64,000 nt of DNA from Planctomycetaceae bacterium (GTDB lineage: Bacteria; Planctomycetota; Planctomycetia; Planctomycetales; Planctomycetaceae): positions 1-64,000 of the forward strand of contig WFTL01000057.1 of NCBI GenBank assembly GCA_015485495.1, in the 5' to 3' direction. The notes beneath the pieces were generated by a model, which had not been told where the DNA came from, made no database searches, and was given only the letters and a program-made list of their open reading frames with translations. How positions within the stretch are numbered: position 1 is the first letter of the stretch; each line of letters opens with the position of its first letter. Of the stretch, positions 1 through 64,000 are shown one piece after another. The translations under genes were made by a program, and so were the position numbers.

Positions 1-1214
1 GCCATCTGGATGGTTCTCAGAGCATCTTCAATCCGCTTCAGATCCTTCGCCGAACGCGCCAGCTGTTCCAGTTCCGCCTGGGCCAGTTCGAGCGATTCTT
101 TCAGGGCCTGCATGGCTTCCGGCGTCATTGTCTCAGAGGATTCATCGCGCCCCGGGCGGACTGTTTCCAGAGCTTTCAGGGCGCTGCGCAGCGCATTGGT
201 CAGCTCCTTCGATGCGGCCTGATCGGACGCGAACTTTTTCAGGTCCTGGAGCTGGCGTCGGAGGCGGCCGGCGAGTTTGCGGCGTTCTTCCGGATCAGAA
301 GCTTCCATCAGGGCCTGCATGGTGCTGCGGACATTCTGCAGTTCTTTCTGCAGGCTGTCCGCTCGTCCTTCCTGAAGTTCCTTCAGCCACTGTTTCATCT
401 TCTGACTGCGGCTGCTGCCCATCTGCTGACCGGAAAGCGGCCGGTTCATCATCTGCCGCAGGGACTCGCTGCTTCGTGCCTTCCACTGTTCGCTCAGAGC
501 CGACCGGTGTCGGGTCAGGATGCGGGCATTGGCCTGCGCCTGTTTCGGCTGCATGCGGCGGTAATCCTGTTTCAGTTCGGCAACGCGGCTTTCCAGTTCC
601 CGTTCGGCTTCTTCAAGAGCCCGCGTTTTCTTCTTGAGCTGTTCGCGCCGCTGCCGGGCGGACCGGCGCACGGCCTGAAGTTCTTCCTGCTGCCGTTCGG
701 CCTGCTGGACGGCTTCCACGTGCCCGAAGGGGTCCAGCCGGGGCGTCAGCGCCGCGGTGACAGCCAGAACGGTTCCCGCCAGAAAAAGTTTTTTGACGGC
801 CGGCCAGGGATGGAACGGGACAACGCGGACCGGATCGACTTCCGCAGACCGGCGTTCGGCCGCCTGTTCCACAAGCGGCTGGTAGGCACCGGCTGAAGTG
901 GACAGTGTTGTCAGGGTGAGAAACAGGTCTTTGGTCCGCGCATGAGCATCGACAGCCCGGGCCGCGGCTGCCGTGCCGGCACGACGGTGCAGCAGCCAGG
1001 CGATCAGCAGTGCGGCGGGGATCAGTCCGACCAGCCACCAGAGATTTTCCTGTTCGGGTGCCAGCAGTCCCAGCAGACGAACGATCAGGACGACGGCCGT
1101 CCCGGCGCCCGCCAGAACCAGCCCGATGATGGATGCAGTCCGGGCGAATGACCGGAGGTCAAGACGAAACCGGACACGTTCAAGCAGACGATCAGCGGCG
1201 GAAGTGTCCTTCAT
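1..1214 (-). CDS. Coiled-coil membrane protein, C-terminus cut by window edge
   Basis: This is a leftward reading frame that stays open from the ATG at 1214 to the window edge, giving 404 codons. The N-terminal part has two or three hydrophobic segments (around residues 25-50, 60-75 and 140-155, the first pair ending in a GLIPAALLIAWLLHRR-like stretch). The rest is a long charged coiled coil rich in Glu, Gln, Lys and Arg (from about residue 165 onward). The architecture resembles DUF4175-like membrane proteins with long helical tails. I do not recognise a specific function. In planctomycetes such proteins often sit near vWA/MoxR-type genes, but that side lies outside the window. The insertion sequence 138 bp upstream may separate the gene from its original promoter. 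A second coiled-coil protein with a signal peptide is at 24219-25808. Confidence 0.8.
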   Translation of the reverse strand, partial: MKDTSAADRLLERVRFRLDLRSFARTASIIGLVLAGAGTAVVLIVRLLGLLAPEQENLWWLVGLIPAALLIAWLLHRRAGTAAAARAVDAHARTKDLFLTLTTLSTSAGAYQPLVEQAAERRSAEVDPVRVVPFHPWPAVKKLFLAGTVLAVTAALTPRLDPFGHVEAVQQAERQQEELQAVRRSARQRREQLKKKTRALEEAERELESRVAELKQDYRRMQPKQAQANARILTRHRSALSEQWKARSSESLRQMMNRPLSGQQMGSSRSQKMKQWLKELQEGRADSLQKELQNVRSTMQALMEASDPEERRKLAGRLRRQLQDLKKFASDQAASKELTNALRSALKALETVRPGRDESSETMTPEAMQALKESLELAQAELEQLARSAKDLKRIEDALRTIQM

Positions 1215-1344
1215 GGGATTCGTGCCTTATGTCCGGTCCGGCTCACGGATGTCCAGGAAACAGAACCATCGGAGATCCGGACTGAATTCAGTTTACGAGC
1301 TGCCGGAATTCCCTTCAACAGGACCGATCCGGGCGGTTCCTTCG

Positions 1345-1352
1345 TCGCGAAT
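1345..1352. repeat. Left copy of 8-bp target site duplication (TCGCGAAT)
   Basis: TCGCGAAT lies directly outside the left end of the insertion sequence and is repeated exactly at 2739-2746 directly outside the right end. The first six bases (TCGCGA) are themselves a palindrome, so the target could have been chosen for its symmetry. Confidence 0.85.
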
Positions 1353-2738
1353 GGGTGCATCCGTTGAATGGTGGTAGGGGTGGTGAGAAGAGGGTACCCA
1401 TGAATGTCGAGGTTATCATACGCATTGATGGTCGGAAAGTGGCCTGTCTGAACGATCAGTTCGAAACATCCGAATCCTTGCCGCTGGAGCAGCAGACCGA
1501 ACAGCTGAAAGATCGCGTGGGGCAGGTGGTCCTGGAGGTCGGATTTCAAAAGTGTGCGAACCAGTTGCGGCATCCCTGGTGTTGCGGACGCCCGATGCGG
1601 AATCACGGAAAGCGATTGGTGACGGTCACCAGCCAGAGTGGACCGGTGACCTGCGAAAGAACCCGCTATCGTTGCCGCGAGTGCGGAGCGTGGCGGATGC
1701 CGGCGGACGCGGTGGTCTGTTGCGGCAATCATCGGATCACGCGGCTGCTGGCCCGGAACATCTGCCAACTGGCGACACTGGAACATTTCACCCGCCTGGA
1801 ACAGTTGATGGCCGATCAGCACGGCGTGCATCTCGGACCGATCCGATGGCAAAGCTGGTCCATGATGTGGGCGGCGCTGCCGAACAAAAGCGGCTGGCCG
1901 AGGTCGAATTCTGGCGGCAGCAACCCGCCGGACAGCGTCGCTGGCCGCAGCCGGAGATCACGCCCGCACGGGTGTACGTCAGCTGCGACGGCATCATGTA
2001 CTGCACGAACCAGACCGAGCCGGACCCGCAGCACCCCGGCCAACAGCGGCTGATCTGGAAGCAGATGCGCGTCGGCTGCGTCAACTGGCAGGACGACGAT
2101 GACCGCTGGCACAAGCGGGTTGTGTGGGGACAGGAAGACGATTTCCTTTCCTTCGCCGCCTCGCTGTATCGGCTGGCGTGCCGCTGCGGGTATCGCCAGG
2201 CGCAGGAAAAGACTTTTGCCGCGGACGGGGCCGACTGGTGCTGGACCATCCATCAGAGGTACTTCGCCGACGCTTCACCCGTTCTCGACTGGTACCACGC
2301 CAGCGAACACGTGTGGGCATGCGGCAAGACTCTGCACACCGAACAGGACGCCATCCAGGCCTGGGTCGACACGGCTCTGGAGCGGCTGCGGCATCAGGGG
2401 GGCGAAGGCCTGTTGGCCTGGTTGTTGCAAGAGCGGGCCTCGCGACGCGGCAGGAAACGGCAGGCTCTGGAAGCGCTCATCCCCTACGTGCAGCCGCGTC
2501 TGGATCAAACCGACTATCCCGCGTATCGGGCCAACGGCTGGCAGATCGGCACCGGAATGATCGAATCGACGGCGAAACAACTCGTGGGCATGCGGCTGAA
2601 AGGCCTCGGCATGCACTGGACTCCCCACGGAGCCACCGCCATCACCGCGCTCCGTGCCCAAGACCTCAACAAAAATTGGCACACCTTCTGGAAAACCCTC
2701 AACCTCGCAACATGACCACCAATGAGCGGATGCACCCC
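1353..2738 (+). mobile_element. ISKra4-family insertion sequence, about 1.39 kb, with intact ends
   Basis: The element is bounded by imperfect terminal inverted repeats. The left end begins GGGTGCATCCG and continues to TGGTGGT at 1374. The right end reads, on the minus strand, GGGGTGCATCCGC and then TTGGTGGT. Outside the ends is a perfect 8-bp direct repeat (TCGCGAAT). It carries one transposase region in two overlapping frames. The length, 8-bp duplication, GGG ends and two-frame transposase fit what I recall of the ISMich2 group of the ISKra4 family. It sits between two leftward genes and disrupts neither reading frame. The intact ends and perfect duplication suggest a fairly recent insertion. 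Confidence 0.85.
1400..2715 (+). pseudogene. ISKra4-family transposase split by a -1 frame change
   Basis: The N-terminal part is read in one frame from ATG 1400 (MNVEVIIRIDGRK...). It contains a Cys-rich zinc-ribbon-like segment (CCGRPM and YRCRECGAW). The catalytic part is read in the -1 frame up to the stop at 2713-2715. The likely DDE triad is Asp at 1987-1989 (VSCDG), Asp at 2287-2289 (VLDWYH) and Glu at 2563-2565 (GMIES). The C-terminal block with GMRLKGLGMHW and LRAQDLN is typical of the family. The switch must occur around 1830-1850, where GVHLGP of the first frame meets MAKLVHDVG of the second. I see no classical slippery heptamer there, so this may be an inactivating indel rather than programmed frameshifting. 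An internal ATG at 1846 could also start the second part on its own. Confidence 0.8.
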
Positions 2739-2746
2739 TCGCGAAT
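2739..2746. repeat. Right copy of 8-bp target site duplication (TCGCGAAT)
   Basis: Exact direct repeat of 1345-1352, immediately after the right end of the insertion sequence. It supports the element boundaries. Confidence 0.85.
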
Positions 2747-2961
2747 CGACTGGTGTTTGTAGCCATGAATCCCCAGTGCCCGATAGAATACGCTCGTGGA
2801 CATGCCGGTCTCCCTGATCGAATGGCGTTGGTACAACCACCGATCAAACCGGCATCTCCACATTTTTCAACCCGGCGCTCATGAATCCGCGAAGAGCCTG
2901 TTTTTCGGTTCTTCGAGGAACCAGAAGGGCAGAGTCTGGTGGTGGCCGGGACAGCAGCCGT

Positions 2962-2987
2962 GCGGCGGAGGACTTCCCGTCCGCCGC
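2962..2987 (-). terminator. Possible terminator hairpin after the DUF1559 gene
   Basis: GCGGCGGA (2962-2969) pairs perfectly with TCCGCCGC (2980-2987) around a 10-nt loop. The hairpin lies about 40 nt beyond the stop of the leftward DUF1559 gene. There is no U-tract, so intrinsic termination is uncertain. The rest of 2747-3026 contains a second pair of overlapping stem-loops (2890-2898 with 2907-2915) and no gene that I can support. Confidence 0.4.
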
Positions 2988-3026
2988 GTCCTGTTGATCG
3001 GGCGGCGTCTGATGACGGGGCATCCG

Positions 3027-4025
3027 TCAGAACGCGTCTGGCACATTGCCGTCGTTGCGCTGAGCGGCATTGCGCCAGGTCTGCAGGTCGATGCTGTCGC
3101 TGACGGTCTGCACAGAACCGTCCATCAGCAGCACCTGCACGATTCCGGGATGATAGCTTCGCGATGTCACGGCTGCGTAGGTCGGGGTGGTGCAGGGTTT
3201 GTCTTCCCGGCACGACGTGTAATCCCCTTCGTTCGTTGTGCCGCCGGGAATGATGAGTTCGGAGTTCGGCGGCAGAGCGGCCGTGGCACCGCTCTGATGC
3301 ACCCGCCCGTCAACCCATTCCGTATGGCCGCTGTCGGCCTTGTTGGTGCCGCCCATGTCGACCAGTGCCTGAACATCGGCCGGACCGGTCGGCAGGGTCG
3401 CCGTTCCGAAATCTCCGTCCCGGTTGTAGGGCGTGTATGCCTTCACCTCCATGAACGCCATCGTGTTGGTCATCCCGTCGGTGAAATCACGGGGGCGGAA
3501 CGAAACGTTGGGCGCAAACGCTCCATTCCCCGGCCGCTGGCTCGCGTTGTCCCACACGTTCCATGTCCCGCCGTTGTAGCCGTAGCTGAGCGGATAATGA
3601 ATGGCCGTTCCTCCGGATGTGCGTGCCTTGTCATTGATCTCGTCCGGGCACAGAAATGTGGTGACCCGCTGACCGGCGATGCCTTCGTTGACCGGATCTT
3701 CGTACGACTGGGAGAAATCGCCGATGGCGTACAGGTTTGCCTGTTCCAGAAAAGGCAGCAGCCGGGCCTGCACCGACCAGTCGCCTCCCGTCGTATCGAC
3801 TGTGGCAATATCGGAAACGAAGGACGGCGGAAACCGTGTGTTGACGTCCAGATAGTTGTGCAGAGCCAGACCGATCTGTTTGAGATTGTTGCGGCAGTGC
3901 GTTCGCCGAGCGGCTTCACGAGCCTGCTGGACGGCCGGCAGCAGCAGGGACACCAGAATCGCGATGATCGCAATGACGACCAGCAGTTCAATGAGCGTGA
4001 ACCCGCGACGATTGGGACGTGGCAT
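3027..4025 (-). CDS. DUF1559 (SBP_bac_10) protein with prepilin-like N-terminus
   Basis: 332 aa. The N-terminus RRGFTLIELLVVIAIIAIL is a type IV prepilin signal: cleavage after Gly8, Phe9 at +1 and Glu13 at +5, followed by one hydrophobic helix. The region after it (LLPAVQQAREAARR, then CRNNLKQIGLALHNY) is the family hallmark. The C-terminus contains the usual GIVQVLLMDGSVQTVSDSID block. The family is greatly expanded in planctomycetes. It is probably exported or envelope-attached and its biochemical role is not established, though Pfam also files it under solute-binding proteins. It is transcribed alone. A perfect 7-1-7 palindrome resembling a Fur box lies about 75 bp upstream (4101-4115), which hints at metal-responsive control. 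Confidence 0.93.
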   Translation of the reverse strand: MPRPNRRGFTLIELLVVIAIIAILVSLLLPAVQQAREAARRTHCRNNLKQIGLALHNYLDVNTRFPPSFVSDIATVDTTGGDWSVQARLLPFLEQANLYAIGDFSQSYEDPVNEGIAGQRVTTFLCPDEINDKARTSGGTAIHYPLSYGYNGGTWNVWDNASQRPGNGAFAPNVSFRPRDFTDGMTNTMAFMEVKAYTPYNRDGDFGTATLPTGPADVQALVDMGGTNKADSGHTEWVDGRVHQSGATAALPPNSELIIPGGTTNEGDYTSCREDKPCTTPTYAAVTSRSYHPGIVQVLLMDGSVQTVSDSIDLQTWRNAAQRNDGNVPDAF

Positions 4026-4099
4026 GACAAGTGATCCTCGATGGTCTGTAGGGAAAGCTCGTGCCCGGACACCCCTGAAAACCGGACGGCTGGTATAGA

Positions 4100-4122
4100 T
4101 TGAGACTGAGTCTCAGTGTCAA
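4100..4122. promoter_or_regulatory. Fur-box-like palindrome upstream of DUF1559 gene
   Basis: TGAGACTGAGTCTCA at 4101-4115 is a perfect 7-1-7 inverted repeat, the geometry of a Fur-family site. An imperfect second 7-1-7 unit overlaps it at 4107-4121, offset by 6 bp as in classic extended Fur boxes, and the outermost TTGA and TCAA also pair. It lies 75-97 bp upstream of the DUF1559 start at 4025 and about 280 bp upstream of the divergent gene at 4400. The rest of 4026-4399 shows no gene. Binding of a Fur, Zur or PerR protein is inference from geometry alone. Confidence 0.6.
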
Positions 4123-4399
4123 TGATCTTAGGGGGAGCGTTCGCTCGCACAATATCGGGGTCCGGATTTCCTGGAAAAATCCGGACAATTGGAAAGCGGA
4201 CCGAGCAGGACACGGCAGCCCGTCAGCAGGCAACAGATGACAAACGGTCCTGGAGGTCCGGAAAAGGCAGTGGCGAAAAACGCGGTACGGTCACCGGGTC
4301 AGAGGGCCGGCCCGCCGTTCATCGAATTCCGTGTTCGGTCCACTCGGGACAACTGGCCGGACTGAACAACTGCGGTTCTCGGAACCTGCCGGTTTCCCT

Positions 4400-5713
4400 A
4401 TGATGCGCAGCCTGCTGATCTTCCTGCGATGGATTCTTCGGGATTCGGGCGGAACCGTTATCCTGCATCAACCGGACGCTGTGTTTCCACTCGATCACAC
4501 TTCTCGACGCCTTCTGGCTCGCCGCACGGCAGCCGTGTCAATCTGGGCCGGCCTGCTGGTGCTGGCCCTGTTTCTGTGGCATCTGCGGTCCGAAGGGGCG
4601 CAGACTGGTGTGCCGAGCGAGTCGATTGCCGTGATTCTGGCGGCTTTCACTGGTCTGGTCAGCCTGTTTGCGTGGATGCTGTTTCGACCGGCCCGAGGCG
4701 TTTCCGCGGAGACTCCCACGTTGCTGCTGGCCGGCATGGCAGCTCTGTTTCCTCCCTGTGTCATTGCTCTGTGCATCGTGCCGCCGGAATCGTCTCTGGC
4801 GGGCTGGCCTGCCGGAATTCTGTTTCTGCTGCTGGTCGTGTCGTTGATGAGCCCGATTCCGGAGGAATTTTTCGGTGTTCCGCGGAGTCGTCACAGTTAC
4901 CGGGAAGCGCTGACAATGATTGATCTGTCGGCCGATTCCCTGATTGATGCCTCGCCCGACTGGCTGGCTTCGCCCCAGGTCACACAAAACGTTCCCGATA
5001 CGGATCGGCCGTCTCTGGCACCGCGCGCCTGGCAGGTTGAGGACCTGCTGACGGATGAGCGGCCGGAGCGCGGTTCGGGACGAGGGTGGCGGAGGCAGCG
5101 GCGGCAGCGACCTTCGGAAGCCACCGCTTCGGGGGACGAAAAAGGTCGACGCGATTCCGAACGGCCTCTGCCGTTCCGATTGTTCCGGGGAAGTCGGCTG
5201 CGGCCCGACCGGAAAGACAGGCCGGCCGAAGGTGTGGATCGTCCACCACGAATGCCGGCTGTGGTGGGCACCCGATCTGTCCGGGCAGACAGCGGTCCGG
5301 CGACGCAGCAGTCCGCGGCCAGCGGGATGCCGGCGGCCGCCCCGTCTGCAGCAGCCGGCGGGGCAGGCGTTCTGCCGTCTGTCGATCGGGTGCGAGGCGA
5401 CATTCAGGTTGTTTCCGAACAGCAGCAGGCCCGGTTCGAACGCGTACAGGATGACATGGGAGGGGAGATGGTCGAAGGGATCGTGGTGATGCACTTCGAG
5501 CCGGGCCAGAAGCGTGCCAACGTCCACATTCCTTTTTCGCCGCCGCTCACCTCATCACCCGATGTGGAATCGCATCCGATCGATCACGACCAGCTTCGGG
5601 TGAAAGTTCCGGAACGGCGTCCCTGGGGAATCCGCATTGAAGGCCGCCGATCGGATGCGGACGCGGCCGAAGATGTCCAGGTGGCGTTTTCCGCCATCTG
5701 TGTTTCGCGTTGA
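4400..5713 (+). CDS. Membrane protein with four helices and Arg-rich linker, unknown function
   Basis: 437 aa from the ATG at 4400 (a second ATG follows at 4403). Four hydrophobic helices are visible (about residues 44-62, 78-98, 107-128 and 136-153). They are followed by a long low-complexity, strongly Arg/Pro/Ala-rich linker (about 200-345). A compact C-terminal part (about 350-437) has VVSEQQQARFERVQDD, then EGIVVMHFEPGQKRANVHI and a VPERRPWGIRIEGRR stretch. The folded ends joined by a disordered basic linker suggest a membrane-anchored protein with a cytoplasmic tail. I do not recognise a named family. An in-frame start upstream at 4331 is possible but would add residues that look non-coding. 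Confidence 0.75.
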   Translation: MMRSLLIFLRWILRDSGGTVILHQPDAVFPLDHTSRRLLARRTAAVSIWAGLLVLALFLWHLRSEGAQTGVPSESIAVILAAFTGLVSLFAWMLFRPARGVSAETPTLLLAGMAALFPPCVIALCIVPPESSLAGWPAGILFLLLVVSLMSPIPEEFFGVPRSRHSYREALTMIDLSADSLIDASPDWLASPQVTQNVPDTDRPSLAPRAWQVEDLLTDERPERGSGRGWRRQRRQRPSEATASGDEKGRRDSERPLPFRLFRGSRLRPDRKDRPAEGVDRPPRMPAVVGTRSVRADSGPATQQSAASGMPAAAPSAAAGGAGVLPSVDRVRGDIQVVSEQQQARFERVQDDMGGEMVEGIVVMHFEPGQKRANVHIPFSPPLTSSPDVESHPIDHDQLRVKVPERRPWGIRIEGRRSDADAAEDVQVAFSAICVSR

Positions 5714-5803
5714 AACACCGGCTGTCGGGACAGTCGGCGGACCGCGAGCAAACGGGCCTGTTTCAGGGGCCGGCAGGACGAGACCGTCTGTCCGGCAGAC
5801 CGC

Positions 5804-7345
5804 TTATTCGGCTCCGGCCAGCGTGCGGGCGGCAGCCAGCAGTTCTTCCCGGGTACAGACATCGTCCTGATTGGTGTCGATGGCCGGGAAGTACACCCGC
5901 AGATCCGTCGGCAGTTCACTCAGCACAAGCTGCCCGTCCCGGTTGGCATCCATTTCCTTCAGCCATTCGTTCACCATGTCTTCGGCCTTCGGACGTTTCC
6001 GGCGTTCGCTTTCCGCCCGCCGCCGTTCCGGAACATCGGGAATCCGGTCGATCAGAGTCCGTTTTGATCCCTCGCCTTTTTTCAGAACGAATCCGTCATA
6101 CAGGTCGCCAATGGCAGTGCGGGCTTCATAGGTCAGTGTGTCTCCGTCGATCGTGATGATCTGATAAAGCTGCGTGTCTTCGGCCGCACGTCTCATGAAC
6201 GGCCGACGTCCCAGGTCGTACATTTTCGGTCCGCTGACGGAAACGACATAAACGGTTCCCGTATCAGGATCGGCATGGCTGACGCCGGTGGCCAGATTGA
6301 CTTCTGCCGTCATGAGCTGAGACCGGGCGTACGTGTGGTCGTGTCCCTGCAGCACCAGGTCCACGTGGTGGCGGTCGATAACCGGCTGCCACAGTTTCCG
6401 CAGGTGGGGGTTGTCGCGTCCGGCGCTGGCCGAATACATGGGATGATGGAACAGAAGAATGGTCCAGGCATTCGGGTTGTCGCTGAGAACCTGGTCGAGC
6501 CATGCGGCCTGTTCGTCGTGACGTTCGTTGGAATTCAGCGACACGAACCGCGTTCCCTGATAATCGAACCAGTAGGCGGTTTCTTCGAGTCCTTCCGGTC
6601 CGTTCTGAGGAAACGTGAACTGCGGCCGCCAGTGGCGCGACAGGCGGCGTTCCCGCGTATCGCCCACGCGGCCGAATTCATGATTTCCGGGAGTCGCCAC
6701 ACAGGGGGTGGATCGGTGAATGAATCCGGATGCGTAGAACCATTCGCCCCATTCGGCATCGTTTTCCGAAGAATTGATCAGGTCGCCGGCGTGAATCAGA
6801 AAGGCGGCCTGCGGTGCATCGCGATAAGCACGCCGGACCACGCGGGACCAGTGCGACTTGACGTCGTTCTGAGCGTCTCCGAAATAGACGAAGCGGAACG
6901 GGGCTGCTTCGGCCGAGGCCGTCCGGAATTCTGACCATTCGCTCCAGTTGGCTCCATCGCCCACACGGTACAGATAGCGGGTGTCCGGTTTCAGGTCGCG
7001 AAACGTGACCGAATGGTGCTGGCAGATGCCCAGATTCGTCTCGAGTTTCTGCGATGCCGCCTGGACGGACGTGCGGGTGCTGACGAACTTCGGGCCGCCG
7101 TCGGCTTCGGCGATTTCCGCCACGGCCTGGACCACAGTCATGTCCGTTCGCCAGGTCACAGACATGGTCGTGGCGGGATCGGCTTCCCAGCTCAGGACGA
7201 TCCGGTCGGGAACGGCCGTCGGTTCCCACAGACGTTCCGGGGGAACCAGAGGCGTCACACGGGCAGGCGGCGATGCATCGTCGGTGCGGCCAGGAGCCGA
7301 CAGGGAAAGAATCAGCAGCAGCACTGTCAGACAAAAACGTTTCAT
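5804..7345 (-). CDS. Purple-acid-phosphatase-like metallophosphoesterase with EF-hands, exported
   Basis: 513 aa from the ATG at 7345, giving a clear signal peptide (MKRFCLTVLLLILSLSAPG). A GTG at 7360 would add five residues. A fibronectin-like purple acid phosphatase N-terminal domain (about 30-145; MSVTWRT, LKPDTRYLYRVGDG) precedes a calcineurin-like domain. Its metal motifs are GDAQND (about 156), AGDLI (187), GNHE (220), HHP (300) and GHDH (334). The last 50 residues hold two EF-hand loops (DANRDGQLVLSE and DTNQDDVCTREE), so calcium may affect folding or anchoring. The product is probably periplasmic and releases phosphate from organic esters. It lies some 3 kb from the phosphonate genes but is not in the same operon. 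Confidence 0.88.
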   Translation of the reverse strand: MKRFCLTVLLLILSLSAPGRTDDASPPARVTPLVPPERLWEPTAVPDRIVLSWEADPATTMSVTWRTDMTVVQAVAEIAEADGGPKFVSTRTSVQAASQKLETNLGICQHHSVTFRDLKPDTRYLYRVGDGANWSEWSEFRTASAEAAPFRFVYFGDAQNDVKSHWSRVVRRAYRDAPQAAFLIHAGDLINSSENDAEWGEWFYASGFIHRSTPCVATPGNHEFGRVGDTRERRLSRHWRPQFTFPQNGPEGLEETAYWFDYQGTRFVSLNSNERHDEQAAWLDQVLSDNPNAWTILLFHHPMYSASAGRDNPHLRKLWQPVIDRHHVDLVLQGHDHTYARSQLMTAEVNLATGVSHADPDTGTVYVVSVSGPKMYDLGRRPFMRRAAEDTQLYQIITIDGDTLTYEARTAIGDLYDGFVLKKGEGSKRTLIDRIPDVPERRRAESERRKRPKAEDMVNEWLKEMDANRDGQLVLSELPTDLRVYFPAIDTNQDDVCTREELLAAARTLAGAE

Positions 7346-7555
7346 GACGGGACGACTCACAGGCAGGAAGGAAACAGACGCACCGGAAGGCAGGGGACAG
7401 AATAACGAACAGAGCGTGTCGATGCCGACGGGAAAAACGATTTCCCACTGTCAGAATCAGCCGTTCGGGAATCCGGCATTTGCGCGGACAATGCAGACGA
7501 TTGTGCAAAACAGTTCCCACGTGTCTCCGGAAAACCGCCGCGGCCGCCGCGTTGT

Positions 7556-9274
7556 TCAAAGCGACCGCACGGGAAAGGCCGGCCAGACGGCGCTGCCGAT
7601 CTGCGGGGTATTGCCGATTTTTCGTTCTGTCACCGGAATCCGGTCCGGAGAGTCCGGATGGTCGTAGCGATCCGAACGTCCCCACAGTTCGGCCAGACTG
7701 TCCTGATACAGCAGAGTCCAGCCGGGCGCCTGTCGGATCGTCCGGGCGGCCTGCGGATGCCGGTGGCGTTCGAGCAGAACGAGATCGGGGGATTGGTAAT
7801 CCAGAGCACGAAACGGATCGAATGGCCCCGATGCGGTGTCTCGGCAGCGCCCCTGCGGAGGGGATTCACCGAGAAACAGGTCGAAGTACATGTCGATGAC
7901 CGGCCGGGGATAGCACGTGCGGAACCGTCCATCGATGGCGATCCGGGATTCCGGACTCATTTCGGCGAAGGCCGCCAGAGCGTACTGAGCCCAGTTGAAC
8001 GTGACCAGAACCCGTCCTTCAAGCTGCCGATCGGCCATGAACTGCAGAGCGGACACGGGATAGAAACTGCGATCCACGCTGAGGACGGCCTGTCGGGGAT
8101 ACAGAAGCGCGGACAGCAGTCCGGTCAGAATGATGGCGGGAAACAGGGAATTCCGGCGCAGCCAGGTGCTTCCCGGTGATGTCAGCAGCCGAAGCTGCTC
8201 GGTGACCTGCCGGACAATCGATTCCACGTGCGGGGCCAGAACGAATGAAGCTGCGATGGCCAGAAAGGGCAGGTGCCGCTGATGAGAAATCGTCTGCCAT
8301 GCGAGCAGTCCCAGGAGGACGAATCCCGGCCACCGGACGACAGCGGTGGTGCGCTTCACGCAGATCATCGCCGTCAGAACGATGATCCAGAAGGGAAGAG
8401 CCGTTTCCGACAGCAGCGGCAGTCCGGCCCATTCGGAAATTTCCGGTCGAGGATGTCCCAGACTTTCTGTCATCCACACATGCAGTTCGAATCCGTAGGG
8501 ATTGATCAGGCAGGCGGCCGCCGACGCTGTCAGCAGCAGTGCATGATGCCGCACGGCTGCTGCAGCGCGGGAGTCCCGTCGGATCAGGAGATCGATCGCG
8601 TCCAGTCCCAGCCAGGCGGCCAGAATGGCCATGCCGGCCAGATACCCGCCATGGGCATTCGTCCATGCGATCATGAGGACAGGAATCCACCAGACCGTGC
8701 GGCTTTCGGTGACGCCGTGTGCCGGGCGCGGGGAAATCACGGCCGGAACTGTGCGGCTCAGCAGAGCCAGCAACACGGCAGTTCCGACATAGCTGAACAT
8801 GTGTGGGCGAATGAGCCAGTGAAAGGAAATCCCGCAGGCCAGCAGCACCGTCAGCACCGCAGCGGACATCAGTCCGGCTCCCTGGCGCCAGGCGTGCCAC
8901 AGAGGAATTCCCAGAACCAGCAGCGTCAGCACGGATCTCAGCAGCAACAGCCCGGTCTGCCCGCCGACCACATCGGCACCGGCCATGATCAGTTCTGCAA
9001 GGTTTTCGTGGTTGATCCAGCGGTGGTCGGTCACCGCATAGGACCAGGTTGTCGTGGCGTGCAGCCGACCGTCACGCAGCACATCTTTTCCGTATTGGAC
9101 GTGGCCCCACAGATCCGGATCGGCTTTGCTGCGGCCCATGATCAACAGACCGATCAGAAGCAGAACTGTCAGCCAGACGACCGTGGCCGCTGTCCGTCCG
9201 TCCGGTTTGCGGGCGGCGGAAGGCTGTTCGGCAGCCGAAGAACGGAGCCGGGAGGGACAGAGGGCAGATTCCAT
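7556..9274 (-). CDS. Polytopic membrane protein, possible GT-C-like, unknown function
   Basis: 572 aa from the ATG at 9274. A GTG at 9304 would add ten residues. About ten hydrophobic helices are visible from residue 30 to 400. The first loop has DPDLWGHVQYGKDVL, a motif seen in bacterial membrane proteins with a GT-C glycosyltransferase-like layout. Later SYAVTDHRWINHENLAEL and WTNAHGGYLAGM also fit that pattern. The soluble C-terminal part (about 400-572; RVLVTFNWAQYALAAF, IAIDGRFRTCYP, LVLLERH) is typical of the same group of hypothetical proteins. Sugar transfer is inference from topology only. The gene ends 210 bp before the metallophosphoesterase start and points the same way. Confidence 0.8.
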   Translation of the reverse strand: MESALCPSRLRSSAAEQPSAARKPDGRTAATVVWLTVLLLIGLLIMGRSKADPDLWGHVQYGKDVLRDGRLHATTTWSYAVTDHRWINHENLAELIMAGADVVGGQTGLLLLRSVLTLLVLGIPLWHAWRQGAGLMSAAVLTVLLACGISFHWLIRPHMFSYVGTAVLLALLSRTVPAVISPRPAHGVTESRTVWWIPVLMIAWTNAHGGYLAGMAILAAWLGLDAIDLLIRRDSRAAAAVRHHALLLTASAAACLINPYGFELHVWMTESLGHPRPEISEWAGLPLLSETALPFWIIVLTAMICVKRTTAVVRWPGFVLLGLLAWQTISHQRHLPFLAIAASFVLAPHVESIVRQVTEQLRLLTSPGSTWLRRNSLFPAIILTGLLSALLYPRQAVLSVDRSFYPVSALQFMADRQLEGRVLVTFNWAQYALAAFAEMSPESRIAIDGRFRTCYPRPVIDMYFDLFLGESPPQGRCRDTASGPFDPFRALDYQSPDLVLLERHRHPQAARTIRQAPGWTLLYQDSLAELWGRSDRYDHPDSPDRIPVTERKIGNTPQIGSAVWPAFPVRSL

Positions 9275-9533
9275 GGGATTCTGTGTTTCCTGGGGAGTGG
9301 ACACAGAAGAACGGGAGCCGGGCGGGAACGCGCTGCGGGCTGAGCAGACCGGTGGTTCCCTTCGCGACTGTAGCTCACCGGTGGCGTGAGTGCCGGATCA
9401 TTTTGGATTTCGACGGCCGCAGCGATTGTGCGGGCTGCACCGTCTGGAACCGTTCCGTGGGGAAGGACATGGCGGTCGTCCGGGCCGCTGTCAGAACGAC
9501 CTGGACGGCATCAGGAGGAACGGGCCTGCTGCA

Positions 9534-10475
9534 TCACGAAAACCGGCAGTCGGTTGTGACGTGATAGCCATTGACGAACGCGGCCGCATCCAGAGCGCGT
9601 TTTCCTTCCGGCTGGATGCGGCGGATTTCCAGCAGGCCGGAGCCGGTGGCGACCGTGAGTCGTTTTCCGGATTCTTCGATGTGACCGACCGGACGAGTGG
9701 GAGCCTGGACCAGTGGTTCCACGTCCAGAAGAATGCATCGCAGGCGTCTGGTCGCGGAGATCAGAGTGGAAGCGGCCCGCGGCCAGGGCTGCATGGCCCG
9801 CACGTGGCAGTCGATTTCTGCTGCAGAACGAGTCCAGTCGACCTGCCCCTGGTCTTTTGTGATTTTCGGAGCGTGTGTCGCGCGGCTTTCATCCTGCGGT
9901 TCCAGCACGAGAGTTCCTTTCCGGAGCTTTTCCAGAACATCCACCGTCAGGGGGCCGCTCAGTTCGGCCAGACGCTGCATGAGTTCTCCCGAGGTTTCCC
10001 TGGGGCCGATCTTCGTTCGGACGGATCCTGCAATCGGACCGGAATCCAGGGCCGGTTCGATTCGAAACATGGTGACGCCTGTTTCCTGGTCTCCTTTCCA
10101 GATGGCGTACTGCACCGGCGCGGCGCCTCGGTGGCGCGGCAGCAGAGATCCATGCAGATTGAATGCGCCCAGTGGCGGGATCGCGAGGAATTCGGGCCGG
10201 AGGATCTGTCCGTACGCGGCCACCACGAAGACGTCCGCGGCCAGATCCGTCAGAGTCTTCAGTGCATCCGGAGCGTTCACGCGGGCCGGCTGATGAACGG
10301 GAACTCCGTACTGTTCGGCCAGTTTCTGTACCGGACATTCGTGGTGGTGATGTCCGCGGCCGCGCCGGGGAGGCTGTGTGCAGACGGCCGCCACGTCGTA
10401 TTCGGATTCCAGCAGGGTGCGAAACGGCGGAACGGCGAACGAACCGGATCCGAACAGGACCAGTCGGAGTGTCAT
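9534..10475 (-). CDS. fmt: Methionyl-tRNA formyltransferase
   Basis: 313 aa, the normal family length. It formylates the initiator Met-tRNA with 10-formyltetrahydrofolate. The start ATG at 10475 gives MTLRLVLFGSGSFAVPPF, matching the family N-terminus. The longer frame reaching 10601 is not needed. The catalytic triad is Asn106, His108 and Asp144 in NLHGSLLPRHRG and LDSGP, at the same positions as in E. coli Fmt. An unusual run of four His (residues 42-45) lies in the loop that normally carries basic residues (GRGHHHHECPV). The C-terminal OB domain is complete. It is not next to def in this window. Confidence 0.95.
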   Translation of the reverse strand: MTLRLVLFGSGSFAVPPFRTLLESEYDVAAVCTQPPRRGRGHHHHECPVQKLAEQYGVPVHQPARVNAPDALKTLTDLAADVFVVAAYGQILRPEFLAIPPLGAFNLHGSLLPRHRGAAPVQYAIWKGDQETGVTMFRIEPALDSGPIAGSVRTKIGPRETSGELMQRLAELSGPLTVDVLEKLRKGTLVLEPQDESRATHAPKITKDQGQVDWTRSAAEIDCHVRAMQPWPRAASTLISATRRLRCILLDVEPLVQAPTRPVGHIEESGKRLTVATGSGLLEIRRIQPEGKRALDAAAFVNGYHVTTDCRFS

Positions 10476-10682
10476 GGCAGGATCTGAATTCGAGAAACCA
10501 CGGCGGGCTGCGCGAATGGCGGGCTCGTTCGCACTGCGGATATCGGATCGGTCACTGTATCGGCTCGATTCTCTGCGTCCAGCCGCACTCGGCCGGGCCA
10601 CAGATGAAAACGCATGGAATTCCTGACGGCATTTCGGCTGCGGACGGGAACCGTTCCAGGCTGTGCCCGGATCTGCCGGAGT

Positions 10683-11819
10683 TCACCAGGCCGCATCGGA
10701 CTGCCAGAATTGTTCCGCTTCGGCGAAGGCCAGCGTCATTCCGGCTCCGCCGGGAGCGACGGCGACGACGATTCCCGGTTCCGGACGATCGATGCTGCAG
10801 GCCGGATCGGGAAAGACCATGTATTCGCCATGCCAGCGATGGGTGATGCGAAACGAAGGCAGGTTCAGCATCCGTCGGGCTTCCCGCAGAATCAGTTCAT
10901 CGATTTCCACCCGATCGAAAACGGACACCGTCTCTCCGTATTCGTGGGAATCTCCCAGAATCACCTCCCCGTGCTGATTCTGAGCGGCCAGAAGGTGGAT
11001 TCCGAAGCGATTGAGTTCGGGCGTTTCGTGTTGGATGCGCTGTTTCAGTGCCGGCAGTCCCGGGCAGTCGGAAAACGCCGGGTAGTGCTGCAGGCTGAGT
11101 CCTCCTGCAATCAGCGGGCCGGCGTCCCAGCCGTTCGGCTGCGGTTCGGTTTTCAGCATCTGCAGTCGGCAGTGCGACAGTTGCAGTCGCCGGACGCTGT
11201 CCGGACACAGAGCTGCCAGTTCCGTGCCACCGGCAACGACGATTCGTTCGGCAGACCAGGTTCGTCCGTCGGCCGCTGTCACGGTGGATGCGGACACCTG
11301 CCGCACCGGCGTGGACCACATCACCTGGACGTCCAGTTGTTCGTGCAGCCAGCGGGGGATGGCGGCCAGGGCTTCCGGTGAGCTGACACCGATTTCGAGG
11401 CGACCGTACAGTCCGCCCCGCAGTCCGTCCGTTCGAGCAGCCGGAGCGATCTCACGGATCCGGTCGGGCGTCAGCAGCCGGGTTTCGCATTCCCGTCCGT
11501 GCCGATCGCAGAATTCCTGCATCACCGTCCATTCATCTTCTCGAAAGGCCAGGTGCAGAGATCCGCGGCGGCGGCACCACAGACCGGTGGCGGCGATGAT
11601 TTCATCCCACAGTTCGCGGCTGCGTCGGGCCAGGTCATGGCGCTGTCCGGGAGACTGGCCGATCGGCCAGATCATGCCGAAGTTGCGCACGGATGCACCG
11701 CGGGCTGCGGCATGGCGTTCGAACAGAGCGACTCGCAGTCCGCGGCGAGCGGCCATCCACGCATGGGCCAGGCCGACAATTCCGGCTCCCACCACGGCCA
11801 CATCGAAAGAGGATGTCAT
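10683..11819 (-). CDS. FAD-dependent oxidoreductase of the phosphonate-associated TIGR03364 (HpnW) type
   Basis: 378 aa. The N-terminus VAVVGAGIVGLAHAW holds the dinucleotide motif GxGxxG (residues 11-16) of the DAO/glycine-oxidase superfamily. The C-terminus VVAVAPGGAGMTLAFAEAEQ closes the FAD fold. Family features include ASVRNFGMIWPIGQ near residue 45 and LTPDRIREIAPAA. This clade has been linked by gene neighbourhood to phosphonate breakdown, with a proposed role in oxidising an aminophosphonate or an N-substituted one. That link is strong here because the start overlaps the stop of the PhnZ-like gene by ATGA, so the two are translationally coupled. The exact substrate is unknown. No PhnY, PhnW or PhnX gene is in the window. 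Confidence 0.87.
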   Translation of the reverse strand: MTSSFDVAVVGAGIVGLAHAWMAARRGLRVALFERHAAARGASVRNFGMIWPIGQSPGQRHDLARRSRELWDEIIAATGLWCRRRGSLHLAFREDEWTVMQEFCDRHGRECETRLLTPDRIREIAPAARTDGLRGGLYGRLEIGVSSPEALAAIPRWLHEQLDVQVMWSTPVRQVSASTVTAADGRTWSAERIVVAGGTELAALCPDSVRRLQLSHCRLQMLKTEPQPNGWDAGPLIAGGLSLQHYPAFSDCPGLPALKQRIQHETPELNRFGIHLLAAQNQHGEVILGDSHEYGETVSVFDRVEIDELILREARRMLNLPSFRITHRWHGEYMVFPDPACSIDRPEPGIVVAVAPGGAGMTLAFAEAEQFWQSDAAW

Positions 11820-12385
11820 GGATCCTTCGATTTCCCCAGGGCCGTTTCGAGGTGAATGCGGAAGGCGCCCACATCCGGCACCGCACGGTCCGGCACTTTG
11901 GCTTCATCGTCCCAGCGGCGCAGGCAGACAGCCTGCTCGAAGAACGGATGCGATTCGAAGTCCTGAACTTCGTCTTCCGTCATGGGACCTCCCTGAAGCT
12001 GAAGGCTGAGTTCGGACGGGCCGCTGAGCGACGTTCGGTACGCCGGTTCCACGGCGCACAGATAACGTTTGGCAGCCACATGCAGCCGCACCGGCTCTGC
12101 AACCTGAGGACCGAACCGTTCTTCCAGCCAGCGTCCGCCGGACACTTCGTGCCGATCATCGATTCCGTGTTCCGGTGCATCATCGGGCAGGTCGTGCAGC
12201 AGATGGCCCACATCGTGCAGCAGGGCAGCCGTGATCAGTGCGCTGTCGGATCCTGCCTGTTCGGCCAGCACGGCCGTTTGCAAAGCGTGTTCGAGCTGCG
12301 ACACTGCTTCTGATCCGTACTGGGAATCTCCTCGTTCGCGCAGCAGCGTCAGAATGTCCTCAGCCAGGACCGACGGCGTGTTCAT
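11816..12385 (-). CDS. phnZ: PhnZ-like HD-domain phosphonate oxygenase
   Basis: 189 aa, typical of the phosphonate-associated HD family (TIGR03276). PhnZ is a mixed-valent di-iron enzyme that cleaves (R)-2-amino-1-hydroxyethylphosphonate to glycine and phosphate. The residue set known for PhnZ is present with nearly the same numbering: Tyr23, Glu26, His33, His57-Asp58 (LLHDVGH), His61, His79, His102, Lys106 (HVAAKRYLC) and Asp159/160. The LSLQLQGGPM block after residue 125 is also characteristic. It is the first gene of a two-gene leftward operon. The divergent DUF5690 gene starts 66 bp away, so both promoters must lie in that short gap. The usual partner dioxygenase PhnY is not seen here. 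Confidence 0.9.
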   Translation of the reverse strand: MNTPSVLAEDILTLLRERGDSQYGSEAVSQLEHALQTAVLAEQAGSDSALITAALLHDVGHLLHDLPDDAPEHGIDDRHEVSGGRWLEERFGPQVAEPVRLHVAAKRYLCAVEPAYRTSLSGPSELSLQLQGGPMTEDEVQDFESHPFFEQAVCLRRWDDEAKVPDRAVPDVGAFRIHLETALGKSKDP

Positions 12386-12451
12386 CGAGAGAACCTTTCA
12401 GGCGGAAGTGCAGCATTCGGTTTCTTTGTCTGTATTTATGTTGTCGACAGC

Positions 12452-13798
12452 ATGAACACAACGGGCTCTTCTTCCATTTCTGACCGACCTGGACGGGCCG
12501 GGTCCTTCGGGTTTTCGGTCTGGGCGATCGTGGCCGCGTTTTCCACCTATTTCTGCATGTACGCTTTTCGCAAACCGTTCACGGCCGCAACGTTCGACGA
12601 TGCGGCCCTGACACAGGGGTCGGCTCTGCTGCAGAACATCGGTTTCAAGACACTGCTGGTGACGTCTCAGCTTGCCGGTTACACGCTTTCCAAATTTCTG
12701 GGCATCAAGTTCGTTTCCGAAATGCCTGCGTCACGGCGCGTGGCCGGAATCCTGCTGCTCATCGGGACAGCCGAAGCGGCTCTGTTCCTGTTCGCCATCA
12801 CTCCGCCTCCCTGGAACTTCATCTGGATGTTCATGAACGGGCTGTCGCTGGGAATGGTTTTCGGACTGGTTCTCGCCTTTCTGGAAGGACGCCAGGTCAC
12901 CGAAGCGCTGACGGCCGGACTGTGCGCCAGCTTCATCCTGGCATCGGGAGTCGTGAAATCCGTCGGCCGGCGGCTGATCGAAGACGGAGTTTCCGAGTTC
13001 TGGATGCCGTTCTGGACCGGAATGATTTTCGTGCCGCCCCTGCTGGTCGGCGTCTGGATGCTCAGTCGCATCCCGCAGCCGTCGGAAACAGACGTTGCCC
13101 ATCGGGCCCGGCGGCCGCCCATGACCCGCAGCGAACGCCGCGCTTTTCTCAGACGCCACGCGACCGGACTGAGCGGTCTGCTGTTCATCTTCGTTCTGCT
13201 GACGGTGCTCCGCAGCATCCGCGACGATTTTGCTGTGGAGATCTGGAAGAATCTGGGAATCGACCGGAAGCCGGATGTGTTTGCCCGATCGGAATTCTGG
13301 GTGATGATCGCCGTGACGGCTGTGAGTGGAGCGGCCATCGTGATCCGCAACAATCGAGTGGCCTTTCTCACGTCGCTGATGCTCGTCGGTCTGGGGTTCG
13401 CTCTGATTCTGGCAACGGTGTCCGGTCATCGGGCCGGCTGGCTGAGTCCGTTTCCGTTCATGGTTCTGCTGGGACTGGGGATGTACGTGCCGTATGTGAT
13501 CTTTCACACGACGATCTTCGAACGGCTCATCGCTGCCTCGCGGGAAACCGGAAACCTGGGTTATCTGATGTATCTGGCCGACTCGCTGGGATATCTGGGA
13601 TACGTGGTGCTGATGATTGCGAAAAATTGCATGTCCGAGGACATGAATTACCTCAGACTGCTCAATGACGCCTCCGTCCTCATTTCCGTGGTCGCTCTGG
13701 CGGTGCTGGCCGTTGTCGCGGTGCACTATTCCCGACGTCTGTCGCGTGTCAATCCGGCACCGGGCATGATTCCGGCTGCGGCTGTTCCCGATGACTGA
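12452..13798 (+). CDS. DUF5690 MFS-like membrane protein, candidate phosphonate transporter
   Basis: 448 aa with about 12 hydrophobic helices. The family signature is clear: AFSTYFCMYAFRKPFTAATF near the start, LSKFLGIKFVSEM, GLVLAFLEGRQVTEAL, SGVVKSVGRRL and the C-terminal GNLGYLMYLADSLGYLGYV. The fold is that of a major-facilitator-like transporter, but the substrate is not established. Its position, divergent from the PhnZ-like oxygenase and FAD oxidoreductase across a 66-bp gap, makes uptake of an aminophosphonate or a related organophosphonate a reasonable hypothesis. Its stop codon overlaps one arm of the hairpin at 13793-13827. Confidence 0.85.
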   Translation: MNTTGSSSISDRPGRAGSFGFSVWAIVAAFSTYFCMYAFRKPFTAATFDDAALTQGSALLQNIGFKTLLVTSQLAGYTLSKFLGIKFVSEMPASRRVAGILLLIGTAEAALFLFAITPPPWNFIWMFMNGLSLGMVFGLVLAFLEGRQVTEALTAGLCASFILASGVVKSVGRRLIEDGVSEFWMPFWTGMIFVPPLLVGVWMLSRIPQPSETDVAHRARRPPMTRSERRAFLRRHATGLSGLLFIFVLLTVLRSIRDDFAVEIWKNLGIDRKPDVFARSEFWVMIAVTAVSGAAIVIRNNRVAFLTSLMLVGLGFALILATVSGHRAGWLSPFPFMVLLGLGMYVPYVIFHTTIFERLIAASRETGNLGYLMYLADSLGYLGYVVLMIAKNCMSEDMNYLRLLNDASVLISVVALAVLAVVAVHYSRRLSRVNPAPGMIPAAAVPDD

Positions 13799-13827
13799 AG
13801 CGGCTGGAGGCAGCGACTGCTTCAGTC
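13793..13827. terminator. Bidirectional hairpin shared by two convergent stop codons
   Basis: GACTGAAGC (13793-13801) pairs perfectly with GCTTCAGTC (13819-13827) around a 17-nt loop. One arm includes the stop of the rightward DUF5690 gene and the other the stop of the leftward PBP2 gene. The structure may mark the end of both transcripts. No U-tract follows on either strand. Confidence 0.5.
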
Positions 13828-16014
13828 GGACAGCCGCACGGCGGACATCAGACCGCGAACCAGTTCCCGCGCCACGTTCCCGGCTGCCTGACTGCCGGAA
13901 CCCCCGTGTTCCAGAACCACGACGAATGCGAAACGAGGCTGATCGGTGGGCACATAGCCGGCGAACCAGGCGTGATCGGGACGATTCGTTCCGGTTTCCG
14001 CCGTTCCTGTCTTTCCGGCAATGTCCGTTTCATCTGTCCGCACGGTGTCATAGGCGGTGCCCCAGGGCTGCCGCACGGTGTCCTCAAGCCCCCGCCGGAT
14101 TGCCTGGAGGGTTTCCCGATGAAGACCCGGAACGCGTCTCCGGACGAGACTGCGCGGGGAAATCTGAGCTTCATCGGTGCGCCGGGCCGTGCCTTCCAGA
14201 CTGGCCACGTGCGGGACAACCAGCCATCCATCGTTGGCGATGGCTGCCATCATGCGGACAATCTGCATGGGGGTGACGGTCAGACTCGCCTGTCCCACAG
14301 CCAGACCGGCTGCATCCGGGTTGAGAGCGGACGATTCGCCGGACTGCAGACGATCGGCGGAATCGGGAACGTGACCGCTTCGCTCGAACGGCAGATCGAC
14401 GCCTGTCGGCACGCCGAATCCGAAACGCCGGGCCCAGTCTGTCAAAGGGCGCAGGCCGCTGCGCCGGGCGACGTCGAAAAAGTACACGTTGCACGACCTC
14501 GCCAGGGCTCCTGCCAGGGTGATGGGGCCGTGGCCTGTTCCGTACCGGCGATAAATGAGGCAGCGGTATTCGTCGGGACGTTCCAGATATCCCTGGCAGG
14601 AAAACCGTGTTTCCGGCTGCATGAGCCCGTGTTCCAGAGCTGCCGCGGCCGTCACCGGTTTGAACACGGATCCCGGCGGCAGGACGGCACTGACCATTCG
14701 TGACAGGAAAGGATGTCGCGGATCGGCATTGACGGCGTTCCATTCTTCCGGGCGCCCGTTCACGAACATTCTGAGATCGAATGCCGGAGCGCTGGCAGCG
14801 GTCAGAATGCGGCCGTCACGGACATCCATGACGATGATGCATCCGCCGGCCGGTTCGGGCCGGTGTCCGGTGGTGTCCGGCGGGATGTCGGCAGCGGGAC
14901 TGCGAAGGGCCGAAGCCAGCAGGTGTTCGGCGTGCTGCTGCAGTGACGGAATGATGGTCAGAAGCACGTCCCGACCGGCCCGGGGAGCATGAATGACCGT
15001 GGATTCGATGATCTGCTGCCGGCGGTTCCGGACGATCCGGCGCAGACCGGGTGATCCGCGCAGACGAAAATCCCAGCTGAACTCGACGCCCGTGCGGCCG
15101 CGCCGCGGAATCCAGTCCTTCAGAGCGGCCTGCCAGGCGTCGTTCAGCTTCCGGCGTTCTTCGGGTTTCAAAGACGTTCTGGCTCCGACCACATGGCAGG
15201 CCAGTTGTCCCTGCGGATACGTTCGATGCGTTGTCAGCCGGACCCGAACGCCCGGAAATCGTTCCGGGTGGGATCGAATGGCTGCCGCCACGCTCAACGA
15301 AACCCGTTCGACAACCGGATGGTAGTCTTCTTCTTCGCGCACCACGATGCGATCGGGGACAGCCGGTTCGGGAACCGCTGTCACAAGCCGGCGGACGGCC
15401 GATGCCAGTCGCAGCAGGGGGTGGGCTGCTTCATCGGCTGCCGGGTCAGACGGCCGCATGTGGTCGGTCTGTCGCCTGCGGTGTCGGCGATTCACGTCTG
15501 CAGCGATGCGCTGCACCCGTCGCTGAATCTCGTGACGGCGTTCCTGCAGGTCCTGCTGCGATATGCTGGTCAGCCGGGCCAGTTCCTGCCACAACTGCGT
15601 GCGCCGTCGCAGCTGCCGCTGCCGCAGGTCGGCCACGATCTGTCTGTCAGATCGCTCTGACGGTGTGAGCTGACTGCGGACGGCCCTGGCCAGCCACTGT
15701 TCATCCGGTGGGTCTTCCAGCCAGCGGTAGTGGACTTCGATGGTGTACAGATCCTGGTCGGCTGCCAGGACGGTTCCGCCGGCCAGAATCCGTCCGTCCC
15801 GGGCAGGGATCAGTTCGTAGTCGACCGTTGTGACCTCGAGGGCCTGAAGATATTTCTCCCGCAGGGTTCCCTGGATCCACGCGGCTCGTGCCAGAACAGC
15901 GGAGGCTCCCAGCAGAAACACCACGTTCAGCAGGCGAAACCGCAGAGCGGAACCGGGGGCGATCACCGTGGACGGCGAATCATCGAAAACCGGATTCCGT
16001 GGCTGATTCCGCAT
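13822..16014 (-). CDS. mrdA: Penicillin-binding protein 2 (transpeptidase)
   Basis: 730 aa. Class B penicillin-binding protein that cross-links peptidoglycan during cell elongation. One N-terminal membrane helix (about 27-47) is followed by the dimerisation domain and the transpeptidase domain. The active-site motifs are Ser449-Val-Phe-Lys452 (PPGSVFKP), Ser507-Cys-Asn509 and Lys668-Thr-Gly670 (GKTGTAE). A long Arg/Gln-rich helical insert (about residues 110-200) in the N-terminal part makes the protein roughly 100 residues longer than usual. It is the last gene of mreB-mreC-mreD-mrdA, 48 bp after mreD. rodA is not present at the end of this operon. Confidence 0.93.
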   Translation of the reverse strand: MRNQPRNPVFDDSPSTVIAPGSALRFRLLNVVFLLGASAVLARAAWIQGTLREKYLQALEVTTVDYELIPARDGRILAGGTVLAADQDLYTIEVHYRWLEDPPDEQWLARAVRSQLTPSERSDRQIVADLRQRQLRRRTQLWQELARLTSISQQDLQERRHEIQRRVQRIAADVNRRHRRRQTDHMRPSDPAADEAAHPLLRLASAVRRLVTAVPEPAVPDRIVVREEEDYHPVVERVSLSVAAAIRSHPERFPGVRVRLTTHRTYPQGQLACHVVGARTSLKPEERRKLNDAWQAALKDWIPRRGRTGVEFSWDFRLRGSPGLRRIVRNRRQQIIESTVIHAPRAGRDVLLTIIPSLQQHAEHLLASALRSPAADIPPDTTGHRPEPAGGCIIVMDVRDGRILTAASAPAFDLRMFVNGRPEEWNAVNADPRHPFLSRMVSAVLPPGSVFKPVTAAAALEHGLMQPETRFSCQGYLERPDEYRCLIYRRYGTGHGPITLAGALARSCNVYFFDVARRSGLRPLTDWARRFGFGVPTGVDLPFERSGHVPDSADRLQSGESSALNPDAAGLAVGQASLTVTPMQIVRMMAAIANDGWLVVPHVASLEGTARRTDEAQISPRSLVRRRVPGLHRETLQAIRRGLEDTVRQPWGTAYDTVRTDETDIAGKTGTAETGTNRPDHAWFAGYVPTDQPRFAFVVVLEHGGSGSQAAGNVARELVRGLMSAVRLSD

Positions 16015-16062
16015 CGCTCAGACAGCAGAGGGCCGAAGGTCTGTCGGCAGGAAAAGCACGCC

Positions 16063-16563
16063 TCAGGAAATGCGCCGCCAGCCAGGTTCCGACGTCAGCA
16101 GCATCACCGCGGTCAGCAGGATACAGACCGGCACCGACGTTCGGAAAAAGAGAGCCAGACGGGGCAGCAGCACCGGAAAAGAAGCGGTAACGTCCGGCCA
16201 TGTTGTGATGGTCAGAACGCCGGCAGCCATCAGCAGCAGAAGGACCGGCAACGACCAGTCCGGAAGCTGTCGGCGACGTCCGGTATGGTATGCCAGACGA
16301 TTTCGGGCATGTCGCCGCGTCATGAAAACGGCGATGACAGTGGAGAGAATCACTGGCAGCAGAGGCGGGCCGGTCGGTCGGATGATCCAGTCGACCACCA
16401 GAAGTCCGCCGCCGACGAGAATCCCGCGGGATGTCCCGTCCCAAAGCATTCCGACGATCACCACCGGCAGAATGATGCTCCGATACGGAAACAGATCCGG
16501 AAAGGCCTGTTCGAGCATGAGGCTGAACCAGGTCAGCCCCGTCAGACAGAAGGCGTATGTCAT
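16063..16563 (-). CDS. mreD: Rod shape-determining protein MreD
   Basis: 166 aa with about five hydrophobic helices. The start ATG at 16563 overlaps the mreC stop by four bases (ATGA), which fixes it. The longer frame reaching 16950 is the mreC antisense shadow. Sequence conservation in MreD is low, so the call rests on size, topology and position between mreC and the PBP2 gene. GMLWDGTSRGILVGGGLLVVDWI is compatible with the family. Confidence 0.85.
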   Translation of the reverse strand: MTYAFCLTGLTWFSLMLEQAFPDLFPYRSIILPVVIVGMLWDGTSRGILVGGGLLVVDWIIRPTGPPLLPVILSTVIAVFMTRRHARNRLAYHTGRRRQLPDWSLPVLLLLMAAGVLTITTWPDVTASFPVLLPRLALFFRTSVPVCILLTAVMLLTSEPGWRRIS

Positions 16564-17510
16564 GGCCGGGAATCTTCCTGGATGGCAGAGCGGACGGACT
16601 GAAGTCTTCGGGAATTCAGGCGGGGCACAGCGACGGCCACACGGGTCACGTCGGTCGGAGACACCGCCGGTTCGACCACGACATCCCACTGGCCGGCACT
16701 GCGAAACTCCGCCTGGATGACACGGCCGTAGGAAAACCGCGGCCCGATGATTCCGGCCGCATCGACAGAAACCACTTCGTCTCCCACCGCAATCGATGCC
16801 GTGGCCGGCGTCCCGGTGATGCGGCAGGCGTTTCCCGTACCTTCCAGCAGTCCCGTGCACCCCGGGTGACTGGTTCCTGCGGTATGGTGGATCAGCTGGA
16901 CTTCCGCCGAAAATTTCGGATCGGTTATCGGCAGCACATGACTGACCCACCGTCCGATTCGGTCGATGCGTCCGACGACGGCCGTTCCGTACAGGACCGG
17001 GTGTCCCGGCTGCACTCCGTCGACCGTTCCGCGGTCCAGAACGATTCCTGACGCATCGAGAACCAGTTCTTCATGCCGCAGACCATGGGCGGTTCCCGCG
17101 TCGATGAGCAGATCTTTCACGGAGTCGGGGATGCCGCGACGCCCCAGAATGCGGGCTTCCACCAGACGCAGGCGGAGAAAGTCGGTTTCCGTCGGCCGGC
17201 GGTGTCCTGAAGAACGCTGCAGCAGCCGCAGTTCGTTGCGCAGCCGGGCGTTTTCGATGAGCAGCCGGCGCCGCTGCTGTTCCAGAATGTTGCGTTCCCG
17301 TTTCGGTGAATCCGCAGGGGCTGACAGAGTGGTTTTCGGGGACGGCGGTGCAAGGGACATGACGGCCAGACGACCCGGGCTCAGCGCATCCAGCAGCACG
17401 ATCCGCACGTCGGTCAGGAGCCGACGCGACTGGGCCCACCCTGCGGCTGCCGCCAGCAGCACGACCACAGTGCAGGCCAGCCATGGTCTTCCGATCGGAC
17501 GTCGGTCCAT
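16560..17510 (-). CDS. mreC: Rod shape-determining protein MreC
   Basis: 316 aa. One N-terminal membrane helix (about 9-27) is followed by a coiled coil (residues 70-100, ILEQQRRRLLIENARLRNELRLL) and then the two beta-barrel periplasmic domains. Typical elements are DLLIDAGTAHGL, GTVDGVQPGHPVLYGTAVVGRID and AVGDEVVSVDAAGI. MreC links MreB and PBP2 through its periplasmic part. The mreB gene ends 14 bp upstream and mreD overlaps the stop. Confidence 0.92.
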   Translation of the reverse strand: MDRRPIGRPWLACTVVVLLAAAAGWAQSRRLLTDVRIVLLDALSPGRLAVMSLAPPSPKTTLSAPADSPKRERNILEQQRRRLLIENARLRNELRLLQRSSGHRRPTETDFLRLRLVEARILGRRGIPDSVKDLLIDAGTAHGLRHEELVLDASGIVLDRGTVDGVQPGHPVLYGTAVVGRIDRIGRWVSHVLPITDPKFSAEVQLIHHTAGTSHPGCTGLLEGTGNACRITGTPATASIAVGDEVVSVDAAGIIGPRFSYGRVIQAEFRSAGQWDVVVEPAVSPTDVTRVAVAVPRLNSRRLQSVRSAIQEDSRP

Positions 17511-17524
17511 GAAACAGGGCCCTG

Positions 17525-18565
17525 TTACGTTCCGCTGTCCAGTCGGTCTGCCCAGCGGTCCAGGTGATCCAGACAGATCATGGCTCCGCGTGTCACGACG
17601 GTGCGGGGGGAATCGGCGATGCGAACGGGAATTCCGAGCTGTTCATTCAGGAACCGGTCGATGCCCCGCAGCAGAGCGCCGCCTCCGGTCAGCACCAGTC
17701 CGGTTTCGGCCAGATCGGAAACAAGTTCCGGATCGCAGGTTTCGATGGTGCTGCGTATGCAGTCGGCAATGTGATCCAGCGGTCCGTACAGCGCTTCACG
17801 CACTTCTTCGCTCGTAACGACAGCCCGCCGCGGAGATCCACTGGCCGTATCCAGCCCGCTGATTTCGCAGCTCAGTTCGTTGTCCAGCGGGGCAGCGCTG
17901 CCGATTCGGATCTTGAGCTGTTCGGCAGACTGCAGCCCGGTGCGCAGGGAATACCCGCGGCGCAGAGCCTGGACAATGGCTTCATCCATGGCGTCACCGG
18001 CCGTGCGGATGGAACGGGCAGAAACAATATCGCCCAGACTCATGATGGCCACTTCCGTGGTGCCTCCGCCGATATCGCAGACCATGCTGGCCAGCGGTTC
18101 GGAGATCGGCAGGCCGGCTCCGATTCCGGCTGCCCGGGATTCTTCCACAAGCCACACCCGTCCGGCTCCGGCCCGTTCCGCGCAGTTGATGACCGCTCGC
18201 CGTTCCACCGCCGTCATGCACCCTGGCACGGCGATCACCACGCGGGGTTTCAGACCGGTCTGCCGCCCCGCTGCTTTTCGAATAAAACACTTCAGCATCG
18301 ATTCGGTCAGTTCGAAGTCGCTGATCACACCGTGCCGGACCGGCTGCACGGCCTGAATGCTTTCGGGCGTTCGTCCCAGCATCTGCCGCGCCAGTCGGCC
18401 GGCGGCAGGATTCCGCCCGGGTGACGGACGGGCGTTTCTGGGAACGGCCACCACCGACGGTTCATCCACCCGAATGCCTTCTCCCGGCAGACCGATCTGG
18501 GTCGACGTGGTGCCCAGATCGATCGCCAGATCGCGGCACATGCGCTGTCGAAGCCAGCTCAACAT
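17525..18565 (-). CDS. mreB: Rod shape-determining protein MreB (bacterial actin)
   Basis: 346 aa from the ATG at 18565 (MLSWLRQRMCRDLAIDLGTTSTQ), the normal MreB length. A longer frame up to 18814 is not supported. Phosphate loop 1 is DLGTTSTQ, phosphate loop 2 is DIGGGTTEVA (about 165) and the adenosine motif is LVLTGGGALLRGID (about 290-303). Membrane binding through the short N-terminal helix is typical of the family. It leads the mre operon. The 291 bp upstream (18566-18856) contains no supportable gene and is the probable promoter region. Confidence 0.96.
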   Translation of the reverse strand: MLSWLRQRMCRDLAIDLGTTSTQIGLPGEGIRVDEPSVVAVPRNARPSPGRNPAAGRLARQMLGRTPESIQAVQPVRHGVISDFELTESMLKCFIRKAAGRQTGLKPRVVIAVPGCMTAVERRAVINCAERAGAGRVWLVEESRAAGIGAGLPISEPLASMVCDIGGGTTEVAIMSLGDIVSARSIRTAGDAMDEAIVQALRRGYSLRTGLQSAEQLKIRIGSAAPLDNELSCEISGLDTASGSPRRAVVTSEEVREALYGPLDHIADCIRSTIETCDPELVSDLAETGLVLTGGGALLRGIDRFLNEQLGIPVRIADSPRTVVTRGAMICLDHLDRWADRLDSGT

Positions 18566-18856
18566 GCGTTTCCGGTCAGTCCGTAGCCGTGCGGTGAATC
18601 GACGTCTGCCGAATGGCGTGACAACGCCGGGTTGTACCGGGAATCCGGCAGATTCCGCAAGATGAGTGCTCCGAGACGCCCTGCCGCCCGCCTGCCGCCT
18701 TTCCGCCCTGCCGTGGTCCTGCCTCCGCGTCCGCCACAGAACGCAGCACCGATTCCAGAAATGCATCGGGTACTGTGTCCGGCCGCGGGGAGCTTCGGAA
18801 AGCATTGCGGGCACGGCAGACCGGATGTCTTCGGAATTCCACCACTCGTGCGGCCG

Positions 18857-20545
18857 TCATTCGGGAAGCAGCAGTTCGTCGAGACCGCCGCCTTCTTCCC
18901 AGGGCCGTACACGGCGGTACCAGCGATTCCAGGTCCGCCACGCCTGTTGCCGCCAGGCTGCGACTTTCTGGAGCCGTGCGGATTCTTCCATGTCGCCGGT
19001 TCCCGCCAGCGGTTCCAGGGTCAGGCCGAATCCGTCCGGCCGGCGTGCAATGTATCGCAGCGCCAGCAGGGCTTCGATGTTGACATCCAAAGACGGATCC
19101 CGGAGTCCGTCCATCAGAAGCGGGATGAGGTCGAACTGGCTGGTACGGCCGATCGCCCAGCAGGCAATGCGTCGGATTTCCGGATCAGGATGCTTCATCA
19201 GTTTTCGCAGCGTGTCCGTCTGTCCAACCAGTTCATCCCGGCTGCTGAACTGAATGCTTTCCACGACATCATCAATGTCCAGATCCAGATCCGCGAAATT
19301 CTGTTCGCTCATGGACGCGAGCAGTTCGTTGAGCGGTCCGGTCGGTTTCTTCTTTCTGCCGCCAAAGATGTTTTCCAGACCGCGGCCGCCGACCTGAGAA
19401 CCCCGACCGTACTGCCGGTCCAGAATCGACTTCGTGGACCGCACGAAATACAGAATGGCGAAACACGTACCGATCGGTCCGGACAGGACGTTGCCGGGCT
19501 GAGAAAACGATCCGTCTTCTGCCTGCAGAGTCAGCAGCCCGTCACCGTAGGTGCGGTACAGATCCTTCCCTTTCACGAGACTGACTCCGTGAATCGCGGC
19601 AGCGCGTTCCAGAGTGTAGTAGTAATAGTTTTTGGGGCCGATCGGCTCGGCGGCCGGTTCGAAACGCGCTTCGTTCCAGGCGAACGCGCGCCGGATGCGT
19701 CGGTCGAGTTCCGCTCGGGAAACTGTCGGCTGGAAGCCTCCGAGATCCGGAACATTCGGATCTCCGGTGTCGCCGTCTTCCTTCACGGTTTCCAGGACAC
19801 CGAATTTCAGTTTCGGCTTCCCGGCTCCAAAGACCTGTCCGTCACTGGTGGTCATTCGACGTCCGTAGAACATGAGCCGCGCGATGGCCAGACTGCTGGC
19901 TCCGGCCATGGTCATCGTGTGCGATGTCTGTCCGTGCGTGCGGCCTTCATCGGTTCCCGGGCGATACGTCCAGCCACCGTCACTTTCCACGTTGGCGATC
20001 AGCCATCGGGCTGCCCGGTCCACGGTTTCGTAACGGATCTGACAGCCGCTTCGTTCAGCGGCCCACAGAGCCAGCATGGCATACTGAGCCATACTGACGT
20101 CGCCCGGACGGGAACCGTTTTCGGCCCACGAACCGTCTTCTCTCTGGCTGGCAGACACGTGATCGGCAATCGCCTGAATTTCATTGCGGTACTTTTCTGC
20201 ATCCAGGTCAGCCAGCAGCATTGCGTCGACGCCGCACCAGTAGGCATGTTCGTAGCCGTGATAGCCTGTCCGCGATGCCCGGTCGATGGCATCACGAATG
20301 CCTGTGCCGGCCGCCGCCGTTTTGTCGATCACGCCTGCCTTGAGCAGGGCGTAGGCGACCAGACTCGTTGCCTTCGGCGGAATCTGGGTATCGGGCCGTC
20401 CCAGATACGCAACAGCCCGCCTGACAGCTTCGTCATATTCCGGGACACCTGTGGTTTTGAATTCCGCCTGAACAGACAGGCCGGAACCGACCACCACAGC
20501 GGTCAGCACCGAAACACGCATGCATTGCAGAAACATCCTGAACAT
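18857..20545 (-). CDS. Exported alpha/alpha-toroid (terpene-cyclase-like) plus HEAT repeat protein
   Basis: 562 aa with a signal peptide (VSVLTAVVVGSGLSVQAE). Alternative starts exist at 20536 and 20521. The central part has repeats of the squalene-cyclase/prenyltransferase fold: SLVAYALLKAG, SQREDGSWAENGSRPGDVSMAQYAMLAL, VESDGGWTYRPG and LLTLQAEDGSFSQPG. HEAT-like repeats follow (LRKLMKHPDPEIRRIACWAIG, MDGLRDPSLDVNIEALLALR). No DXDD cyclase acid motif is evident, so it is more likely a scaffold or binding protein than a cyclase. Such proteins are common in planctomycetes and their role is unknown. The long rightward frame over the same bases is an antisense shadow. Confidence 0.88.
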   Translation of the reverse strand: MFRMFLQCMRVSVLTAVVVGSGLSVQAEFKTTGVPEYDEAVRRAVAYLGRPDTQIPPKATSLVAYALLKAGVIDKTAAAGTGIRDAIDRASRTGYHGYEHAYWCGVDAMLLADLDAEKYRNEIQAIADHVSASQREDGSWAENGSRPGDVSMAQYAMLALWAAERSGCQIRYETVDRAARWLIANVESDGGWTYRPGTDEGRTHGQTSHTMTMAGASSLAIARLMFYGRRMTTSDGQVFGAGKPKLKFGVLETVKEDGDTGDPNVPDLGGFQPTVSRAELDRRIRRAFAWNEARFEPAAEPIGPKNYYYYTLERAAAIHGVSLVKGKDLYRTYGDGLLTLQAEDGSFSQPGNVLSGPIGTCFAILYFVRSTKSILDRQYGRGSQVGGRGLENIFGGRKKKPTGPLNELLASMSEQNFADLDLDIDDVVESIQFSSRDELVGQTDTLRKLMKHPDPEIRRIACWAIGRTSQFDLIPLLMDGLRDPSLDVNIEALLALRYIARRPDGFGLTLEPLAGTGDMEESARLQKVAAWRQQAWRTWNRWYRRVRPWEEGGGLDELLLPE

Positions 20546-20671
20546 TCCGTTCGGTTCACAGATCCGAAGATCAGGGACTGCCTTCTTTCAGTCTACCAGG
20601 AAGAATCCGGAGATTCACTCGAATCTCCATCCGGGCGAGAGAGCCGGCGAATCCGCCGTGTCCTGGTCCGG

Positions 20672-21442
20672 TCATACCTGTCCGGCTCCGGATCCCTTCG
20701 CATCTGCACGGACGATCTGCTGCCGACCGGAATCATATCGGGCACAAATCGGATGATGATCGATCCGGGCTGCCTGAACGATATCCGCGTCGTACGACAA
20801 ATTCACCAGATTCCGTCCTCCCTGCGTTTCCCGCAGTGCCTCCGCCAGCGTCCGGCGGTTCGATTCCCGCTGCCACCAGGCGGCAGCAACCCGGGAAGAA
20901 TCTGACAGGACGGCCGCCCGCTGACGGCGGATGCGGTCTACAAGACACCCGGCGAACAGCACATCTTCACCGGTGACACATCCGTCTGTTCCGGCACAGA
21001 CGATATGCACCGGTCGGTCGGAATCGCACAATCTGTCGGTCAGCCGTCCCAGATTCACGAAGGCGCCGAGATGAATCCGGCCTGCCTGTCTGCAGTGCAG
21101 CAGAGCGCGGGTTCCATTCGTGGTTGTGAACGCGATTGTCCGTCCGGACACCCGTTCCCGGCTGTAGTCCTGCGGAGAATTGCTCAGGTCGAACCCCGGA
21201 ATCCGTCTTCCTCCTCGTTCGCCGCCCAGCAGGATCTCCGGACAGGTTCTGCGGATCTCCAGCGCTTCTTCCACCGTCAGACAGGGACGGACCGCTGAGG
21301 CTCCGTGGGACAGGGCCGTGAGAATCGTGGTCGATGCCCGCAGAATGTCCACCACGACCACCGTGTCCCCGGCCAGGGCGTCCGGATCAGTCAGATCGGG
21401 CAGAAAATGGACGTCGACAGAGATGCGGTCGGTCGGAGACAT
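20672..21442 (-). CDS. comB: 2-phosphosulfolactate phosphatase family (ComB)
   Basis: 256 aa, full family length. The hallmarks are VVVVDILRASTTILTAL, LLGGERGGRRIPGFDLSNSP, TTNGTRALL and IVCAGTDGCVTGEDVLFAG. ComB removes phosphate from 2-phosphosulfolactate in coenzyme M synthesis. Most bacteria that have this protein do not make coenzyme M, so its real job here is open. Sulfolactate production is one possibility. It lies 49 bp downstream of holA and 126 bp upstream of the toroid gene, all leftward. Confidence 0.9.
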   Translation of the reverse strand: MSPTDRISVDVHFLPDLTDPDALAGDTVVVVDILRASTTILTALSHGASAVRPCLTVEEALEIRRTCPEILLGGERGGRRIPGFDLSNSPQDYSRERVSGRTIAFTTTNGTRALLHCRQAGRIHLGAFVNLGRLTDRLCDSDRPVHIVCAGTDGCVTGEDVLFAGCLVDRIRRQRAAVLSDSSRVAAAWWQRESNRRTLAEALRETQGGRNLVNLSYDADIVQAARIDHHPICARYDSGRQQIVRADAKGSGAGQV

Positions 21443-21491
21443 GGATTCTTTTCTGGCAGCGGGAAACGGGCCGTTGCGGTGTTCTGAAATC

Positions 21492-22526
21492 TCAGCGGCC
21501 CAGGCGAACCAGCAGGCGTTCGAGCTGTCGCTGTTCGTCGACCCGGCTGCCTCCTTTCAGTTCGGCATCCGTGTCGGCCAGAAGCTGCAGAATGCGAGAA
21601 GCCCGACCGTATCCGATGCGCCGCAGATAGGCTTCTGCCGGCGTCACCGCAGAAGGAAACACTCCGGCGGCTGTCAGAGCGGACCGGACGTCGCGTGTCT
21701 GACGTGCCCGTTCTGTGGCTTCGGCAAACTTTCGAAAGACGAATGAAATGCCGCCCATGATTCTGGGAGCGGCTTCGCCGGAAGCCAGCAGCCTGTTCAG
21801 ACTGACGATCGCTTCCCCCACCTGTCCGTCTCGCACCGCATCCAGCATGGCCCACGTCGTCTGTACCCGCCAGTCTCCCACCGCCTGACGGACGTCTTCG
21901 GATGTGATCACCGCCGTGTCGCCGGTCAGAGAGGCCAGTTTGGACAGTTCCTGCTGCAGGATCCCCAGGTCATCGCCGGCCAGACTGACCATCAGGGATG
22001 CGGTGTCTTTGTCGATCTGTTTTTCGTATCGGCTGACAGCCAGATTCTGCAGCCAGTTCACCAGAGCCGATCCGGACAGAGTTCCGCATTCCACGGCCAG
22101 GCCGATCTGACTGACCCGCCGGGCCAGTTTCGTATTCTTCGGCCAGGATTTCACATCGAGAATCAGCAGTGATGTCCGGGCCGGTTTGTCCAGATATCTT
22201 TCCAGTCCCGACCGGAAGGTCTTTACGAATCCGTCCGCATTTTCGACGAGAACGATCCGCCGATCTCCGAACATGGACACGGTCAGCAGCTCATCGGTCA
22301 CATCCGACAGTTCGACTTCGTCGCCCTCCATGCGGGAAAAACAGAACTCCGCTTCGTCATCGCCCTCCCCTTCGTCGCTGCGGTTCCCCGTGTCTGCGCA
22401 CCCCGGGATGCGGTGCAGCACATCGAGTTTCAGGGATCGTTCAGGACCGTACAGGACGAGTACCGGAACATCGGACGGATCGTTCGGCTGCATGAGCAGA
22501 TCCGTGGCATGAACCTGTCCTGTCAT
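21492..22526 (-). CDS. holA: DNA polymerase III subunit delta
   Basis: 344 aa. It opens the sliding clamp within the clamp loader. The ATG at 22526 overlaps the aroC stop by ATGA, so the longer frame to 22619 can be set aside. Family features are VPVLVLYGPERSLKLDVLHRI at the start, LLILDVKSWPKNTKLAR, SALVNWLQNLA, LAGDDLGILQQELSKLA and VGDWRVQTTWAMLDA. The N-terminal domain is divergent, as usual for delta. Translational coupling to aroC suggests co-expression rather than shared function. Confidence 0.88.
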   Translation of the reverse strand: MTGQVHATDLLMQPNDPSDVPVLVLYGPERSLKLDVLHRIPGCADTGNRSDEGEGDDEAEFCFSRMEGDEVELSDVTDELLTVSMFGDRRIVLVENADGFVKTFRSGLERYLDKPARTSLLILDVKSWPKNTKLARRVSQIGLAVECGTLSGSALVNWLQNLAVSRYEKQIDKDTASLMVSLAGDDLGILQQELSKLASLTGDTAVITSEDVRQAVGDWRVQTTWAMLDAVRDGQVGEAIVSLNRLLASGEAAPRIMGGISFVFRKFAEATERARQTRDVRSALTAAGVFPSAVTPAEAYLRRIGYGRASRILQLLADTDAELKGGSRVDEQRQLERLLVRLGR

Positions 22527-23632
22527 GATGTTTTCAGCGCCTTCCACCGAAGCCAGTGATCCGCCAGAACGATACAGACCATCGCTTCCGCCATGGGAAC
22601 AAACCGCGGAAGCAGACACGGGTCGTGCCGTCCCCGCGTGGAAATCGTGGTGGGCTCTCCGCCACGGGTGACGGTCTTCTGTTCACGAGCCAGACTGCTG
22701 GTCGGTTTGACGGCGGCCCGCAGGACGATCGGCTGTCCGGAACTGATGCCTCCCAGCATCCCGCCGTGTCGATTGGTTTCCGTGCAGATTTGTCCCTGGT
22801 CGGATGTTGTGAACAGATCGTTGTTTTCACTGCCGCGCCGGTCGGCGCAGCCGAAGCCGACCCCGTATTCGACTCCCAGTACAGCCGGCAGACTGAACAG
22901 GGCTTTTCCGAAGTCCGCCTTGAGTTTGTCGAAGACCGGGTCTCCCAGCCCGGCCGGAACTCCGGTGGCCACGATTTCCGCCACTCCGCCGATGGAATCG
23001 GTTTCGCGCCGCACCTGTTCGATGACCTGCTGCATTTCTGCAGCCGCTGCCGGGTCCGGGCAGCGCACCAGATTGGGCGAACCGTCGGGCAGTGATTCCA
23101 CCTGGTCCGCCGTGATTCGTTCCGGAGCTTCAATGCGGGCGCGCACGGAACCGATCTGAATCACGTAGCCGACCACCGCCCCGCCGAATTCCGCAGCGAT
23201 CAGCCTGCGGGCGATCGCTCCGGCCGCGACCCGGGCTGTGGTTTCCCGGGCACTGCTGCGTCCGCCGCCGCGGTAATCACGGAATCCGTATCGGGCATCG
23301 AACGTGAAATCGGCGTGCCCTGGCCGGTATTTGTCCTGGATCTCCGAATAATCGCGGCTGCGCTGGTCCGTGTTGCGAATGAGAATCGCGATACTGGTTC
23401 CTGTCGTCCGGCCTTCGAACACACCGGAAAGGATTTCGGGTTCGTCGGCCTCCCTGCGCTGCGTCACCAGATGACTCTGCCCCGGCCGCCGTCGCTGCAG
23501 ATCCGGAATGAGATCCTGTTCGCTCAGCGGCAGTCCCGGAGGCACACCGTCCACGATGACCACATTGCCCGGACCGTGGCTTTCTCCCGCGGTGGTGATG
23601 CGAAACATCTGTCCAAAGGAATTTCCGGGCAT
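22523..23632 (-). CDS. aroC: Chorismate synthase
   Basis: 369 aa. Last common step of aromatic amino acid synthesis, 5-enolpyruvylshikimate-3-phosphate to chorismate, needing reduced FMN. The start ATG at 23632 gives MPGNSFGQMFRITTAGESHG, the family N-terminus. The frame to 23701 is too long. Signatures are SHLVTQRREADEPEILSGVF, FRDYRGGGRSSARETTAR and NRHGGMLGGISSGQPI. It lies in a leftward run yraN-aroC-holA-comB, with 189 bp without a gene between yraN and aroC. Confidence 0.97.
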   Translation of the reverse strand: MPGNSFGQMFRITTAGESHGPGNVVIVDGVPPGLPLSEQDLIPDLQRRRPGQSHLVTQRREADEPEILSGVFEGRTTGTSIAILIRNTDQRSRDYSEIQDKYRPGHADFTFDARYGFRDYRGGGRSSARETTARVAAGAIARRLIAAEFGGAVVGYVIQIGSVRARIEAPERITADQVESLPDGSPNLVRCPDPAAAAEMQQVIEQVRRETDSIGGVAEIVATGVPAGLGDPVFDKLKADFGKALFSLPAVLGVEYGVGFGCADRRGSENNDLFTTSDQGQICTETNRHGGMLGGISSGQPIVLRAAVKPTSSLAREQKTVTRGGEPTTISTRGRHDPCLLPRFVPMAEAMVCIVLADHWLRWKALKTS

Positions 23633-23821
23633 GAACCAAATGACCTCAGTCAGACAGCCGCCGGACCGTCCGGTGATGCGGACCGTGTCCGGCAGAAACA
23701 CGGGATCGGAGTGTGCAAAGGCACTATCTTATCGCCCCGCCGGACCGCTCGCGAGTCCGGGGCGGCACACGGATCCACGACTCCGGACGACCAGCGGAAC
23801 CATGGTCCGGCCCGTGGCCGA

Positions 23822-24217
23822 TCAGCCGAAAAACGGACCTTTTCCAGGAACTTCGAAGGCGTGGCGAATGTGCCTGACTGTCGGCGACCGGTCATCGTCG
23901 GTCCAGATGACGGCCACCACGTCGAACCGGCAGGAACGTTCCAGCTGTCGGCGTTCCTTCAGCCATGCCCGTGCCGCCCGGACAATCCGCCGCTGCTTGT
24001 CCGGTGTGACTGCTTCGAGCGCCTCTTCCACGGACGCCCCTCTCCGCGTCTTGACCTCCACGAAGACGATCTGCTGCCGATCCAGAGCCACGATGTCCAG
24101 TTCTCCGAAACGACTCCGCTGCTGACGTCCCAGAATGCGGTATCCCTGCCGTTTCAGGTAACGCACGGCCTGTCGTTCTCCGGCATCGCCGAGCAGTTTT
24201 CCCACGATCCATTTCAT
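23822..24217 (-). CDS. YraN (UPF0102) family endonuclease-like protein
   Basis: 131 aa, the normal length. The fold is restriction-endonuclease-like, related to Holliday junction resolvases. The key residues are visible in GELDIVALD and VFVEVKTRRG, the D-(x)n-E-V-K motif, preceded by GERQAVRYLKRQGYRILGR. No biochemical role is firmly known for the family. It starts one base after the stop of the coiled-coil gene upstream, so they share a transcript. Confidence 0.92.
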   Translation of the reverse strand: MKWIVGKLLGDAGERQAVRYLKRQGYRILGRQQRSRFGELDIVALDRQQIVFVEVKTRRGASVEEALEAVTPDKQRRIVRAARAWLKERRQLERSCRFDVVAVIWTDDDRSPTVRHIRHAFEVPGKGPFFG

Positions 24218-24218
24218 G

Positions 24219-25808
24219 TCAGGGAGTCTGAGAAGCCATTCGTTCGGCCAGTTCCTGAGCGGATTCGGCCAGACGCTGCTGCCGCACCGTCAGGTCCGCG
24301 AGCTGATCCCGCAGTGTGCGGCGATCGGAAGGATCCCGCTGTTCAGAATCAGACAGCAGCGCATCGATCCGATCGGTCCGTCGGTTGATCCGGAGCTGCA
24401 GGGAGCGGAGCACTTTGATTTCGGCAATCAGCTGCACCAGAGGCGGTTTTTCGGCAGCCGATCCGGAAGGCGCCTCGGCATTCGATTCGGACTGCATGTC
24501 CTGCATTTCCTGCTGAGTGGCCGCGATGAGTTCTCCGAGTGCATCGATGATGTCTTTTTCGATGTCCTGTGTCAGAGGACCGACCTGAGCGTCCCGCAGA
24601 CGGTCGGCGACAGTTTCCATGTCGGTACAGATGTCTTCCACAGACAGCACGATGGCCACTGAGGTTCCATCTTCGTGGAGCAGTTCCAGAAGCTGTCGGC
24701 AGTCTTCGTGCAGTTCCGTCTGCCGGCGGGCCATCTCGCGACTGTGAGCGAACATCGTATCCAGCCAGCGGTCCGGAGGAGTTTCTGCCAGATCCATGGT
24801 GTCGTCGTAAATCTGCGTCTGGCCGGCCAGCAGCCGCTGAAAACGGGCTTCCAGCGACGCGAGGATCATTTCTTTTTCTTCTTCCCGGAGCTGACGCAGC
24901 AGTTTTCTGAGCTGTTCGATGGCTTCCTGTAGCGACTGAACCGCACCGTCCTGTTCCTGAAGGGCTTCATCCCGCTGCTGTTCCTGCAGACGCTTCAGGG
25001 CTTCCTGCATCTGCTGCCGGGCCTGAGCGATCTGTTCTGTTCCGGGCGTCGATGATCCGCTGCGATCCGAAGACGGTTCTTCTCCGGAAGTGTCCGATGA
25101 CTTTGCTTCTGAAGGAGACGCGGGTGAGGAATTCGAGTCGGACGGGGAGGCGGAAGAATCCGATTCACTGTCCTGGCGGTCGCTGTCGGTTTCAGAAGTG
25201 TCGCCGCCATCGGCATCCGAAGAACTGCCTGCCGATGCGCTGCGGTCGTGGCGGTGAATCGACTTCAGAATCTGTTCGACATGGTCCAGAGCACGCTGCT
25301 GTCCGGGAGCAGCCGACGAAGGGGCCGGAGCATTGCGCGCCGCTGCCCGCGCCGATTTCTGTTCACTGAGAGCCTGGTCCACGTTGCGCAGCAGACGGTT
25401 CAGCCGTTCCCTTTCCTTTTCCAGTTCACTGCGGCGATCTTCGCTCTGCAGAAGTTTCAGCAGCAGGCCCAGTGCGTCGAGGACCTGTTCCTGCTCTTCG
25501 ACGGCTCTTCCCAGATTCCCTTCCGCCAGATCATCGGCGATGCGGCTGAGCTGCCGGCTGATGGACTGTTCCCGTCCCCGGCTGATCGCCCGGCGAAGCA
25601 GCTCCGCGCGTTCTGGGTCTTCATGTCCCAGAAGATCGGCCATCTGGTGCAGCAGACGTTCGAACCGATCGTACCGTCCGCTCACAGCGAGCTGATCATT
25701 GCGGAGCGTCTCCAGCCCGGATGCCGGATTGTCCTGTTCGCTTCCGGCAGACAACGTAGCCGTCAGAACGATCAGCAGACCGGCCGGAAAGAAAAAAACA
25801 CGATTCAT
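24219..25808 (-). CDS. Exported coiled-coil protein with Ser/Asp-rich linker
   Basis: 529 aa from the ATG at 25808, giving a signal peptide (MNRVFFFPAGLLIVLTATLSAG). Two long coiled coils (about 70-160 and 265-365) are joined by an acidic Ser/Asp/Pro/Glu-rich linker (about 185-265). A further helical part runs to the end with repeated Gln/Glu/Arg heptads. There is no catalytic motif. It resembles the cut protein at 1-1214 in composition and helix length but lacks the membrane domain. The yraN gene follows one base after the stop. Function unknown. It is probably a periplasmic structural or scaffold protein. Confidence 0.82.
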   Translation of the reverse strand: MNRVFFFPAGLLIVLTATLSAGSEQDNPASGLETLRNDQLAVSGRYDRFERLLHQMADLLGHEDPERAELLRRAISRGREQSISRQLSRIADDLAEGNLGRAVEEQEQVLDALGLLLKLLQSEDRRSELEKERERLNRLLRNVDQALSEQKSARAAARNAPAPSSAAPGQQRALDHVEQILKSIHRHDRSASAGSSSDADGGDTSETDSDRQDSESDSSASPSDSNSSPASPSEAKSSDTSGEEPSSDRSGSSTPGTEQIAQARQQMQEALKRLQEQQRDEALQEQDGAVQSLQEAIEQLRKLLRQLREEEKEMILASLEARFQRLLAGQTQIYDDTMDLAETPPDRWLDTMFAHSREMARRQTELHEDCRQLLELLHEDGTSVAIVLSVEDICTDMETVADRLRDAQVGPLTQDIEKDIIDALGELIAATQQEMQDMQSESNAEAPSGSAAEKPPLVQLIAEIKVLRSLQLRINRRTDRIDALLSDSEQRDPSDRRTLRDQLADLTVRQQRLAESAQELAERMASQTP

Positions 25809-25894
25809 TGGAACGGCCTTCTGCCAGGACTTCCGGGGAAACAACGGGACAAACCCGCATTGTGGCGGATCGATCGTTCCTGTCGCCGGTGCAG

Positions 25895-27142
25895 TCACGA
25901 ACCGGATGGCATCGAAGCGGTTTCTGCACGATTCAGACAGCGGTCGATCTGACGCACCGCCTGACGCAGTCTTTGAGTGTTTTCCACAATCGCCAGCCTC
26001 AGGAAGTTTTCGCCGTCCTCTCCGAATCCGCGCCCCGGACTGACGGCAACCCCTCCCTCATTCAGCAGTTTCATGGCGAATTCGATGGATCCCATGTGCT
26101 GCCAGGATTCCGGAATTTTCGCCCAGACGAACATCCCCGCTTTGGGCGGCGTGATGTCCCATCCCAGGCGGGTCAGGCCTTCGCACAGAACATTCCGCCG
26201 CCGTTCATATTCCTTCGTGATGCTTTCCACGGCCGCGTCGCAGTGCCGCATGGCGACGATGGCCGCGATCTGAATCGGCTGAAAGATGCCGTAGTCGTAG
26301 TACCCTTTGATGGTTGCCAGAGCGCGAACCATTTCGCGGTTTCCACAGCAGTAACCAATGCGCCATCCGGCCATGCTGTAGCTTTTGCTCATGGAAGTGA
26401 ATTCCACTCCCACATCGACCGCTCCGGGCGTGGCCAGAAAACTGGGAGCCACGTAACCATCGAAGCAGATATCGGCGTAGGCGAAATCGCTGATCACCAG
26501 GAAGTCGTATTTCTTCGCCAGACGGACCAGCTCCACGTAAAAGTCCTGTTCCACGACCGTCGCCGTGGGATTGTGAGGAAAATTGACCAGCACGACGCGC
26601 GGTTTCGGCATCAGGTGTTCACAGGTGTAGGCCACGTTACGGAGAAAACTGTCCGGATCTCGTGTGTCCAGGGCGATCACATTTCCCGAAGCCAGCATCA
26701 CCGCATACACATGCACGGGAAACGACGGAGACGGCACGATCGCCGTGTCGCCCGGACCCATCAGAGCCAGGCACATGTGGCTGAATCCCTCCTTGGATCC
26801 GATGCAGGCGAGCACTTCGTCGTCCGGGTCCAGACGGACTCCGTATCGCTTCCAGTAGCGCTTGGCGACTTCCCGCCGAAGATTGCTGATCCCGTTGCTC
26901 ACGGAATAACGGTGATTGCGGGAATCGGCCAGGGCTTCCTCGATCTTTCGGACAATGAGTGGATCGGGCGGGTCGGTGGGGTTGCCCATTCCCAGATCGA
27001 TGACATCGACACCTTCCACCCGCAGCTGATACTTGCGCCGATTGATCGCCCCGAACATGTACGGCGGCAGCCGTCGGACGCGATCCGCCACGGGAATCTC
27101 AAACGGTGTGTCTTCGAACAGAACTTCTGATTCACTGCGCAT
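25895..27142 (-). CDS. alaC: Alanine transaminase (AlaC-like aminotransferase class I/II)
   Basis: 415 aa from the ATG at 27142. PLP-dependent fold type I enzyme. The Schiff-base Lys253 is in [15 protein letters not shown]. Other motifs are [47 protein letters not shown] and [13 protein letters not shown], close to E. coli AlaC (YfdZ). It likely makes alanine from pyruvate with glutamate as donor, although the related LL-diaminopimelate aminotransferase cannot be excluded without phylogeny. It is the first gene of the leftward run; 86 bp separate it from the coiled-coil gene. Confidence 0.9.
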
Positions 27143-27500
27143 AACGGCCTGTGGTCCATGCTCCGGAACGCGAAAAAACAGCACGAGTCTCGAACACCGG
27201 CTGCCCAGGTTCTGTCGGTCAGTTTACCGCGGGCCGCAGGCGGCTGCGACACCAGCCTTTTCTCGATGACGGAAAGAACAGACAGAATCTGATCCCTTTC
27301 GGTTCACCGGTCGACTCGAAAGCCCGCAGGAGCGCGACGGGACAGGAATCATTCGACGGAAAACCAGCCGGCATCCGTGGTGGTGTTTGCAGAATTCGCC
27401 CGTTTTTTCGGGCGGAGAATCCGGAATGAGCGAACAACGGGGACGATCGTCTTCTATACTGCTGCGATTGGGGCCCGTATTTCTGAAGTCTGCAGGCTGT
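27143..27500. other. Divergent intergenic region with U-loop hairpin and -10-like box
   Basis: This stretch lies between the leftward transaminase and the rightward sulfation-like genes. It holds a perfect 6-bp GC stem, CGCCCG (27397-27402) and CGGGCG (27409-27414), with a loop of six T, extendable by two weaker pairs. A -10-like TATACT is at 27455-27460, though I see no good -35. An in-frame ATG at 27426 exists for the downstream gene, but if transcription starts near 27467 the ATG at 27501 must be used. No further gene is supportable. Confidence 0.45.
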
Positions 27501-28889
27501 ATGACTGATTCCGTTCCGTCCCGTTCGCCCGATCTGCCATCGAAACCGGTGTCTCCGCGCAGCCGGGTGCTGCCCTGGCTGGCATTCGGCTACCTGCTGT
27601 GCCTGGTCAGCGCGGCCTGGGGGTTCGCAGCCGGAAAACTGGGCGTGTTTCCTCATGATCTGATCATGGAGATCCGTGCGTTCGCGAAAGGGAGTGCTCT
27701 GGAAAAGAACACGTCACTGGTCGACAAACTGGTCAACGATCTGCAGATCGAACCGCGGCGGCTGTTCCGGAACTATCCCGAATCGGCCCTGCACGATACG
27801 TCGGATCTTCAGATCCCGAAGCGAAATCCTCGTCGCAGCGCCGCGCGGATGTGGCTGAACCCGGATGTGGAACACGGTTTTCGCGCTCTTTTCGGAGCCA
27901 TGGATTTCGAAGACGGGCTGTGGGGAGGGCTGCTCATTGATCCGGATGGGAAGGTCCGTCATCGCTGGGTTCTTTCAACGGACCACCTGCCCGGAAACCG
28001 GGCACCGGATGAACGGAAGCTGCTGTACGGTCTGGCCCTGCTGCCGGACGGATCCGTCATCTTCAACCAGCAGGAATTCTGCGGCGGAGTGGTGCGGGTG
28101 GATGCGGACAGCCGGCCGATCTGGGTTCTGGAAGGCTCGTACCATCACACTGTCGGACTGGACGAAGATGCCGCGACATTCTGGACGTTTTCGGGCAGCC
28201 AGGAGGGCGAAGATCAGATCATGGTGAACGCCTCTGCGGAGACCGGGGAAATCCTTCGAGAGATTCATCGGGCGGAGATCGAACGTGCCAACCCGGATCT
28301 GCAGATTTTCGATCTGCAGAATCCTCCGGATAATGTCACGCCGCACGATCCCCTGCACGGCAATGATATCGAACCGCTGCCGGCCGCACTGGCCGAACAG
28401 TTTCCTTCGTTCCGTCCCGGCGACCTGCTCGTCAGCTACCGCACGCTCAATCTCGTGTTCGTCCTGGATCCGCAGTCGCTGAAAATCAAATGGTGGCGGA
28501 TTGGATGCTGGGACCGGCAGCATGACGCCGACTGGGAGCCCGATGGTTCCGTAACGGTCTTCAGCAATAATGCGGCCGGGATCCGGGCGTTTTCTGATAT
28601 CGTTCGGATCCGACCGGATACAATGCAGTTCGAACGCGTTCTTCGGGGAGACAGCTATGAATTCTTTTCGAAAGTGAACGGACGTCACCAGCTGACTCCG
28701 TTCGGCACACGGATCATCACCAGCTCATCACAGGGGTGGGTTTTTGAAGTGGATGCCCACGGACAGCCTGTGTTTTCCTTCGTCAATGTGTACGCCCCGG
28801 AAGATTCTCAGGCTCTGCACATGGCAGAAGCGTATCATGTGCCTCTGGAATTCTTCACACCCGCATTCCGCAGCAGGTATCTGCAATGA
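27501..28889 (+). CDS. Arylsulfotransferase (ASST)-like beta-propeller protein, membrane anchored
   Basis: 462 aa from the ATG at 27501. An N-terminal helix (residues about 26-46, LPWLAFGYLLCLVSAAWGFAAG) anchors the protein outside the cytoplasmic membrane. The rest resembles the arylsulfotransferase family: WGGLLIDPDGKVRHRW, LLPDGSVIFNQQEFCGGVVRVDAD, SYHHTVGLDED, HDPLHGNDIEPLP and DWEPDGSVTVFSNN. Enzymes of this family move sulfate from an aryl sulfate donor to a phenol without PAPS. The His of HGNDIEP is in the expected family position, but the active-site His cannot be assigned with certainty. It is the first of four overlapping genes ending in a PAPS-type sulfotransferase. Confidence 0.78.
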   Translation: MTDSVPSRSPDLPSKPVSPRSRVLPWLAFGYLLCLVSAAWGFAAGKLGVFPHDLIMEIRAFAKGSALEKNTSLVDKLVNDLQIEPRRLFRNYPESALHDTSDLQIPKRNPRRSAARMWLNPDVEHGFRALFGAMDFEDGLWGGLLIDPDGKVRHRWVLSTDHLPGNRAPDERKLLYGLALLPDGSVIFNQQEFCGGVVRVDADSRPIWVLEGSYHHTVGLDEDAATFWTFSGSQEGEDQIMVNASAETGEILREIHRAEIERANPDLQIFDLQNPPDNVTPHDPLHGNDIEPLPAALAEQFPSFRPGDLLVSYRTLNLVFVLDPQSLKIKWWRIGCWDRQHDADWEPDGSVTVFSNNAAGIRAFSDIVRIRPDTMQFERVLRGDSYEFFSKVNGRHQLTPFGTRIITSSSQGWVFEVDAHGQPVFSFVNVYAPEDSQALHMAEAYHVPLEFFTPAFRSRYLQ

Positions 28890-29122
28890 CGTTGCCTCTG
28901 GAACCTGTTGAACTGTCTGTCCGGCTGTTTCTTCCGGCCTATATCGGTCCTGGTCTGGCCGGCGGAGCCCTGGCCATTCTGGCCGGTCTGGTCACATCCG
29001 TCGCGCTGGCTGTGTTCGTCGTTGTCTGGTATCCGGTCAAACGTCTGCTGCGTCTCGGGCGAAAACCGGATGCGGCGGCTTCAGAGAATTCGGATCCGGC
29101 ACCTTCCGAGGATGCGTCTTGA
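28886..29122 (+). CDS. Small membrane protein of the sulfation-like cluster
   Basis: 78 aa. Starts with an ATGA overlap with the upstream stop. It has a YIGPGLAGGALA motif followed by one or two hydrophobic helices (about 18-50) and a basic then acidic tail (KRLLRLGRKPDAAASENSDP). The YIGPG motif occurs in small membrane proteins found beside phosphodiesterases and sulfotransferases in some genomes (recollection, not checked). The role is not known. Confidence 0.7.
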   Translation: MTLPLEPVELSVRLFLPAYIGPGLAGGALAILAGLVTSVALAVFVVVWYPVKRLLRLGRKPDAAASENSDPAPSEDAS

Positions 29123-29496
29123 ATGTTCTGATTCCGGCTGCTGTCAGCATCCTGGCGACAGAGGCCATCGTTCAGATGCCGCTGGGCGGGCAGATCCGGG
29201 CTGTCCGCAGCCTGCTTGGCCGCGTGCATCATGTGATCCGCTCTCCCGCCATTTCCGACTGCTGGAAGGAACGTGTCCTGCCGGTGTACGCGCTGCGACT
29301 GGCGCGGCACAGCCTCCTGATCGGATTCATGCTCGGCACCGTGAGTGTGGGCGTGTTCGGCCTGCTGCTGGTCTGGTCGGTGTTCGCAGCACCGGATGCT
29401 GCTGTTCTGAAGGAATTCATGTCCGTCCGGTCTCTGATCGTTTCTCTGGCCGCGTCCGGTGCGTATCTGTTTGTGAGGTTCCGCATTGTCCGCTGA
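29119..29496 (+). CDS. Small membrane protein, unknown function
   Basis: 125 aa with a TTG start overlapping the upstream stop as TTGA. Two hydrophobic helices are visible (about 67-90 and 103-122) after an amphipathic N-terminal part. No family was recognised. The 3' end overlaps the next gene by 11 bases. Tight spacing in all four genes argues for one transcript and one process. Confidence 0.65.
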   Translation: MNVLIPAAVSILATEAIVQMPLGGQIRAVRSLLGRVHHVIRSPAISDCWKERVLPVYALRLARHSLLIGFMLGTVSVGVFGLLLVWSVFAAPDAAVLKEFMSVRSLIVSLAASGAYLFVRFRIVR

Positions 29497-30565
29497 TTAT
29501 GGATTCGCGTCGCGGCTGCTGCACCGGGTTGCTCTGGGATGTCGTCCGGTAGCCAGAGCCTCACTGGAAGCAGAAACACTGATCAGCGGTTCGTCGGTTC
29601 CCCCTGTGACAGCTCCCGTGTACATCGCCGGACTGGCCCGCGGAGGGACAACCATTCTGCTGCAGGTTCTGCACGCCACGGGGCAGTTCCGATCGCTGTG
29701 TTACGCGGACATGCCGTTTGTGCTGATGCCCGGACTGTGGAAAAAAGTGTCCCGCGGCTTTCAGCGGGAAACGCCTGAAAAAGAGCGGGCTCATGGAGAC
29801 CGGATCCGGGTGGGGACAAACAGTCCGGAAGCGTTCGAAGAAGTCTTCTGGCGCGTCCACTGCGGCAGTGAATATATCCGGCCGGACGGTCTGGTCCCGC
29901 ACGTTCCGGCCGCCGATATCCGGGAGACGTATCGGCGCTATGTGTCTCTGATACTTGCTTCCGATGGCCGTCCGGATGCCCGTTATCTGGCCAAGAACAA
30001 CAACAATGTGCTCCGGCTGCCGATGCTGAAACAGGTGTTTCCCGATGCCGTTCTTCTGATTCCGTGGCGCGATCCGCTGCAGCAGGCGCTGTCTCTGCTC
30101 GCACAACATGAGCGATTCTGCGCCCGGCACGACCAGGACCGGTTCTCCCTGGAGTACATGAACTGGCTGGGGCACTTCGAATTCGGCCGCGGCCACCGAC
30201 CGTTCCGGTTTTCTGAGCCGGTGGACACGGCGAACGATTCTCCGGATATGCCGGATTACTGGCTGAAACTGTGGATCGCCACGTACCGCCATCTTCTGAC
30301 CACAGCGCCCGTGGATGCGGTCTTCATCTGCTATGAACGGCTGTGTCGCGACCCTGTGGCCCAGTTCCGCCGGATCGCGTCGGCCGCGAACATTGTCTGC
30401 GACGCAGAATCGTACGGCGGCCTTTTTCAGGAAGCGGCTGCCAGACCGGTCGACCGGTTTTCTGACGACGTGGTCGAGCGGGCTGCGGAAGTCCGGGACG
30501 AACTGTTCCGCCGCAGCATAGAAAACACAACAGACGGAAAGCCGGGCGGAAACCGGACCGGATGA
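29486..30565 (+). CDS. PAPS-dependent sulfotransferase family protein
   Basis: 359 aa, probable TTG start at 29486; no in-frame ATG is well placed. The 5'-phosphosulfate loop is VYIAGLARGGTTILLQVL (Gly49-Thr56). A later LLIPWRDPLQQALSLL fits the 3'-phosphate site with its Arg-Asp. Proteins of this type transfer sulfate from PAPS to sugars, lipids or tyrosine. It closes the four-gene run after the arylsulfotransferase-like gene and two small membrane proteins. It is convergent with the ferredoxin gene 36 bp away. Substrate unknown. Confidence 0.82.
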   Translation: MSADYGFASRLLHRVALGCRPVARASLEAETLISGSSVPPVTAPVYIAGLARGGTTILLQVLHATGQFRSLCYADMPFVLMPGLWKKVSRGFQRETPEKERAHGDRIRVGTNSPEAFEEVFWRVHCGSEYIRPDGLVPHVPAADIRETYRRYVSLILASDGRPDARYLAKNNNNVLRLPMLKQVFPDAVLLIPWRDPLQQALSLLAQHERFCARHDQDRFSLEYMNWLGHFEFGRGHRPFRFSEPVDTANDSPDMPDYWLKLWIATYRHLLTTAPVDAVFICYERLCRDPVAQFRRIASAANIVCDAESYGGLFQEAAARPVDRFSDDVVERAAEVRDELFRRSIENTTDGKPGGNRTG

Positions 30566-30601
30566 TGCGGCCGACTGCCGGAAAGGAACCGGCTTCTTTC
30601 G

Positions 30602-30964
30602 TCAGGACCAGAATTTCTCGCCGTGCCAGTTGATCGGCGGGTGAGTTTCCACTTCCACGTCGCCGTAGACTTTCGTCTGACAGGCCAGGCGAACATCCTT
30701 ACCTTCGTTGCTCAGAATTTTGATGCCCAGCAGCGGATGCACCCACTTGAACAGGGATTCCAGAAATCCCTTTTTGCTGCAGTTTTCAGACCCTTTGCGG
30801 ATGATCACATTGCAGCTTCCGCAGTGTCCGAGTCCTCGGCAGTTGAGCACCTTGTGCGGACCATCGTAAAGCTGCACGCCGTTTCGGCGTGCCACGGTGC
30901 GGATGTTTTCCCCTTCGGCGGCATCGACAGTCAGTTTTTCGTTGACGAAATGGATCTGAGGCAT
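30602..30964 (-). CDS. 2Fe-2S plant-type ferredoxin
   Basis: 120 aa. The cluster ligands are Cys42, Cys48, Cys51 and Cys95 (NCRGLGHCGSCNV and VRLACQTKV). An insert between Cys51 and Cys95 (residues 62-82, CSKKGFLESLFKWVHPLLG) is longer than in plant ferredoxins and is amphipathic, possibly for membrane contact. It follows the ATP synthase operon in the same direction, 60 bp after the 79-aa gene, and may be co-transcribed. Electron partner unknown. Confidence 0.9.
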   Translation of the reverse strand: MPQIHFVNEKLTVDAAEGENIRTVARRNGVQLYDGPHKVLNCRGLGHCGSCNVIIRKGSENCSKKGFLESLFKWVHPLLGIKILSNEGKDVRLACQTKVYGDVEVETHPPINWHGEKFWS

Positions 30965-31024
30965 GCTGGGAGCTTTCGGTCAGTAAAGACGGTCCATGAC
31001 GCGCCGGCGCGGCTGACGGCAGAA

Positions 31025-31264
31025 TCAGGCATCGCGCTGCTGAACGGTGTACAGCTTCTGGATGTCTTCAAGGGTCACAGTGATTTCGCGGATGAATCCC
31101 GTATGAGTCCGTTCATAACGGATCTTCGACGCGAGCTGCGGATGTTCGTGAATCGTACGTGCCACCCACCGTCGGTCTTCATCGGACAGTTCGCCGACGG
31201 ATTCGTCCCACAGGGTGCGGGTTTCCATCACCAGACTGTCCACTCGAGGATCGAATTTCGCCAT
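31025..31264 (-). CDS. Small soluble hypothetical protein after atpC
   Basis: 79 aa from the ATG at 31264 (MAKFDPRVDSLVMETRTLWDE). The larger frame to 31540 is a shadow of atpC. The sequence is acidic and helical, with SDEDRRWVARTIHEHPQLASKI in the middle. Good codon use and position between atpC and the ferredoxin support a real gene. I do not recognise the family. Confidence 0.65.
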   Translation of the reverse strand: MAKFDPRVDSLVMETRTLWDESVGELSDEDRRWVARTIHEHPQLASKIRYERTHTGFIREITVTLEDIQKLYTVQQRDA

Positions 31265-31385
31265 GGGATCGTGTCCTCCCGGTCGGGAATGGTCCTGCCG
31301 GTTTCCGCTGGCCGGCCAGAGAGGGCTGTGAAGAATGCTGCCTCTGCCGCCGGCTGTGCTGTCGATTCTGCCGTCCGTGCCGAGT

Positions 31386-31784
31386 CTAGCGGGCCGCCGC
31401 CAGACTGACCAGTTTGCGGGCCCGTTCCTGGCGACGGGCAAGGGCCTCCTGAGCTTCCTGGCCGACGGCAGTTTCCTTCGTGGCAGCTTCCAGTTCCTCC
31501 TGAGCTTTCTGAAGGTCGATTTCACTGACGAGCACGGCATGGCTGGTCAGGACGCACACCTGAGGGCCACGCACCTGGACGAAACCGCCGTCCACGAACC
31601 AGGCCTCTTCGTTTCCGTCTGCTGTGGTGAATCGGAGACGGCCGATTCCCAGTCGTCCAATCAGCGGCGCACGCCCCGGGTAGAATCCGGCACTGCCGTC
31701 GAACAGGGGAAGCTGCACGGACGCCACGGGACGGTCGAACAGCGTCTTTTCGGGGGTCACAAGGACCAGGTTGAGTTCTGCCAC
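31386..31784 (-). CDS. atpC: F1Fo ATP synthase epsilon subunit
   Basis: 132 aa, normal length. Central-stalk subunit. N-terminal beta-sandwich (LVLVTPEKTLFDRPVASVQLPLFDG, FYPGRAPLIGRLG, WFVDGGFVQV) and the two-helix C-terminal domain are present. It is 105 bp after atpD and last among the core subunits. Confidence 0.95.
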   Translation of the reverse strand: MAELNLVLVTPEKTLFDRPVASVQLPLFDGSAGFYPGRAPLIGRLGIGRLRFTTADGNEEAWFVDGGFVQVRGPQVCVLTSHAVLVSEIDLQKAQEELEAATKETAVGQEAQEALARRQERARKLVSLAAAR

Positions 31785-31889
31785 AGGTCTGTTCCGATCT
31801 GAGTTCTTCCGATCTGGGCCCGCTGCGGGTGCCGCCGTTCCGGCACAGGGAGGCGGAGGGCTGCCGGGCGGACGGGACCTGGTGCGGCC

Positions 31890-33446
<1,557 letters not shown>

Positions 33447-33551
33447 TTACCGAAACTGTCTTTCGGATGTCGGGGGCTGTTCGTTTTTCCTGGCAAGCGG
33501 ATACTGCGTCAGCGTGTTCCGACGCACCGCCATCCGGGAATGTCCGGCCGG

Positions 33552-34430
33552 CTATTCCAGAGCCGCGGCTCCTCCGATGATTTCCGCCAGTTCCGACGTG
33601 ATGCCGGACTGACGTGCCCGGTTGTACTGCTGCCGAAGATCGGCCGCCATCTCGTCCGCATTTTCTGTGGCCCCTTTCATGGCCACCATGCGGGCGATCT
33701 GTTCGCTGACCGCCGCGTCCAGGAAACATTTGAACATCCGGGCCCGAAAAGCGGCCGGAACGATTTCCTCGAGAATTTCCTGGGGCGACGGCTGAAACTC
33801 ATAATCCACACCGACTGTGCTGTCGCTGTCGTCGGAATCGGCCGCCAGACGCGACAGCGGCAGAATCGTTTCCACCACGGCCGTCTGACGGGAAATCGAC
33901 TGGAAGGACGTGTAGGACACATCCAGCCGGTCGATGCGTCCGGCGATGAAGTCGGCCGCATAACGGCCGGCCAGCTCGTCCACTTCCGCCCACGCCGGGC
34001 TGTCTTCGAAATGCGTGTACGTGCGGTCCAGGTCGATGTTCTGAAAATTCAGGAACTTGATGCCCCGCTTGCCGGACACTTCGATCTGCACGGCCACATC
34101 GTTCTCCCGCAGTTCCTGGAGATGACGCAGCGTGTTCCGCAGAACGGCTCCGTTGTAACCGCCGCACAGTCCGCGGTTCGATGTGAGCACCAGCAGGACG
34201 GATCGTTTCGTTTCGCCGGGTTCCTGAAGCAGCGGATGAGAAAACGTCAGCTCGGCTTTTCCGAGATCTCCGACGATTTCTGAAATCTTCTTCGTGTATT
34301 CCGCCGCTTCCGTGGCCCGATCCATGGCCCGTTTGAAACGACTGGTGGCAATCAGTTCCATCGTTCGCGTGATCTTGCGGATATTGCGAACCGACTTCAG
34401 TCGTTTGACGAGTAAGCGAGCGTTGGCCAT
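33552..34430 (-). CDS. atpG: F1Fo ATP synthase gamma subunit
   Basis: 292 aa. Rotor shaft. MANARLLVKRLKSVRNIRKITRTMELIATSRFKRA at the start and the C-terminal MKGATENADEMAADLRQQYNRARQSGITSELAEIIGGAAALE are conserved. It starts 78 bp after atpA and ends 216 bp before atpD. Confidence 0.96.
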   Translation of the reverse strand: MANARLLVKRLKSVRNIRKITRTMELIATSRFKRAMDRATEAAEYTKKISEIVGDLGKAELTFSHPLLQEPGETKRSVLLVLTSNRGLCGGYNGAVLRNTLRHLQELRENDVAVQIEVSGKRGIKFLNFQNIDLDRTYTHFEDSPAWAEVDELAGRYAADFIAGRIDRLDVSYTSFQSISRQTAVVETILPLSRLAADSDDSDSTVGVDYEFQPSPQEILEEIVPAAFRARMFKCFLDAAVSEQIARMVAMKGATENADEMAADLRQQYNRARQSGITSELAEIIGGAAALE

Positions 34431-34508
34431 GGCTTCAGGTGATCAGTCCGTCTTGTTGTCAGACAGGTTGCAGATGCCGGGAATCTCCGATACAGCAGCA
34501 CCGGGCCG

Positions 34509-36624
<2,116 letters not shown>

Positions 36625-36680
36625 GACAATTCCTCAGCCGTTCCTCCGGCACCATGGCCGCTTCTGCGGAACGGAAGAAT

Positions 36681-37343
36681 TCAGCTGCCGATTTCCGACA
36701 GAGCTTCTTCGATGAGTCGTTCCTGGTCTTCGCCGCTGACAGCCCGGCCCAGCACTCGTTCCGTGGCCAGAGCGATGCGGGAATGAACCGCATCGAACAG
36801 CTGCATGAGTGCGGCATCCCTGGCCTGTTCGATTTCGTCTTTGGCGCGGGCTTTCATGGCCTCCACTTCCGCCTGAGCCTTTGCGACGATTTCCTGGCCG
36901 GTGCGTTCCGCATCGCTTTTCGCTTCCGCCATCATGGCCGCCACCGTGCGTTCTGCATCGCGAAGCCGATCTTCGTACTCTGCCAGCAGCGCCTGAGATT
37001 TGCGCTGATTCTCTTCCGCTTCGGCGATGGCCGCACGGATACCGGACTCACGCTGGTCGAGTGCCGCAATGAGCGGTCCCCATGCCGTTTTCTTCAGAAC
37101 GAACAGGAACACCACGAAAACAATCAGCGACCACAGGGCCAGATCCCGTTCGAAGGAAATCGGAACCCCCGCAGCACCGTCGTGGCCGCCACTGGTGTGA
37201 TGCGAGGCGTGCTGTTCACTGCTGTCGGTGTGGGCCGTCTCCGCCCGGGCCCGCTGCAGACCGACCACAGCAGGACTCAGAGCGAGCATCAGCGTGAGCA
37301 TGACACAGGAGAGCCCGGCGGATGAGTTTTTCCGAAACACCAT
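36681..37343 (-). CDS. atpF: F1Fo ATP synthase b subunit with signal peptide
   Basis: 220 aa from the ATG at 37343. The start MVFRKNSSAGLSCVMLTLMLALSPAVVG looks like a cleavable signal peptide, followed by a short Ala/His-rich linker (HASHHTSGGHDG). Then comes the usual membrane helix (WSLIVFVVFLFVLKKTAWGPLI) and the long right-handed coiled coil (EENQRKSQALLAEYEDRL). An in-frame ATG at 37358 and one at 37415 would give longer forms. Signal peptides on b are unusual outside planctomycetes and some relatives. Confidence 0.92.
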   Translation of the reverse strand: MVFRKNSSAGLSCVMLTLMLALSPAVVGLQRARAETAHTDSSEQHASHHTSGGHDGAAGVPISFERDLALWSLIVFVVFLFVLKKTAWGPLIAALDQRESGIRAAIAEAEENQRKSQALLAEYEDRLRDAERTVAAMMAEAKSDAERTGQEIVAKAQAEVEAMKARAKDEIEQARDAALMQLFDAVHSRIALATERVLGRAVSGEDQERLIEEALSEIGS

Positions 37344-37423
37344 GGGACAAATCGCCATTCGAAGATCAGGAAGACCGACGGACAGGATGCCGCGGACGCC
37401 GAACCGTCCGGACACTGCACGCG

Positions 37424-37711
37424 TCAGATCATGCAGACGATGAGTGCGAAGAACGTCGCCCCTTCGATCAGGGCAGCAGCGACGATCATGGCTCCGCGGA
37501 TATCGCCGGCCACTTCCGGCTGACGGGCCATGCTTTCCACGGCAGCGGACCCGATCCGGCCGATTCCCAGACCGGCTCCCAGCAGGACAATTCCCACGCC
37601 CACGGTGGCCGGCAGCAGGGGAGCCGCAGCCCCCTCCTGAGCGACAGCAGGTGCACTCAGCGCCAGAAACGCTGCAATCCCCACACAGAAGTACTTCACG
37701 AACTGACTCAC
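37424..37711 (-). CDS. atpE: F1Fo ATP synthase c subunit with signal peptide
   Basis: 95 aa. Two-helix rotor-ring subunit. Residues 1-24 (VGIAAFLALSAPAVA) read as a signal peptide cut after Ala24. Helix 1 is VGIVLLGAGLGIGRIGSAAVE and helix 2 has the ion-binding Glu83 (AALIEGATFFALIVC). Polar loop ARQPE is conserved. Sodium-type ligands (Gln in helix 1, Ser/Thr after Glu) are missing, and Arg52 stands where sodium c subunits have Gln, so proton coupling is the better guess. Confidence 0.93.
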   Translation of the reverse strand: MSQFVKYFCVGIAAFLALSAPAVAQEGAAAPLLPATVGVGIVLLGAGLGIGRIGSAAVESMARQPEVAGDIRGAMIVAAALIEGATFFALIVCMI

Positions 37712-37808
37712 GAGATTCTCCTCTCAGAACGTTGTTTCCTGACGGAACATTTCCTGGTTCAGGAACGGAAAGACACGCAAACTGTCACTGCAGCGGCCGC
37801 ACGCAAAG

Positions 37809-38771
37809 CTAATGCTCATGGACGGCGCCTGCGATGAAGATGGTCGCAAGAAACACAAACACGTAGGCCTGCAGAAAGGAAACGAACAGTTCCAGCAGGC
37901 CGATGGCCACCTGTCCGAAAACACTGCCGGCCGTGACTGCACCCCAAAGCAGCGCCCCTTCGCCGGCGGCAGCAGCAATGAATCCCAGAATCACGGCAAC
38001 CACGGTGTGGCCGCCCATGATGTTGGCAAACAGACGAACAGCCAGCACCCCGTGTTTGATGAAAAAACCAAAAATCTCAATTCCGAAGATGCCTCCCGAC
38101 AGAATGGCCCCCCCCACCCCAGGAACGCCGGTATCCGGTTTCATGTTCCCGAAGAAACCGGCCGGACCCATTTCGCGAAATCCGTAGAACGCCGTGGCGA
38201 TGAATGCACACACGGCCAACACCCCCGTGACGTTGATGTTGCCGGTGGGTGATCCCAGCCAGGGGACGGCTCCCAGCAGATTGCAGATGAGAATGTAAAA
38301 AAAACAGCTCCACAGAAACGGCAGGTACCGATCGGCCGGATGCCCGCCGGTCGGCGCCGGCTGCTGCTGCCCTCCGTCGTGGTGTCCTGCGTCGTGATGA
38401 CCATGGTCCGCGTGGCCGTCTCCGATGGTCGGGCGCACCACTTCATCCCGGATGAACAGGGCGATGGCTTCCCAGAAATTCCAGAACCGACCGCGGGCCG
38501 GTTCGCCACCGGCGATTCGCCGGGCCAGCCCCCGAAAAATCACGAACACGATGACGGCGGCCACCACCTGCAGGACCATGAATTTCGTGAGCTGCAGGCC
38601 GAACACGCTGGGCAGATACACGTCCAGCAGGCCGTGTCCGTGTGCATCGACAAGTCCTCCTGGAAGGTCGAATCCCGGAGCATCGCGCACGTGATGAAAG
38701 TGATCCGCCGCATGCTCGGCGTTCACCACGTGGTGAATGTGGTCTGTGCCTGGAGCGTGTTCTGTGTTCAT
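37809..38771 (-). CDS. atpB: F1Fo ATP synthase a subunit, His-rich insert
   Basis: 320 aa, longer than usual. The essential Arg246 is in LAVRLFANIMGGHTVV. Helices and the LLGAVPWLGSPTGNINVTG block are typical. Two His-rich stretches are unusual: the N-terminus (HIHHVV...HFHHVRD) and a loop at about 118-145 (DHGHHDAGHHDGG). The stretches may bind metal or simply be a variable periplasmic loop. It lies 97 bp upstream of atpE. Confidence 0.95.
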   Translation of the reverse strand: MNTEHAPGTDHIHHVVNAEHAADHFHHVRDAPGFDLPGGLVDAHGHGLLDVYLPSVFGLQLTKFMVLQVVAAVIVFVIFRGLARRIAGGEPARGRFWNFWEAIALFIRDEVVRPTIGDGHADHGHHDAGHHDGGQQQPAPTGGHPADRYLPFLWSCFFYILICNLLGAVPWLGSPTGNINVTGVLAVCAFIATAFYGFREMGPAGFFGNMKPDTGVPGVGGAILSGGIFGIEIFGFFIKHGVLAVRLFANIMGGHTVVAVILGFIAAAAGEGALLWGAVTAGSVFGQVAIGLLELFVSFLQAYVFVFLATIFIAGAVHEH

Positions 38772-38799
38772 AAAATCGGTGAACCACCTGAAAAAACAG

Positions 38800-39225
38800 C
38801 TAACGCCGTTCGTGCTGCTGCCCGGAGGATTCGACCGGACGGTCCCCGGGTGTTTTCAGCAGCAGTCCGACTTCGGCTGCCAGAGCCAGCAGATAAAACC
38901 CGATGAGCCACCCGTAAAACTGACGAAACCCGACCTGCGGAAACATCTTTCTGACCACCACAGCAACGATCGACACCAGAGCCAGACGTGTCATTGTCTG
39001 GGCCAGCATGACGGCCAGATCATTCGGAAACAGGGACAGCCGCGGCACGCCGACGGCCATCCACCCCGAAATCAGGCAGGTCCCCGCTGCGAATGACATC
39101 CAGCGAATTCCGTCGCCTCCCGCCCACACTCTGGCGGGCCAGAAGGCAGCGACCCAACCGAGCAGCATAATGACTGTCAGAAGAATCGCCTGCCGGAAGA
39201 CACCATCCACCTGCCGGGACGTCAC
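38800..39225 (-). CDS. AtpI-like membrane protein
   Basis: 141 aa with about four hydrophobic helices (residues 13-33, 40-60, 73-93, 103-122). A GTG start at 39225 overlaps the atpZ stop by four bases. The position between atpZ and atpB is that of AtpI, which helps c-ring assembly, but sequence similarity is weak and the call rests mainly on context. Confidence 0.7.
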   Translation of the reverse strand: MTSRQVDGVFRQAILLTVIMLLGWVAAFWPARVWAGGDGIRWMSFAAGTCLISGWMAVGVPRLSLFPNDLAVMLAQTMTRLALVSIVAVVVRKMFPQVGFRQFYGWLIGFYLLALAAEVGLLLKTPGDRPVESSGQQHERR

Positions 39226-39512
39226 TCGTTGCGGGCCTTCATGCTGTCTGCCTGCCGATGTTCCTTCTGCTGCTCCTCCCGATCCAGTCGGTGAAGAAGG
39301 CGCCGCAGAGAAACTCCGGCTGCTGCAAACCCGAGGATCGATCCACTGACTGTCAGCACGGGCGACCAGTGCAGCCGCGCATCCAGCCAGTACCCCAGCC
39401 CCGCAAGAACCGCGATGCCGATGGCACCGGACAGGATCTCGTGAGATGTGCGATAGGCCTGTGCGATGGCGGCCATGCGCCGTCGACGACGAGAAGTCGC
39501 TTCATCATCCAT
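39222..39512 (-). CDS. atpZ: AtpZ/AtpI family protein
   Basis: 96 aa. Basic N-terminus, then two helices: AIGIAVLAGLGYWLDARL and VSGSILGFAAAGVSLRRLL. The GYWLD motif and spacing fit the AtpZ (DUF3,AtpI-related) group, which assists ATP synthase assembly or magnesium handling. It is the first gene of the operon. The promoter must lie in 39513-40090. Confidence 0.78.
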   Translation of the reverse strand: MDDEATSRRRRRMAAIAQAYRTSHEILSGAIGIAVLAGLGYWLDARLHWSPVLTVSGSILGFAAAGVSLRRLLHRLDREEQQKEHRQADSMKARNE

Positions 39513-40090
39513 TCGGCTGGACTTTCTGAATCGACCGTGCCGGACGCAGCAGCCCGCCCCCGAAACACAGTCCGAGCACGAGGCGGGCGGAGTCTACAGG
39601 CGGACCGGCTGCCGTCAAAGAACCGAAAAGCCATGCCGTGCGTTTCCCAGTGTTGGGGCGCTGAACTCCCGGCTGCGGCACCCCGCTGAGCCGGATGCCA
39701 CCGCCGGGCTGTCCGGCTGTTCGTTCCGAGTTCCGGCGTCCGGGTTCCCGTAATGATTTGCTTTCCGTCCTGGGACATTTCATCATGGGGCCGTTCTGAT
39801 TCTTCTGCCGGCTCATACGCCGATATCGGACCACGGGGCCAGGTTCGTCGGCTCATACAGATTTCTGAACATGTCGTACCGTGCTGCCTGTCCGTCGTTC
39901 TCCTGCTGCTGGCCGGCCGACAGGGGACCGGTTGCGACGGTCCTGACCGTGATTTTCAGAAAATCCATGGCTTTTCCCGATCCGCTCCGGACGCGATTCT
40001 GGACGTCAGTCGGTGAACCTGTCATTGTTTGTGCCCTGTTTTGCGAATGACCCAGTCCGTTTCGAACCCCTGTCCCATCGTCACAGCGAC
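39513..40090. other. Long intergenic stretch upstream of the ATP synthase operon
   Basis: 578 bp between atpZ and the structured leader at 40091. It holds one possible 70-aa leftward frame (39813-40025), listed separately, and a perfect 7-1-7 palindrome GATTTTCAGAAAATC at 39951-39965. A 109-aa leftward frame at 39505-39834 has no convincing coding character. The ATP synthase promoter should lie here, but I found no clear -35/-10 pair. Confidence 0.4.
39813..40025 (-). CDS. Possible small protein, low confidence
   Basis: 70 aa from the ATG at 40025, or 51 aa from an inner ATG (about 39968) preceded by GGAAAAGCC. The end reads YDMFRNLYEPTNLAPWSDIGV. I recognise no family. Codon use is acceptable, but there is no independent support. 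The palindrome at 39951-39965 encodes its DFLKI segment. Confidence 0.3.
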   Translation of the reverse strand: MTGSPTDVQNRVRSGSGKAMDFLKITVRTVATGPLSAGQQQENDGQAARYDMFRNLYEPTNLAPWSDIGV

Positions 40091-40224
40091 TCCGGTGATG
40101 ATCACCGGAATGACGAAGTCGGTCGATTTTTCGTCACATTCCCGTCTTTCATGTGACCGAGTGAAAGGAGCCTCGGCTTTCCGGGGCTGACGGCACTCAG
40201 GAAATCGAGAGACACTGACGTCTC
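40091..40224 (+). promoter_or_regulatory. Structured leader with overlapping, mutually exclusive stems
   Basis: Several inverted repeats are packed upstream of the gene at 40243. TCCGGTGATGATCACCGGA (40091-40109) is a perfect 9-1-9 palindrome. TGACGAA (40111-40117) pairs with TTCGTCA (40130-40136). GTCACAT (40133-40139) pairs with ATGTGAC (40151-40157). The last two stems share four bases and exclude each other. GAGAC (40209-40213) and GTCTC (40220-40224) form a further stem just before the start codon region. The arrangement suggests an RNA switch or attenuator, or an operator plus leader. No known riboswitch class was recognised. Confidence 0.5.
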
Positions 40225-40242
40225 ACAGTTCTGGTGGAATTT

Positions 40243-41538
40243 ATGCCTCGGAATGCCCGGATTTTCAGCGCACTGCCCGACCTGCGCAGGGCGGTCGGCC
40301 TGTGGGTCCTGCTGGCTGCCGTCGGACTCCGCGCTGAAGATCCTCTGCAGGAAGAACGGATCGCCTACCGTGCAGCGCAGTTCCGACTGCACCGGAAGAT
40401 CGTCAATCTGAATCACGATCTCAATGAAGGTGTGCAGCGACCAGGATCTCGAAGTGAACGGGTGTTTCGTCAAAAGCTGACTTCGGGAGTGGAACCTCGG
40501 GATCCGGAGTTTGAGGGATTTCGTGAGGTTCTTCAGTTTCGTGTTTTTCGGCTGACGGCCCCGGAAGCTCGAAATGATCCGGCCAGACTGAAACGGATCA
40601 AATCCGATCTGGAAAGAGACCTCAGGCAGGCCGGCAGCCAGATCGGATCAGACCGGTCCAAACGTCAGTTTCGGGAACTCGTATGCACGGAAATGCTGAA
40701 GGCACTCAGGAAGGTGCTTGAAAACAATTTCGTCGCCCGGTCCATTGCCATTGAACTGCTGCCTCTGATGTTCGTCACAGACGGCAGGGAGACGTCTCCT
40801 GATGAGCGGCAGATTCTTCCGGCCGCAGGAGAGACGCTGATCAGACTTCTCAGAGATCCTGAACAGCCGGACACGATCAAGGCGCGTGTCGCTCAGAGTA
40901 TGAAGCAGTATATGATGCGGGCTTCAGCCGGTGCGCGGCTGGAAATGCAGTTCGCCGAAGCCGTCCTGGAGACGCTCAGGTCGCCTCTTCCTGACGACGA
41001 TTTTCAGGTGATGCTCCTGGATGTTCTCACCGTCGTCCGGACACCACGACAGCCGGCGGGAGACAAACGGCCTCTGGCGTTTGAGGCTGCCGTGGTCGTT
41101 CTGCAGGATCAAAGACGGGCCCTGTTCGTTCGCTGTGCTGCTGCCGAAGTTTTCGGCCGGGCCGGGTATGACAGGCAGATCCGCTTCGATCCCCTCGCCT
41201 GGAAGATCGCTCAACTGACACTCGAAACCGGTACGGCCTTCAATGAAAATCCAGACGCACGTTTGTGGTGGTTTTCCGGCGACCGGCTGTTTCGCGCCTT
41301 CCATCATGCGGAAAAGGAACGCGCCCGGGGGCCGATGCCGGACGGCATGCTCAACCGGGCCCCTTCATCCGAAGTTGTCAATGGCGCCTACGCGAGAATC
41401 CTGCCCGTCGTAGGAGCCCTGATTTTCCGGCATCGGCAGATACCGGATCAGCCTCTGAAGGATCTGGCTGGCTGGGTGGGAGAAAATCGACCGGATGATC
41501 TGACGTACGATCCGGCCGCCCCCCCGGTCCAGCCCTGA
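40243..41538 (+). CDS. Exported helical protein behind structured leader, unknown function
   Basis: 431 aa from the ATG at 40243; a GTG at 40234 would add three residues. The N-terminus (RRAVGLWVLLAAVGLRAEDP) is a signal peptide cut near Ala-Glu. The rest is mostly helical and charged, with possible HEAT-like repeats (AGETLIRLLRDPEQPDTIKARVAQSMKQY, LDVLTVVRTPRQPAGDKRPLAFEAAVVVL). No catalytic motif is visible. Codon use has somewhat more A/T-ending codons in the first third than the neighbours. It has no operon partner; the next rightward gene is far away. Confidence 0.8.
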   Translation: MPRNARIFSALPDLRRAVGLWVLLAAVGLRAEDPLQEERIAYRAAQFRLHRKIVNLNHDLNEGVQRPGSRSERVFRQKLTSGVEPRDPEFEGFREVLQFRVFRLTAPEARNDPARLKRIKSDLERDLRQAGSQIGSDRSKRQFRELVCTEMLKALRKVLENNFVARSIAIELLPLMFVTDGRETSPDERQILPAAGETLIRLLRDPEQPDTIKARVAQSMKQYMMRASAGARLEMQFAEAVLETLRSPLPDDDFQVMLLDVLTVVRTPRQPAGDKRPLAFEAAVVVLQDQRRALFVRCAAAEVFGRAGYDRQIRFDPLAWKIAQLTLETGTAFNENPDARLWWFSGDRLFRAFHHAEKERARGPMPDGMLNRAPSSEVVNGAYARILPVVGALIFRHRQIPDQPLKDLAGWVGENRPDDLTYDPAAPPVQP

Positions 41539-41651
41539 GCTGCTGATACGTCGCCCCAGGTGGCCTCGGCGCGGAGCGTTCGGAGTGACCCGCGTGCTGT
41601 CAGCAGCCTGGCTGGCGGTCTGTGTCCCCCGAAGGAACCGGACGGGGCAGA

Positions 41652-41879
41652 TCAGATGACGCCGCCGTGAACGCGATAGGGAGTCGCCAGGTCCGGAAGC
41701 TCCAGTCCCCAGATTCGCTCCCAGATCTCCGGAATGTGCCGCAGCCCTTCGGATGAGTAGATGAGCTGTCGGGCACGAATGTCAGGGTTCGGATTCCAGA
41801 TCGGCATCGCGCAGCCGGTGTGAACCAGGCTGCAGACGAACAACAGGCCTGCCAGCAGACGTGGTCGCAGATTCATCAT
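41652..41879 (-). CDS. Small lipoprotein
   Basis: 75 aa. Lipobox VHTGC with the lipidated Cys23 after a hydrophobic signal. The mature part ends LRHIPEIWERIWGLELPDLATPYRVHGGVI, a pattern I recall from short conserved planctomycete lipoproteins. It is convergent with the 40243-41538 gene. Function unknown. Confidence 0.75.
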   Translation of the reverse strand: MMNLRPRLLAGLLFVCSLVHTGCAMPIWNPNPDIRARQLIYSSEGLRHIPEIWERIWGLELPDLATPYRVHGGVI

Positions 41880-42023
41880 TCCGTCCTTCCCTGAACGTCG
41901 ACCGCTGAGTGCAGTTCACTGCCGGAAATCCGGGGAGGATCCCGCGCGCCGGACTGCTCTCAGGTGAGCCATCCTGATCGGAAAGCATGATCTGCGGCGA
42001 AAAACCGGTCGGCACGGTTCCGG

Positions 42024-42491
42024 TTACTGTGAAACGCCCGGTCGCAGAGACTGGCCGTCCAGCTCGGCCGTTCCCGGCCGCGTTTCCGGACTGAATGCAG
42101 TGCCCACGTCAGCAGGTGCACCGGACGGGCCCGCCGGGGACTGCTGCGGTGCCGGTTCGGATGCCGGTGCAGGAGTATTCTCCGGTGCCTGACTCCGCCG
42201 ATTCTCAGCAACTTCGAGTTCCCGCACCCGTTCTTCCATTTCCTTGCCAGGCTTGAACGTCACCACGAATTTGGCCGGTACTTCGACCTGGCCACCGGTT
42301 CGGGGATTGCGAGCCTTACGGGCTGCTCGTTTCTTCACTTCGAAGACACCGAAGTTCCGCAGTTCGATGCGTTCATTCTTCACCAGCGTGTCGACGATGG
42401 CATCGAACGTTTTCTGGACGATTTTCTTCGTCTGCAGCTGAGTCAGCCCCAGTTCTTTGGAGATCGCCTTCACAATCTCTTTCTTGGTCAC
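42024..42491 (-). CDS. HU-family DNA-binding protein with Pro/Ala tail
   Basis: 155 aa from a GTG at 42491 ([16 protein letters not shown]), preceded by GGGGAGG about nine bases upstream. The HU fold spans residues 1-95: [24 protein letters not shown] is the DNA-bending arm region. A 60-residue Pro/Ala/Glu/Ser-rich tail follows, absent from classical HU. It probably binds and bends chromosomal DNA; IHF/HU distinction is not possible. A promoter lies at 42552-42581. Confidence 0.93.
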
Positions 42492-42551
42492 GAAAACCGC
42501 CTCCCCGGAAAGCCGCACGGAGTCGTCGGCAGAGACTGCCGACCTGACTCA

Positions 42552-42581
42552 ACTTTATGATTGCGAACGACTTACTGTCAA
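42552..42581 (-). promoter_or_regulatory. Promoter for the HU gene
   Basis: On the minus strand, TTGACA (-35, 42581-42576) is followed after 18 bases by TAAAGT (-10, 42557-42552). The -35 box sits within a 6-2-6 inverted repeat ACTGTC-AA-GACAGT (42574-42587), which could be a repressor site. The 42492-42841 stretch otherwise contains only the hairpin at 42661-42694 and a GAACATGTTC palindrome at about 42615. Confidence 0.6.
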
Positions 42582-42660
42582 GACAGTTCACCGGCGGACG
42601 CACGGCCCGCTGCCGAACATGTTCGCGGCAGATCATGATTTCGGATCGGGATGTCAAAGA

Positions 42661-42694
42661 ACCATGACGGCACGACACACGGCACCGTCATGGT
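42661..42694 (-). terminator. Hairpin downstream of the LptF/G-type permease gene
   Basis: ACCATGACGG (42661-42670) pairs perfectly with CCGTCATGGT (42685-42694) around 14 bases. Read leftward, TCTTTG follows, a weak U-rich tract. It lies 147 bp after the permease stop. Confidence 0.5.
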
Positions 42695-42841
42695 CCTTAT
42701 CGGATCCATCCCCGCCGAAACTGAAGAAAAATCCGCATAATCGCTGCAACTGGACGCATCCTGTCTATCTGACGCACCCTTCCTGTCCTGGTGTCTGCGG
42801 GCAGGCAGCCCCTGGCCGAAAGGTTCCTCCCGCGCGTGTGA

Positions 42842-44011
42842 TCAGGTCTGAACATAACCTGCTGCCCAGGCAGAGGTTGTGCCGGAAACAAGGATGGGCA
42901 GCCATGCAGCGACATCCGGGCGGAGCAGTCCGGCACTGCCGGCCAGCAGGCTGCCCTGAGTCAGAGCGAACACGGCGGCCAGGACCATGCCACAGACGGC
43001 CATGTTCACGATGAGCCCGCGGGATTCGCGTCTCAGCACCAGGGGCAGAGCGATGGCGATCGACAGCAGGGACAGAATCGGGCGGGCCACGCGTGCATGG
43101 AGTGCCAGACTTTGCTGCCGGGCTGCCGGACTGCCGGTGGCCGGACTGCGGATCCGCTGGACGAGTTCCAGGGAAGACAGCAGCCTGGGGTTCCGGCCCT
43201 GTTCGTACAACTGGTCGAAACTGACGTCTGACACGATGAACACGTCCTTCCCGTTGGGACGTGGAATAATGCGGGTTCGTCCTTCCTGCGAAAGCTGCTG
43301 CGGATCGAAGACTCCCGTCAGGTTCTGCAGCAGCCAGCCGGCCGGATGCCGCTCTGTCCGGCTCAGATAGACGGCCGATTCTGCCCGCAGTGTGCAGCCG
43401 TTCGGTGCGTATTCTTCCGGCAGATAGAAGTTGGCGTCGTCCAGCCGCCGTTCTTCCACAGACACGGATTCACCGTCGATGTGCATCATGTGATTCGAAT
43501 AGTCGTAAACCGGGATCACGTTCTGTCGGCGGGTGTGATCCTGTCCGCGCGGTGTCTGCAGGCTGATGGCCAGAGTCGGCATGACGGCTTCCTGGTTGAG
43601 TACAAGAACCGCATTGAGCAGCAGCGCCGCCAGCAGCAGGGGCTTCAGCAGGCGGAATGCAGGAATTCCGGCTGCCAGAACGGGATGACTTTCGTGATGC
43701 TTTTCCATCAGTCCCAGCACAGCCACCGCGGAAACCGTGATCAGCAGGGGGCCGGCCAGCTCGAAAAAGTCCGACAGGTGCCAGGTGTAGTAGCGGGCGA
43801 TCCGCCGGGTCATGCTGAACAGCACCTGCTGATCCGACCAGGGATGCCCGGCCTTTCTGGCTGCGTCGGCCGCTGCCTGGGCCGCCATCTGAAATTCGTC
43901 GATGTTCGAAAACAGGTCGATCACGATGTACAGGCCGTACGTTGCGATGAAAAACACGGCGAACGTATGCAGCATCCGTCCCAGCAGATATCGATCGAAC
44001 GTTGTCAGCAT
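42842..44011 (-). CDS. LptF/LptG-family permease (YjgP/YjgQ)
   Basis: 389 aa from the ATG at 44011 (MLTTFDRYLLGRMLHTFAVFF). LptF/G form the inner-membrane part of the lipopolysaccharide transporter. Six helices are visible in the family pattern: two at the start, one pair after FFELAGPLLITVSAVAVLGLMEKHHE, and three at the end. The periplasmic jellyroll domain is between about 165 and 290. The EKHHES motif is near the usual family LxxxxE/H position. The partner LptG and LptB are not in this window. The frame extension to 44209 reads through upstream sequence and is not needed. Confidence 0.85.
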   Translation of the reverse strand: MLTTFDRYLLGRMLHTFAVFFIATYGLYIVIDLFSNIDEFQMAAQAAADAARKAGHPWSDQQVLFSMTRRIARYYTWHLSDFFELAGPLLITVSAVAVLGLMEKHHESHPVLAAGIPAFRLLKPLLLAALLLNAVLVLNQEAVMPTLAISLQTPRGQDHTRRQNVIPVYDYSNHMMHIDGESVSVEERRLDDANFYLPEEYAPNGCTLRAESAVYLSRTERHPAGWLLQNLTGVFDPQQLSQEGRTRIIPRPNGKDVFIVSDVSFDQLYEQGRNPRLLSSLELVQRIRSPATGSPAARQQSLALHARVARPILSLLSIAIALPLVLRRESRGLIVNMAVCGMVLAAVFALTQGSLLAGSAGLLRPDVAAWLPILVSGTTSAWAAGYVQT

Positions 44012-44124
44012 GGCTCCGGAATTACACGCGACGCGAAGACTTCGGGTCAAGACGGGTTCCCGCAAGCGGCCGTCGGGTGGGCTCGGGGCCTGGCCCTTCT
44101 CCGCATCTGCTCGGGGCAGCCGGA

Positions 44125-46464
44125 TCACTCCGGTTCGGGCCAGTTCAGATGCCGATGCAGAAAGCGGAAGGTGCCTTCCCCGTGAATCGCATGCGGTCCC
44201 GAAAACCATTCGATTTCGGTCCGTTCCGGGATGTTCAGCCGGGCTGCGTACAGGTGTCGAACCTTAGCGTATTCGTGGGCGACCCAGTGGTCCTTCCCCA
44301 CTGGATCGAAGTGCCCCCGCTCGACCATGAACGGCCGCGGACAGATCAGAGCGGCCATTTCGGCGTAACCAAACGTCCGTCCCAGATTCCACTCGAAGAT
44401 TTCGTATTCTCCGGTCCACATGTAACTGAAGGCGTGCCGGGTCGAGGCATTCTTGACGATCCATTCATTGAAGTCACCGGAGCAGATCGACAGACAGTAG
44501 CCGGGCACCAGTGCCGGAATCCTCATGGCCGACTTGCCGCCGTAGCTCAGCCCGTAAAAGGCGATTCGTTCGCCATCCACGAACGGCTGGGACCGCAGCC
44601 AGCGGATCAGCTGTTCGTGCTGGGGCACCATGATGGAAAACAGCGTGCAGCCCAGCAGGTTCGCTTTCCGCTGCAGCGTCCGAAAGCGGTCCTCGTGGAT
44701 GTACAGATTCTGCGGCGCGAACACCACGAAACCTCGTTCACACAGCCGTCCGGCGAAATTCCGGTAGGCCGCATGGCCCTCCGAAATCGTATCGGCAGGA
44801 CGTCCTTCCAGCCCGTGCTGACAGACGATCACCGGACGGCGCTGTCCGGTCCGCAGGTCCTTCGGCAGCAGCAGCAGACCGAAGGCGGTCACATCTTCGC
44901 ATACCGTCAGCTCGATTTCCCAGGCCGTCCAGTGATCGGTCGTCATGACGCGGCGCCCCCGGGCATCCGGGACATTCAGGGCCATGTCGAATCGGCCGAT
45001 GACATCGTCCCGGAAGATGGTTCGGAAGGCGGCTGCGGAACGTTCGAATGCTTCGAGCGACGACGTGTCCAGATCGGCGAAGAATTCCTGCCGAACAAAA
45101 GGGGCTTCCCGCAGCCACAGCTGATTGTGGCGATCCAGTTCCTGAAGCTGGATCTGCCGTCTGTGTTCTGCGGCCGCCGCTGTCTGTTCCGGAGTTTCTG
45201 TTACCGGCAGAGGCCGGGGCTGTTCGGCGGGCGCTGAGGATTCCGGGGCGACTGCCTGAAGAAAGGCCGACAGCCACGCCGTCGATCCGAACTGTCCCTT
45301 CGGAGGATGCGTCACGCTGATGGAGGCTCCCAGATCGCGCGCTCTTTGCAGTTCCTGCCGGATGTCATCCGGCGAGGGGCTGGTGAGAACGGCCGGCGCC
45401 CCGCCGGCAGCGGAAAACCGGAATGTCGGAACGGACGCGGTTTCGACAATCAGCGGACGCGGCTGCAGCATGGCCGCCTGCTCGGCGGCTCCGAAATTCT
45501 TCAGCAGTCCGAACACGCTGCGGTCCAGCGGTTCCTGCCACTGCTGCTCACGAGGCCCGAAAAATCCCGAAACGGCCGTCACGTCGATGCGCGTGTCCAG
45601 AGCTCCGGCCAGCAGGGCCAGCAGTCCGCCTTCTCCATATCCAATGACACCGATCGACCGTGTCGGCTGTTGAGTGGCCAGCAGGTCGACCAGGGCCAGA
45701 ATTCTGTGCAGTTCGTATCCCAGCAGGTGCTGGCCCAGAACGAAACCTCCCCGCCAGGCAAACTCCCGGTCGGTCATCCGGGCCCGGCCATGACGCGCTT
45801 CGACATGCCGGCTGGTGATTGCCGGGACGAAGACCGTACAGCCGGCTTCTGCCAGCCGCCGCGGGAACTGCATGGCCGGTGCCACTCCCTCCGCCAGTCC
45901 GCAAAGCTGTTCAGGAGTCTGGTCGGCATCGGGAACCGCGATGACGGCGGCGAACGACGTCCCGGTCGGGGTCAGCAGCAGCCCCGCCCCCGTGATGGAT
46001 GTCAGTTGCGGCCGACCGGCATCGGGATCGGCAAGGACAGGCCAGCGAATCCGTTCGACTGTTACACGCGCGTTCCGGGCTGCCACGTGGTCGGATGGGG
46101 ATCTGCCGGTCCGTTCCACGTCGGAAAACGGAACACGGGTTTCCCGCATTCCCAGAATCTGACGCAGTTCCCGGCGCCGGGCGGTCAGAAACGACGGACG
46201 CTGCCGCGCGTCCGACATTTCTGCCGACCAGCGCCGCATCCGGTCGTTCGCTTCCCGCTGAATCTGTCGAATCAGAAACCGGTCGATTCCGGCCAGCATG
46301 GAAGCAGCACGGTCCTCAGAGGCCGGAAGAGGTCGAATTCCCTGAGGAACAACAGCCGGTTCACCAGCAGTGCATGGGCGCCGCCCTCCCCCGATGCAGA
46401 TGCTCAGGACGATGACCAGACAGGTACCGGGCCGCAGCCATGGATTTCCGAAGAATCGCTGCAT
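44125..46464 (-). CDS. Exported tandem alpha/beta-hydrolase, first domain degenerate
   Basis: 779 aa with a signal peptide (CLVIVLSICIGGGRRPCTAGE). Two alpha/beta-hydrolase domains. The first (about 105-410) has GYGEGG at 275-280 in place of GxSxG, with Gly277 at the nucleophile position, so it is probably inactive. The second (about 430-779) has Gly638-Leu-Ser640-Tyr-Gly642 and a late His in SGPHAIHGEG. It resembles dienelactone-hydrolase or acetylxylan-esterase-like enzymes. Substrate is unknown. The first domain may bind substrate or scaffold. It ends 113 bp before the permease start. Confidence 0.87.
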   Translation of the reverse strand: MQRFFGNPWLRPGTCLVIVLSICIGGGRRPCTAGEPAVVPQGIRPLPASEDRAASMLAGIDRFLIRQIQREANDRMRRWSAEMSDARQRPSFLTARRRELRQILGMRETRVPFSDVERTGRSPSDHVAARNARVTVERIRWPVLADPDAGRPQLTSITGAGLLLTPTGTSFAAVIAVPDADQTPEQLCGLAEGVAPAMQFPRRLAEAGCTVFVPAITSRHVEARHGRARMTDREFAWRGGFVLGQHLLGYELHRILALVDLLATQQPTRSIGVIGYGEGGLLALLAGALDTRIDVTAVSGFFGPREQQWQEPLDRSVFGLLKNFGAAEQAAMLQPRPLIVETASVPTFRFSAAGGAPAVLTSPSPDDIRQELQRARDLGASISVTHPPKGQFGSTAWLSAFLQAVAPESSAPAEQPRPLPVTETPEQTAAAAEHRRQIQLQELDRHNQLWLREAPFVRQEFFADLDTSSLEAFERSAAAFRTIFRDDVIGRFDMALNVPDARGRRVMTTDHWTAWEIELTVCEDVTAFGLLLLPKDLRTGQRRPVIVCQHGLEGRPADTISEGHAAYRNFAGRLCERGFVVFAPQNLYIHEDRFRTLQRKANLLGCTLFSIMVPQHEQLIRWLRSQPFVDGERIAFYGLSYGGKSAMRIPALVPGYCLSICSGDFNEWIVKNASTRHAFSYMWTGEYEIFEWNLGRTFGYAEMAALICPRPFMVERGHFDPVGKDHWVAHEYAKVRHLYAARLNIPERTEIEWFSGPHAIHGEGTFRFLHRHLNWPEPE

Positions 46465-46616
46465 TCGGAGTTTCTCCAGGATTTTTCGACACTCTGCCGA
46501 AACCGCAGGGTTTGTCCGACTGAACGATGCACCCAGCCGAGAGCAGGCTCGGTCCGGCGGAAAGGTTCTCAGGCCGGCCGGAGCGGTCCGCTACGATAAC
46601 CGGAAAGGAACGACCT

Positions 46617-47360
46617 ATGCGACAGTCTCAGAGACGATTTTGTCTTCTGGCAGGTGCGGCGCTGCTGCTGCCCGCAGGAATCCTGGTGGCCGATGATGAG
46701 GGGCTGTCGGAAACACCAGGGCCGGAACTGCGAACGGACGACAACGGTGGTCCCGGACCCGGTCCGGCCGGAGTGACGGATCGACGGCGCGGCCGCCCCG
46801 GTCCTGGCGGTCCGGGAGGGCCAGGAGGTCCCGGTTTTGGGCCGCCGATGCTGATCAGCGTTCTGGATGCGGATGGGGACGGTGTGATTTCTGCTGCAGA
46901 AATCGATGGTGCCGCAGCCGCGCTGAAGACTCTGGATAAGAATCAGGACGGCCAGCTCACCAAAGACGAACTGAGACCGCCGCGTCCGGATGGTGCGGCC
47001 GGGTTCGAGCGCCGTCCCGGCCGGTTCGGCGGCGACGGACCGCCCGGGCACCGGCGACGCGGCAGGAATCAGCGCAGGGGCAAAAAGCGCGACGGAGGAC
47101 CGGCTGCCGAACAGTTTCTCGAACGCATCATGCAGTTCGACGACGATGGCGATGGAACCATTTCCATGGATGAAGCACCGGAACGGCTGCTGCAGGTGTT
47201 CGACCGATTCGATACGGACGGTGATGAACGTCTGTCGAAGGACGAACTGAGAGAAGCTGCTGAGAGGCGGGCGCGGCGCGGCCGGGGCGGGCCCCGGGAC
47301 AATGGGCCCGGCCGTCAAAAGAACGATGGTGATCCGGAGGAGAAACCGGACAACACCTGA
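46617..47360 (+). CDS. Exported EF-hand protein with Gly/Pro-rich linker
   Basis: 247 aa from the ATG at 46617, preceded by GGAAAGGAACG. Signal peptide [18 protein letters not shown]. Four EF-hand loops are at residues 84-95, 107-118, 175-186 and 199-210, each with D-x-D/N-x-D-G spacing; the last has Glu in place of the loop Gly. A Gly/Pro/Arg-rich stretch (41-78) and basic linkers (120-160) separate pairs. It is a secreted calcium-binding protein typical of planctomycetes. Function unknown. A strong terminator follows. Confidence 0.87.
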
Positions 47361-47389
47361 TGCATCGTCCTGAGAGAGCGGTGCCCAGG

Positions 47390-47430
47390 GAAGCCACGGA
47401 CTCACTGCGAGGCCGTGGCTTCTTTCTTTT
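47390..47430 (+). terminator. Rho-independent terminator after the EF-hand gene
   Basis: GAAGCCACGG (47390-47399) pairs perfectly with CCGTGGCTTC (47413-47422), loop 13 nt, followed by TTTCTTTT. It begins 30 nt after the stop. Confidence 0.85.
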
Positions 47431-47460
47431 GTGGCGACGGTCCTTTTCTGAAATCAGCAC

Positions 47461-48495
47461 CTATCGCAGAAACGGGTCGAATCCGTCTCGCAGAGCCTGA
47501 ATGGCCCGTGGCACTGTTTCGTCGACAGCCGAGTCTGTGGCTTCCGGTTCCGCCCTCGTACGAGAAGGCCCCGTCACGGATGCAACGTTCGCCGGTCGGG
47601 GCACACTGCCGCGGATGCGGTTCAGAGTGGCCGACACGCGGTCGTCCAGATTCCGCCGGACAGAATCGAAAGATCGCTCATCGAAAAATTCGTCTTCAGA
47701 AGGCTCGAAAGACGGTTCGGTGTGCCGTCCGCTGTGTTCCGATGCTGCCGCATCGTCCCATTCATCGGAGAACAGAAGGTCTTCCAGGCGTGCCGATTCG
47801 CGACGACGTTCGTCTGCGGATGTGCGGCCCGACGACCGCCGGTCCTCGAAGTGCGATTCCATGCGGGTGTACGGATCCTGTGCCTGCCGTTCCTGAGAGG
47901 TCGATGATGTCCACTGTGGGCTGTCTGCTGAATGGCCTGCGTGTCCGTCGGTCCCGGCGGCCCGGTGAGTATCGGATGCCCGGGGCTGCGTGCCGCCGGG
48001 CAGAAAGTCGGACCGATCGGCGATGTTCGTCCGATTCGGCCGGCCGGTATCGCTGCCGACAAAGGGGTCGCCCCATTCCAGACGACGAGACTCCTGAGGA
48101 AAGGGAATCGTCAGCGAATCGTCGTCAAACAGGGGTTCATCGTTCAGCAGCGGGTCTTCTTCCGCCGAGGACACAGATTCGTTCAGCAGATCCCGCAGTT
48201 CCCCGATGGCTCCCGTGTCGGCACCCAGCCGGCTGATGACGTCGCGGCGAACGGACTCGGCGATGAGATCGGAGGCACCGTGCGCGACCAGGGCACGAGC
48301 AAGTTCCGGACGGTCTGCCCACTGTTCGGCCGTCCAGTCGCGTATGTCCGCCCAGGCCAGCCCCAGCGATGCTTTCGGGGCCCGGGGAATGAGCTGCAGG
48401 CCGTCGTGGGAACGCACGACGTGATACTGCAAAGCCACAAACATGAGGGCGGCGCCGACCAGGCCGCCCAGGGCCGCAGGTTTGAAATTCTTCAT
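47461..48495 (-). CDS. Membrane-anchored hypothetical protein, acidic and disordered
   Basis: 344 aa from the ATG at 48495. One N-terminal helix (FKPAALGGLVGAALMFVALQ). The first 90 residues look folded (SLGLAWADIRDWTAEQWADRPELARALV). The rest is rich in Asp, Glu, Ser and Arg and probably disordered. No family recognised. It is convergent with the EF-hand gene. Confidence 0.72.
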   Translation of the reverse strand: MKNFKPAALGGLVGAALMFVALQYHVVRSHDGLQLIPRAPKASLGLAWADIRDWTAEQWADRPELARALVAHGASDLIAESVRRDVISRLGADTGAIGELRDLLNESVSSAEEDPLLNDEPLFDDDSLTIPFPQESRRLEWGDPFVGSDTGRPNRTNIADRSDFLPGGTQPRASDTHRAAGTDGHAGHSADSPQWTSSTSQERQAQDPYTRMESHFEDRRSSGRTSADERRRESARLEDLLFSDEWDDAAASEHSGRHTEPSFEPSEDEFFDERSFDSVRRNLDDRVSATLNRIRGSVPRPANVASVTGPSRTRAEPEATDSAVDETVPRAIQALRDGFDPFLR

Positions 48496-48904
48496 GATGA
48501 ACTCAGCGCGCAACAGGCTCCAGGAAGAACACACTTCAGGACATGTTCCAGCCTACCACCGTTCCGTCAGGGAGCCTGCCGGGAAGCCCGTGCGACAGCC
48601 GAAGTTCCGTTGAGTTTCGCTCACTGGCCTGCTGCGTTTTGCCCGCTCGGGATTTTCAGATCATCCGCTGATGTTCGGCTGCCTTTCCTGGACCGGCGGA
48701 CGCGGCAATTCCGCAGAATTGTGAAAATCGTCTATGGCGATGCTTGTTGTATCCGGAGGAACTTCATATTGTCACGTTTGTGGGTTTCATGCCCAAAAGA
48801 TCTTTGAAAAGCAGTTGAAAGTGGGATTCGCGCCCAGTATGACGGCATAACGGCTGTTGACGCGGCCTGTCCGGACCCGTTGAATCTGTTGCAGTGGACA
48901 CGCG
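48496..48904. other. Intergenic region between hypothetical gene and mraZ
   Basis: 409 bp. It holds an inverted repeat CAATTC-CGCA-GAATTG (48706-48721) and a promoter-like TTGACG (48857-48862), 17-bp spacer, TTGAAT (48880-48885) just upstream of mraZ. That would give a very short leader. A GGAGG at about 48753 is not followed by a plausible gene. No TGGGN tandem repeats of the MraZ operator type were seen. Confidence 0.4.
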
Positions 48905-49375
48905 ATGTTTCTGACCGGTGAAGCTCGGCGGACGATCGACGAACGCTATCGCGTGACGCTGCCCCGGGCGTTTGCCGAACAGGTGACCGAAGAATCCGGC
49001 GACCTCATTCTGGCCAAGGAGCGTGCGGGGTGTCTGAGTCTGTGGCCGGCCGCCGAATGGAAGAAGCGGCTGGACAGCGGCATCAGCCTGTTGCGTCAGA
49101 AAATCGATTCCGGCCGAATGGAGCAGCGGTGGGGCGATGTTCAGCGGCTGGGCCGTCTGCTGTCGACGCGTCATCAGGAAGTGGCGCTGGCCGGGCGTTC
49201 ACGGCTCCTCATCCCCGACGGTTTTCGCTCTTTTCTGGGAGCGGAGCCGGGAAAGGAGGTGGTGATTGTGGGTGCTGTGATCTGCGTGGAAATCTGGAAT
49301 CCGCAGAACTGGGTGTCTGTTCTTCACGAGGAGATGCCGGAATTCGGCGAACTGTTCAAAACGCTGACAGAATGA
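48905..49375 (+). CDS. mraZ: MraZ-like SpoVT/AbrB protein
   Basis: 156 aa. Two AbrB-like repeats: residues about 5-50 (RRTIDERYRVTLPRAFAEQV) and 85-130 (QEVALAGRSRLLIPDGFRSFLG). MraZ usually begins the division and cell-wall cluster and represses it. Here no rsmH, ftsL or fts genes follow. A hairpin TCCCCG-CAC-CGGGGA lies just after the stop, and 49376-49640 holds no gene. Confidence 0.85.
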   Translation: MFLTGEARRTIDERYRVTLPRAFAEQVTEESGDLILAKERAGCLSLWPAAEWKKRLDSGISLLRQKIDSGRMEQRWGDVQRLGRLLSTRHQEVALAGRSRLLIPDGFRSFLGAEPGKEVVIVGAVICVEIWNPQNWVSVLHEEMPEFGELFKTLTE

Positions 49376-49640
49376 CACGGTTCCCCGCACCGGGGACCAT
49401 GAAATCGGCCGAAGCGGCGGCCGGCGCGAAAACATTCGGATGCAGAATGGATCGAATGAGAGAAAGGTGCTGCTTAGTCCTCAACACACTGACCCGCCTG
49501 GCGGCAAGGTTGCTTCATGAGAGCATCCATGGAAGGCTGTTTGGCAGGGAGGCCACCTTTCTCTCTTCGATCCGCTTTTTCTCCGTACGCCCGTTCGGGT
49601 TTCACTGCGACGATTCCACTTTCCTGCTTTCTGACCCGCA

Positions 49641-50972
49641 TCATTTCAGGTTCCGGATGCCCTTCAGGGCTCCCTGAACGATCGTCGGCCCCAGAGTTTC
49701 CCCGTAGAAGCTGACACTGGCTTCGTAGCGTCCGGTTCGCCAGGCTTCGGGAGACAGGATGTAGCTGATCCATTCGTTGGCCAGACCTCCGATCACCGGA
49801 TGGCCTGCTCCTGTGATGCGGCGGGCCTGCTGTTTCAGGTCGATTCCCAGATCCGCCGCCATTTCTCCCGGGATCCCGATGATCAGCAAGTCGCCCAGGC
49901 GCAGCGAATGAACGGTGGTCTGCGATGGCTGCATCCGTGGCAGGAGATCCTGAAGGATTTCTTCGGTGAGTCCGTATTCGGTTCCGCCGGTGGACAGGAA
50001 ATCCGGATGCCAGCTCGTGGGAGGCAGATCAACCGGTTCGAGATGCCATGTGGCCGTGATGTCCGGCTGAGGCCGGACCTGGGTGTACAGATCGGCGGCT
50101 GCCAGCCCCAGCTCCAGGCCATAACGCCGCGCCTGTTCCCAGCGGCTGGATCCGGAATCCGGGCGGGCCCGCGGTGCCTGGTCTCCTTCCGCTCCATTGA
50201 AGTACATCACCGTGACTCCGTTTCCGATGACTGCTTCCATGGTCTGCTGCAGCATTCCCGGCCATCCGGCGGAAAACATCATCTGTTTCTCGGTCATGAA
50301 GGTCGGATGCGCGGTGAAGTTGACCAGCACGGCCAGTGGTCGGTCATCCAGGGTGTCGATGCGTGTGAGCGTCAGTTCGCTGTCCGTGATCGTGGAATCG
50401 CTCCGGCGGTTGCGATTCCAGCCTTCCATCTGTCGACTGACGGTGCCGACCTTCACCGGCTGCAGGTTCTCAGCGGCCCGGCGGATCACGGCTGCGAAGT
50501 TGCGAACCGTGAATTCGAACAGTTTCTGGTCATGGATCCCGATCTGAGGAATGCCGAACACATTGTTCGGATTCATCGCATTCATCTCGATGCTGGCATG
50601 CGAATGGCTGGGCAGGATGAGGATCTGCTCGGCCGTCCATCCCTGGTCGGCCAGTTCGTTCAGGATGGCCGGTTTCATGGGGGGAGCCAGTCCCAGAAGG
50701 TCACAGGTCACCATGGCAAACCGACGGTTTCGGTCGGCAATGACCAGCGCTTTGGCGAAGATCCGGTCGTGAACGCCGGCTGCCGGCGCGTTCATGCGGG
50801 CTCCGTACCCTCCCAGCGGAGCGTTCATCGTGAGAGGAGGCGTCAGGTCCTGGCGAGCCACTCCCATCCGCAGACCTCCCCGAACAGGCTGCAGACTGCC
50901 GGCCGCCAGGAACGCGACAGTCAGGTACAGAAGAAACGCATATCGGCAGGCGAACGTCACGACAGACTGCAT
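49641..50972 (-). CDS. Neutral/alkaline ceramidase-like enzyme, exported
   Basis: 443 aa from the ATG at 50972, with a signal sequence (FLLYLTVAFLAAGSLQPVRG). N-terminal ceramidase domain: RMGVARQDLTPP, GGYG, HDRIFAKALVI, PSHSHASIEMN (Zn-binding type His residues), FTAHPTFM and NGAEGDQAP. Neutral ceramidases hydrolyse the N-acyl bond of ceramide. This protein is shorter than typical family members (which exceed 600 aa) and lacks the C-terminal Ig-like domain, so the substrate may differ. Confidence 0.88.
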   Translation of the reverse strand: MQSVVTFACRYAFLLYLTVAFLAAGSLQPVRGGLRMGVARQDLTPPLTMNAPLGGYGARMNAPAAGVHDRIFAKALVIADRNRRFAMVTCDLLGLAPPMKPAILNELADQGWTAEQILILPSHSHASIEMNAMNPNNVFGIPQIGIHDQKLFEFTVRNFAAVIRRAAENLQPVKVGTVSRQMEGWNRNRRSDSTITDSELTLTRIDTLDDRPLAVLVNFTAHPTFMTEKQMMFSAGWPGMLQQTMEAVIGNGVTVMYFNGAEGDQAPRARPDSGSSRWEQARRYGLELGLAAADLYTQVRPQPDITATWHLEPVDLPPTSWHPDFLSTGGTEYGLTEEILQDLLPRMQPSQTTVHSLRLGDLLIIGIPGEMAADLGIDLKQQARRITGAGHPVIGGLANEWISYILSPEAWRTGRYEASVSFYGETLGPTIVQGALKGIRNLK

Positions 50973-51934
50973 GATGTGTTTCCTGGCAAGGGTTGGTGTC
51001 GGCGAAAGAGAACCGGTCCGGAAATCATCCGGACATGACACGAAACAGAGACCGCGGTGTCTCCGCCAGTCGGACCGTTTCGTACAGGGGACCTGATGTC
51101 AACCATCTTTCTCTGAACGAGCCCAGCCAGCGGGGTTCCGGCTGACTGATTCGGCGGGAGATCCTTTGGCCGTGCAGGATGGTCTGCACTCCTGTTCTCG
51201 GCAATATCCTCATTGATGCGGCTGGTCTGGCGGGGCATTGCAGATATGTGGGTGGCAGAATCTGGTTCAGTTTCCGGGAAGGAACAGTTTCCTTTTCTCC
51301 TGTCGGGGGCGGTCGCGGCATCGGCATGTGAATGGAACCGTTGTGGCCTGCGGCCTTTGGTGCTGCATGCCAGGGAAAAGACTGTCGGCCCGGCGACGCT
51401 CCATGAGAACGTGATGCGGCATGAATTCGGTGCCGTGAACTCGACTGCACCGCCAGTCGGTCGGAGCGTTCGTGCGTGCCAGACCGTCTCGCATCCCGGA
51501 CCACAGGAGGAGGTTCGGTTCCGGTTCTTCGCCTTCTTCGCCGCTCCGTTTTTCGTGTTCCAGAGGCCGACAGTTCGATTCCTTGCGGCTGACATTTCCC
51601 TGTGTGACCGTGATACAGCAGCGAATTCCGTTCGAGGGGGGCCGCCGCAGATCGGCTGCTGCAGGGAATGCCGAGCAATGGTTCCTGCAGAAGAACTCGG
51701 CGGTCTGTACGATTCTGTCGATGATGGCTACCTGGAAAGGAACATTCTGCAGCCTGGTTTGGGGAGCCTGCAGCCTGGTCTGGAGAAAAACGGCCGTTTC
51801 CCACAGCCGCCCGCTTCACCGGCCTGCTGGTGCAGCGGGGCAAACTGGGGTTGGCCTGCTCTCCCGGCAGCCGTTAGCATGCCCGCGTCTGACACGGGCG
51901 CGGTGCGCTCGCCCATTCGGCAGGAATGCTCCTG
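50973..51934. other. Long stretch without a supportable gene
   Basis: 962 bp between the ceramidase gene and the PEGA lipoprotein. Several open frames cross it on both strands, but all are Arg/Ser/Pro-rich with no motif. A short direct repeat GCAGCCTGGT occurs twice near 51750-51780. No tRNA, RNase P or tmRNA signature was recognised. It may be a decayed gene, an unknown RNA or a regulatory region. Confidence 0.45.
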
Positions 51935-52345
51935 ATGCTGCTTCGACGGCTGTCCCTGTTTCTGTTGTGCTGCGCCCTGAGCGGCTGCGTTCATCGGCGT
52001 GTGACGATCCTGTCCGACCCGCCCGGTGCTCTGGTGCGGGTGGACGGGCGTGTGATCGGTTACACACCGGCATCGTTCGATTTCACGTGGTACGGCGAGC
52101 GGGAGATCCAGGTTCTGAAGGACGGGTACGAAACACAGACGCAGCTTGTGAAACTGAGTGCTCCCTGGTATCAGTGGTTTCCGTTCGAATTCCTGTCGGA
52201 CAACTTTGCGGGAAAGCACATCGAAGACCGGCGGCAGGTGATGATTCGCATGCCGCCTCGACGGCAGGCCTCGCCGGAGCGGGTGAAACAGAGGGCCGAT
52301 GCCATGCGGCTGGATGCCACGCACGGATCCGGTGCGTTTCCCTGA
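51935..52345 (+). CDS. PEGA-domain lipoprotein
   Basis: 136 aa from the ATG at 51935; an ATG at 51926 overlaps the Shine-Dalgarno AGGA, so the inner start is preferred. Lipobox CALSGC (Cys18). The PEGA domain is VTILSDPPGALVRVDGRVIGYTPASFDFTWYGEREIQVLKDGYETQTQLVKL. PEGA domains often bind cell surface structures. The tail is basic. Function unknown. Confidence 0.87.
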   Translation: MLLRRLSLFLLCCALSGCVHRRVTILSDPPGALVRVDGRVIGYTPASFDFTWYGEREIQVLKDGYETQTQLVKLSAPWYQWFPFEFLSDNFAGKHIEDRRQVMIRMPPRRQASPERVKQRADAMRLDATHGSGAFP

Positions 52346-52387
52346 GCACACGACAGGAGGGGCGCGACAGGGCCGGTTTCCATCGGG

Positions 52388-52415
52388 TTGCGTTGTCCTG
52401 GTCGCGGACTACACT
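52388..52415 (+). promoter_or_regulatory. Possible promoter for the PP2C gene
   Basis: TTGCGT (52388-52393), 16-bp spacer, TACACT (52410-52415). The predicted start of transcription falls in the inverted repeat at 52418-52438. Confidence 0.45.
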
Positions 52416-52417
52416 TC

Positions 52418-52438
52418 TCCGACAGGTCCCCTGTCGGA
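52418..52438. promoter_or_regulatory. Perfect 9-bp inverted repeat at the predicted start of transcription
   Basis: TCCGACAGG (52418-52426) and CCTGTCGGA (52430-52438) with a 3-base spacer. As DNA it could be an operator; as RNA a tight hairpin near the 5' end. It lies about 100 bp before the PP2C start. Confidence 0.5.
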
Positions 52439-52539
52439 TTCCGGTCTGACTGACCGGCAGGGAGGGCCGGCCGGTCCGGACCGCTGCCCGTCGCACGGCG
52501 GCCGTTCATTGCCGGGTGCGAAGGGGGATGCACGAAACC

Positions 52540-53886
52540 ATGAGTTTCCAGCCGGTGGTGCAGTATGCATCACGCACAGATGTCGGAATGCGGCGATCGG
52601 CCAATCAGGATTCCCTGGCGGTCCGCATGTGTTCTGCCTATGAGGAATGGGCGCGGATCGGTCATCTGTTCATCGTGGCCGACGGCATGGGCGGCCATTC
52701 GGTGGGCGATCTGGCCAGCCGAATCACGGTGGAAACTCTGCCGCTGGCTTTTTTCAAATCCGGTGCCGAACGACTGGCGGACCGGCTGACCGGTGCGATC
52801 GAAGCGGCCAACCGCGCCATCAATGACAAGGCCAGGGAAAATCCGGAATTTTCCGACATGGGCACCACCTGCAGTGTGCTGTCGCTGTCTGCGGAAGGGG
52901 CGTGGATCGGACATGTGGGGGACAGCCGGATTTATCGCATCCGGGGAGATGTGATCGAACAGCTCACGTTCGACCACAGCCTTCAGTGGGAGATGATGCG
53001 GCAGGGACGGGCCACGGCGGAGCGTTCGGAAATGCTTCATCCCCGCAATGTGATCACTCGCTGCCTGGGACCGGACAAGAATGTGGAAATCGACGTCGAA
53101 GGTCCGTTCGACGTGCGGCCGGGAGACCGTTTTCTTTTGTGTTCGGACGGGCTCACCGGGCATCTGACGGACAACGAAATCGGAGCGATCGTGGCCGGGC
53201 TGCCTCCGGATGACGCCTGCCGGTTTCTGATCGACCTGGCCAACTGCCGCGGCGGAACGGACAATTCCACGGTGGTCCTCGCCGTCATCCAGAATTATCC
53301 GCCCATTGAATCGGACACGGTGGAGTCTCTGGCGGCAAAAGCCCGCACCACGAATCAGCTCGCCGTGCAGGCGGCGGCGCCGGAGCGGGTGGCGCGGCGC
53401 CGCATGTGGTCGCGGCTGGCCATGACGGTCTTTCTTCTGCTGGCCGGGACCGGTCTGTCGATGATGATCCTGGGACAGCGGGAAAAACTGGGGCTGGCGC
53501 TGGTTGTCAGTGCCATTGTTCTGGGATTCATTCAGCTGGTGATGTCTGCCCGCCGAACACCCACGGTCGTCATCGATTCGGAATCTCCGCCGGCCGGCAG
53601 CGGGGATGCGCTTCTGGGCTGTCGGGAACCGGCTCTGTCATCCCCGTATCGGCGCGACAGTGCGGCTCTGCGTCCGGAATTCCTGGCCGTGCTGGCGGAT
53701 GCTCAGAGCCAGCTTGCTGCGGTGGCTGAGGAGAACGGCTGGGATCTGAACATCGCCCAACTTCGACAGCCCGACCGCACCGCCACGGACGACGGAAAAC
53801 GGACATCCGACGCGCTGGCCGAACATGCCCGGGCGATCCGGATTCTCATGAAGGAATTTGCTGTGCGTCTGCGGCCCCGTTCCTGA
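52540..53886 (+). CDS. PP2C-family Ser/Thr phosphatase with membrane helices
   Basis: 448 aa from the ATG at 52540 (MSFQPVVQYASRTDVGMRRS); ATG 52528 and GTG 52516 are alternatives. The PP2C domain (about 1-250) keeps all metal motifs: NQDSL, DGMGGHS, DMGTTC, GHVGDSRIYR, SDGLTGHL and GGTDNSTVVL. Two helices (about 293-345) follow, then a soluble tail to 448. It dephosphorylates Ser/Thr on proteins, usually the partner of Hanks-type kinases, which planctomycetes have in large number. None is adjacent. Confidence 0.93.
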   Translation: MSFQPVVQYASRTDVGMRRSANQDSLAVRMCSAYEEWARIGHLFIVADGMGGHSVGDLASRITVETLPLAFFKSGAERLADRLTGAIEAANRAINDKARENPEFSDMGTTCSVLSLSAEGAWIGHVGDSRIYRIRGDVIEQLTFDHSLQWEMMRQGRATAERSEMLHPRNVITRCLGPDKNVEIDVEGPFDVRPGDRFLLCSDGLTGHLTDNEIGAIVAGLPPDDACRFLIDLANCRGGTDNSTVVLAVIQNYPPIESDTVESLAAKARTTNQLAVQAAAPERVARRRMWSRLAMTVFLLLAGTGLSMMILGQREKLGLALVVSAIVLGFIQLVMSARRTPTVVIDSESPPAGSGDALLGCREPALSSPYRRDSAALRPEFLAVLADAQSQLAAVAEENGWDLNIAQLRQPDRTATDDGKRTSDALAEHARAIRILMKEFAVRLRPRS

Positions 53887-54018
53887 TCCGGGTACGGTTC
53901 GGCCGGACAGGCAGAGCGGATTCGAATCGGGCTGTTCTGTCGGGGATTCCGACCGCCGGATGCCGGACGGACCGGCGGCTGCGACCACTTCCTGCTTTGT
54001 CTTTCCTGGAAGATCATC

Positions 54019-56091
54019 ATGTCTCGTTCCATCGAGTCTCTGCGAAACATCGGAATCATCGCCCATATCGATGCCGGCAAAACCACGACGACAGAACGGA
54101 TCCTGTACTACACGGGCGCTTCGCACCGCATGGGAAACGTCGATGACGGCACGACACAGACAGATTTCGATCCGGAAGAAGCAGAACGCGGTATCACGAT
54201 CTATTCGGCGGCGGTGACCTGCGAATGGAAAGGACGCGTGATCAACATCATCGATACGCCGGGGCATGTGGACTTCACCGCGGAAGTCGAACGCAGCCTC
54301 CGCGTACTGGACGGTGCTGTTGTGATTTTCAGTGCTGTGGAAGGGGTGGAAGCGCAGAGTGAAACCGTATGGAGACAGGCGGATCGCTACGGGGTTCCCC
54401 GGATCTGCTACATCAACAAGATGGATCGGATCGGAGCGGACTTTTCGGCCGTTCTGAAAGCCATGAGTTCGCGGCTGGACGCCAGACCGCTGCCGGTCCA
54501 GATGCCTGTCGGAGAAGGGCCGGCCACGAATCCGGACGGGTTTCGCGGCATCATCGACCTGATTTCCATGAAGGCTCTGTACTGGGATGCCGAATCCCGG
54601 GGGGCTCAGTTCCGGGAAGAAGACATTCCGGAAACCTGTCGGGATGAAGCCAGTCTGCGTCGGTCCGATCTGCTGGAAGCTCTGGCGGAACTGGATGACG
54701 AACTCATGGAACACTGGATGGAGAATGAAGACGCTCCCGCCGAACTCATACGCCGGGCTCTGCGCCGGGGCGTCATCGAGGCCCGGATTCATCCTGTGTT
54801 CTGCGGATCATCGCTCGATTATATCGGTGTTCAGCCGCTGCTGGACGGCATCACGGACTATCTCCCCAGTCCCCTCGACCGGCCAGCCGTTACCGGAACG
54901 GACGCGCGTCCGAAGGCAGACGGTACTCCGGTCGAACGGGCGGCCGACCCATCGGAACCGGTCTGTGCACTGGTGTTCAAGATTCAGGCGGATGTCCACG
55001 GCGACCTCTATTTCGCCCGGGTGTACTCCGGATGCCTGACAGGCAATTCCCGGCTGCTGAACCCGCGGACGAAGAAAAAGGAGCTGGTCACTCAGTTGTG
55101 GCACATTCAGTCGGATTCCCGTGAAAAGGTGGAATCCGTTTCGGCCGGCGATATCTGCGGCATCATCGGGCCGAGGAATTCGGCGACCGGAGACACTTTA
55201 TGCGATCCGCAGCATCCGGTGCTGCTGGAACAGATCCGCTTCCCGGACACTGTGATTTCCATGGCCGTGGAACCGGAGTCCAGTGCCGATCGCCGCCGGC
55301 TGGCGGAGGTTCTGGACAGGCTGCAGCGTCAGGATCCGACGTTCCGGGCGGTGATCGATCCGGAAACCGGGCAGACGATCATGAGCGGAATGGGGGAGCT
55401 GCATCTGGAAGTCGTGCGGCATCGCATGGAACGTGATTTCAATCTGAAAGTGCGTGTGCACAATCCCCGCGTCAGCTACCGGGAACGGCTGCGCGCTCCC
55501 GTTCAGACGTCCGCTGAGTTTTCCGCAGTGACACCGGCATCCAGCCTGTTCTTCGGTCTGACACTCAGCGCCGAAGACGATCCCTCTCAGGATGCCCCGG
55601 TTCACGTAGACCACCGGCTGCCCGACGATGCCATGCCGCCGGCTCTCCTGGAGATCCTTCTGGAAGCTCTGACGGAAGAAGCACTGGGAGGCGGCGTGTT
55701 CGGCAATCCGCTGATGGGGCTGAAACTGACCGTTCTGTCGGTGGATTACCGGGAGGACGAATCCACGGAGCCGGCCATTCGCTCAGCGGCCGCTCAGGTT
55801 TTCAGCCGTCTGCTCCAGGAAGGCGACTTCTGCCTGCTGGAACCCATCATGCTCGTGGAAGTCGTGACACCGGAAGAGTTCCTGGGAAATGTCCAGTCCG
55901 ACCTGAATGCCCGGCGGGCGATCATTGTGGATTCGGAGCGGCGCGGGGATCTGTGCGTCATCAAGGCCGAAGCTCCTCTGATTCGCATGTTCGGGTATTC
56001 CACGGACATCCGCAGCCTTTCTCAGGGGCGGGCTTCCTATTCGATGGAACCGTGCCGTTATGCGGAAGCGCCTCCGGATGCCATGAGCTGA
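54019..56091 (+). CDS. fusA: Elongation factor G, divergent domain IV
   Basis: 690 aa. GTPase motifs: AHIDAGKTT (15-23), RGIT, Asp79-TPGH, Asn133-Lys-Met-Asp136. Domain II and III are recognisable ([16 protein letters not shown]). Domain IV (about 500-610) is poorly conserved: the usual HDVDSSE and GHV blocks are absent, although [14 protein letters not shown] and the domain V end ([17 protein letters not shown]) remain. Planctomycetes and spirochaetes are known to have two EF-G types (translocation and recycling forms). This copy may be one of these; the canonical one is probably elsewhere. It lies just upstream of the S10 operon, where EF-G often occurs. Confidence 0.9.
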
Positions 56092-56136
56092 CTCCGACCT
56101 GGAAGCGGCTGTTCCGGCATGAGGACTCCTGCCTGT

Positions 56137-56153
56137 GGGAATCCGCGATTCCC
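56137..56153 (+). terminator. Possible terminator between EF-G and the S10 operon
   Basis: GGGAATC (56137-56143), loop CGC, GATTCCC (56147-56153). A pyrimidine-rich tract (CCCTGTTTCTGTTCTG) follows. It lies 46 nt after the EF-G stop. Confidence 0.55.
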
Positions 56154-56175
56154 CCTGTTTCTGTTCTGCATTTCG

Positions 56176-56204
56176 TTGACAGATTTGCGGCACGTCCCTA
56201 ACAT
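56176..56204 (+). promoter_or_regulatory. Strong sigma-70-like promoter of the S10 operon
   Basis: TTGACA (56176-56181), 17-bp spacer, TAACAT (56199-56204). This is the best promoter in the window. It gives a leader of roughly 55-60 nt before the rpsJ start at 56270. Confidence 0.8.
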
Positions 56205-56212
56205 GTGCGATT

Positions 56213-56228
56213 CCCCGATTTCGCGGGG
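56213..56228 (+). promoter_or_regulatory. Hairpin in the S10 leader
   Basis: CCCCG (56213-56217) and CGGGG (56224-56228), loop of six, followed by TTTCTGATTTT. It looks like an attenuator or the site of ribosomal-protein autoregulation, immediately after the predicted start of transcription. Confidence 0.5.
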
Positions 56229-56269
56229 TTTCTGATTTTACGTAACTTCTTGGCTCAGGGTGACTTGCG

Positions 56270-56593
56270 GTGGCTGGTGGAGAAAGCATCCGGATTCGGA
56301 TGGAGGCCTACGACCATTCGGTACTGGATCAGTCTGCAGCAGAGATTGTCGACACGGCGAAGCGCACCGGGGCCATTGTGCACGGGCCGATTCCGCTGCC
56401 GACACGGATTGAACGGTACACGGTGCTGCGCAGCCCGCACATCGACAAGAAGTCGCGTGAGCAGTTCGAAATCAGGACTCACAAACGGCTGATCGATATC
56501 TGTCAGCCGACCGGGAAGACGATTGATGCTCTGAACAAGCTGTCGCTTCCTGCCGGGGTTGATATCAAGATCAAGGCGACAGCCGGGGCCTGA
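56270..56593 (+). CDS. rpsJ: 30S ribosomal protein S10
   Basis: 107 aa with a GTG start. [31 protein letters not shown], then [39 protein letters not shown], are the family signature. First gene of the S10-spc operon. Confidence 0.98.
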
Positions 56594-56704
56594 CGGCTTT
56601 TCGGCTGTTATCAAGTCGTTGTTCGCCGGTCTTCACAGCTGCGCTCAGCGTGCAGCCTGTGGCCGGCGGCAGGTTTTTCTTTTGAAGTCGTGCAGGTGCG
56701 TGCT

Positions 56705-57415
56705 ATGCCTGTCGGTCTGCTTGGCCAGAAAATCGGAATGACGCAGGTCTACGCCGAAGACGGGACGGTGGTCCCGGTGACGGTGGTGGAGGCGGGGCCG
56801 TGTGTGGTGACTCGGGTGCGCACGCAGGATCGGGACGGCTACGATGCGGTGCAGCTGGGTTTCGGTGATCGTCCCCGGCGGCGTGTGAGTCGGGCGGATC
56901 GGGGTCAGATTGCGGATATCGGCAGTCGCCGGCAGCGGGCCCGTCAGGCGGCCGGTGTTCAGGTGCTGCCGCGGGCGGGCTGTGAGCCGCGGCGGTTCAT
57001 GAGGGAATTTCGGTGTGACGGGCCGGATCACGGCTGTGAAGTGGGGCAGGTTCTCACGGTGGAATCGCTGGCCGACTGGTCCTTTGTTGATGTCATCGGG
57101 ACGTCGATCGGCCGGGGGCATGCCGGTGTGATGAAGCGGCACAACTTCTCGGGGCAGCGGGCGTCTCATGGTGTGAAGCGCGTGCATCGTCATCCGGGGT
57201 CGATCGGTCAGAGTGCGGATCCGGCGCGGGTGCTGAAGGGGACGCGGATGGCCGGGAGGTATGGAGGTTCGCGGGTCACTGTTCGGAATCTGGAAATCGT
57301 CCGGGTGGATGCGGAGCACAACATGCTGCTTGTCCGCGGAGCGGTTCCCGGTGCAGCCGGCGGGCTGCTGATCCTCAGATATTCAGCGAAGAATCGTAAG
57401 GCTGGCGGTCGTTAG
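56705..57415 (+). CDS. rplC: 50S ribosomal protein L3
   Basis: 236 aa from the ATG at 56705 ([20 protein letters not shown]); a GTG at 56690 is less likely. The core loop near the peptidyl-transferase centre, [26 protein letters not shown], is present. The middle part is rich in Arg. Intergenic distance to rpsJ is 111 bp, larger than usual for this operon. Confidence 0.98.
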
Positions 57416-57429
57416 TTGTGGGTGCAGAA

Positions 57430-58083
57430 ATGATTTCCGTTCCGGTTCGAGACATGTCGGGTGGCCAGTCCGGCACTTATGAGTTTGATCCGGCAGATCT
57501 GGCAGCCGGGATCAATCGGCAGCTCCTGCACGACGCGGTCGTTATGTACGAAGCCAATCGGCGTGTGGGAACGGTGCAGACGAAGTCGCGGGGCATGGTG
57601 AAAGGCAGTACCCGCAAGCTGTTTCGGCAGAAGGGGACAGGGCGTGCCCGGGCCGGCAATCTGAGGACGCCCGTGCGTCGCGGCGGCGGGCACACATTCG
57701 CGAAAAAACCGCGGGATTTCAGTTATCGTCTGCCCCGCAAGGCGCTGCGGCTGGCCACACGGATGGCGCTGCTGAGCAAGTTTCAGGATGATCAGGCTGT
57801 GGTGCTGTCGGAATGGCAGTGCCCCGAGCCGCGGACCCGGGTGGTGGCGTCCGCGCTGAAATCGCTGGGGCTGAGTGGTGCGACTGTGCTGCTGGCGACC
57901 GACGGGGTGGATGCGAATGTGTGGCGGTCGGCTCGGAATATTCCGGGAGTACGCGTTCTTCCTGCCGGCGATCTGAATGCCTGGGATCTTCTGCGTTATC
58001 GGCATCTGGTGGTTACGGTGGCGGCAATGGATCGGCTGCTGGGTCGCGAAGCCGCTGCTGCAGCACAGGTGGGAGGAGCGTGA
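57430..58083 (+). CDS. rplD: 50S ribosomal protein L4
   Basis: 217 aa from the ATG at 57430; a GTG at 57418 would add four. The extended loop is RGMVKGSTRKLFRQKGTGRARAGNLRTPVRRGGGHTFAKKPRDFSYRLPRKA. In many bacteria L4 autoregulates the S10 operon through the leader, so the hairpin at 56213 deserves note. Its last base is the first base of rplW. Confidence 0.97.
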   Translation: MISVPVRDMSGGQSGTYEFDPADLAAGINRQLLHDAVVMYEANRRVGTVQTKSRGMVKGSTRKLFRQKGTGRARAGNLRTPVRRGGGHTFAKKPRDFSYRLPRKALRLATRMALLSKFQDDQAVVLSEWQCPEPRTRVVASALKSLGLSGATVLLATDGVDANVWRSARNIPGVRVLPAGDLNAWDLLRYRHLVVTVAAMDRLLGREAAAAAQVGGA

Positions 58084-58397
58084 TGGCTGAAAAGCAGGAA
58101 CAAAAATGCGGCGTGAAGCTGGAGCCGCATCAGGTGATTCGCCGGCCTCTGGTGACAGAAAAGGGGATGCACGCTTCGGAAAGGTGGAATGCCTACAGCT
58201 TCGAGGTGCATCCCATGGCGACCAAGGATGATATTCGGCGTGCGGTGGAAGAACTCTGGGATGTCCGAGTGGACTCCGTTCGTACTCAGAACCGGAAGGG
58301 GAAGCCTCGCCGACACCGTATGGGATGGGGGCGCACCCGGAACTGGAAAAAGGCGATTGTGAAACTGCACGAAGAGGATCGGATCGCGTTCTTCTGA
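58083..58397 (+). CDS. rplW: 50S ribosomal protein L23
   Basis: 104 aa. ATG overlaps the rplD stop as TGATG. VIRRPLVTEKGMHASERWNAYSFEVHPMATKDDIRRAVEELWDVRVDSVRT is typical. L23 lies at the peptide tunnel exit and docks trigger factor and SRP. Confidence 0.97.
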   Translation: MAEKQEQKCGVKLEPHQVIRRPLVTEKGMHASERWNAYSFEVHPMATKDDIRRAVEELWDVRVDSVRTQNRKGKPRRHRMGWGRTRNWKKAIVKLHEEDRIAFF

Positions 58398-58497
58398 TGT
58401 GAGCTGATCAGGGAAACCAAAGGCTTCGGGCGGGTGGCCGTCCGGGGCGGCTGTTCGAGTCGGTCGGGCGGCACAGCGGAAATGGCAGGGTGTTGCG

Positions 58498-59355
58498 ATG
58501 GGAATTCGTCATTACAAGCCGGTGACTCCGGGGCGTCGAGGGGCGTCTGTCAGTGACTTTTCGGAGCTGACGGATCGTAAGAAGCGTCCCGAAAAGGCGC
58601 TGACGCGCCGGGCGAAAAAGAAGGGCGGCCGCAACAACCAGGGGAAGATCACAGCCCGGCACCGTGGAGGCGGGCACAAGCGGCTGTATCGGATCATCGA
58701 TTTTCGTCGCCGCAAAGACGGGGTCAAAGGGACGGTGACTCACATTGAATATGACCCCAACCGCACCTGCCGGATCGCTCTGGTGCAGTACGAAGACGGT
58801 GAGAAGCGCTACATTCTGGCTCCGGATGGTCTGGCGGCCGGTGCCGTGATCGAAAGCGGGGAAACGGTGGAACCGAATGTGGGGAACTGTGCTCCGCTGG
58901 CCACGATTCCTCTGGGAACCGTGATCCACAATATTGAAATGCAGCCCGGGCGGGGCGGCCAGATGTGCCGTTCGGCCGGGACGGCGGCGGTGCTGAATGC
59001 CCGGGAGGGCAACTGGGCTCAGGTGACACTGCCCAGCGGGGAAGTGCGCCGCATTCCGAGCGCCTGTCGGGCGACGATCGGAGAAGTGGGGAATTCCGAG
59101 CACAGCAGCATTGTTCTGGGGAAAGCGGGGCGGAAGCGCTGGCTGGGGCGTCGGCCGCACGTTCGCGGGACGGCCATGAATCCTGTCGCCCATCCGATGG
59201 GCGGGGGGGAAGGCCGCAACTCCGGTGGGCGGCATCCGTGCAGTCCGACCGGCAAACCGGCCAAGGGCGGAAAGACGCGGAAGAAGCGGAAGGCGTCTTC
59301 ACGGGCCATCATTCGTCGGCGTCGGTCTCGCCGCTACGGAGAAGCGAAAATCTGA
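58498..59355 (+). CDS. rplB: 50S ribosomal protein L2
   Basis: 285 aa. [25 protein letters not shown] at the start, [18 protein letters not shown] in the middle, and the C-terminal [34 protein letters not shown] with the conserved active-site His. It starts 100 bp after rplW. Confidence 0.98.
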
Positions 59356-59447
59356 CAGGCATTCGGCACGTTCGGGGCATGCGGCGAAACCGGCCGCAGC
59401 GTCCGGCGGGTCGACGTCGGGGACTTTTGAGTTACGGGAAATCGGGC

Positions 59448-59717
59448 ATGGGGCGATCACTCAAGAAAGGGCCGTATATCGATGCGAAGCTTCTGAAGAA
59501 AGTGGAGAAGCTCAATTCGGACGGTCGCAAGGAACCGATCAGGACGTGGGCGCGCAGCTGCACGATCCCTCCGGATTTCGTTGGCCACACGTTTTTGGTG
59601 CACAACGGCCGTGCCCATCTGAATGTGTACGTGACGGAGGATATGGTCGGGCACAAGCTGGGTGAATTCGCGGCGACGCGGACGTTTCGGGGACACGGGG
59701 CCAAAGGTAAGAAGTAG
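59448..59717 (+). CDS. rpsS: 30S ribosomal protein S19
   Basis: 89 aa from the ATG at 59448. [23 protein letters not shown] and the C-terminal [23 protein letters not shown] are conserved. Two bases separate it from rplV. Confidence 0.98.
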
Positions 59718-59719
59718 TC

Positions 59720-60064
59720 ATGGCACTGGTGAGAGCGATTCATCGACACGCGAGGATTTCGGCAACCAAAGTGCGCCCGTTTGCGGATCTGATTCGCGGC
59801 ATGACGGCCGAGGAGGGTCTGGAAGCGCTGGCGTACGTTCCGAATCGCGGAGCGCGGTTTCTGGAGCAGGTGCTGAAAAGTGCCATCGCCAATGCGGAAG
59901 ATCGGGGTGTGCGGAGTCCGGATCGGCTGAAGATCGCGGAATGTCGGGTGGATGGCGGTCCGATGTTTCGGCGGATCCGCCCGCGGGCCCGCGGGATGGC
60001 TTTCACGATTCGGCGGCGGACCGCTCACATTCACGTCGCGGTGGACGCTCCGGAACTGGGATGA
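59720..60064 (+). CDS. rplV: 50S ribosomal protein L22
   Basis: 114 aa. ARISATKVRPFADLIRGMTAEEGLEALAYVPNRGARFLEQVLKSAIANAE and the beta-hairpin ending RRIRPRARGMAFTIRRRTAHI that lines the exit tunnel. Confidence 0.98.
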   Translation: MALVRAIHRHARISATKVRPFADLIRGMTAEEGLEALAYVPNRGARFLEQVLKSAIANAEDRGVRSPDRLKIAECRVDGGPMFRRIRPRARGMAFTIRRRTAHIHVAVDAPELG

Positions 60065-60105
60065 GCAACAGACAGCCGCCTGCGGCACACAGGGAAAGCT
60101 GAATC

Positions 60106-60807
60106 ATGGGACAAAAAGTCAGGCCCACCGGGTTTCGTGTCGGCATCATGGAGAACTGGCGGAGTCGCTGGTACGCGCCGAAAAAGGAGTTCGGCGATCT
60201 GCTGGCCGAAGACTGGAAAATCCGCCGGTTCATCAGCACGAAGTATCAGTTCGCAGAAATCGCACGTGTGGAAATCGAACGGACCCGCGATCAGGTGGTG
60301 GTCCACCTGTTCAGCGCTCGTCCGGGAGTCATCATCGGTCGCAAGGGACAGGAAATCGAACGGCTCAAAGGGGAGCTGGAAGACCTGACGGGGCGACGGA
60401 TGGATCTGAAGATCGTGGAAATTTCGAATCCCAATCGGGATGCGAAGCTGGTTGCGGACAGGATTTCGCAGCAGTTGTCGAAACGCGGCAGCTTTCGTCG
60501 GGCGATCAAGAAGACGCTTGAAGAAGTGATGTCGGCGGGAGTTTGTGGAGTCAAAATCGAACTGTCGGGGCGTCTGGGTGGTGCTGAGATGTCTCGAAAG
60601 GAAAAAGCCAGCCGGGGATCCATTCCTCTGTCGACGCTGCGGCGGCACATCGATTACGGATTTGCCAAAGCCAAAACGCCGCAGGGGATTATCGGCGTGA
60701 AAGTCTGGATCGATCTCGGCGACTACTCGGATGAGGAGACTGGCAATGGCGCTCATGCCAAAACGGGTCAAGCATCGAAAGGTCCAAAGAGGACGTATAA
60801 GAGGTAA
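60106..60807 (+). CDS. rpsC: 30S ribosomal protein S3
   Basis: 233 aa. KH domain with VIIGRKGQEIERLK (GxxG loop) and C-terminal domain with SGRLGGAEMSRKEKASRGSIPLSTLRRHIDYGFAKAKTPQGIIGVKVWI. The basic tail (QASKGPKRTYKR) overlaps the start of rplP by 62 bases. Confidence 0.97.
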   Translation: MGQKVRPTGFRVGIMENWRSRWYAPKKEFGDLLAEDWKIRRFISTKYQFAEIARVEIERTRDQVVVHLFSARPGVIIGRKGQEIERLKGELEDLTGRRMDLKIVEISNPNRDAKLVADRISQQLSKRGSFRRAIKKTLEEVMSAGVCGVKIELSGRLGGAEMSRKEKASRGSIPLSTLRRHIDYGFAKAKTPQGIIGVKVWIDLGDYSDEETGNGAHAKTGQASKGPKRTYKR

Positions 60808-61168
60808 CGCGTCGCGCGGGAATACGGTCGTCTTTGGCGAATGGGGCCTGCAGTCTCTGGACCCGGGGCACGTGACGGCACAGACGATCGAGGCCTGCCG
60901 AATCGCGGCGACTCAGTACGTGCGCGGGATCGGGAAGGTGTACATCCGGATTTTTCCGCAGAAGTCGGTGACATCGCGTCCTCTGGAAACCCGTATGGGG
61001 AAAGGCAAAGGGGAACCGGATCGCTGGGTCGCTGTGGTGAAGCCGGGGACGGTACTGTTCGAACTGAAAGGGGTGTCGCGAGAGGCGGCGCGGGACTGTT
61101 TCAATCGGGTGGCCCACAAGCTGCCGGTGAAGGTGCGGCTGATCGGCCGCCGGCCGGAACTGGAATAG
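60746..61168 (+). CDS. rplP: 50S ribosomal protein L16
   Basis: 140 aa from the ATG at 60746 (MALMPKRVKHRKVQRGRIRG). An AGGAG ends seven bases upstream, inside rpsC, which supports this start. IEACRIAATQYVRGIGKVYIRIFPQKSVTSRPLETRMGKGKGEPDRWVAVVKPG is the signature. The overlap with rpsC is 62 bases. Confidence 0.97.
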   Translation: MALMPKRVKHRKVQRGRIRGNASRGNTVVFGEWGLQSLDPGHVTAQTIEACRIAATQYVRGIGKVYIRIFPQKSVTSRPLETRMGKGKGEPDRWVAVVKPGTVLFELKGVSREAARDCFNRVAHKLPVKVRLIGRRPELE

Positions 61169-61250
61169 GCGGGGCATTTGGGAACGGGGCGGCCGGAAGC
61201 GGCGGTCCGGTGAAGGACAGGCCCGGTTGGAGTACAGAGGGTGAAAGACG

Positions 61251-61463
61251 ATGGCGTCAGCAGGTGTTCTGAGAGAAATGTCGGACGAGCAGCTTGGGCA
61301 TGAGCTTCGGGAAGCGCAGCAGTCGCTGTTTCGGATTCGTTTCCAGTCGGCGACGGAACGGAACGACACGCCCAGCAATGTTCGCAAACTGCGGCAGACC
61401 ATTGCCAGGATCAAAACCATTCAGCGGGAACGGGAACTGGCCGGACGGGGATCCGGGGCGTAA
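61251..61463 (+). CDS. rpmC: 50S ribosomal protein L29
   Basis: 70 aa. Two-helix protein, LREMSDEQLGHELREAQQSLFRIRFQSATERNDTPSNVRKLRQTIARIKTI. The start is 82 bp after rplP. Confidence 0.95.
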   Translation: MASAGVLREMSDEQLGHELREAQQSLFRIRFQSATERNDTPSNVRKLRQTIARIKTIQRERELAGRGSGA

Positions 61464-61496
61464 TTCGGGAATTCTGACGAAAAACGGCAGCAGGCG

Positions 61497-61853
61497 ATGA
61501 GAAAAGTTCTTCGGGGTACCGTAACCAGCGATCGGCGCGACAAGACGCTGCGTGTCGACATCGAACGGCGATACCGCCACCGCAAGTACGGAAAGATCGT
61601 GCGTTCCCGACTGGCCTGTCAGGTGCACGATCCGGACAACACGGCGCGGGTCGGAGACCTGGTGGAAATTGTTGAGTGTCGTCCGATTTCGAAGACGAAG
61701 CGCTGGCAGCTGGTGCGGGTGATTCAGGCCGCCAGCGATGCGTCCGTGGAAGCGCTGTCGGCAGAAGAAGTGGTCGAGGAAGGAGCGGCTGTCGGAGCGG
61801 ACGGCGGAAACGACCCGGTCGCCTCGGAAGAACAGGAACAGGCACAGGGATAA
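61497..61853 (+). CDS. rpsQ: 30S ribosomal protein S17 with acidic tail
   Basis: 118 aa. The core (1-80) is typical: LRGTVTSDRRDKTLRVDIERRYRHRKYGKIVRSRLACQVHDP and VGDLVEIVECRPISKTKRWQLV. An additional C-terminal tail of about 35 residues is acidic and Ala/Glu-rich (SAEEVVEEGAAVGADGGND), absent from most S17. Confidence 0.96.
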   Translation: MRKVLRGTVTSDRRDKTLRVDIERRYRHRKYGKIVRSRLACQVHDPDNTARVGDLVEIVECRPISKTKRWQLVRVIQAASDASVEALSAEEVVEEGAAVGADGGNDPVASEEQEQAQG

Positions 61854-61955
61854 ATTGACAGGGGCTGTCCGCGTTCTTTGGACAGCCGCAGAACGTGGGG
61901 AAACGGCAGCGGGCCGTCTGGCTGAGCCGATCGACACGGCAGGCAGGGTGATCAG

Positions 61956-62324
61956 ATGATACAGATGCAGACAGTTCTGGATGTGGCGGATAATTCCGGC
62001 GCAAAGCTCGTGCGCTGCATTAAGGTTCTGGGCGGAACGCGGCGGCGGTACGCCGGGCTGGGGGACCTGGTGGTGCTCAGTGTGCAGAAAAGCCTGCCGG
62101 GCAGTGCCGTACGGTCCGGAACGGTGGTGCGGGGTGTGGTGGTTCGATGTCGCAAGGCCACTCGCCGGGATGACGGCAGCTATGTGCGGTTCGATCGCAA
62201 TGCGGTCGTTCTCGTGGATAAGGATGGCAATCCGCGCGGGACGCGGATTTTCGGGGCGGTGGCCCGGGAGCTGCGGGACCGTCGTTATATGAAGATCATC
62301 AGCCTGGCCAGTGAAGTGGTCTGA
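61956..62324 (+). CDS. rplN: 50S ribosomal protein L14
   Basis: 122 aa. [43 protein letters not shown] and [29 protein letters not shown]. It starts 102 bp after rpsQ. rplX does not follow; only 55 bp separate it from rplE. Confidence 0.98.
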
Positions 62325-62379
62325 CCGGACCGCGAAACGGACATGCGAATCAATCGTGCGAATGCTGAGTTGAAATACG

Positions 62380-62928
62380 ATGGCGCGTCTGCTTGAAGAA
62401 TACAAACAGCGGATCGTGGGAGAGCTTCAGGAGAAGCTGGGTCGCCGGAATGCGCTGGCGGTTCCCCGACTGCAGAAAATCGTTGTCAACATGGGAGTGG
62501 GCAGTGCCGTCCAGGACCGCAAACGTCTGGACGCGGCAGTGGCTCATCTGACGCAGTTGTCGGGACAGAAGGCGCAGATCTGCCGGGCTCGGAAGTCGAT
62601 TTCCGGGTTTCGTCTGAGGCAGGGGATGCCGATCGGCTGCCGCGTGACGCTGCGGGGCCGGAGAATGTATGAGTTTCTGGAAAGGCTGATCACTCTGGCT
62701 CTGCCGCGCGTGCGGGACTTTCGGGGACTGAATCCGAACGGGTTCGATGGCCGCGGCAACTACAGCTGCGGGCTGTCGGAACAGCTCGTGTTTCCGGAGA
62801 TTGATCCGGAGACGGTCACGCATTCTCAGGGAATGAACATTACGATGGTCACGTCGGCTGCCACGGATGAAGAAGGACGTCTGCTGCTGAAGGCGTTCGG
62901 GATGCCGTTCAGAAATCAGGATCAGTGA
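62380..62928 (+). CDS. rplE: 50S ribosomal protein L5
   Basis: 182 aa. VPRLQKIVVNMGVGSAVQDRKRLDAAVAHLTQLSGQKAQICRARKSISGFRLRQGMPIGCRVTLRG and FPEIDPETVTHSQGMNITMVTSA. The upstream gene is rplN directly, not rplX. Confidence 0.98.
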   Translation: MARLLEEYKQRIVGELQEKLGRRNALAVPRLQKIVVNMGVGSAVQDRKRLDAAVAHLTQLSGQKAQICRARKSISGFRLRQGMPIGCRVTLRGRRMYEFLERLITLALPRVRDFRGLNPNGFDGRGNYSCGLSEQLVFPEIDPETVTHSQGMNITMVTSAATDEEGRLLLKAFGMPFRNQDQ

Positions 62929-62979
62929 TCCGGAATCAGCAGCGCGAGAAGATTCAGGTCATTCAGGGAAATCGTGTTC

Positions 62980-63165
62980 ATGGCCAGCAAAGCGAAAATT
63001 GAAAAGGCGAAGCGCAAACCGAAGTACGGTTCTCGCATCGAGTACCGCTGCAGTCTTTGCGGACGCCCGCGCGGGGTGTACCGCAAGTTCAAGGTCTGCC
63101 GCATCTGTTTTCGTGATCTGTGCCTGGATGGCATGATTCCCGGAGCGAAAAAGGCCAGCTGGTAG
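62980..63165 (+). CDS. rpsN: 30S ribosomal protein S14, zinc-binding type
   Basis: 61 aa from the ATG at 62980. Four Cys in CSLC and CRIC bind zinc (C+ form), so no zinc-independent form is needed at this locus. [39 protein letters not shown]. Confidence 0.97.
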
Positions 63166-63197
63166 GCGGTGGCCGGCTGAAGGACGGTGTAAGAACA

Positions 63198-63593
63198 ATG
63201 ATGACAGACCCGATTGCTGATCTGCTGACCCGAATTCGCAACGCGGTGCGCGTGGAACGTCCGTATGTCGACGTTCCGCTGTCGCGGCTGAAGGCCCGCA
63301 TCGTGGATGTTCTGCACCGGGAAGGCTATGTGTGGGATTCGGAAGTGATCGAAGGACAGCCGGTTTCCACGCTGCGGATCAATCTCAAGTACGGTCCCAA
63401 CGGGGAACATCTGATCGAACACATCGAACGGATCAGCCGGCCGGGCCGACGGGTGTATGTGGGTGTTCGTGACCTGCGGGAAATCCGTCAGGGAACGGGG
63501 GTTTCGATTCTGTCGACGCCCCGGGGAGTACTGAGCAACCGGGAAGCCCGGGAACAGGGTGTCGGCGGCGAGCTGCTTTGCCAGGTCTGGTAG
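63198..63593 (+). CDS. rpsH: 30S ribosomal protein S8
   Basis: 131 aa from ATG 63198 (MMTDPIADLLTRIRNA); ATG 63201 is equally good. The C-terminal STPRGVLSNREAREQGVGGELLCQVW is characteristic. S8 is the usual spc operon regulator. Confidence 0.97.
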   Translation: MMTDPIADLLTRIRNAVRVERPYVDVPLSRLKARIVDVLHREGYVWDSEVIEGQPVSTLRINLKYGPNGEHLIEHIERISRPGRRVYVGVRDLREIRQGTGVSILSTPRGVLSNREAREQGVGGELLCQVW

Positions 63594-63644
63594 GACATTC
63601 TCCGAAGCGGCCGCACCGGTCGTCAGCACAGCGGTGATGGAACC

Positions 63645-64000
63645 ATGTCACGAATCGGAAAAAAACCAGTCAGCATTCCGGACGGTGTCCAGGTGCGCGT
63701 GTCGGGGACGGAGATTTCCGTCAAAGGGCCCCAGGGAGAACTCTCCTGGACGGCTCACAGCAACATGATCATTCGGGTGGACGAGGCGGAGAAGACTGTG
63801 ACGGTGAGCCGTCCGGATGACAGCCGGGAGAACCGGGCCCTGCACGGTCTGACCCGCAGTCTCATCCAGAACATGGTGGACGGCGTGGTGAAACCGTTCG
63901 AACGACGTCTGACAATCGTGGGGGTGGGCTACAATGCGTCGCTCAGCGGTGATCAGCTGTCGCTGCAGGTGGGTTTTGCCAACACGGTCGTTCTGAAGGT
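63645..64000 (+). CDS. rplF: 50S ribosomal protein L6, cut by window edge
   Basis: 118 codons from the ATG at 63645 to the edge. MSRIGKKPVSIPDGVQVRVSGTEISVKGPQGELSW and ENRALHGLTRSLIQNMVDGVVKPFERRLTIVGVGYNASLSG are typical of L6. Operon continues beyond the window. Confidence 0.96.
   Translation, partial: MSRIGKKPVSIPDGVQVRVSGTEISVKGPQGELSWTAHSNMIIRVDEAEKTVTVSRPDDSRENRALHGLTRSLIQNMVDGVVKPFERRLTIVGVGYNASLSGDQLSLQVGFANTVVLK

Follow-up and report, generated by a model that had tools for sequence, protein, structure and literature searches.

In the window, by which the whole analysed stretch of 64,000 nucleotides is meant, a gene for a DUF1559 protein is preceded by a Fur box-like palindrome that is shared within the same genome with feoAB and a bfd-like gene, is conserved with orthologous genes in relatives, and frequently lies there between divergently oriented HemP and DUF1559 genes. 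The palindrome is very probably an operator of the resident Fur, through which the DUF1559 promoter would be repressed, and released along with feoAB and bfd at iron starvation. Fur boxes as such are well known; new relative to the literature searched, in which subscription journals were mostly not covered, is that a DUF1559 pseudopilin gene is among the most frequent targets of such a box and lies divergent to HemP, mostly in genomes that lack TonB receptors. Planctomycete genomes carry DUF1559 genes by the dozen: in excerpts of two papers, 68 DUF1559 genes, two of them essential, are given for P. limnophila (PMC10632474) and 74 for R. baltica (PMC2754498), and DUF1559 is described in both as of unknown function. 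A search for DUF1559 and Fur, with most subscription journals outside its range, found no report; one for DUF1559 and iron found, in the excerpts returned, no report of iron control, and the iron passage met there concerns NifU.

Palindrome and promoter region in the window

The perfect 7-1-7 inverted repeat TGAGACT-G-AGTCTCA (TGAGACTGAGTCTCA) occupies window positions 4101-4115, and a second 7-1-7 unit (TGAGTCTCAGTGTCA, 4107-4121, two mismatches to TGAGACTNAGTCTCA) overlaps it at an offset of 6 bp. An extended imperfect inverted repeat with 12-nt arms, 92 percent complementary, surrounds both units (4099-4123). The gap between the box and the ATG of the DUF1559 gene is 75 bp (4026-4100). A preliminary description of this DNA had given the repeat, the second unit, the distance and the coordinates in the same way, and all were confirmed on the sequence. 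The site is like known Fur operators, which consist of 7-1-7 or overlapping 7-1-7 units, in its half-sites, 1-nt spacer, TGA...TCA ends and 6-bp offset, and the motif also precedes feoAB, bfd and hemP-type genes. Its half-site TGAGACT differs, however, from the textbook TGATAAT, and the binding of Fur here is predicted from the sequence.

A -35-like hexamer, TTGACA, reads towards the DUF1559 gene from the distal end of the repeat (4117-4122, minus strand), and a 17-nt spacer from it would contain the whole box. The pair is only suggestive as the DUF1559 promoter, because the hexamer after that spacer, TCTATA (4094-4099), is a poor -10; a promoter scan at this gene returned nothing meeting its criteria, and no canonical -10 was seen. 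A second perfect inverted repeat (GTCCGGATTT, 7 nt, AAATCCGGAC) was noted at 4160-4186, past the Fur-like box and before the plus-strand gene that comes next. For the plus-strand gene predicted at 4400-5713 (437 aa) there was no NCBIfam match, and for the longer form of this ORF (4331-5713) no Pfam match. Downstream of the DUF1559 gene, two overlapping plus-strand ORFs (1355-2053 and 1846-2715) resemble a single transposase divided between two reading frames; ORFs 1355-2053 and 1552-2715 had no match in Pfam.

Distribution of the motif in the genome and its relatives

The pattern TGAGACTNAGTCTCA was scanned with mismatch tolerance over the 4.67-Mb genome, with the reversed pattern as control. 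At up to two mismatches, four sites were found at three places only, in front of the DUF1559 gene, of feoAB and of a gene for a Bfd-like [2Fe-2S] protein. One site was exact and three were within one mismatch, against 0.017 and 0.75 expected from uniform bases; the reversed pattern had no site at up to one mismatch and seven at up to two. Since the count at up to two mismatches (four) is below that of the control (seven), the evidence from this genome alone is the location of the sites. On contig C118 the box precedes a FeoA gene followed by FeoB (Pfam FeoA and FeoB_N/FeoB_C; TIGR00437 feoB), and on contig C53 the Bfd-like gene (Pfam Fer2_BFD). Both boxes directly follow clear promoter-like pairs, and at feoA a second unit again overlaps the first at offset 6 (three mismatches). 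The scan for which the preliminary description had called thus located the motif at feoAB and, in addition, at the Bfd-like gene. As for DUF1559 genes other than that of the window, the motif was located at orthologues in most relatives examined and at none within the genome itself, where only one of about 21 DUF1559 genes carries a box at up to two mismatches.

A single protein of the genome matches the FUR family over the Pfam cut-off. Its best matches among solved structures are named Fur, and it matches the Fur, Zur, PerR and Irr models of NCBIfam, in each case below the equivalog cut-off. Four matches to prepilin peptidase (PF01478) were obtained in the same genome. Neither a DtxR-family repressor nor a match to the TonB-dependent receptor barrel (PF00593, 0 matches) was found there, and these absences carry some doubt because the assembly consists of 180 contigs and is 98 percent complete.

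Matches to the window protein were sought in 59 genomes including its own, which were taken as planctomycetes from their DUF1559 content and from named records, and 54 of them gave a match at E <= 1e-40. The loci of the best-scoring 30 of these 54, one per genome, were chosen by protein similarity alone, and 29 were counted, as one locus ends before its promoter. In 27 of the 29, the window included, a box at up to two mismatches precedes the prepilin motif by no more than about 350 bp; leaving the window aside, the count is 26 of 28. L087 was read from a separate comparison, and in the other rows the reversed pattern came no closer than four mismatches. The two exceptions, L081 and L085, are members of a paralogue group that lacks the box. 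In a footprint of 38 genes of the window's clade, which includes genes fetched for an adjacent box and omits the clade gene L287 (three mismatches; counted in the tree), box positions carry 1.0-1.9 bits and the flanks, past a few adjoining bases, at most 0.3 bit. The second unit at offset 6 is present in 20 of these 38 genes at up to three mismatches, with 1.3 expected from shuffled flanks. An alignment of the window with two genomes of the same genus and two of the same family likewise showed the box to be kept and the flanks not. Over the 59 genomes, 184 sites at up to one mismatch were found, compared with 36 for the reversed pattern.

Gene neighbourhoods were mostly different between genomes. 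A conserved operon around the DUF1559 gene was considered in surroundings of up to 17 kb (40 regions and the window) and dropped, because no gene group besides DUF1559 was common to more than seven regions. In 7 of 41 regions (among them L097:7053-7607, L101:9141-9710 and L102:9161-9703), a small gene for a lipoprotein-like protein of no assigned family was observed near the DUF1559 gene with the box. One relative has, 112 bp behind such a boxed gene and on the same strand, an unboxed paralogue (L102:6804-7871 and L102:7983-8990, minus strand), and the two probably form one transcript.

To classify the targets of the box, 72 distinct sites at up to one mismatch (part of the 184) were sorted by the ORFs starting within 435 bp; these sites were chosen by box and not by gene, and two known DUF1559-facing sites and some others were skipped. 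The targets comprised 27 DUF1559, 12 Bfd, 9 FeoA, 8 HemP, 4 TPR, 2 PepSY and 1 flavodoxin. The 27 DUF1559 sites, recognised by the C-terminal domain, correspond to 25 genes, with two sites per gene at two loci and a weak match in one gene. Fourteen of the 72 sites face none of the classes tried, and one of these (L032) faces a FeoB-like ORF. In several genomes a TPR gene has a box, either one in common with HemP or a separate one (L258:971-1720, L029:637-1401 and L263:2203-2955; the L258 gene is a TPR match), and it is a probable further member of the iron regulon.

Boxed DUF1559 subfamilies and their proteins

The box marks particular DUF1559 subfamilies and not the whole family. Among 91 prepilin-type ORFs of named records (80 loci, fetched by similarity and not by box; the DUF1559 domain not confirmed for each), only one was boxed at up to two mismatches. 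In a FastTree phylogeny of 193 genes, the box state requires 14 changes, compared with at least 44 in 200 label shuffles, and the clustering itself makes no use of the box. Boxed genes make up 38 of 64 in the window's clade (support 100), 12 of 15 in a second clade (support 92) and 9 of 114 outside both, most of these nine being from loci fetched by the box; the proportions reflect sampling, because part of the genes were fetched for an adjacent box and part as unboxed paralogues. The counts independent of the choice by box are the 27 of 29 and the 1 of 91 given above. Of the 26 unboxed genes in the window's clade, 22 are from one paralogue group, three are other copies and one has a site with three mismatches.

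A sensor-kinase-like gene, identified by reading of ORFs, was observed next to the unboxed paralogue in 8 of 20 stretches and beside the copy in the window's own genome as well, with response regulators also nearby in part of these cases. For example, L128:7262-8602 and L128:5832-7259 (minus strand) adjoin an unboxed DUF1559 paralogue matched at C118:9098-10078 (plus strand). The unboxed sister group may possibly be under a two-component system instead of Fur. FeoA, Bfd and HemP, each searched with a single query, were not found beside the unboxed paralogues in the 20 stretches.

The DUF1559 gene of the window (3027-4025, minus strand), the presumed target of the box, encodes a protein of 332 aa with a full-length match to PF07596 over the curated cut-off (E 4.8e-54), a prepilin-type N-terminus (PF07963, N_methyl) and an H-X9-DG motif. 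The full-length match and the prepilin N-terminus are shared with the DUF1559/SBP_bac_10 family (PF07596) in general, whereas its subclade is distinguished by the Fur-like box and by the nearly invariant residues K195, H234, E236, D268 and E274. These residues are nearly invariant in both the window's clade and the unboxed sister group and rare in the other DUF1559 proteins compared; for this comparison the unboxed group was compiled manually along the order of the tree, and three of its genes lie among boxed ones. A link between the box and these clade-specific residues was rejected, since they occur in the unboxed paralogues as well and are missing from the second boxed clade. The five residues could possibly form a ligand site, in a part of the structural model that is partly of low confidence. 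H234, E236, D268 and E274 are kept as a candidate ligand site for the window's clade, though the set occurs in unboxed paralogues and is missing from the second boxed clade.

The AlphaFold model of the protein (pLDDT 81.5) is pilin-like, with the clade-specific region (about 199-280) largely of low confidence. Its nearest structure among type IV pilins and type II secretion pseudopilins was Thermus PilA4 (6xxd_A), a weak match (Z 4.9, rmsd 3.5, 119 aligned residues), and the head domain of the window protein is much larger than in those proteins. Foldseek gave no match with E <= 0.001, with PilA4 (6xxd_A) at E 0.4.

Divergent HemP genes and proposed regulation

HemP (PF10636) was found in 37 of the 59 genomes, and HemP loci were examined in 30 of these 37, one per genome. 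A box at up to two mismatches lies upstream of HemP in 22 of the 30 loci (control, 0). In 19 of the 30, HemP is divergent from a prepilin-type, mostly DUF1559, gene within 600 bp, the partner being recognised by the prepilin motif alone. Eight of these 19 genes belong to the window's clade, seven of them boxed (G001, G002, G003, G006, G017, G029 and G030) and one (G043) with three mismatches, and eight others belong to the second boxed clade. Both relatives of the same genus, G001 and G002, have the divergent HemP/DUF1559 pair with an intergenic box. No match to HemP over the threshold was obtained in the window's own genome, and the strongest functional link is therefore one seen in relatives; a HemP remnant beside the window gene was also sought, and nothing convincing was found (best E 0.49, elsewhere in the window).

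The classical neighbour of hemP is a TonB-dependent haem receptor. The relatives resemble the known Fur-controlled HemP promoters in having the box upstream of hemP, but in the 19 loci a prepilin-type gene occupies the other side, and hemP was not found in the window's own genome. A TonB receptor over the family cut-off is absent from 27 of the 37 HemP genomes, and from 16 of the 19 genomes with the divergent pair (two with a sub-cut-off match) versus 5 of the 11 without it. In a Fisher test on the presence of receptors (3 of 19 versus 6 of 11), which ignores relatedness and takes the sub-cut-off cases G013 and G029 as absent, p was 0.035. Over all 59 genomes, no significant association was found between HemP and TonB receptors (p 0.17).

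From the sequences we infer Fur as the binder, iron as the signal and repression as the effect. With plentiful iron, Fur carrying Fe2+ would occupy the overlapping 7-1-7 units and shut off the DUF1559 promoter, and iron starvation would free the gene along with feoAB and the Bfd-like gene. The product would then be processed by prepilin peptidase and located in the envelope. The Fur-type, metal-responsive site proposed in the preliminary description is supported by the sites at iron genes of the same genome, by conservation with orthologues, and by the feoA, bfd and hemP boxes of relatives.

That the palindrome arose by chance and has no function is hardly credible. The count in the genome itself at up to two mismatches, which is not above the reversed control, would fit such an origin, but it is contradicted by the conservation data: the box is kept in 27 of 29 loci chosen regardless of it from the best 30 of 54 genomes while the flanks are not conserved, the motif is common to feoAB and bfd, and sites outnumber those of the control by 184 to 36 over the 59 genomes. 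An operator that is real but answers to another regulator or metal, whether the single FUR protein acts like Zur, Mur or PerR or the repressor is an unrelated one, is improbable, though more conceivable than chance. FUR-family paralogues bind similar palindromes, and the FUR protein matches the Fur, Zur, PerR and Irr models alike, all below cut-off. Its best sequence matches are nevertheless named Fur, the common targets of the box are the iron genes feoA/feoB, bfd, hemP and flavodoxin, and a DtxR-family repressor was not found in the genome.

With Fur as the most probable regulator, the role of the protein is much less certain. The prepilin-type pseudopilin may work in the envelope in getting iron or haem, a tentative reading drawn from the association of the genes. 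It is equally conceivable that the control by Fur is real and the protein unrelated to iron transport, being a surface pseudopilin that serves attachment, secretion or a general response to starvation. Some surface structures of other bacteria are under Fur, and the prepilin-type N-terminus and pilin-like model would suit such a role, as would the response of R. baltica DUF1559 genes to heat, cold and salt described in an excerpt of PMC2754498. Against it, divergent pairs with HemP involve DUF1559 genes from two separate boxed clades, and a TonB receptor over the cut-off is absent from 16 of the 19 genomes that have such a pair. A more specific proposal, and a rather doubtful one, is that DUF1559 pseudopilins under Fur form the envelope component of a route for acquiring iron or haem in planctomycetes without TonB-dependent receptors and that HemP is their divergent partner; the window's own genome would have kept the pseudopilin half, still with the same box.

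A putative conserved iron switch on defined subfamilies, shared with hemP in many genomes, offers a specific starting point for the function of one branch of DUF1559. What DUF1559 proteins do thereby becomes approachable in a simple way, through the response of a few named genes to iron in a tractable planctomycete.

Follow-up and report, generated by a model that had tools for sequence, protein, structure and literature searches.

The 5′ leader of a gene encoding an exported helical-repeat protein was analysed in a 64,000-nucleotide stretch of DNA from a Planctomycetaceae bacterium (the window). We tentatively consider, at somewhat less than an even chance, that this leader serves that single gene and combines a promoter (element P), a translation-initiation module (element H), a genus-level step in which hairpin 1 and the ribosome-binding site (RBS) compete for the same arm, and a stretch of filler at 40111–40157. 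The leader element was recognisable across genera in which the encoded proteins share only 27–38% identity; it occurred once per genome and was tied to one gene. The coordinates of the features are given in Table 1.

Table 1. Features of the leader and of the gene behind it (positions in the window)
Feature	Position	Strand	Description and basis
Element P, promoter-like	39996–40029	+	32-sequence logo and strict-motif search; putative promoter
Putative 5′ leader of the mRNA	40032–40242	+	From the position of P; start presumed a few nt after P
Hairpin 1	40091–40109	+	TCCGGTGA-TGA-TCACCGGA; variant form kept in both same-genus relatives
Candidate anti-RBS arm	40102–40111	+	UCACCGGAAU; 3′ arm of hairpin 1, extended by 2 nt, complementary to 40228–40237
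Hairpin 2	40111–40136	+	Private to this genome; within the genus, 52% of cells pair
Hairpin 3	40133–40157	+	Not kept in relatives in the same register; 55% of cells paired
Element H (model R1)	40198–40254	+	Hairpin, 8-nt linker, GGTGG RBS, start codon and first codons; covariance model
Hairpin 4 (stem of element H)	40209–40224	+	GAGAC-ACTGAC-GTCTC; near-invariant across genera
Anti-RBS target	40228–40237	+	GUUCUGGUGG; linker and Shine-Dalgarno-like GGTGG
Gene behind the leader	40243–41538	+	Predicted 431-aa exported all-helical ARM/HEAT-like solenoid protein

The gene behind the leader and its surroundings

The ATG of the gene is at 40243, with GGTGG in front of it at 40233–40237. The ATP synthase operon lies on the minus strand and extends to 39512, the leader and its gene running the opposite way, and the helical-repeat gene is followed, again on the minus strand, by genes for a small lipoprotein and for HU. 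The gene order around the leader was kept in both other genomes of the same genus. For the 431-aa protein, searches of Pfam, NCBIfam and PDB sequences found no family, and its structure model showed a confident all-helical repeat fold (pLDDT 88.7), the nearest solved folds of which included many armadillo/HEAT solenoids, with weak E-values. An earlier note on this DNA had described the gene as an orphan with a signal peptide. The first description was wrong, since relatives of the protein were found in 140 of the 170 family genomes; the second is plausible, as the model has a hydrophobic helix at the N-terminus (residues about 14–24).

The lipoprotein-like protein encoded at 41652–41879 on the minus strand (75–76 aa, CAMPIWNPxPDIRARQLIYSSEGLRHIPE...) belonged to no NCBIfam family. 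Its second half was almost identical in the three genomes of the genus, whereas the neighbouring helical-repeat protein was only 37% identical. In the minus-strand leader of the ATP synthase operon, the sequence CCCA-N3/4-TGGGGCGC (39640–39665) was kept in both same-genus relatives (L002 and L004), although much of the intergenic DNA around it was not; this sequence possibly serves the operon as part of its leader or promoter.

Elements P and H across genera

The comparison included 31 related leaders (32 sequences in the logo), 170 family genomes and a class sample of 397 genomes. A scan of viral contigs for further copies found none, and a scan of genome contigs found two loci, one of which was a contig already present in the set as G002.

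Element P has the form ATTCTGGACG-N12-CCTGTCATnnT, with the boxes TTCTGGACG-N12-CCTGTCAT, and is located about 180 bp upstream of the hairpin of element H (40209–40224). In every genus with element H, it was found in front of the helical-repeat gene. The 12-nt spacer was constant in 32 leaders, it being noted that both boxes, in part, and the spacing had been set by the search pattern; the flanks that the search left free were also conserved, namely ATTC before TGGAC, AC before CTGTCAT and T after CATnn. The strict form of P (TGGACG-N12-CCTGTCAT) had 29 matches in the 170 genomes, 24 of which were situated before the helical-repeat gene, and the reversed control had one match in total in the same genomes. 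The distance from P to the ATG ranged from 76 to 325 nt in the relatives. Judged by position and box geometry, element P is most likely the promoter of the helical-repeat gene. With this conserved, promoter-like sequence ending near 40029, the transcript likely covers all four hairpins, and its 5′ end, as judged from P, would fall within the range proposed in the earlier note (40026–40111).

The strict form of P was present as a single copy in its own genome, with no second target; a regulon of P or H was rejected, each of the two elements being single-copy in its own genome in the strict search. A sequence resembling P, with a spacer one base longer (CTGGAC-N-ACCTGTC; L050, 1500–1528, contig C152 of the same genome), abuts the ATG of a different gene, the product of which is apparently exported, and represents either chance or a leaderless promoter. 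When three mismatches to P were allowed, the genome-wide matches exceeded those of the reversed-pattern control. One such looser match elsewhere, L047, was read closely and proved to lie inside the coding sequence of a cytochrome c-type Cys-x-x-Cys-His motif, in which TGTCAT encodes Cys-His; thus, the excess of relaxed matches may be codon-driven rather than regulatory.

Element H is a 57-nt module consisting of a hairpin, 8 nt, GGTG(G/A) and the ATG. The covariance model, built from 21 sequences, matched 26 of the 170 family genomes, once in each and always before the helical-repeat gene; these matches came from 5 of the 58 genera of one planctomycete family, and no other genus of the 397-genome class sample contained H. 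Both H and P stayed with the gene even where the neighbouring genes differed (L003). The sequence between P and H was not conserved across genera, and some leaders of other genera had a total length of only about 70 nt (73–81 nt). Of the 24 leaders with the hairpin, 23 have 8 nt between it and the RBS, and one has 9 nt. Element H thus keeps a constant spacing from the start codon but a variable one from P, which argues for a role at translation.

In the H stem, 98% of the cells were paired, with a G–U (G–T) wobble at the outer pair in four sequences, and no clear compensatory change was found among the aligned sequences; the stem of L029 (GGGAC/GTCC) may hold one if the gap is placed otherwise. 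Consequently, covariation does not separate an RNA hairpin from a DNA palindrome here. Control at the DNA level would mean that the palindromes at 40080–40114 (nested GTCA...TGAC and GGTGA...TCACC dyads), together with GAGAC...GTCTC, are transcription factor operators, an explanation that we consider unlikely. It agrees with the correspondence between the genus-conserved block 40078–40115 and the nested dyad and with the near-invariant sequence of the H stem, as expected of a protein site, and palindromes by themselves do not tell RNA from DNA. However, a constant distance from the start codon together with a variable one from P would be odd for an operator, the central N6 of H keeps an asymmetric NGA core, the outer pair is a G–T wobble in four stems, and the dyad block reaches into the complementarity with the RBS.

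The H stem was lost, with the RBS sequence kept, in 8 of the 32 leaders, all from one genus (L031, L032, L035, L037, L039, L042, L043 and L046; the context GGTGAGTC and ATGCC were retained), which suggests that some lineages can do without the stem. Two other assignments of H were rejected. An extension of the coding sequence is contradicted by an in-frame TGA inside H in the window and in several relatives. A CsrA/RsmA binding hairpin is contradicted by the loops, which read ANNGAN (A-N-N-G-A-N between C and G) in the 21 aligned sequences and contain no GGA, the trinucleotide that CsrA needs in a hairpin loop.

Inverted repeats, hairpins 1–3 and possible pairing with the RBS

The earlier note had drawn attention to four perfect inverted repeats within 134 bp (40091–40224), and all of them were found: 40091–40098/40102–40109 (8 bp, loop of 3), 40111–40117/40130–40136 (7 bp, loop of 12), 40133–40139/40151–40157 (7 bp, loop of 11) and 40209–40213/40220–40224 (5 bp, loop of 6). 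The coordinates also confirm its statement that the second and third repeats have bases 40133–40136 in common. Additional overlapping inverted repeats were identified at 40146–40167, 40157–40176 and 40163–40181. With 3194 start positions compared across the window, the 134-bp segment was the richest in perfect inverted repeats, and its repeat density was reached by 1 of 3000 dinucleotide shuffles; after correction for approximately 480 independent segments in the window, the expectation was near 0.16. The density is thus striking and noteworthy, and neither overwhelming nor decisive. The folding energy was ordinary (z = −1.7 for 40081–40242 and −0.86 for 40032–40260). In the leaders of the relatives, the enrichment in inverted repeats was not seen (mean P = 0.51), and the leaders as a group were not clearly more folded than shuffles (folding z about −0.9). 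The idea that a high density of hairpins is conserved in this leader was therefore rejected, as was, in view of the ordinary z values, a generally strong folding. It should be noted that dense hairpins in a single genome can mislead: the conserved hairpin was the least striking by eye.

The switch that the earlier note had proposed between hairpins 40111–40136 and 40133–40157 was not conserved, with 52% and 55% of the cells paired, respectively, in the three leaders of the genus. The proposal fails the refuting condition that the note itself had set for relatives, and the short leaders of other genera lack the region entirely. Nested hairpins at 40111–40157 could in principle form a ligand-binding riboswitch or a transcription attenuator, and the overlap of hairpins 2 and 3 at 40133–40136 fits such a device. 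However, their lack of conservation within the genus largely refutes it, no T run, terminator or Rfam family was found, the leader has no conserved ORF, and the indels within the genus are not multiples of three; we therefore regard this explanation as highly improbable. No terminator-like site, that is, a hairpin followed by a T run, was present on the plus strand in 39718–40300, and an intrinsic terminator or attenuator was rejected because none of the hairpins has a T run after it. A search of the window with Rfam 15 gave no match at the gathering score, and the relaxed threshold gave chance-level matches far below gathering, in agreement with the earlier note, in which no known RNA class had been recognised at the hairpins. 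A conserved leader peptide was likewise rejected, since the indels in the genus alignment, not being multiples of three, break every frame.

Hairpin 1 is situated in the genus-conserved block 40078–40115; 21 of its 24 cells in the genus alignment were paired (87.5%), with one double change. A blind scan of every ungapped helix of 9 or 10 bp in the three-genome leader alignment gave 40102–40111/40228–40237 as the best helix; it pairs in 29 of 30 cells and contains one double change from A–U to G–C. When the alignment columns were shuffled, an equally good helix anywhere was obtained in 0.6–1.0% of trials (P = 0.006–0.010), and P was 0.015–0.02 when only helices of the RBS region were considered and the rest was shuffled. 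Sliding of the anti-RBS partners decreased the pairing from 96% to 29–67%. The complementarity was conserved in three of the three genomes of the genus, and hairpin 1 cannot coexist with a masked RBS, since both use 40102–40109. Such an arrangement is classical for leaders that turn translation on or off. The single-sequence pairing energies were not exceptional (P = 0.06–0.24), and in the window the computed energy of the masked state lay 6.9 kcal/mol above that of the state with hairpin 1. An RBS-masking switch at the genus level is thus possible on the basis of three sequences with one double change. The RNA switch upstream of the gene, put forward as a candidate in the earlier note, is thus partly supported: the part that stands is a conserved, mutually exclusive partner (the RBS) for hairpin 1, together with the H module; the part formed by hairpins 2 and 3 does not.

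The anti-RBS helix was not found in other genera, where no conserved long helix exceeded chance. RBS masking common to all genera was rejected in favour of one restricted to the genus of the window, and the switch, if real, would therefore be a recent addition upon the older H module. In another genus, L033, L040 and L066 have complements to their own RBS (GGGCCAGGA and GGGCTAAGG versus TCTTGGTGAGCC) about 120–130 nt before the ATG; these are weak singly (P = 0.06–0.5) and perhaps represent an independent masking arm.

It may also be supposed that there is no switch, so that P is a promoter, H is an RBS with a small stabilising stem and the other hairpins are the result of drift in a G+C-rich leader. 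This simpler explanation, which seems to us unlikely but deserving of attention, is consistent with the repeat density that is significant in the window and not in the relatives, with the folding z values, with the other genera, which have no conserved long helix beyond chance, and with the leaders of just 73–81 nt. Against it, the anti-RBS helix is at the top of the blind scan, and the genus retains hairpin 1, in which one double change is seen.

Proposed mode of action and comparison with known systems

According to the composite leader that we favour, P would drive transcription, and the mRNA would start near 40031–40036. Element H would be the ancestral translation-initiation module, setting or modulating ribosome loading, most likely as an RNA hairpin, given that it is set at a constant distance from the start codon but not from the promoter; a factor bound to H would perhaps mediate this effect. 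In the genus of the window, hairpin 1 would form first on the emerging RNA and hold the anti-RBS arm away from the RBS, and opening of this hairpin under some condition would allow the 10-bp pairing to mask the RBS. The hairpins at 40111–40157 would be lineage-specific filler. A wider proposal, about which we are doubtful, is that the leader belongs to a new class of gene-specific translational control in planctomycetes, in which a factor-recognised hairpin near the RBS serves, in five genera, a single exported protein with helical repeats, and one genus has added an RBS-masking hairpin upstream. Literature searches on leaders, riboswitches and mapped transcription starts of Planctomycetes returned nothing specific, and translational control seems to be little described in this group. 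A single-copy element that belongs to one gene and is kept across genera thus provides a well-defined case in which to test gene-specific translational control in the phylum.

Element P resembles the promoters of ECF sigma factors in having two constantly spaced boxes, with GGAC approximately 20 nt before GTC (compare GGAAC...GTC). It differs from them in that its −35-like box is TTCTGGACG and not GGAAC, and no sigma factor is linked to P. The −35 box of RpoE from E. coli is GGAACTT (PMC8103513).

Among protein-bound hairpins near the RBS, such as CsrA sites, element H is comparable in its short stem, its 6-nt loop and its fixed position 8 nt before the RBS, whereas its loops do not contain the GGA that CsrA requires. 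With RBS-masking switches, namely, translation-type riboswitches, RNA thermometers and ribosomal-protein leaders, the present leader shares an upstream arm that either closes a hairpin or covers the Shine-Dalgarno sequence. Unlike them, it has no known aptamer, ligand or regulator, its pairing comes from three genomes of one genus, and its calculated masked state is weaker than the open state. The leader may thus be described as a new candidate for a small regulatory leader that would function like RBS-masking leaders and stands outside the described families.
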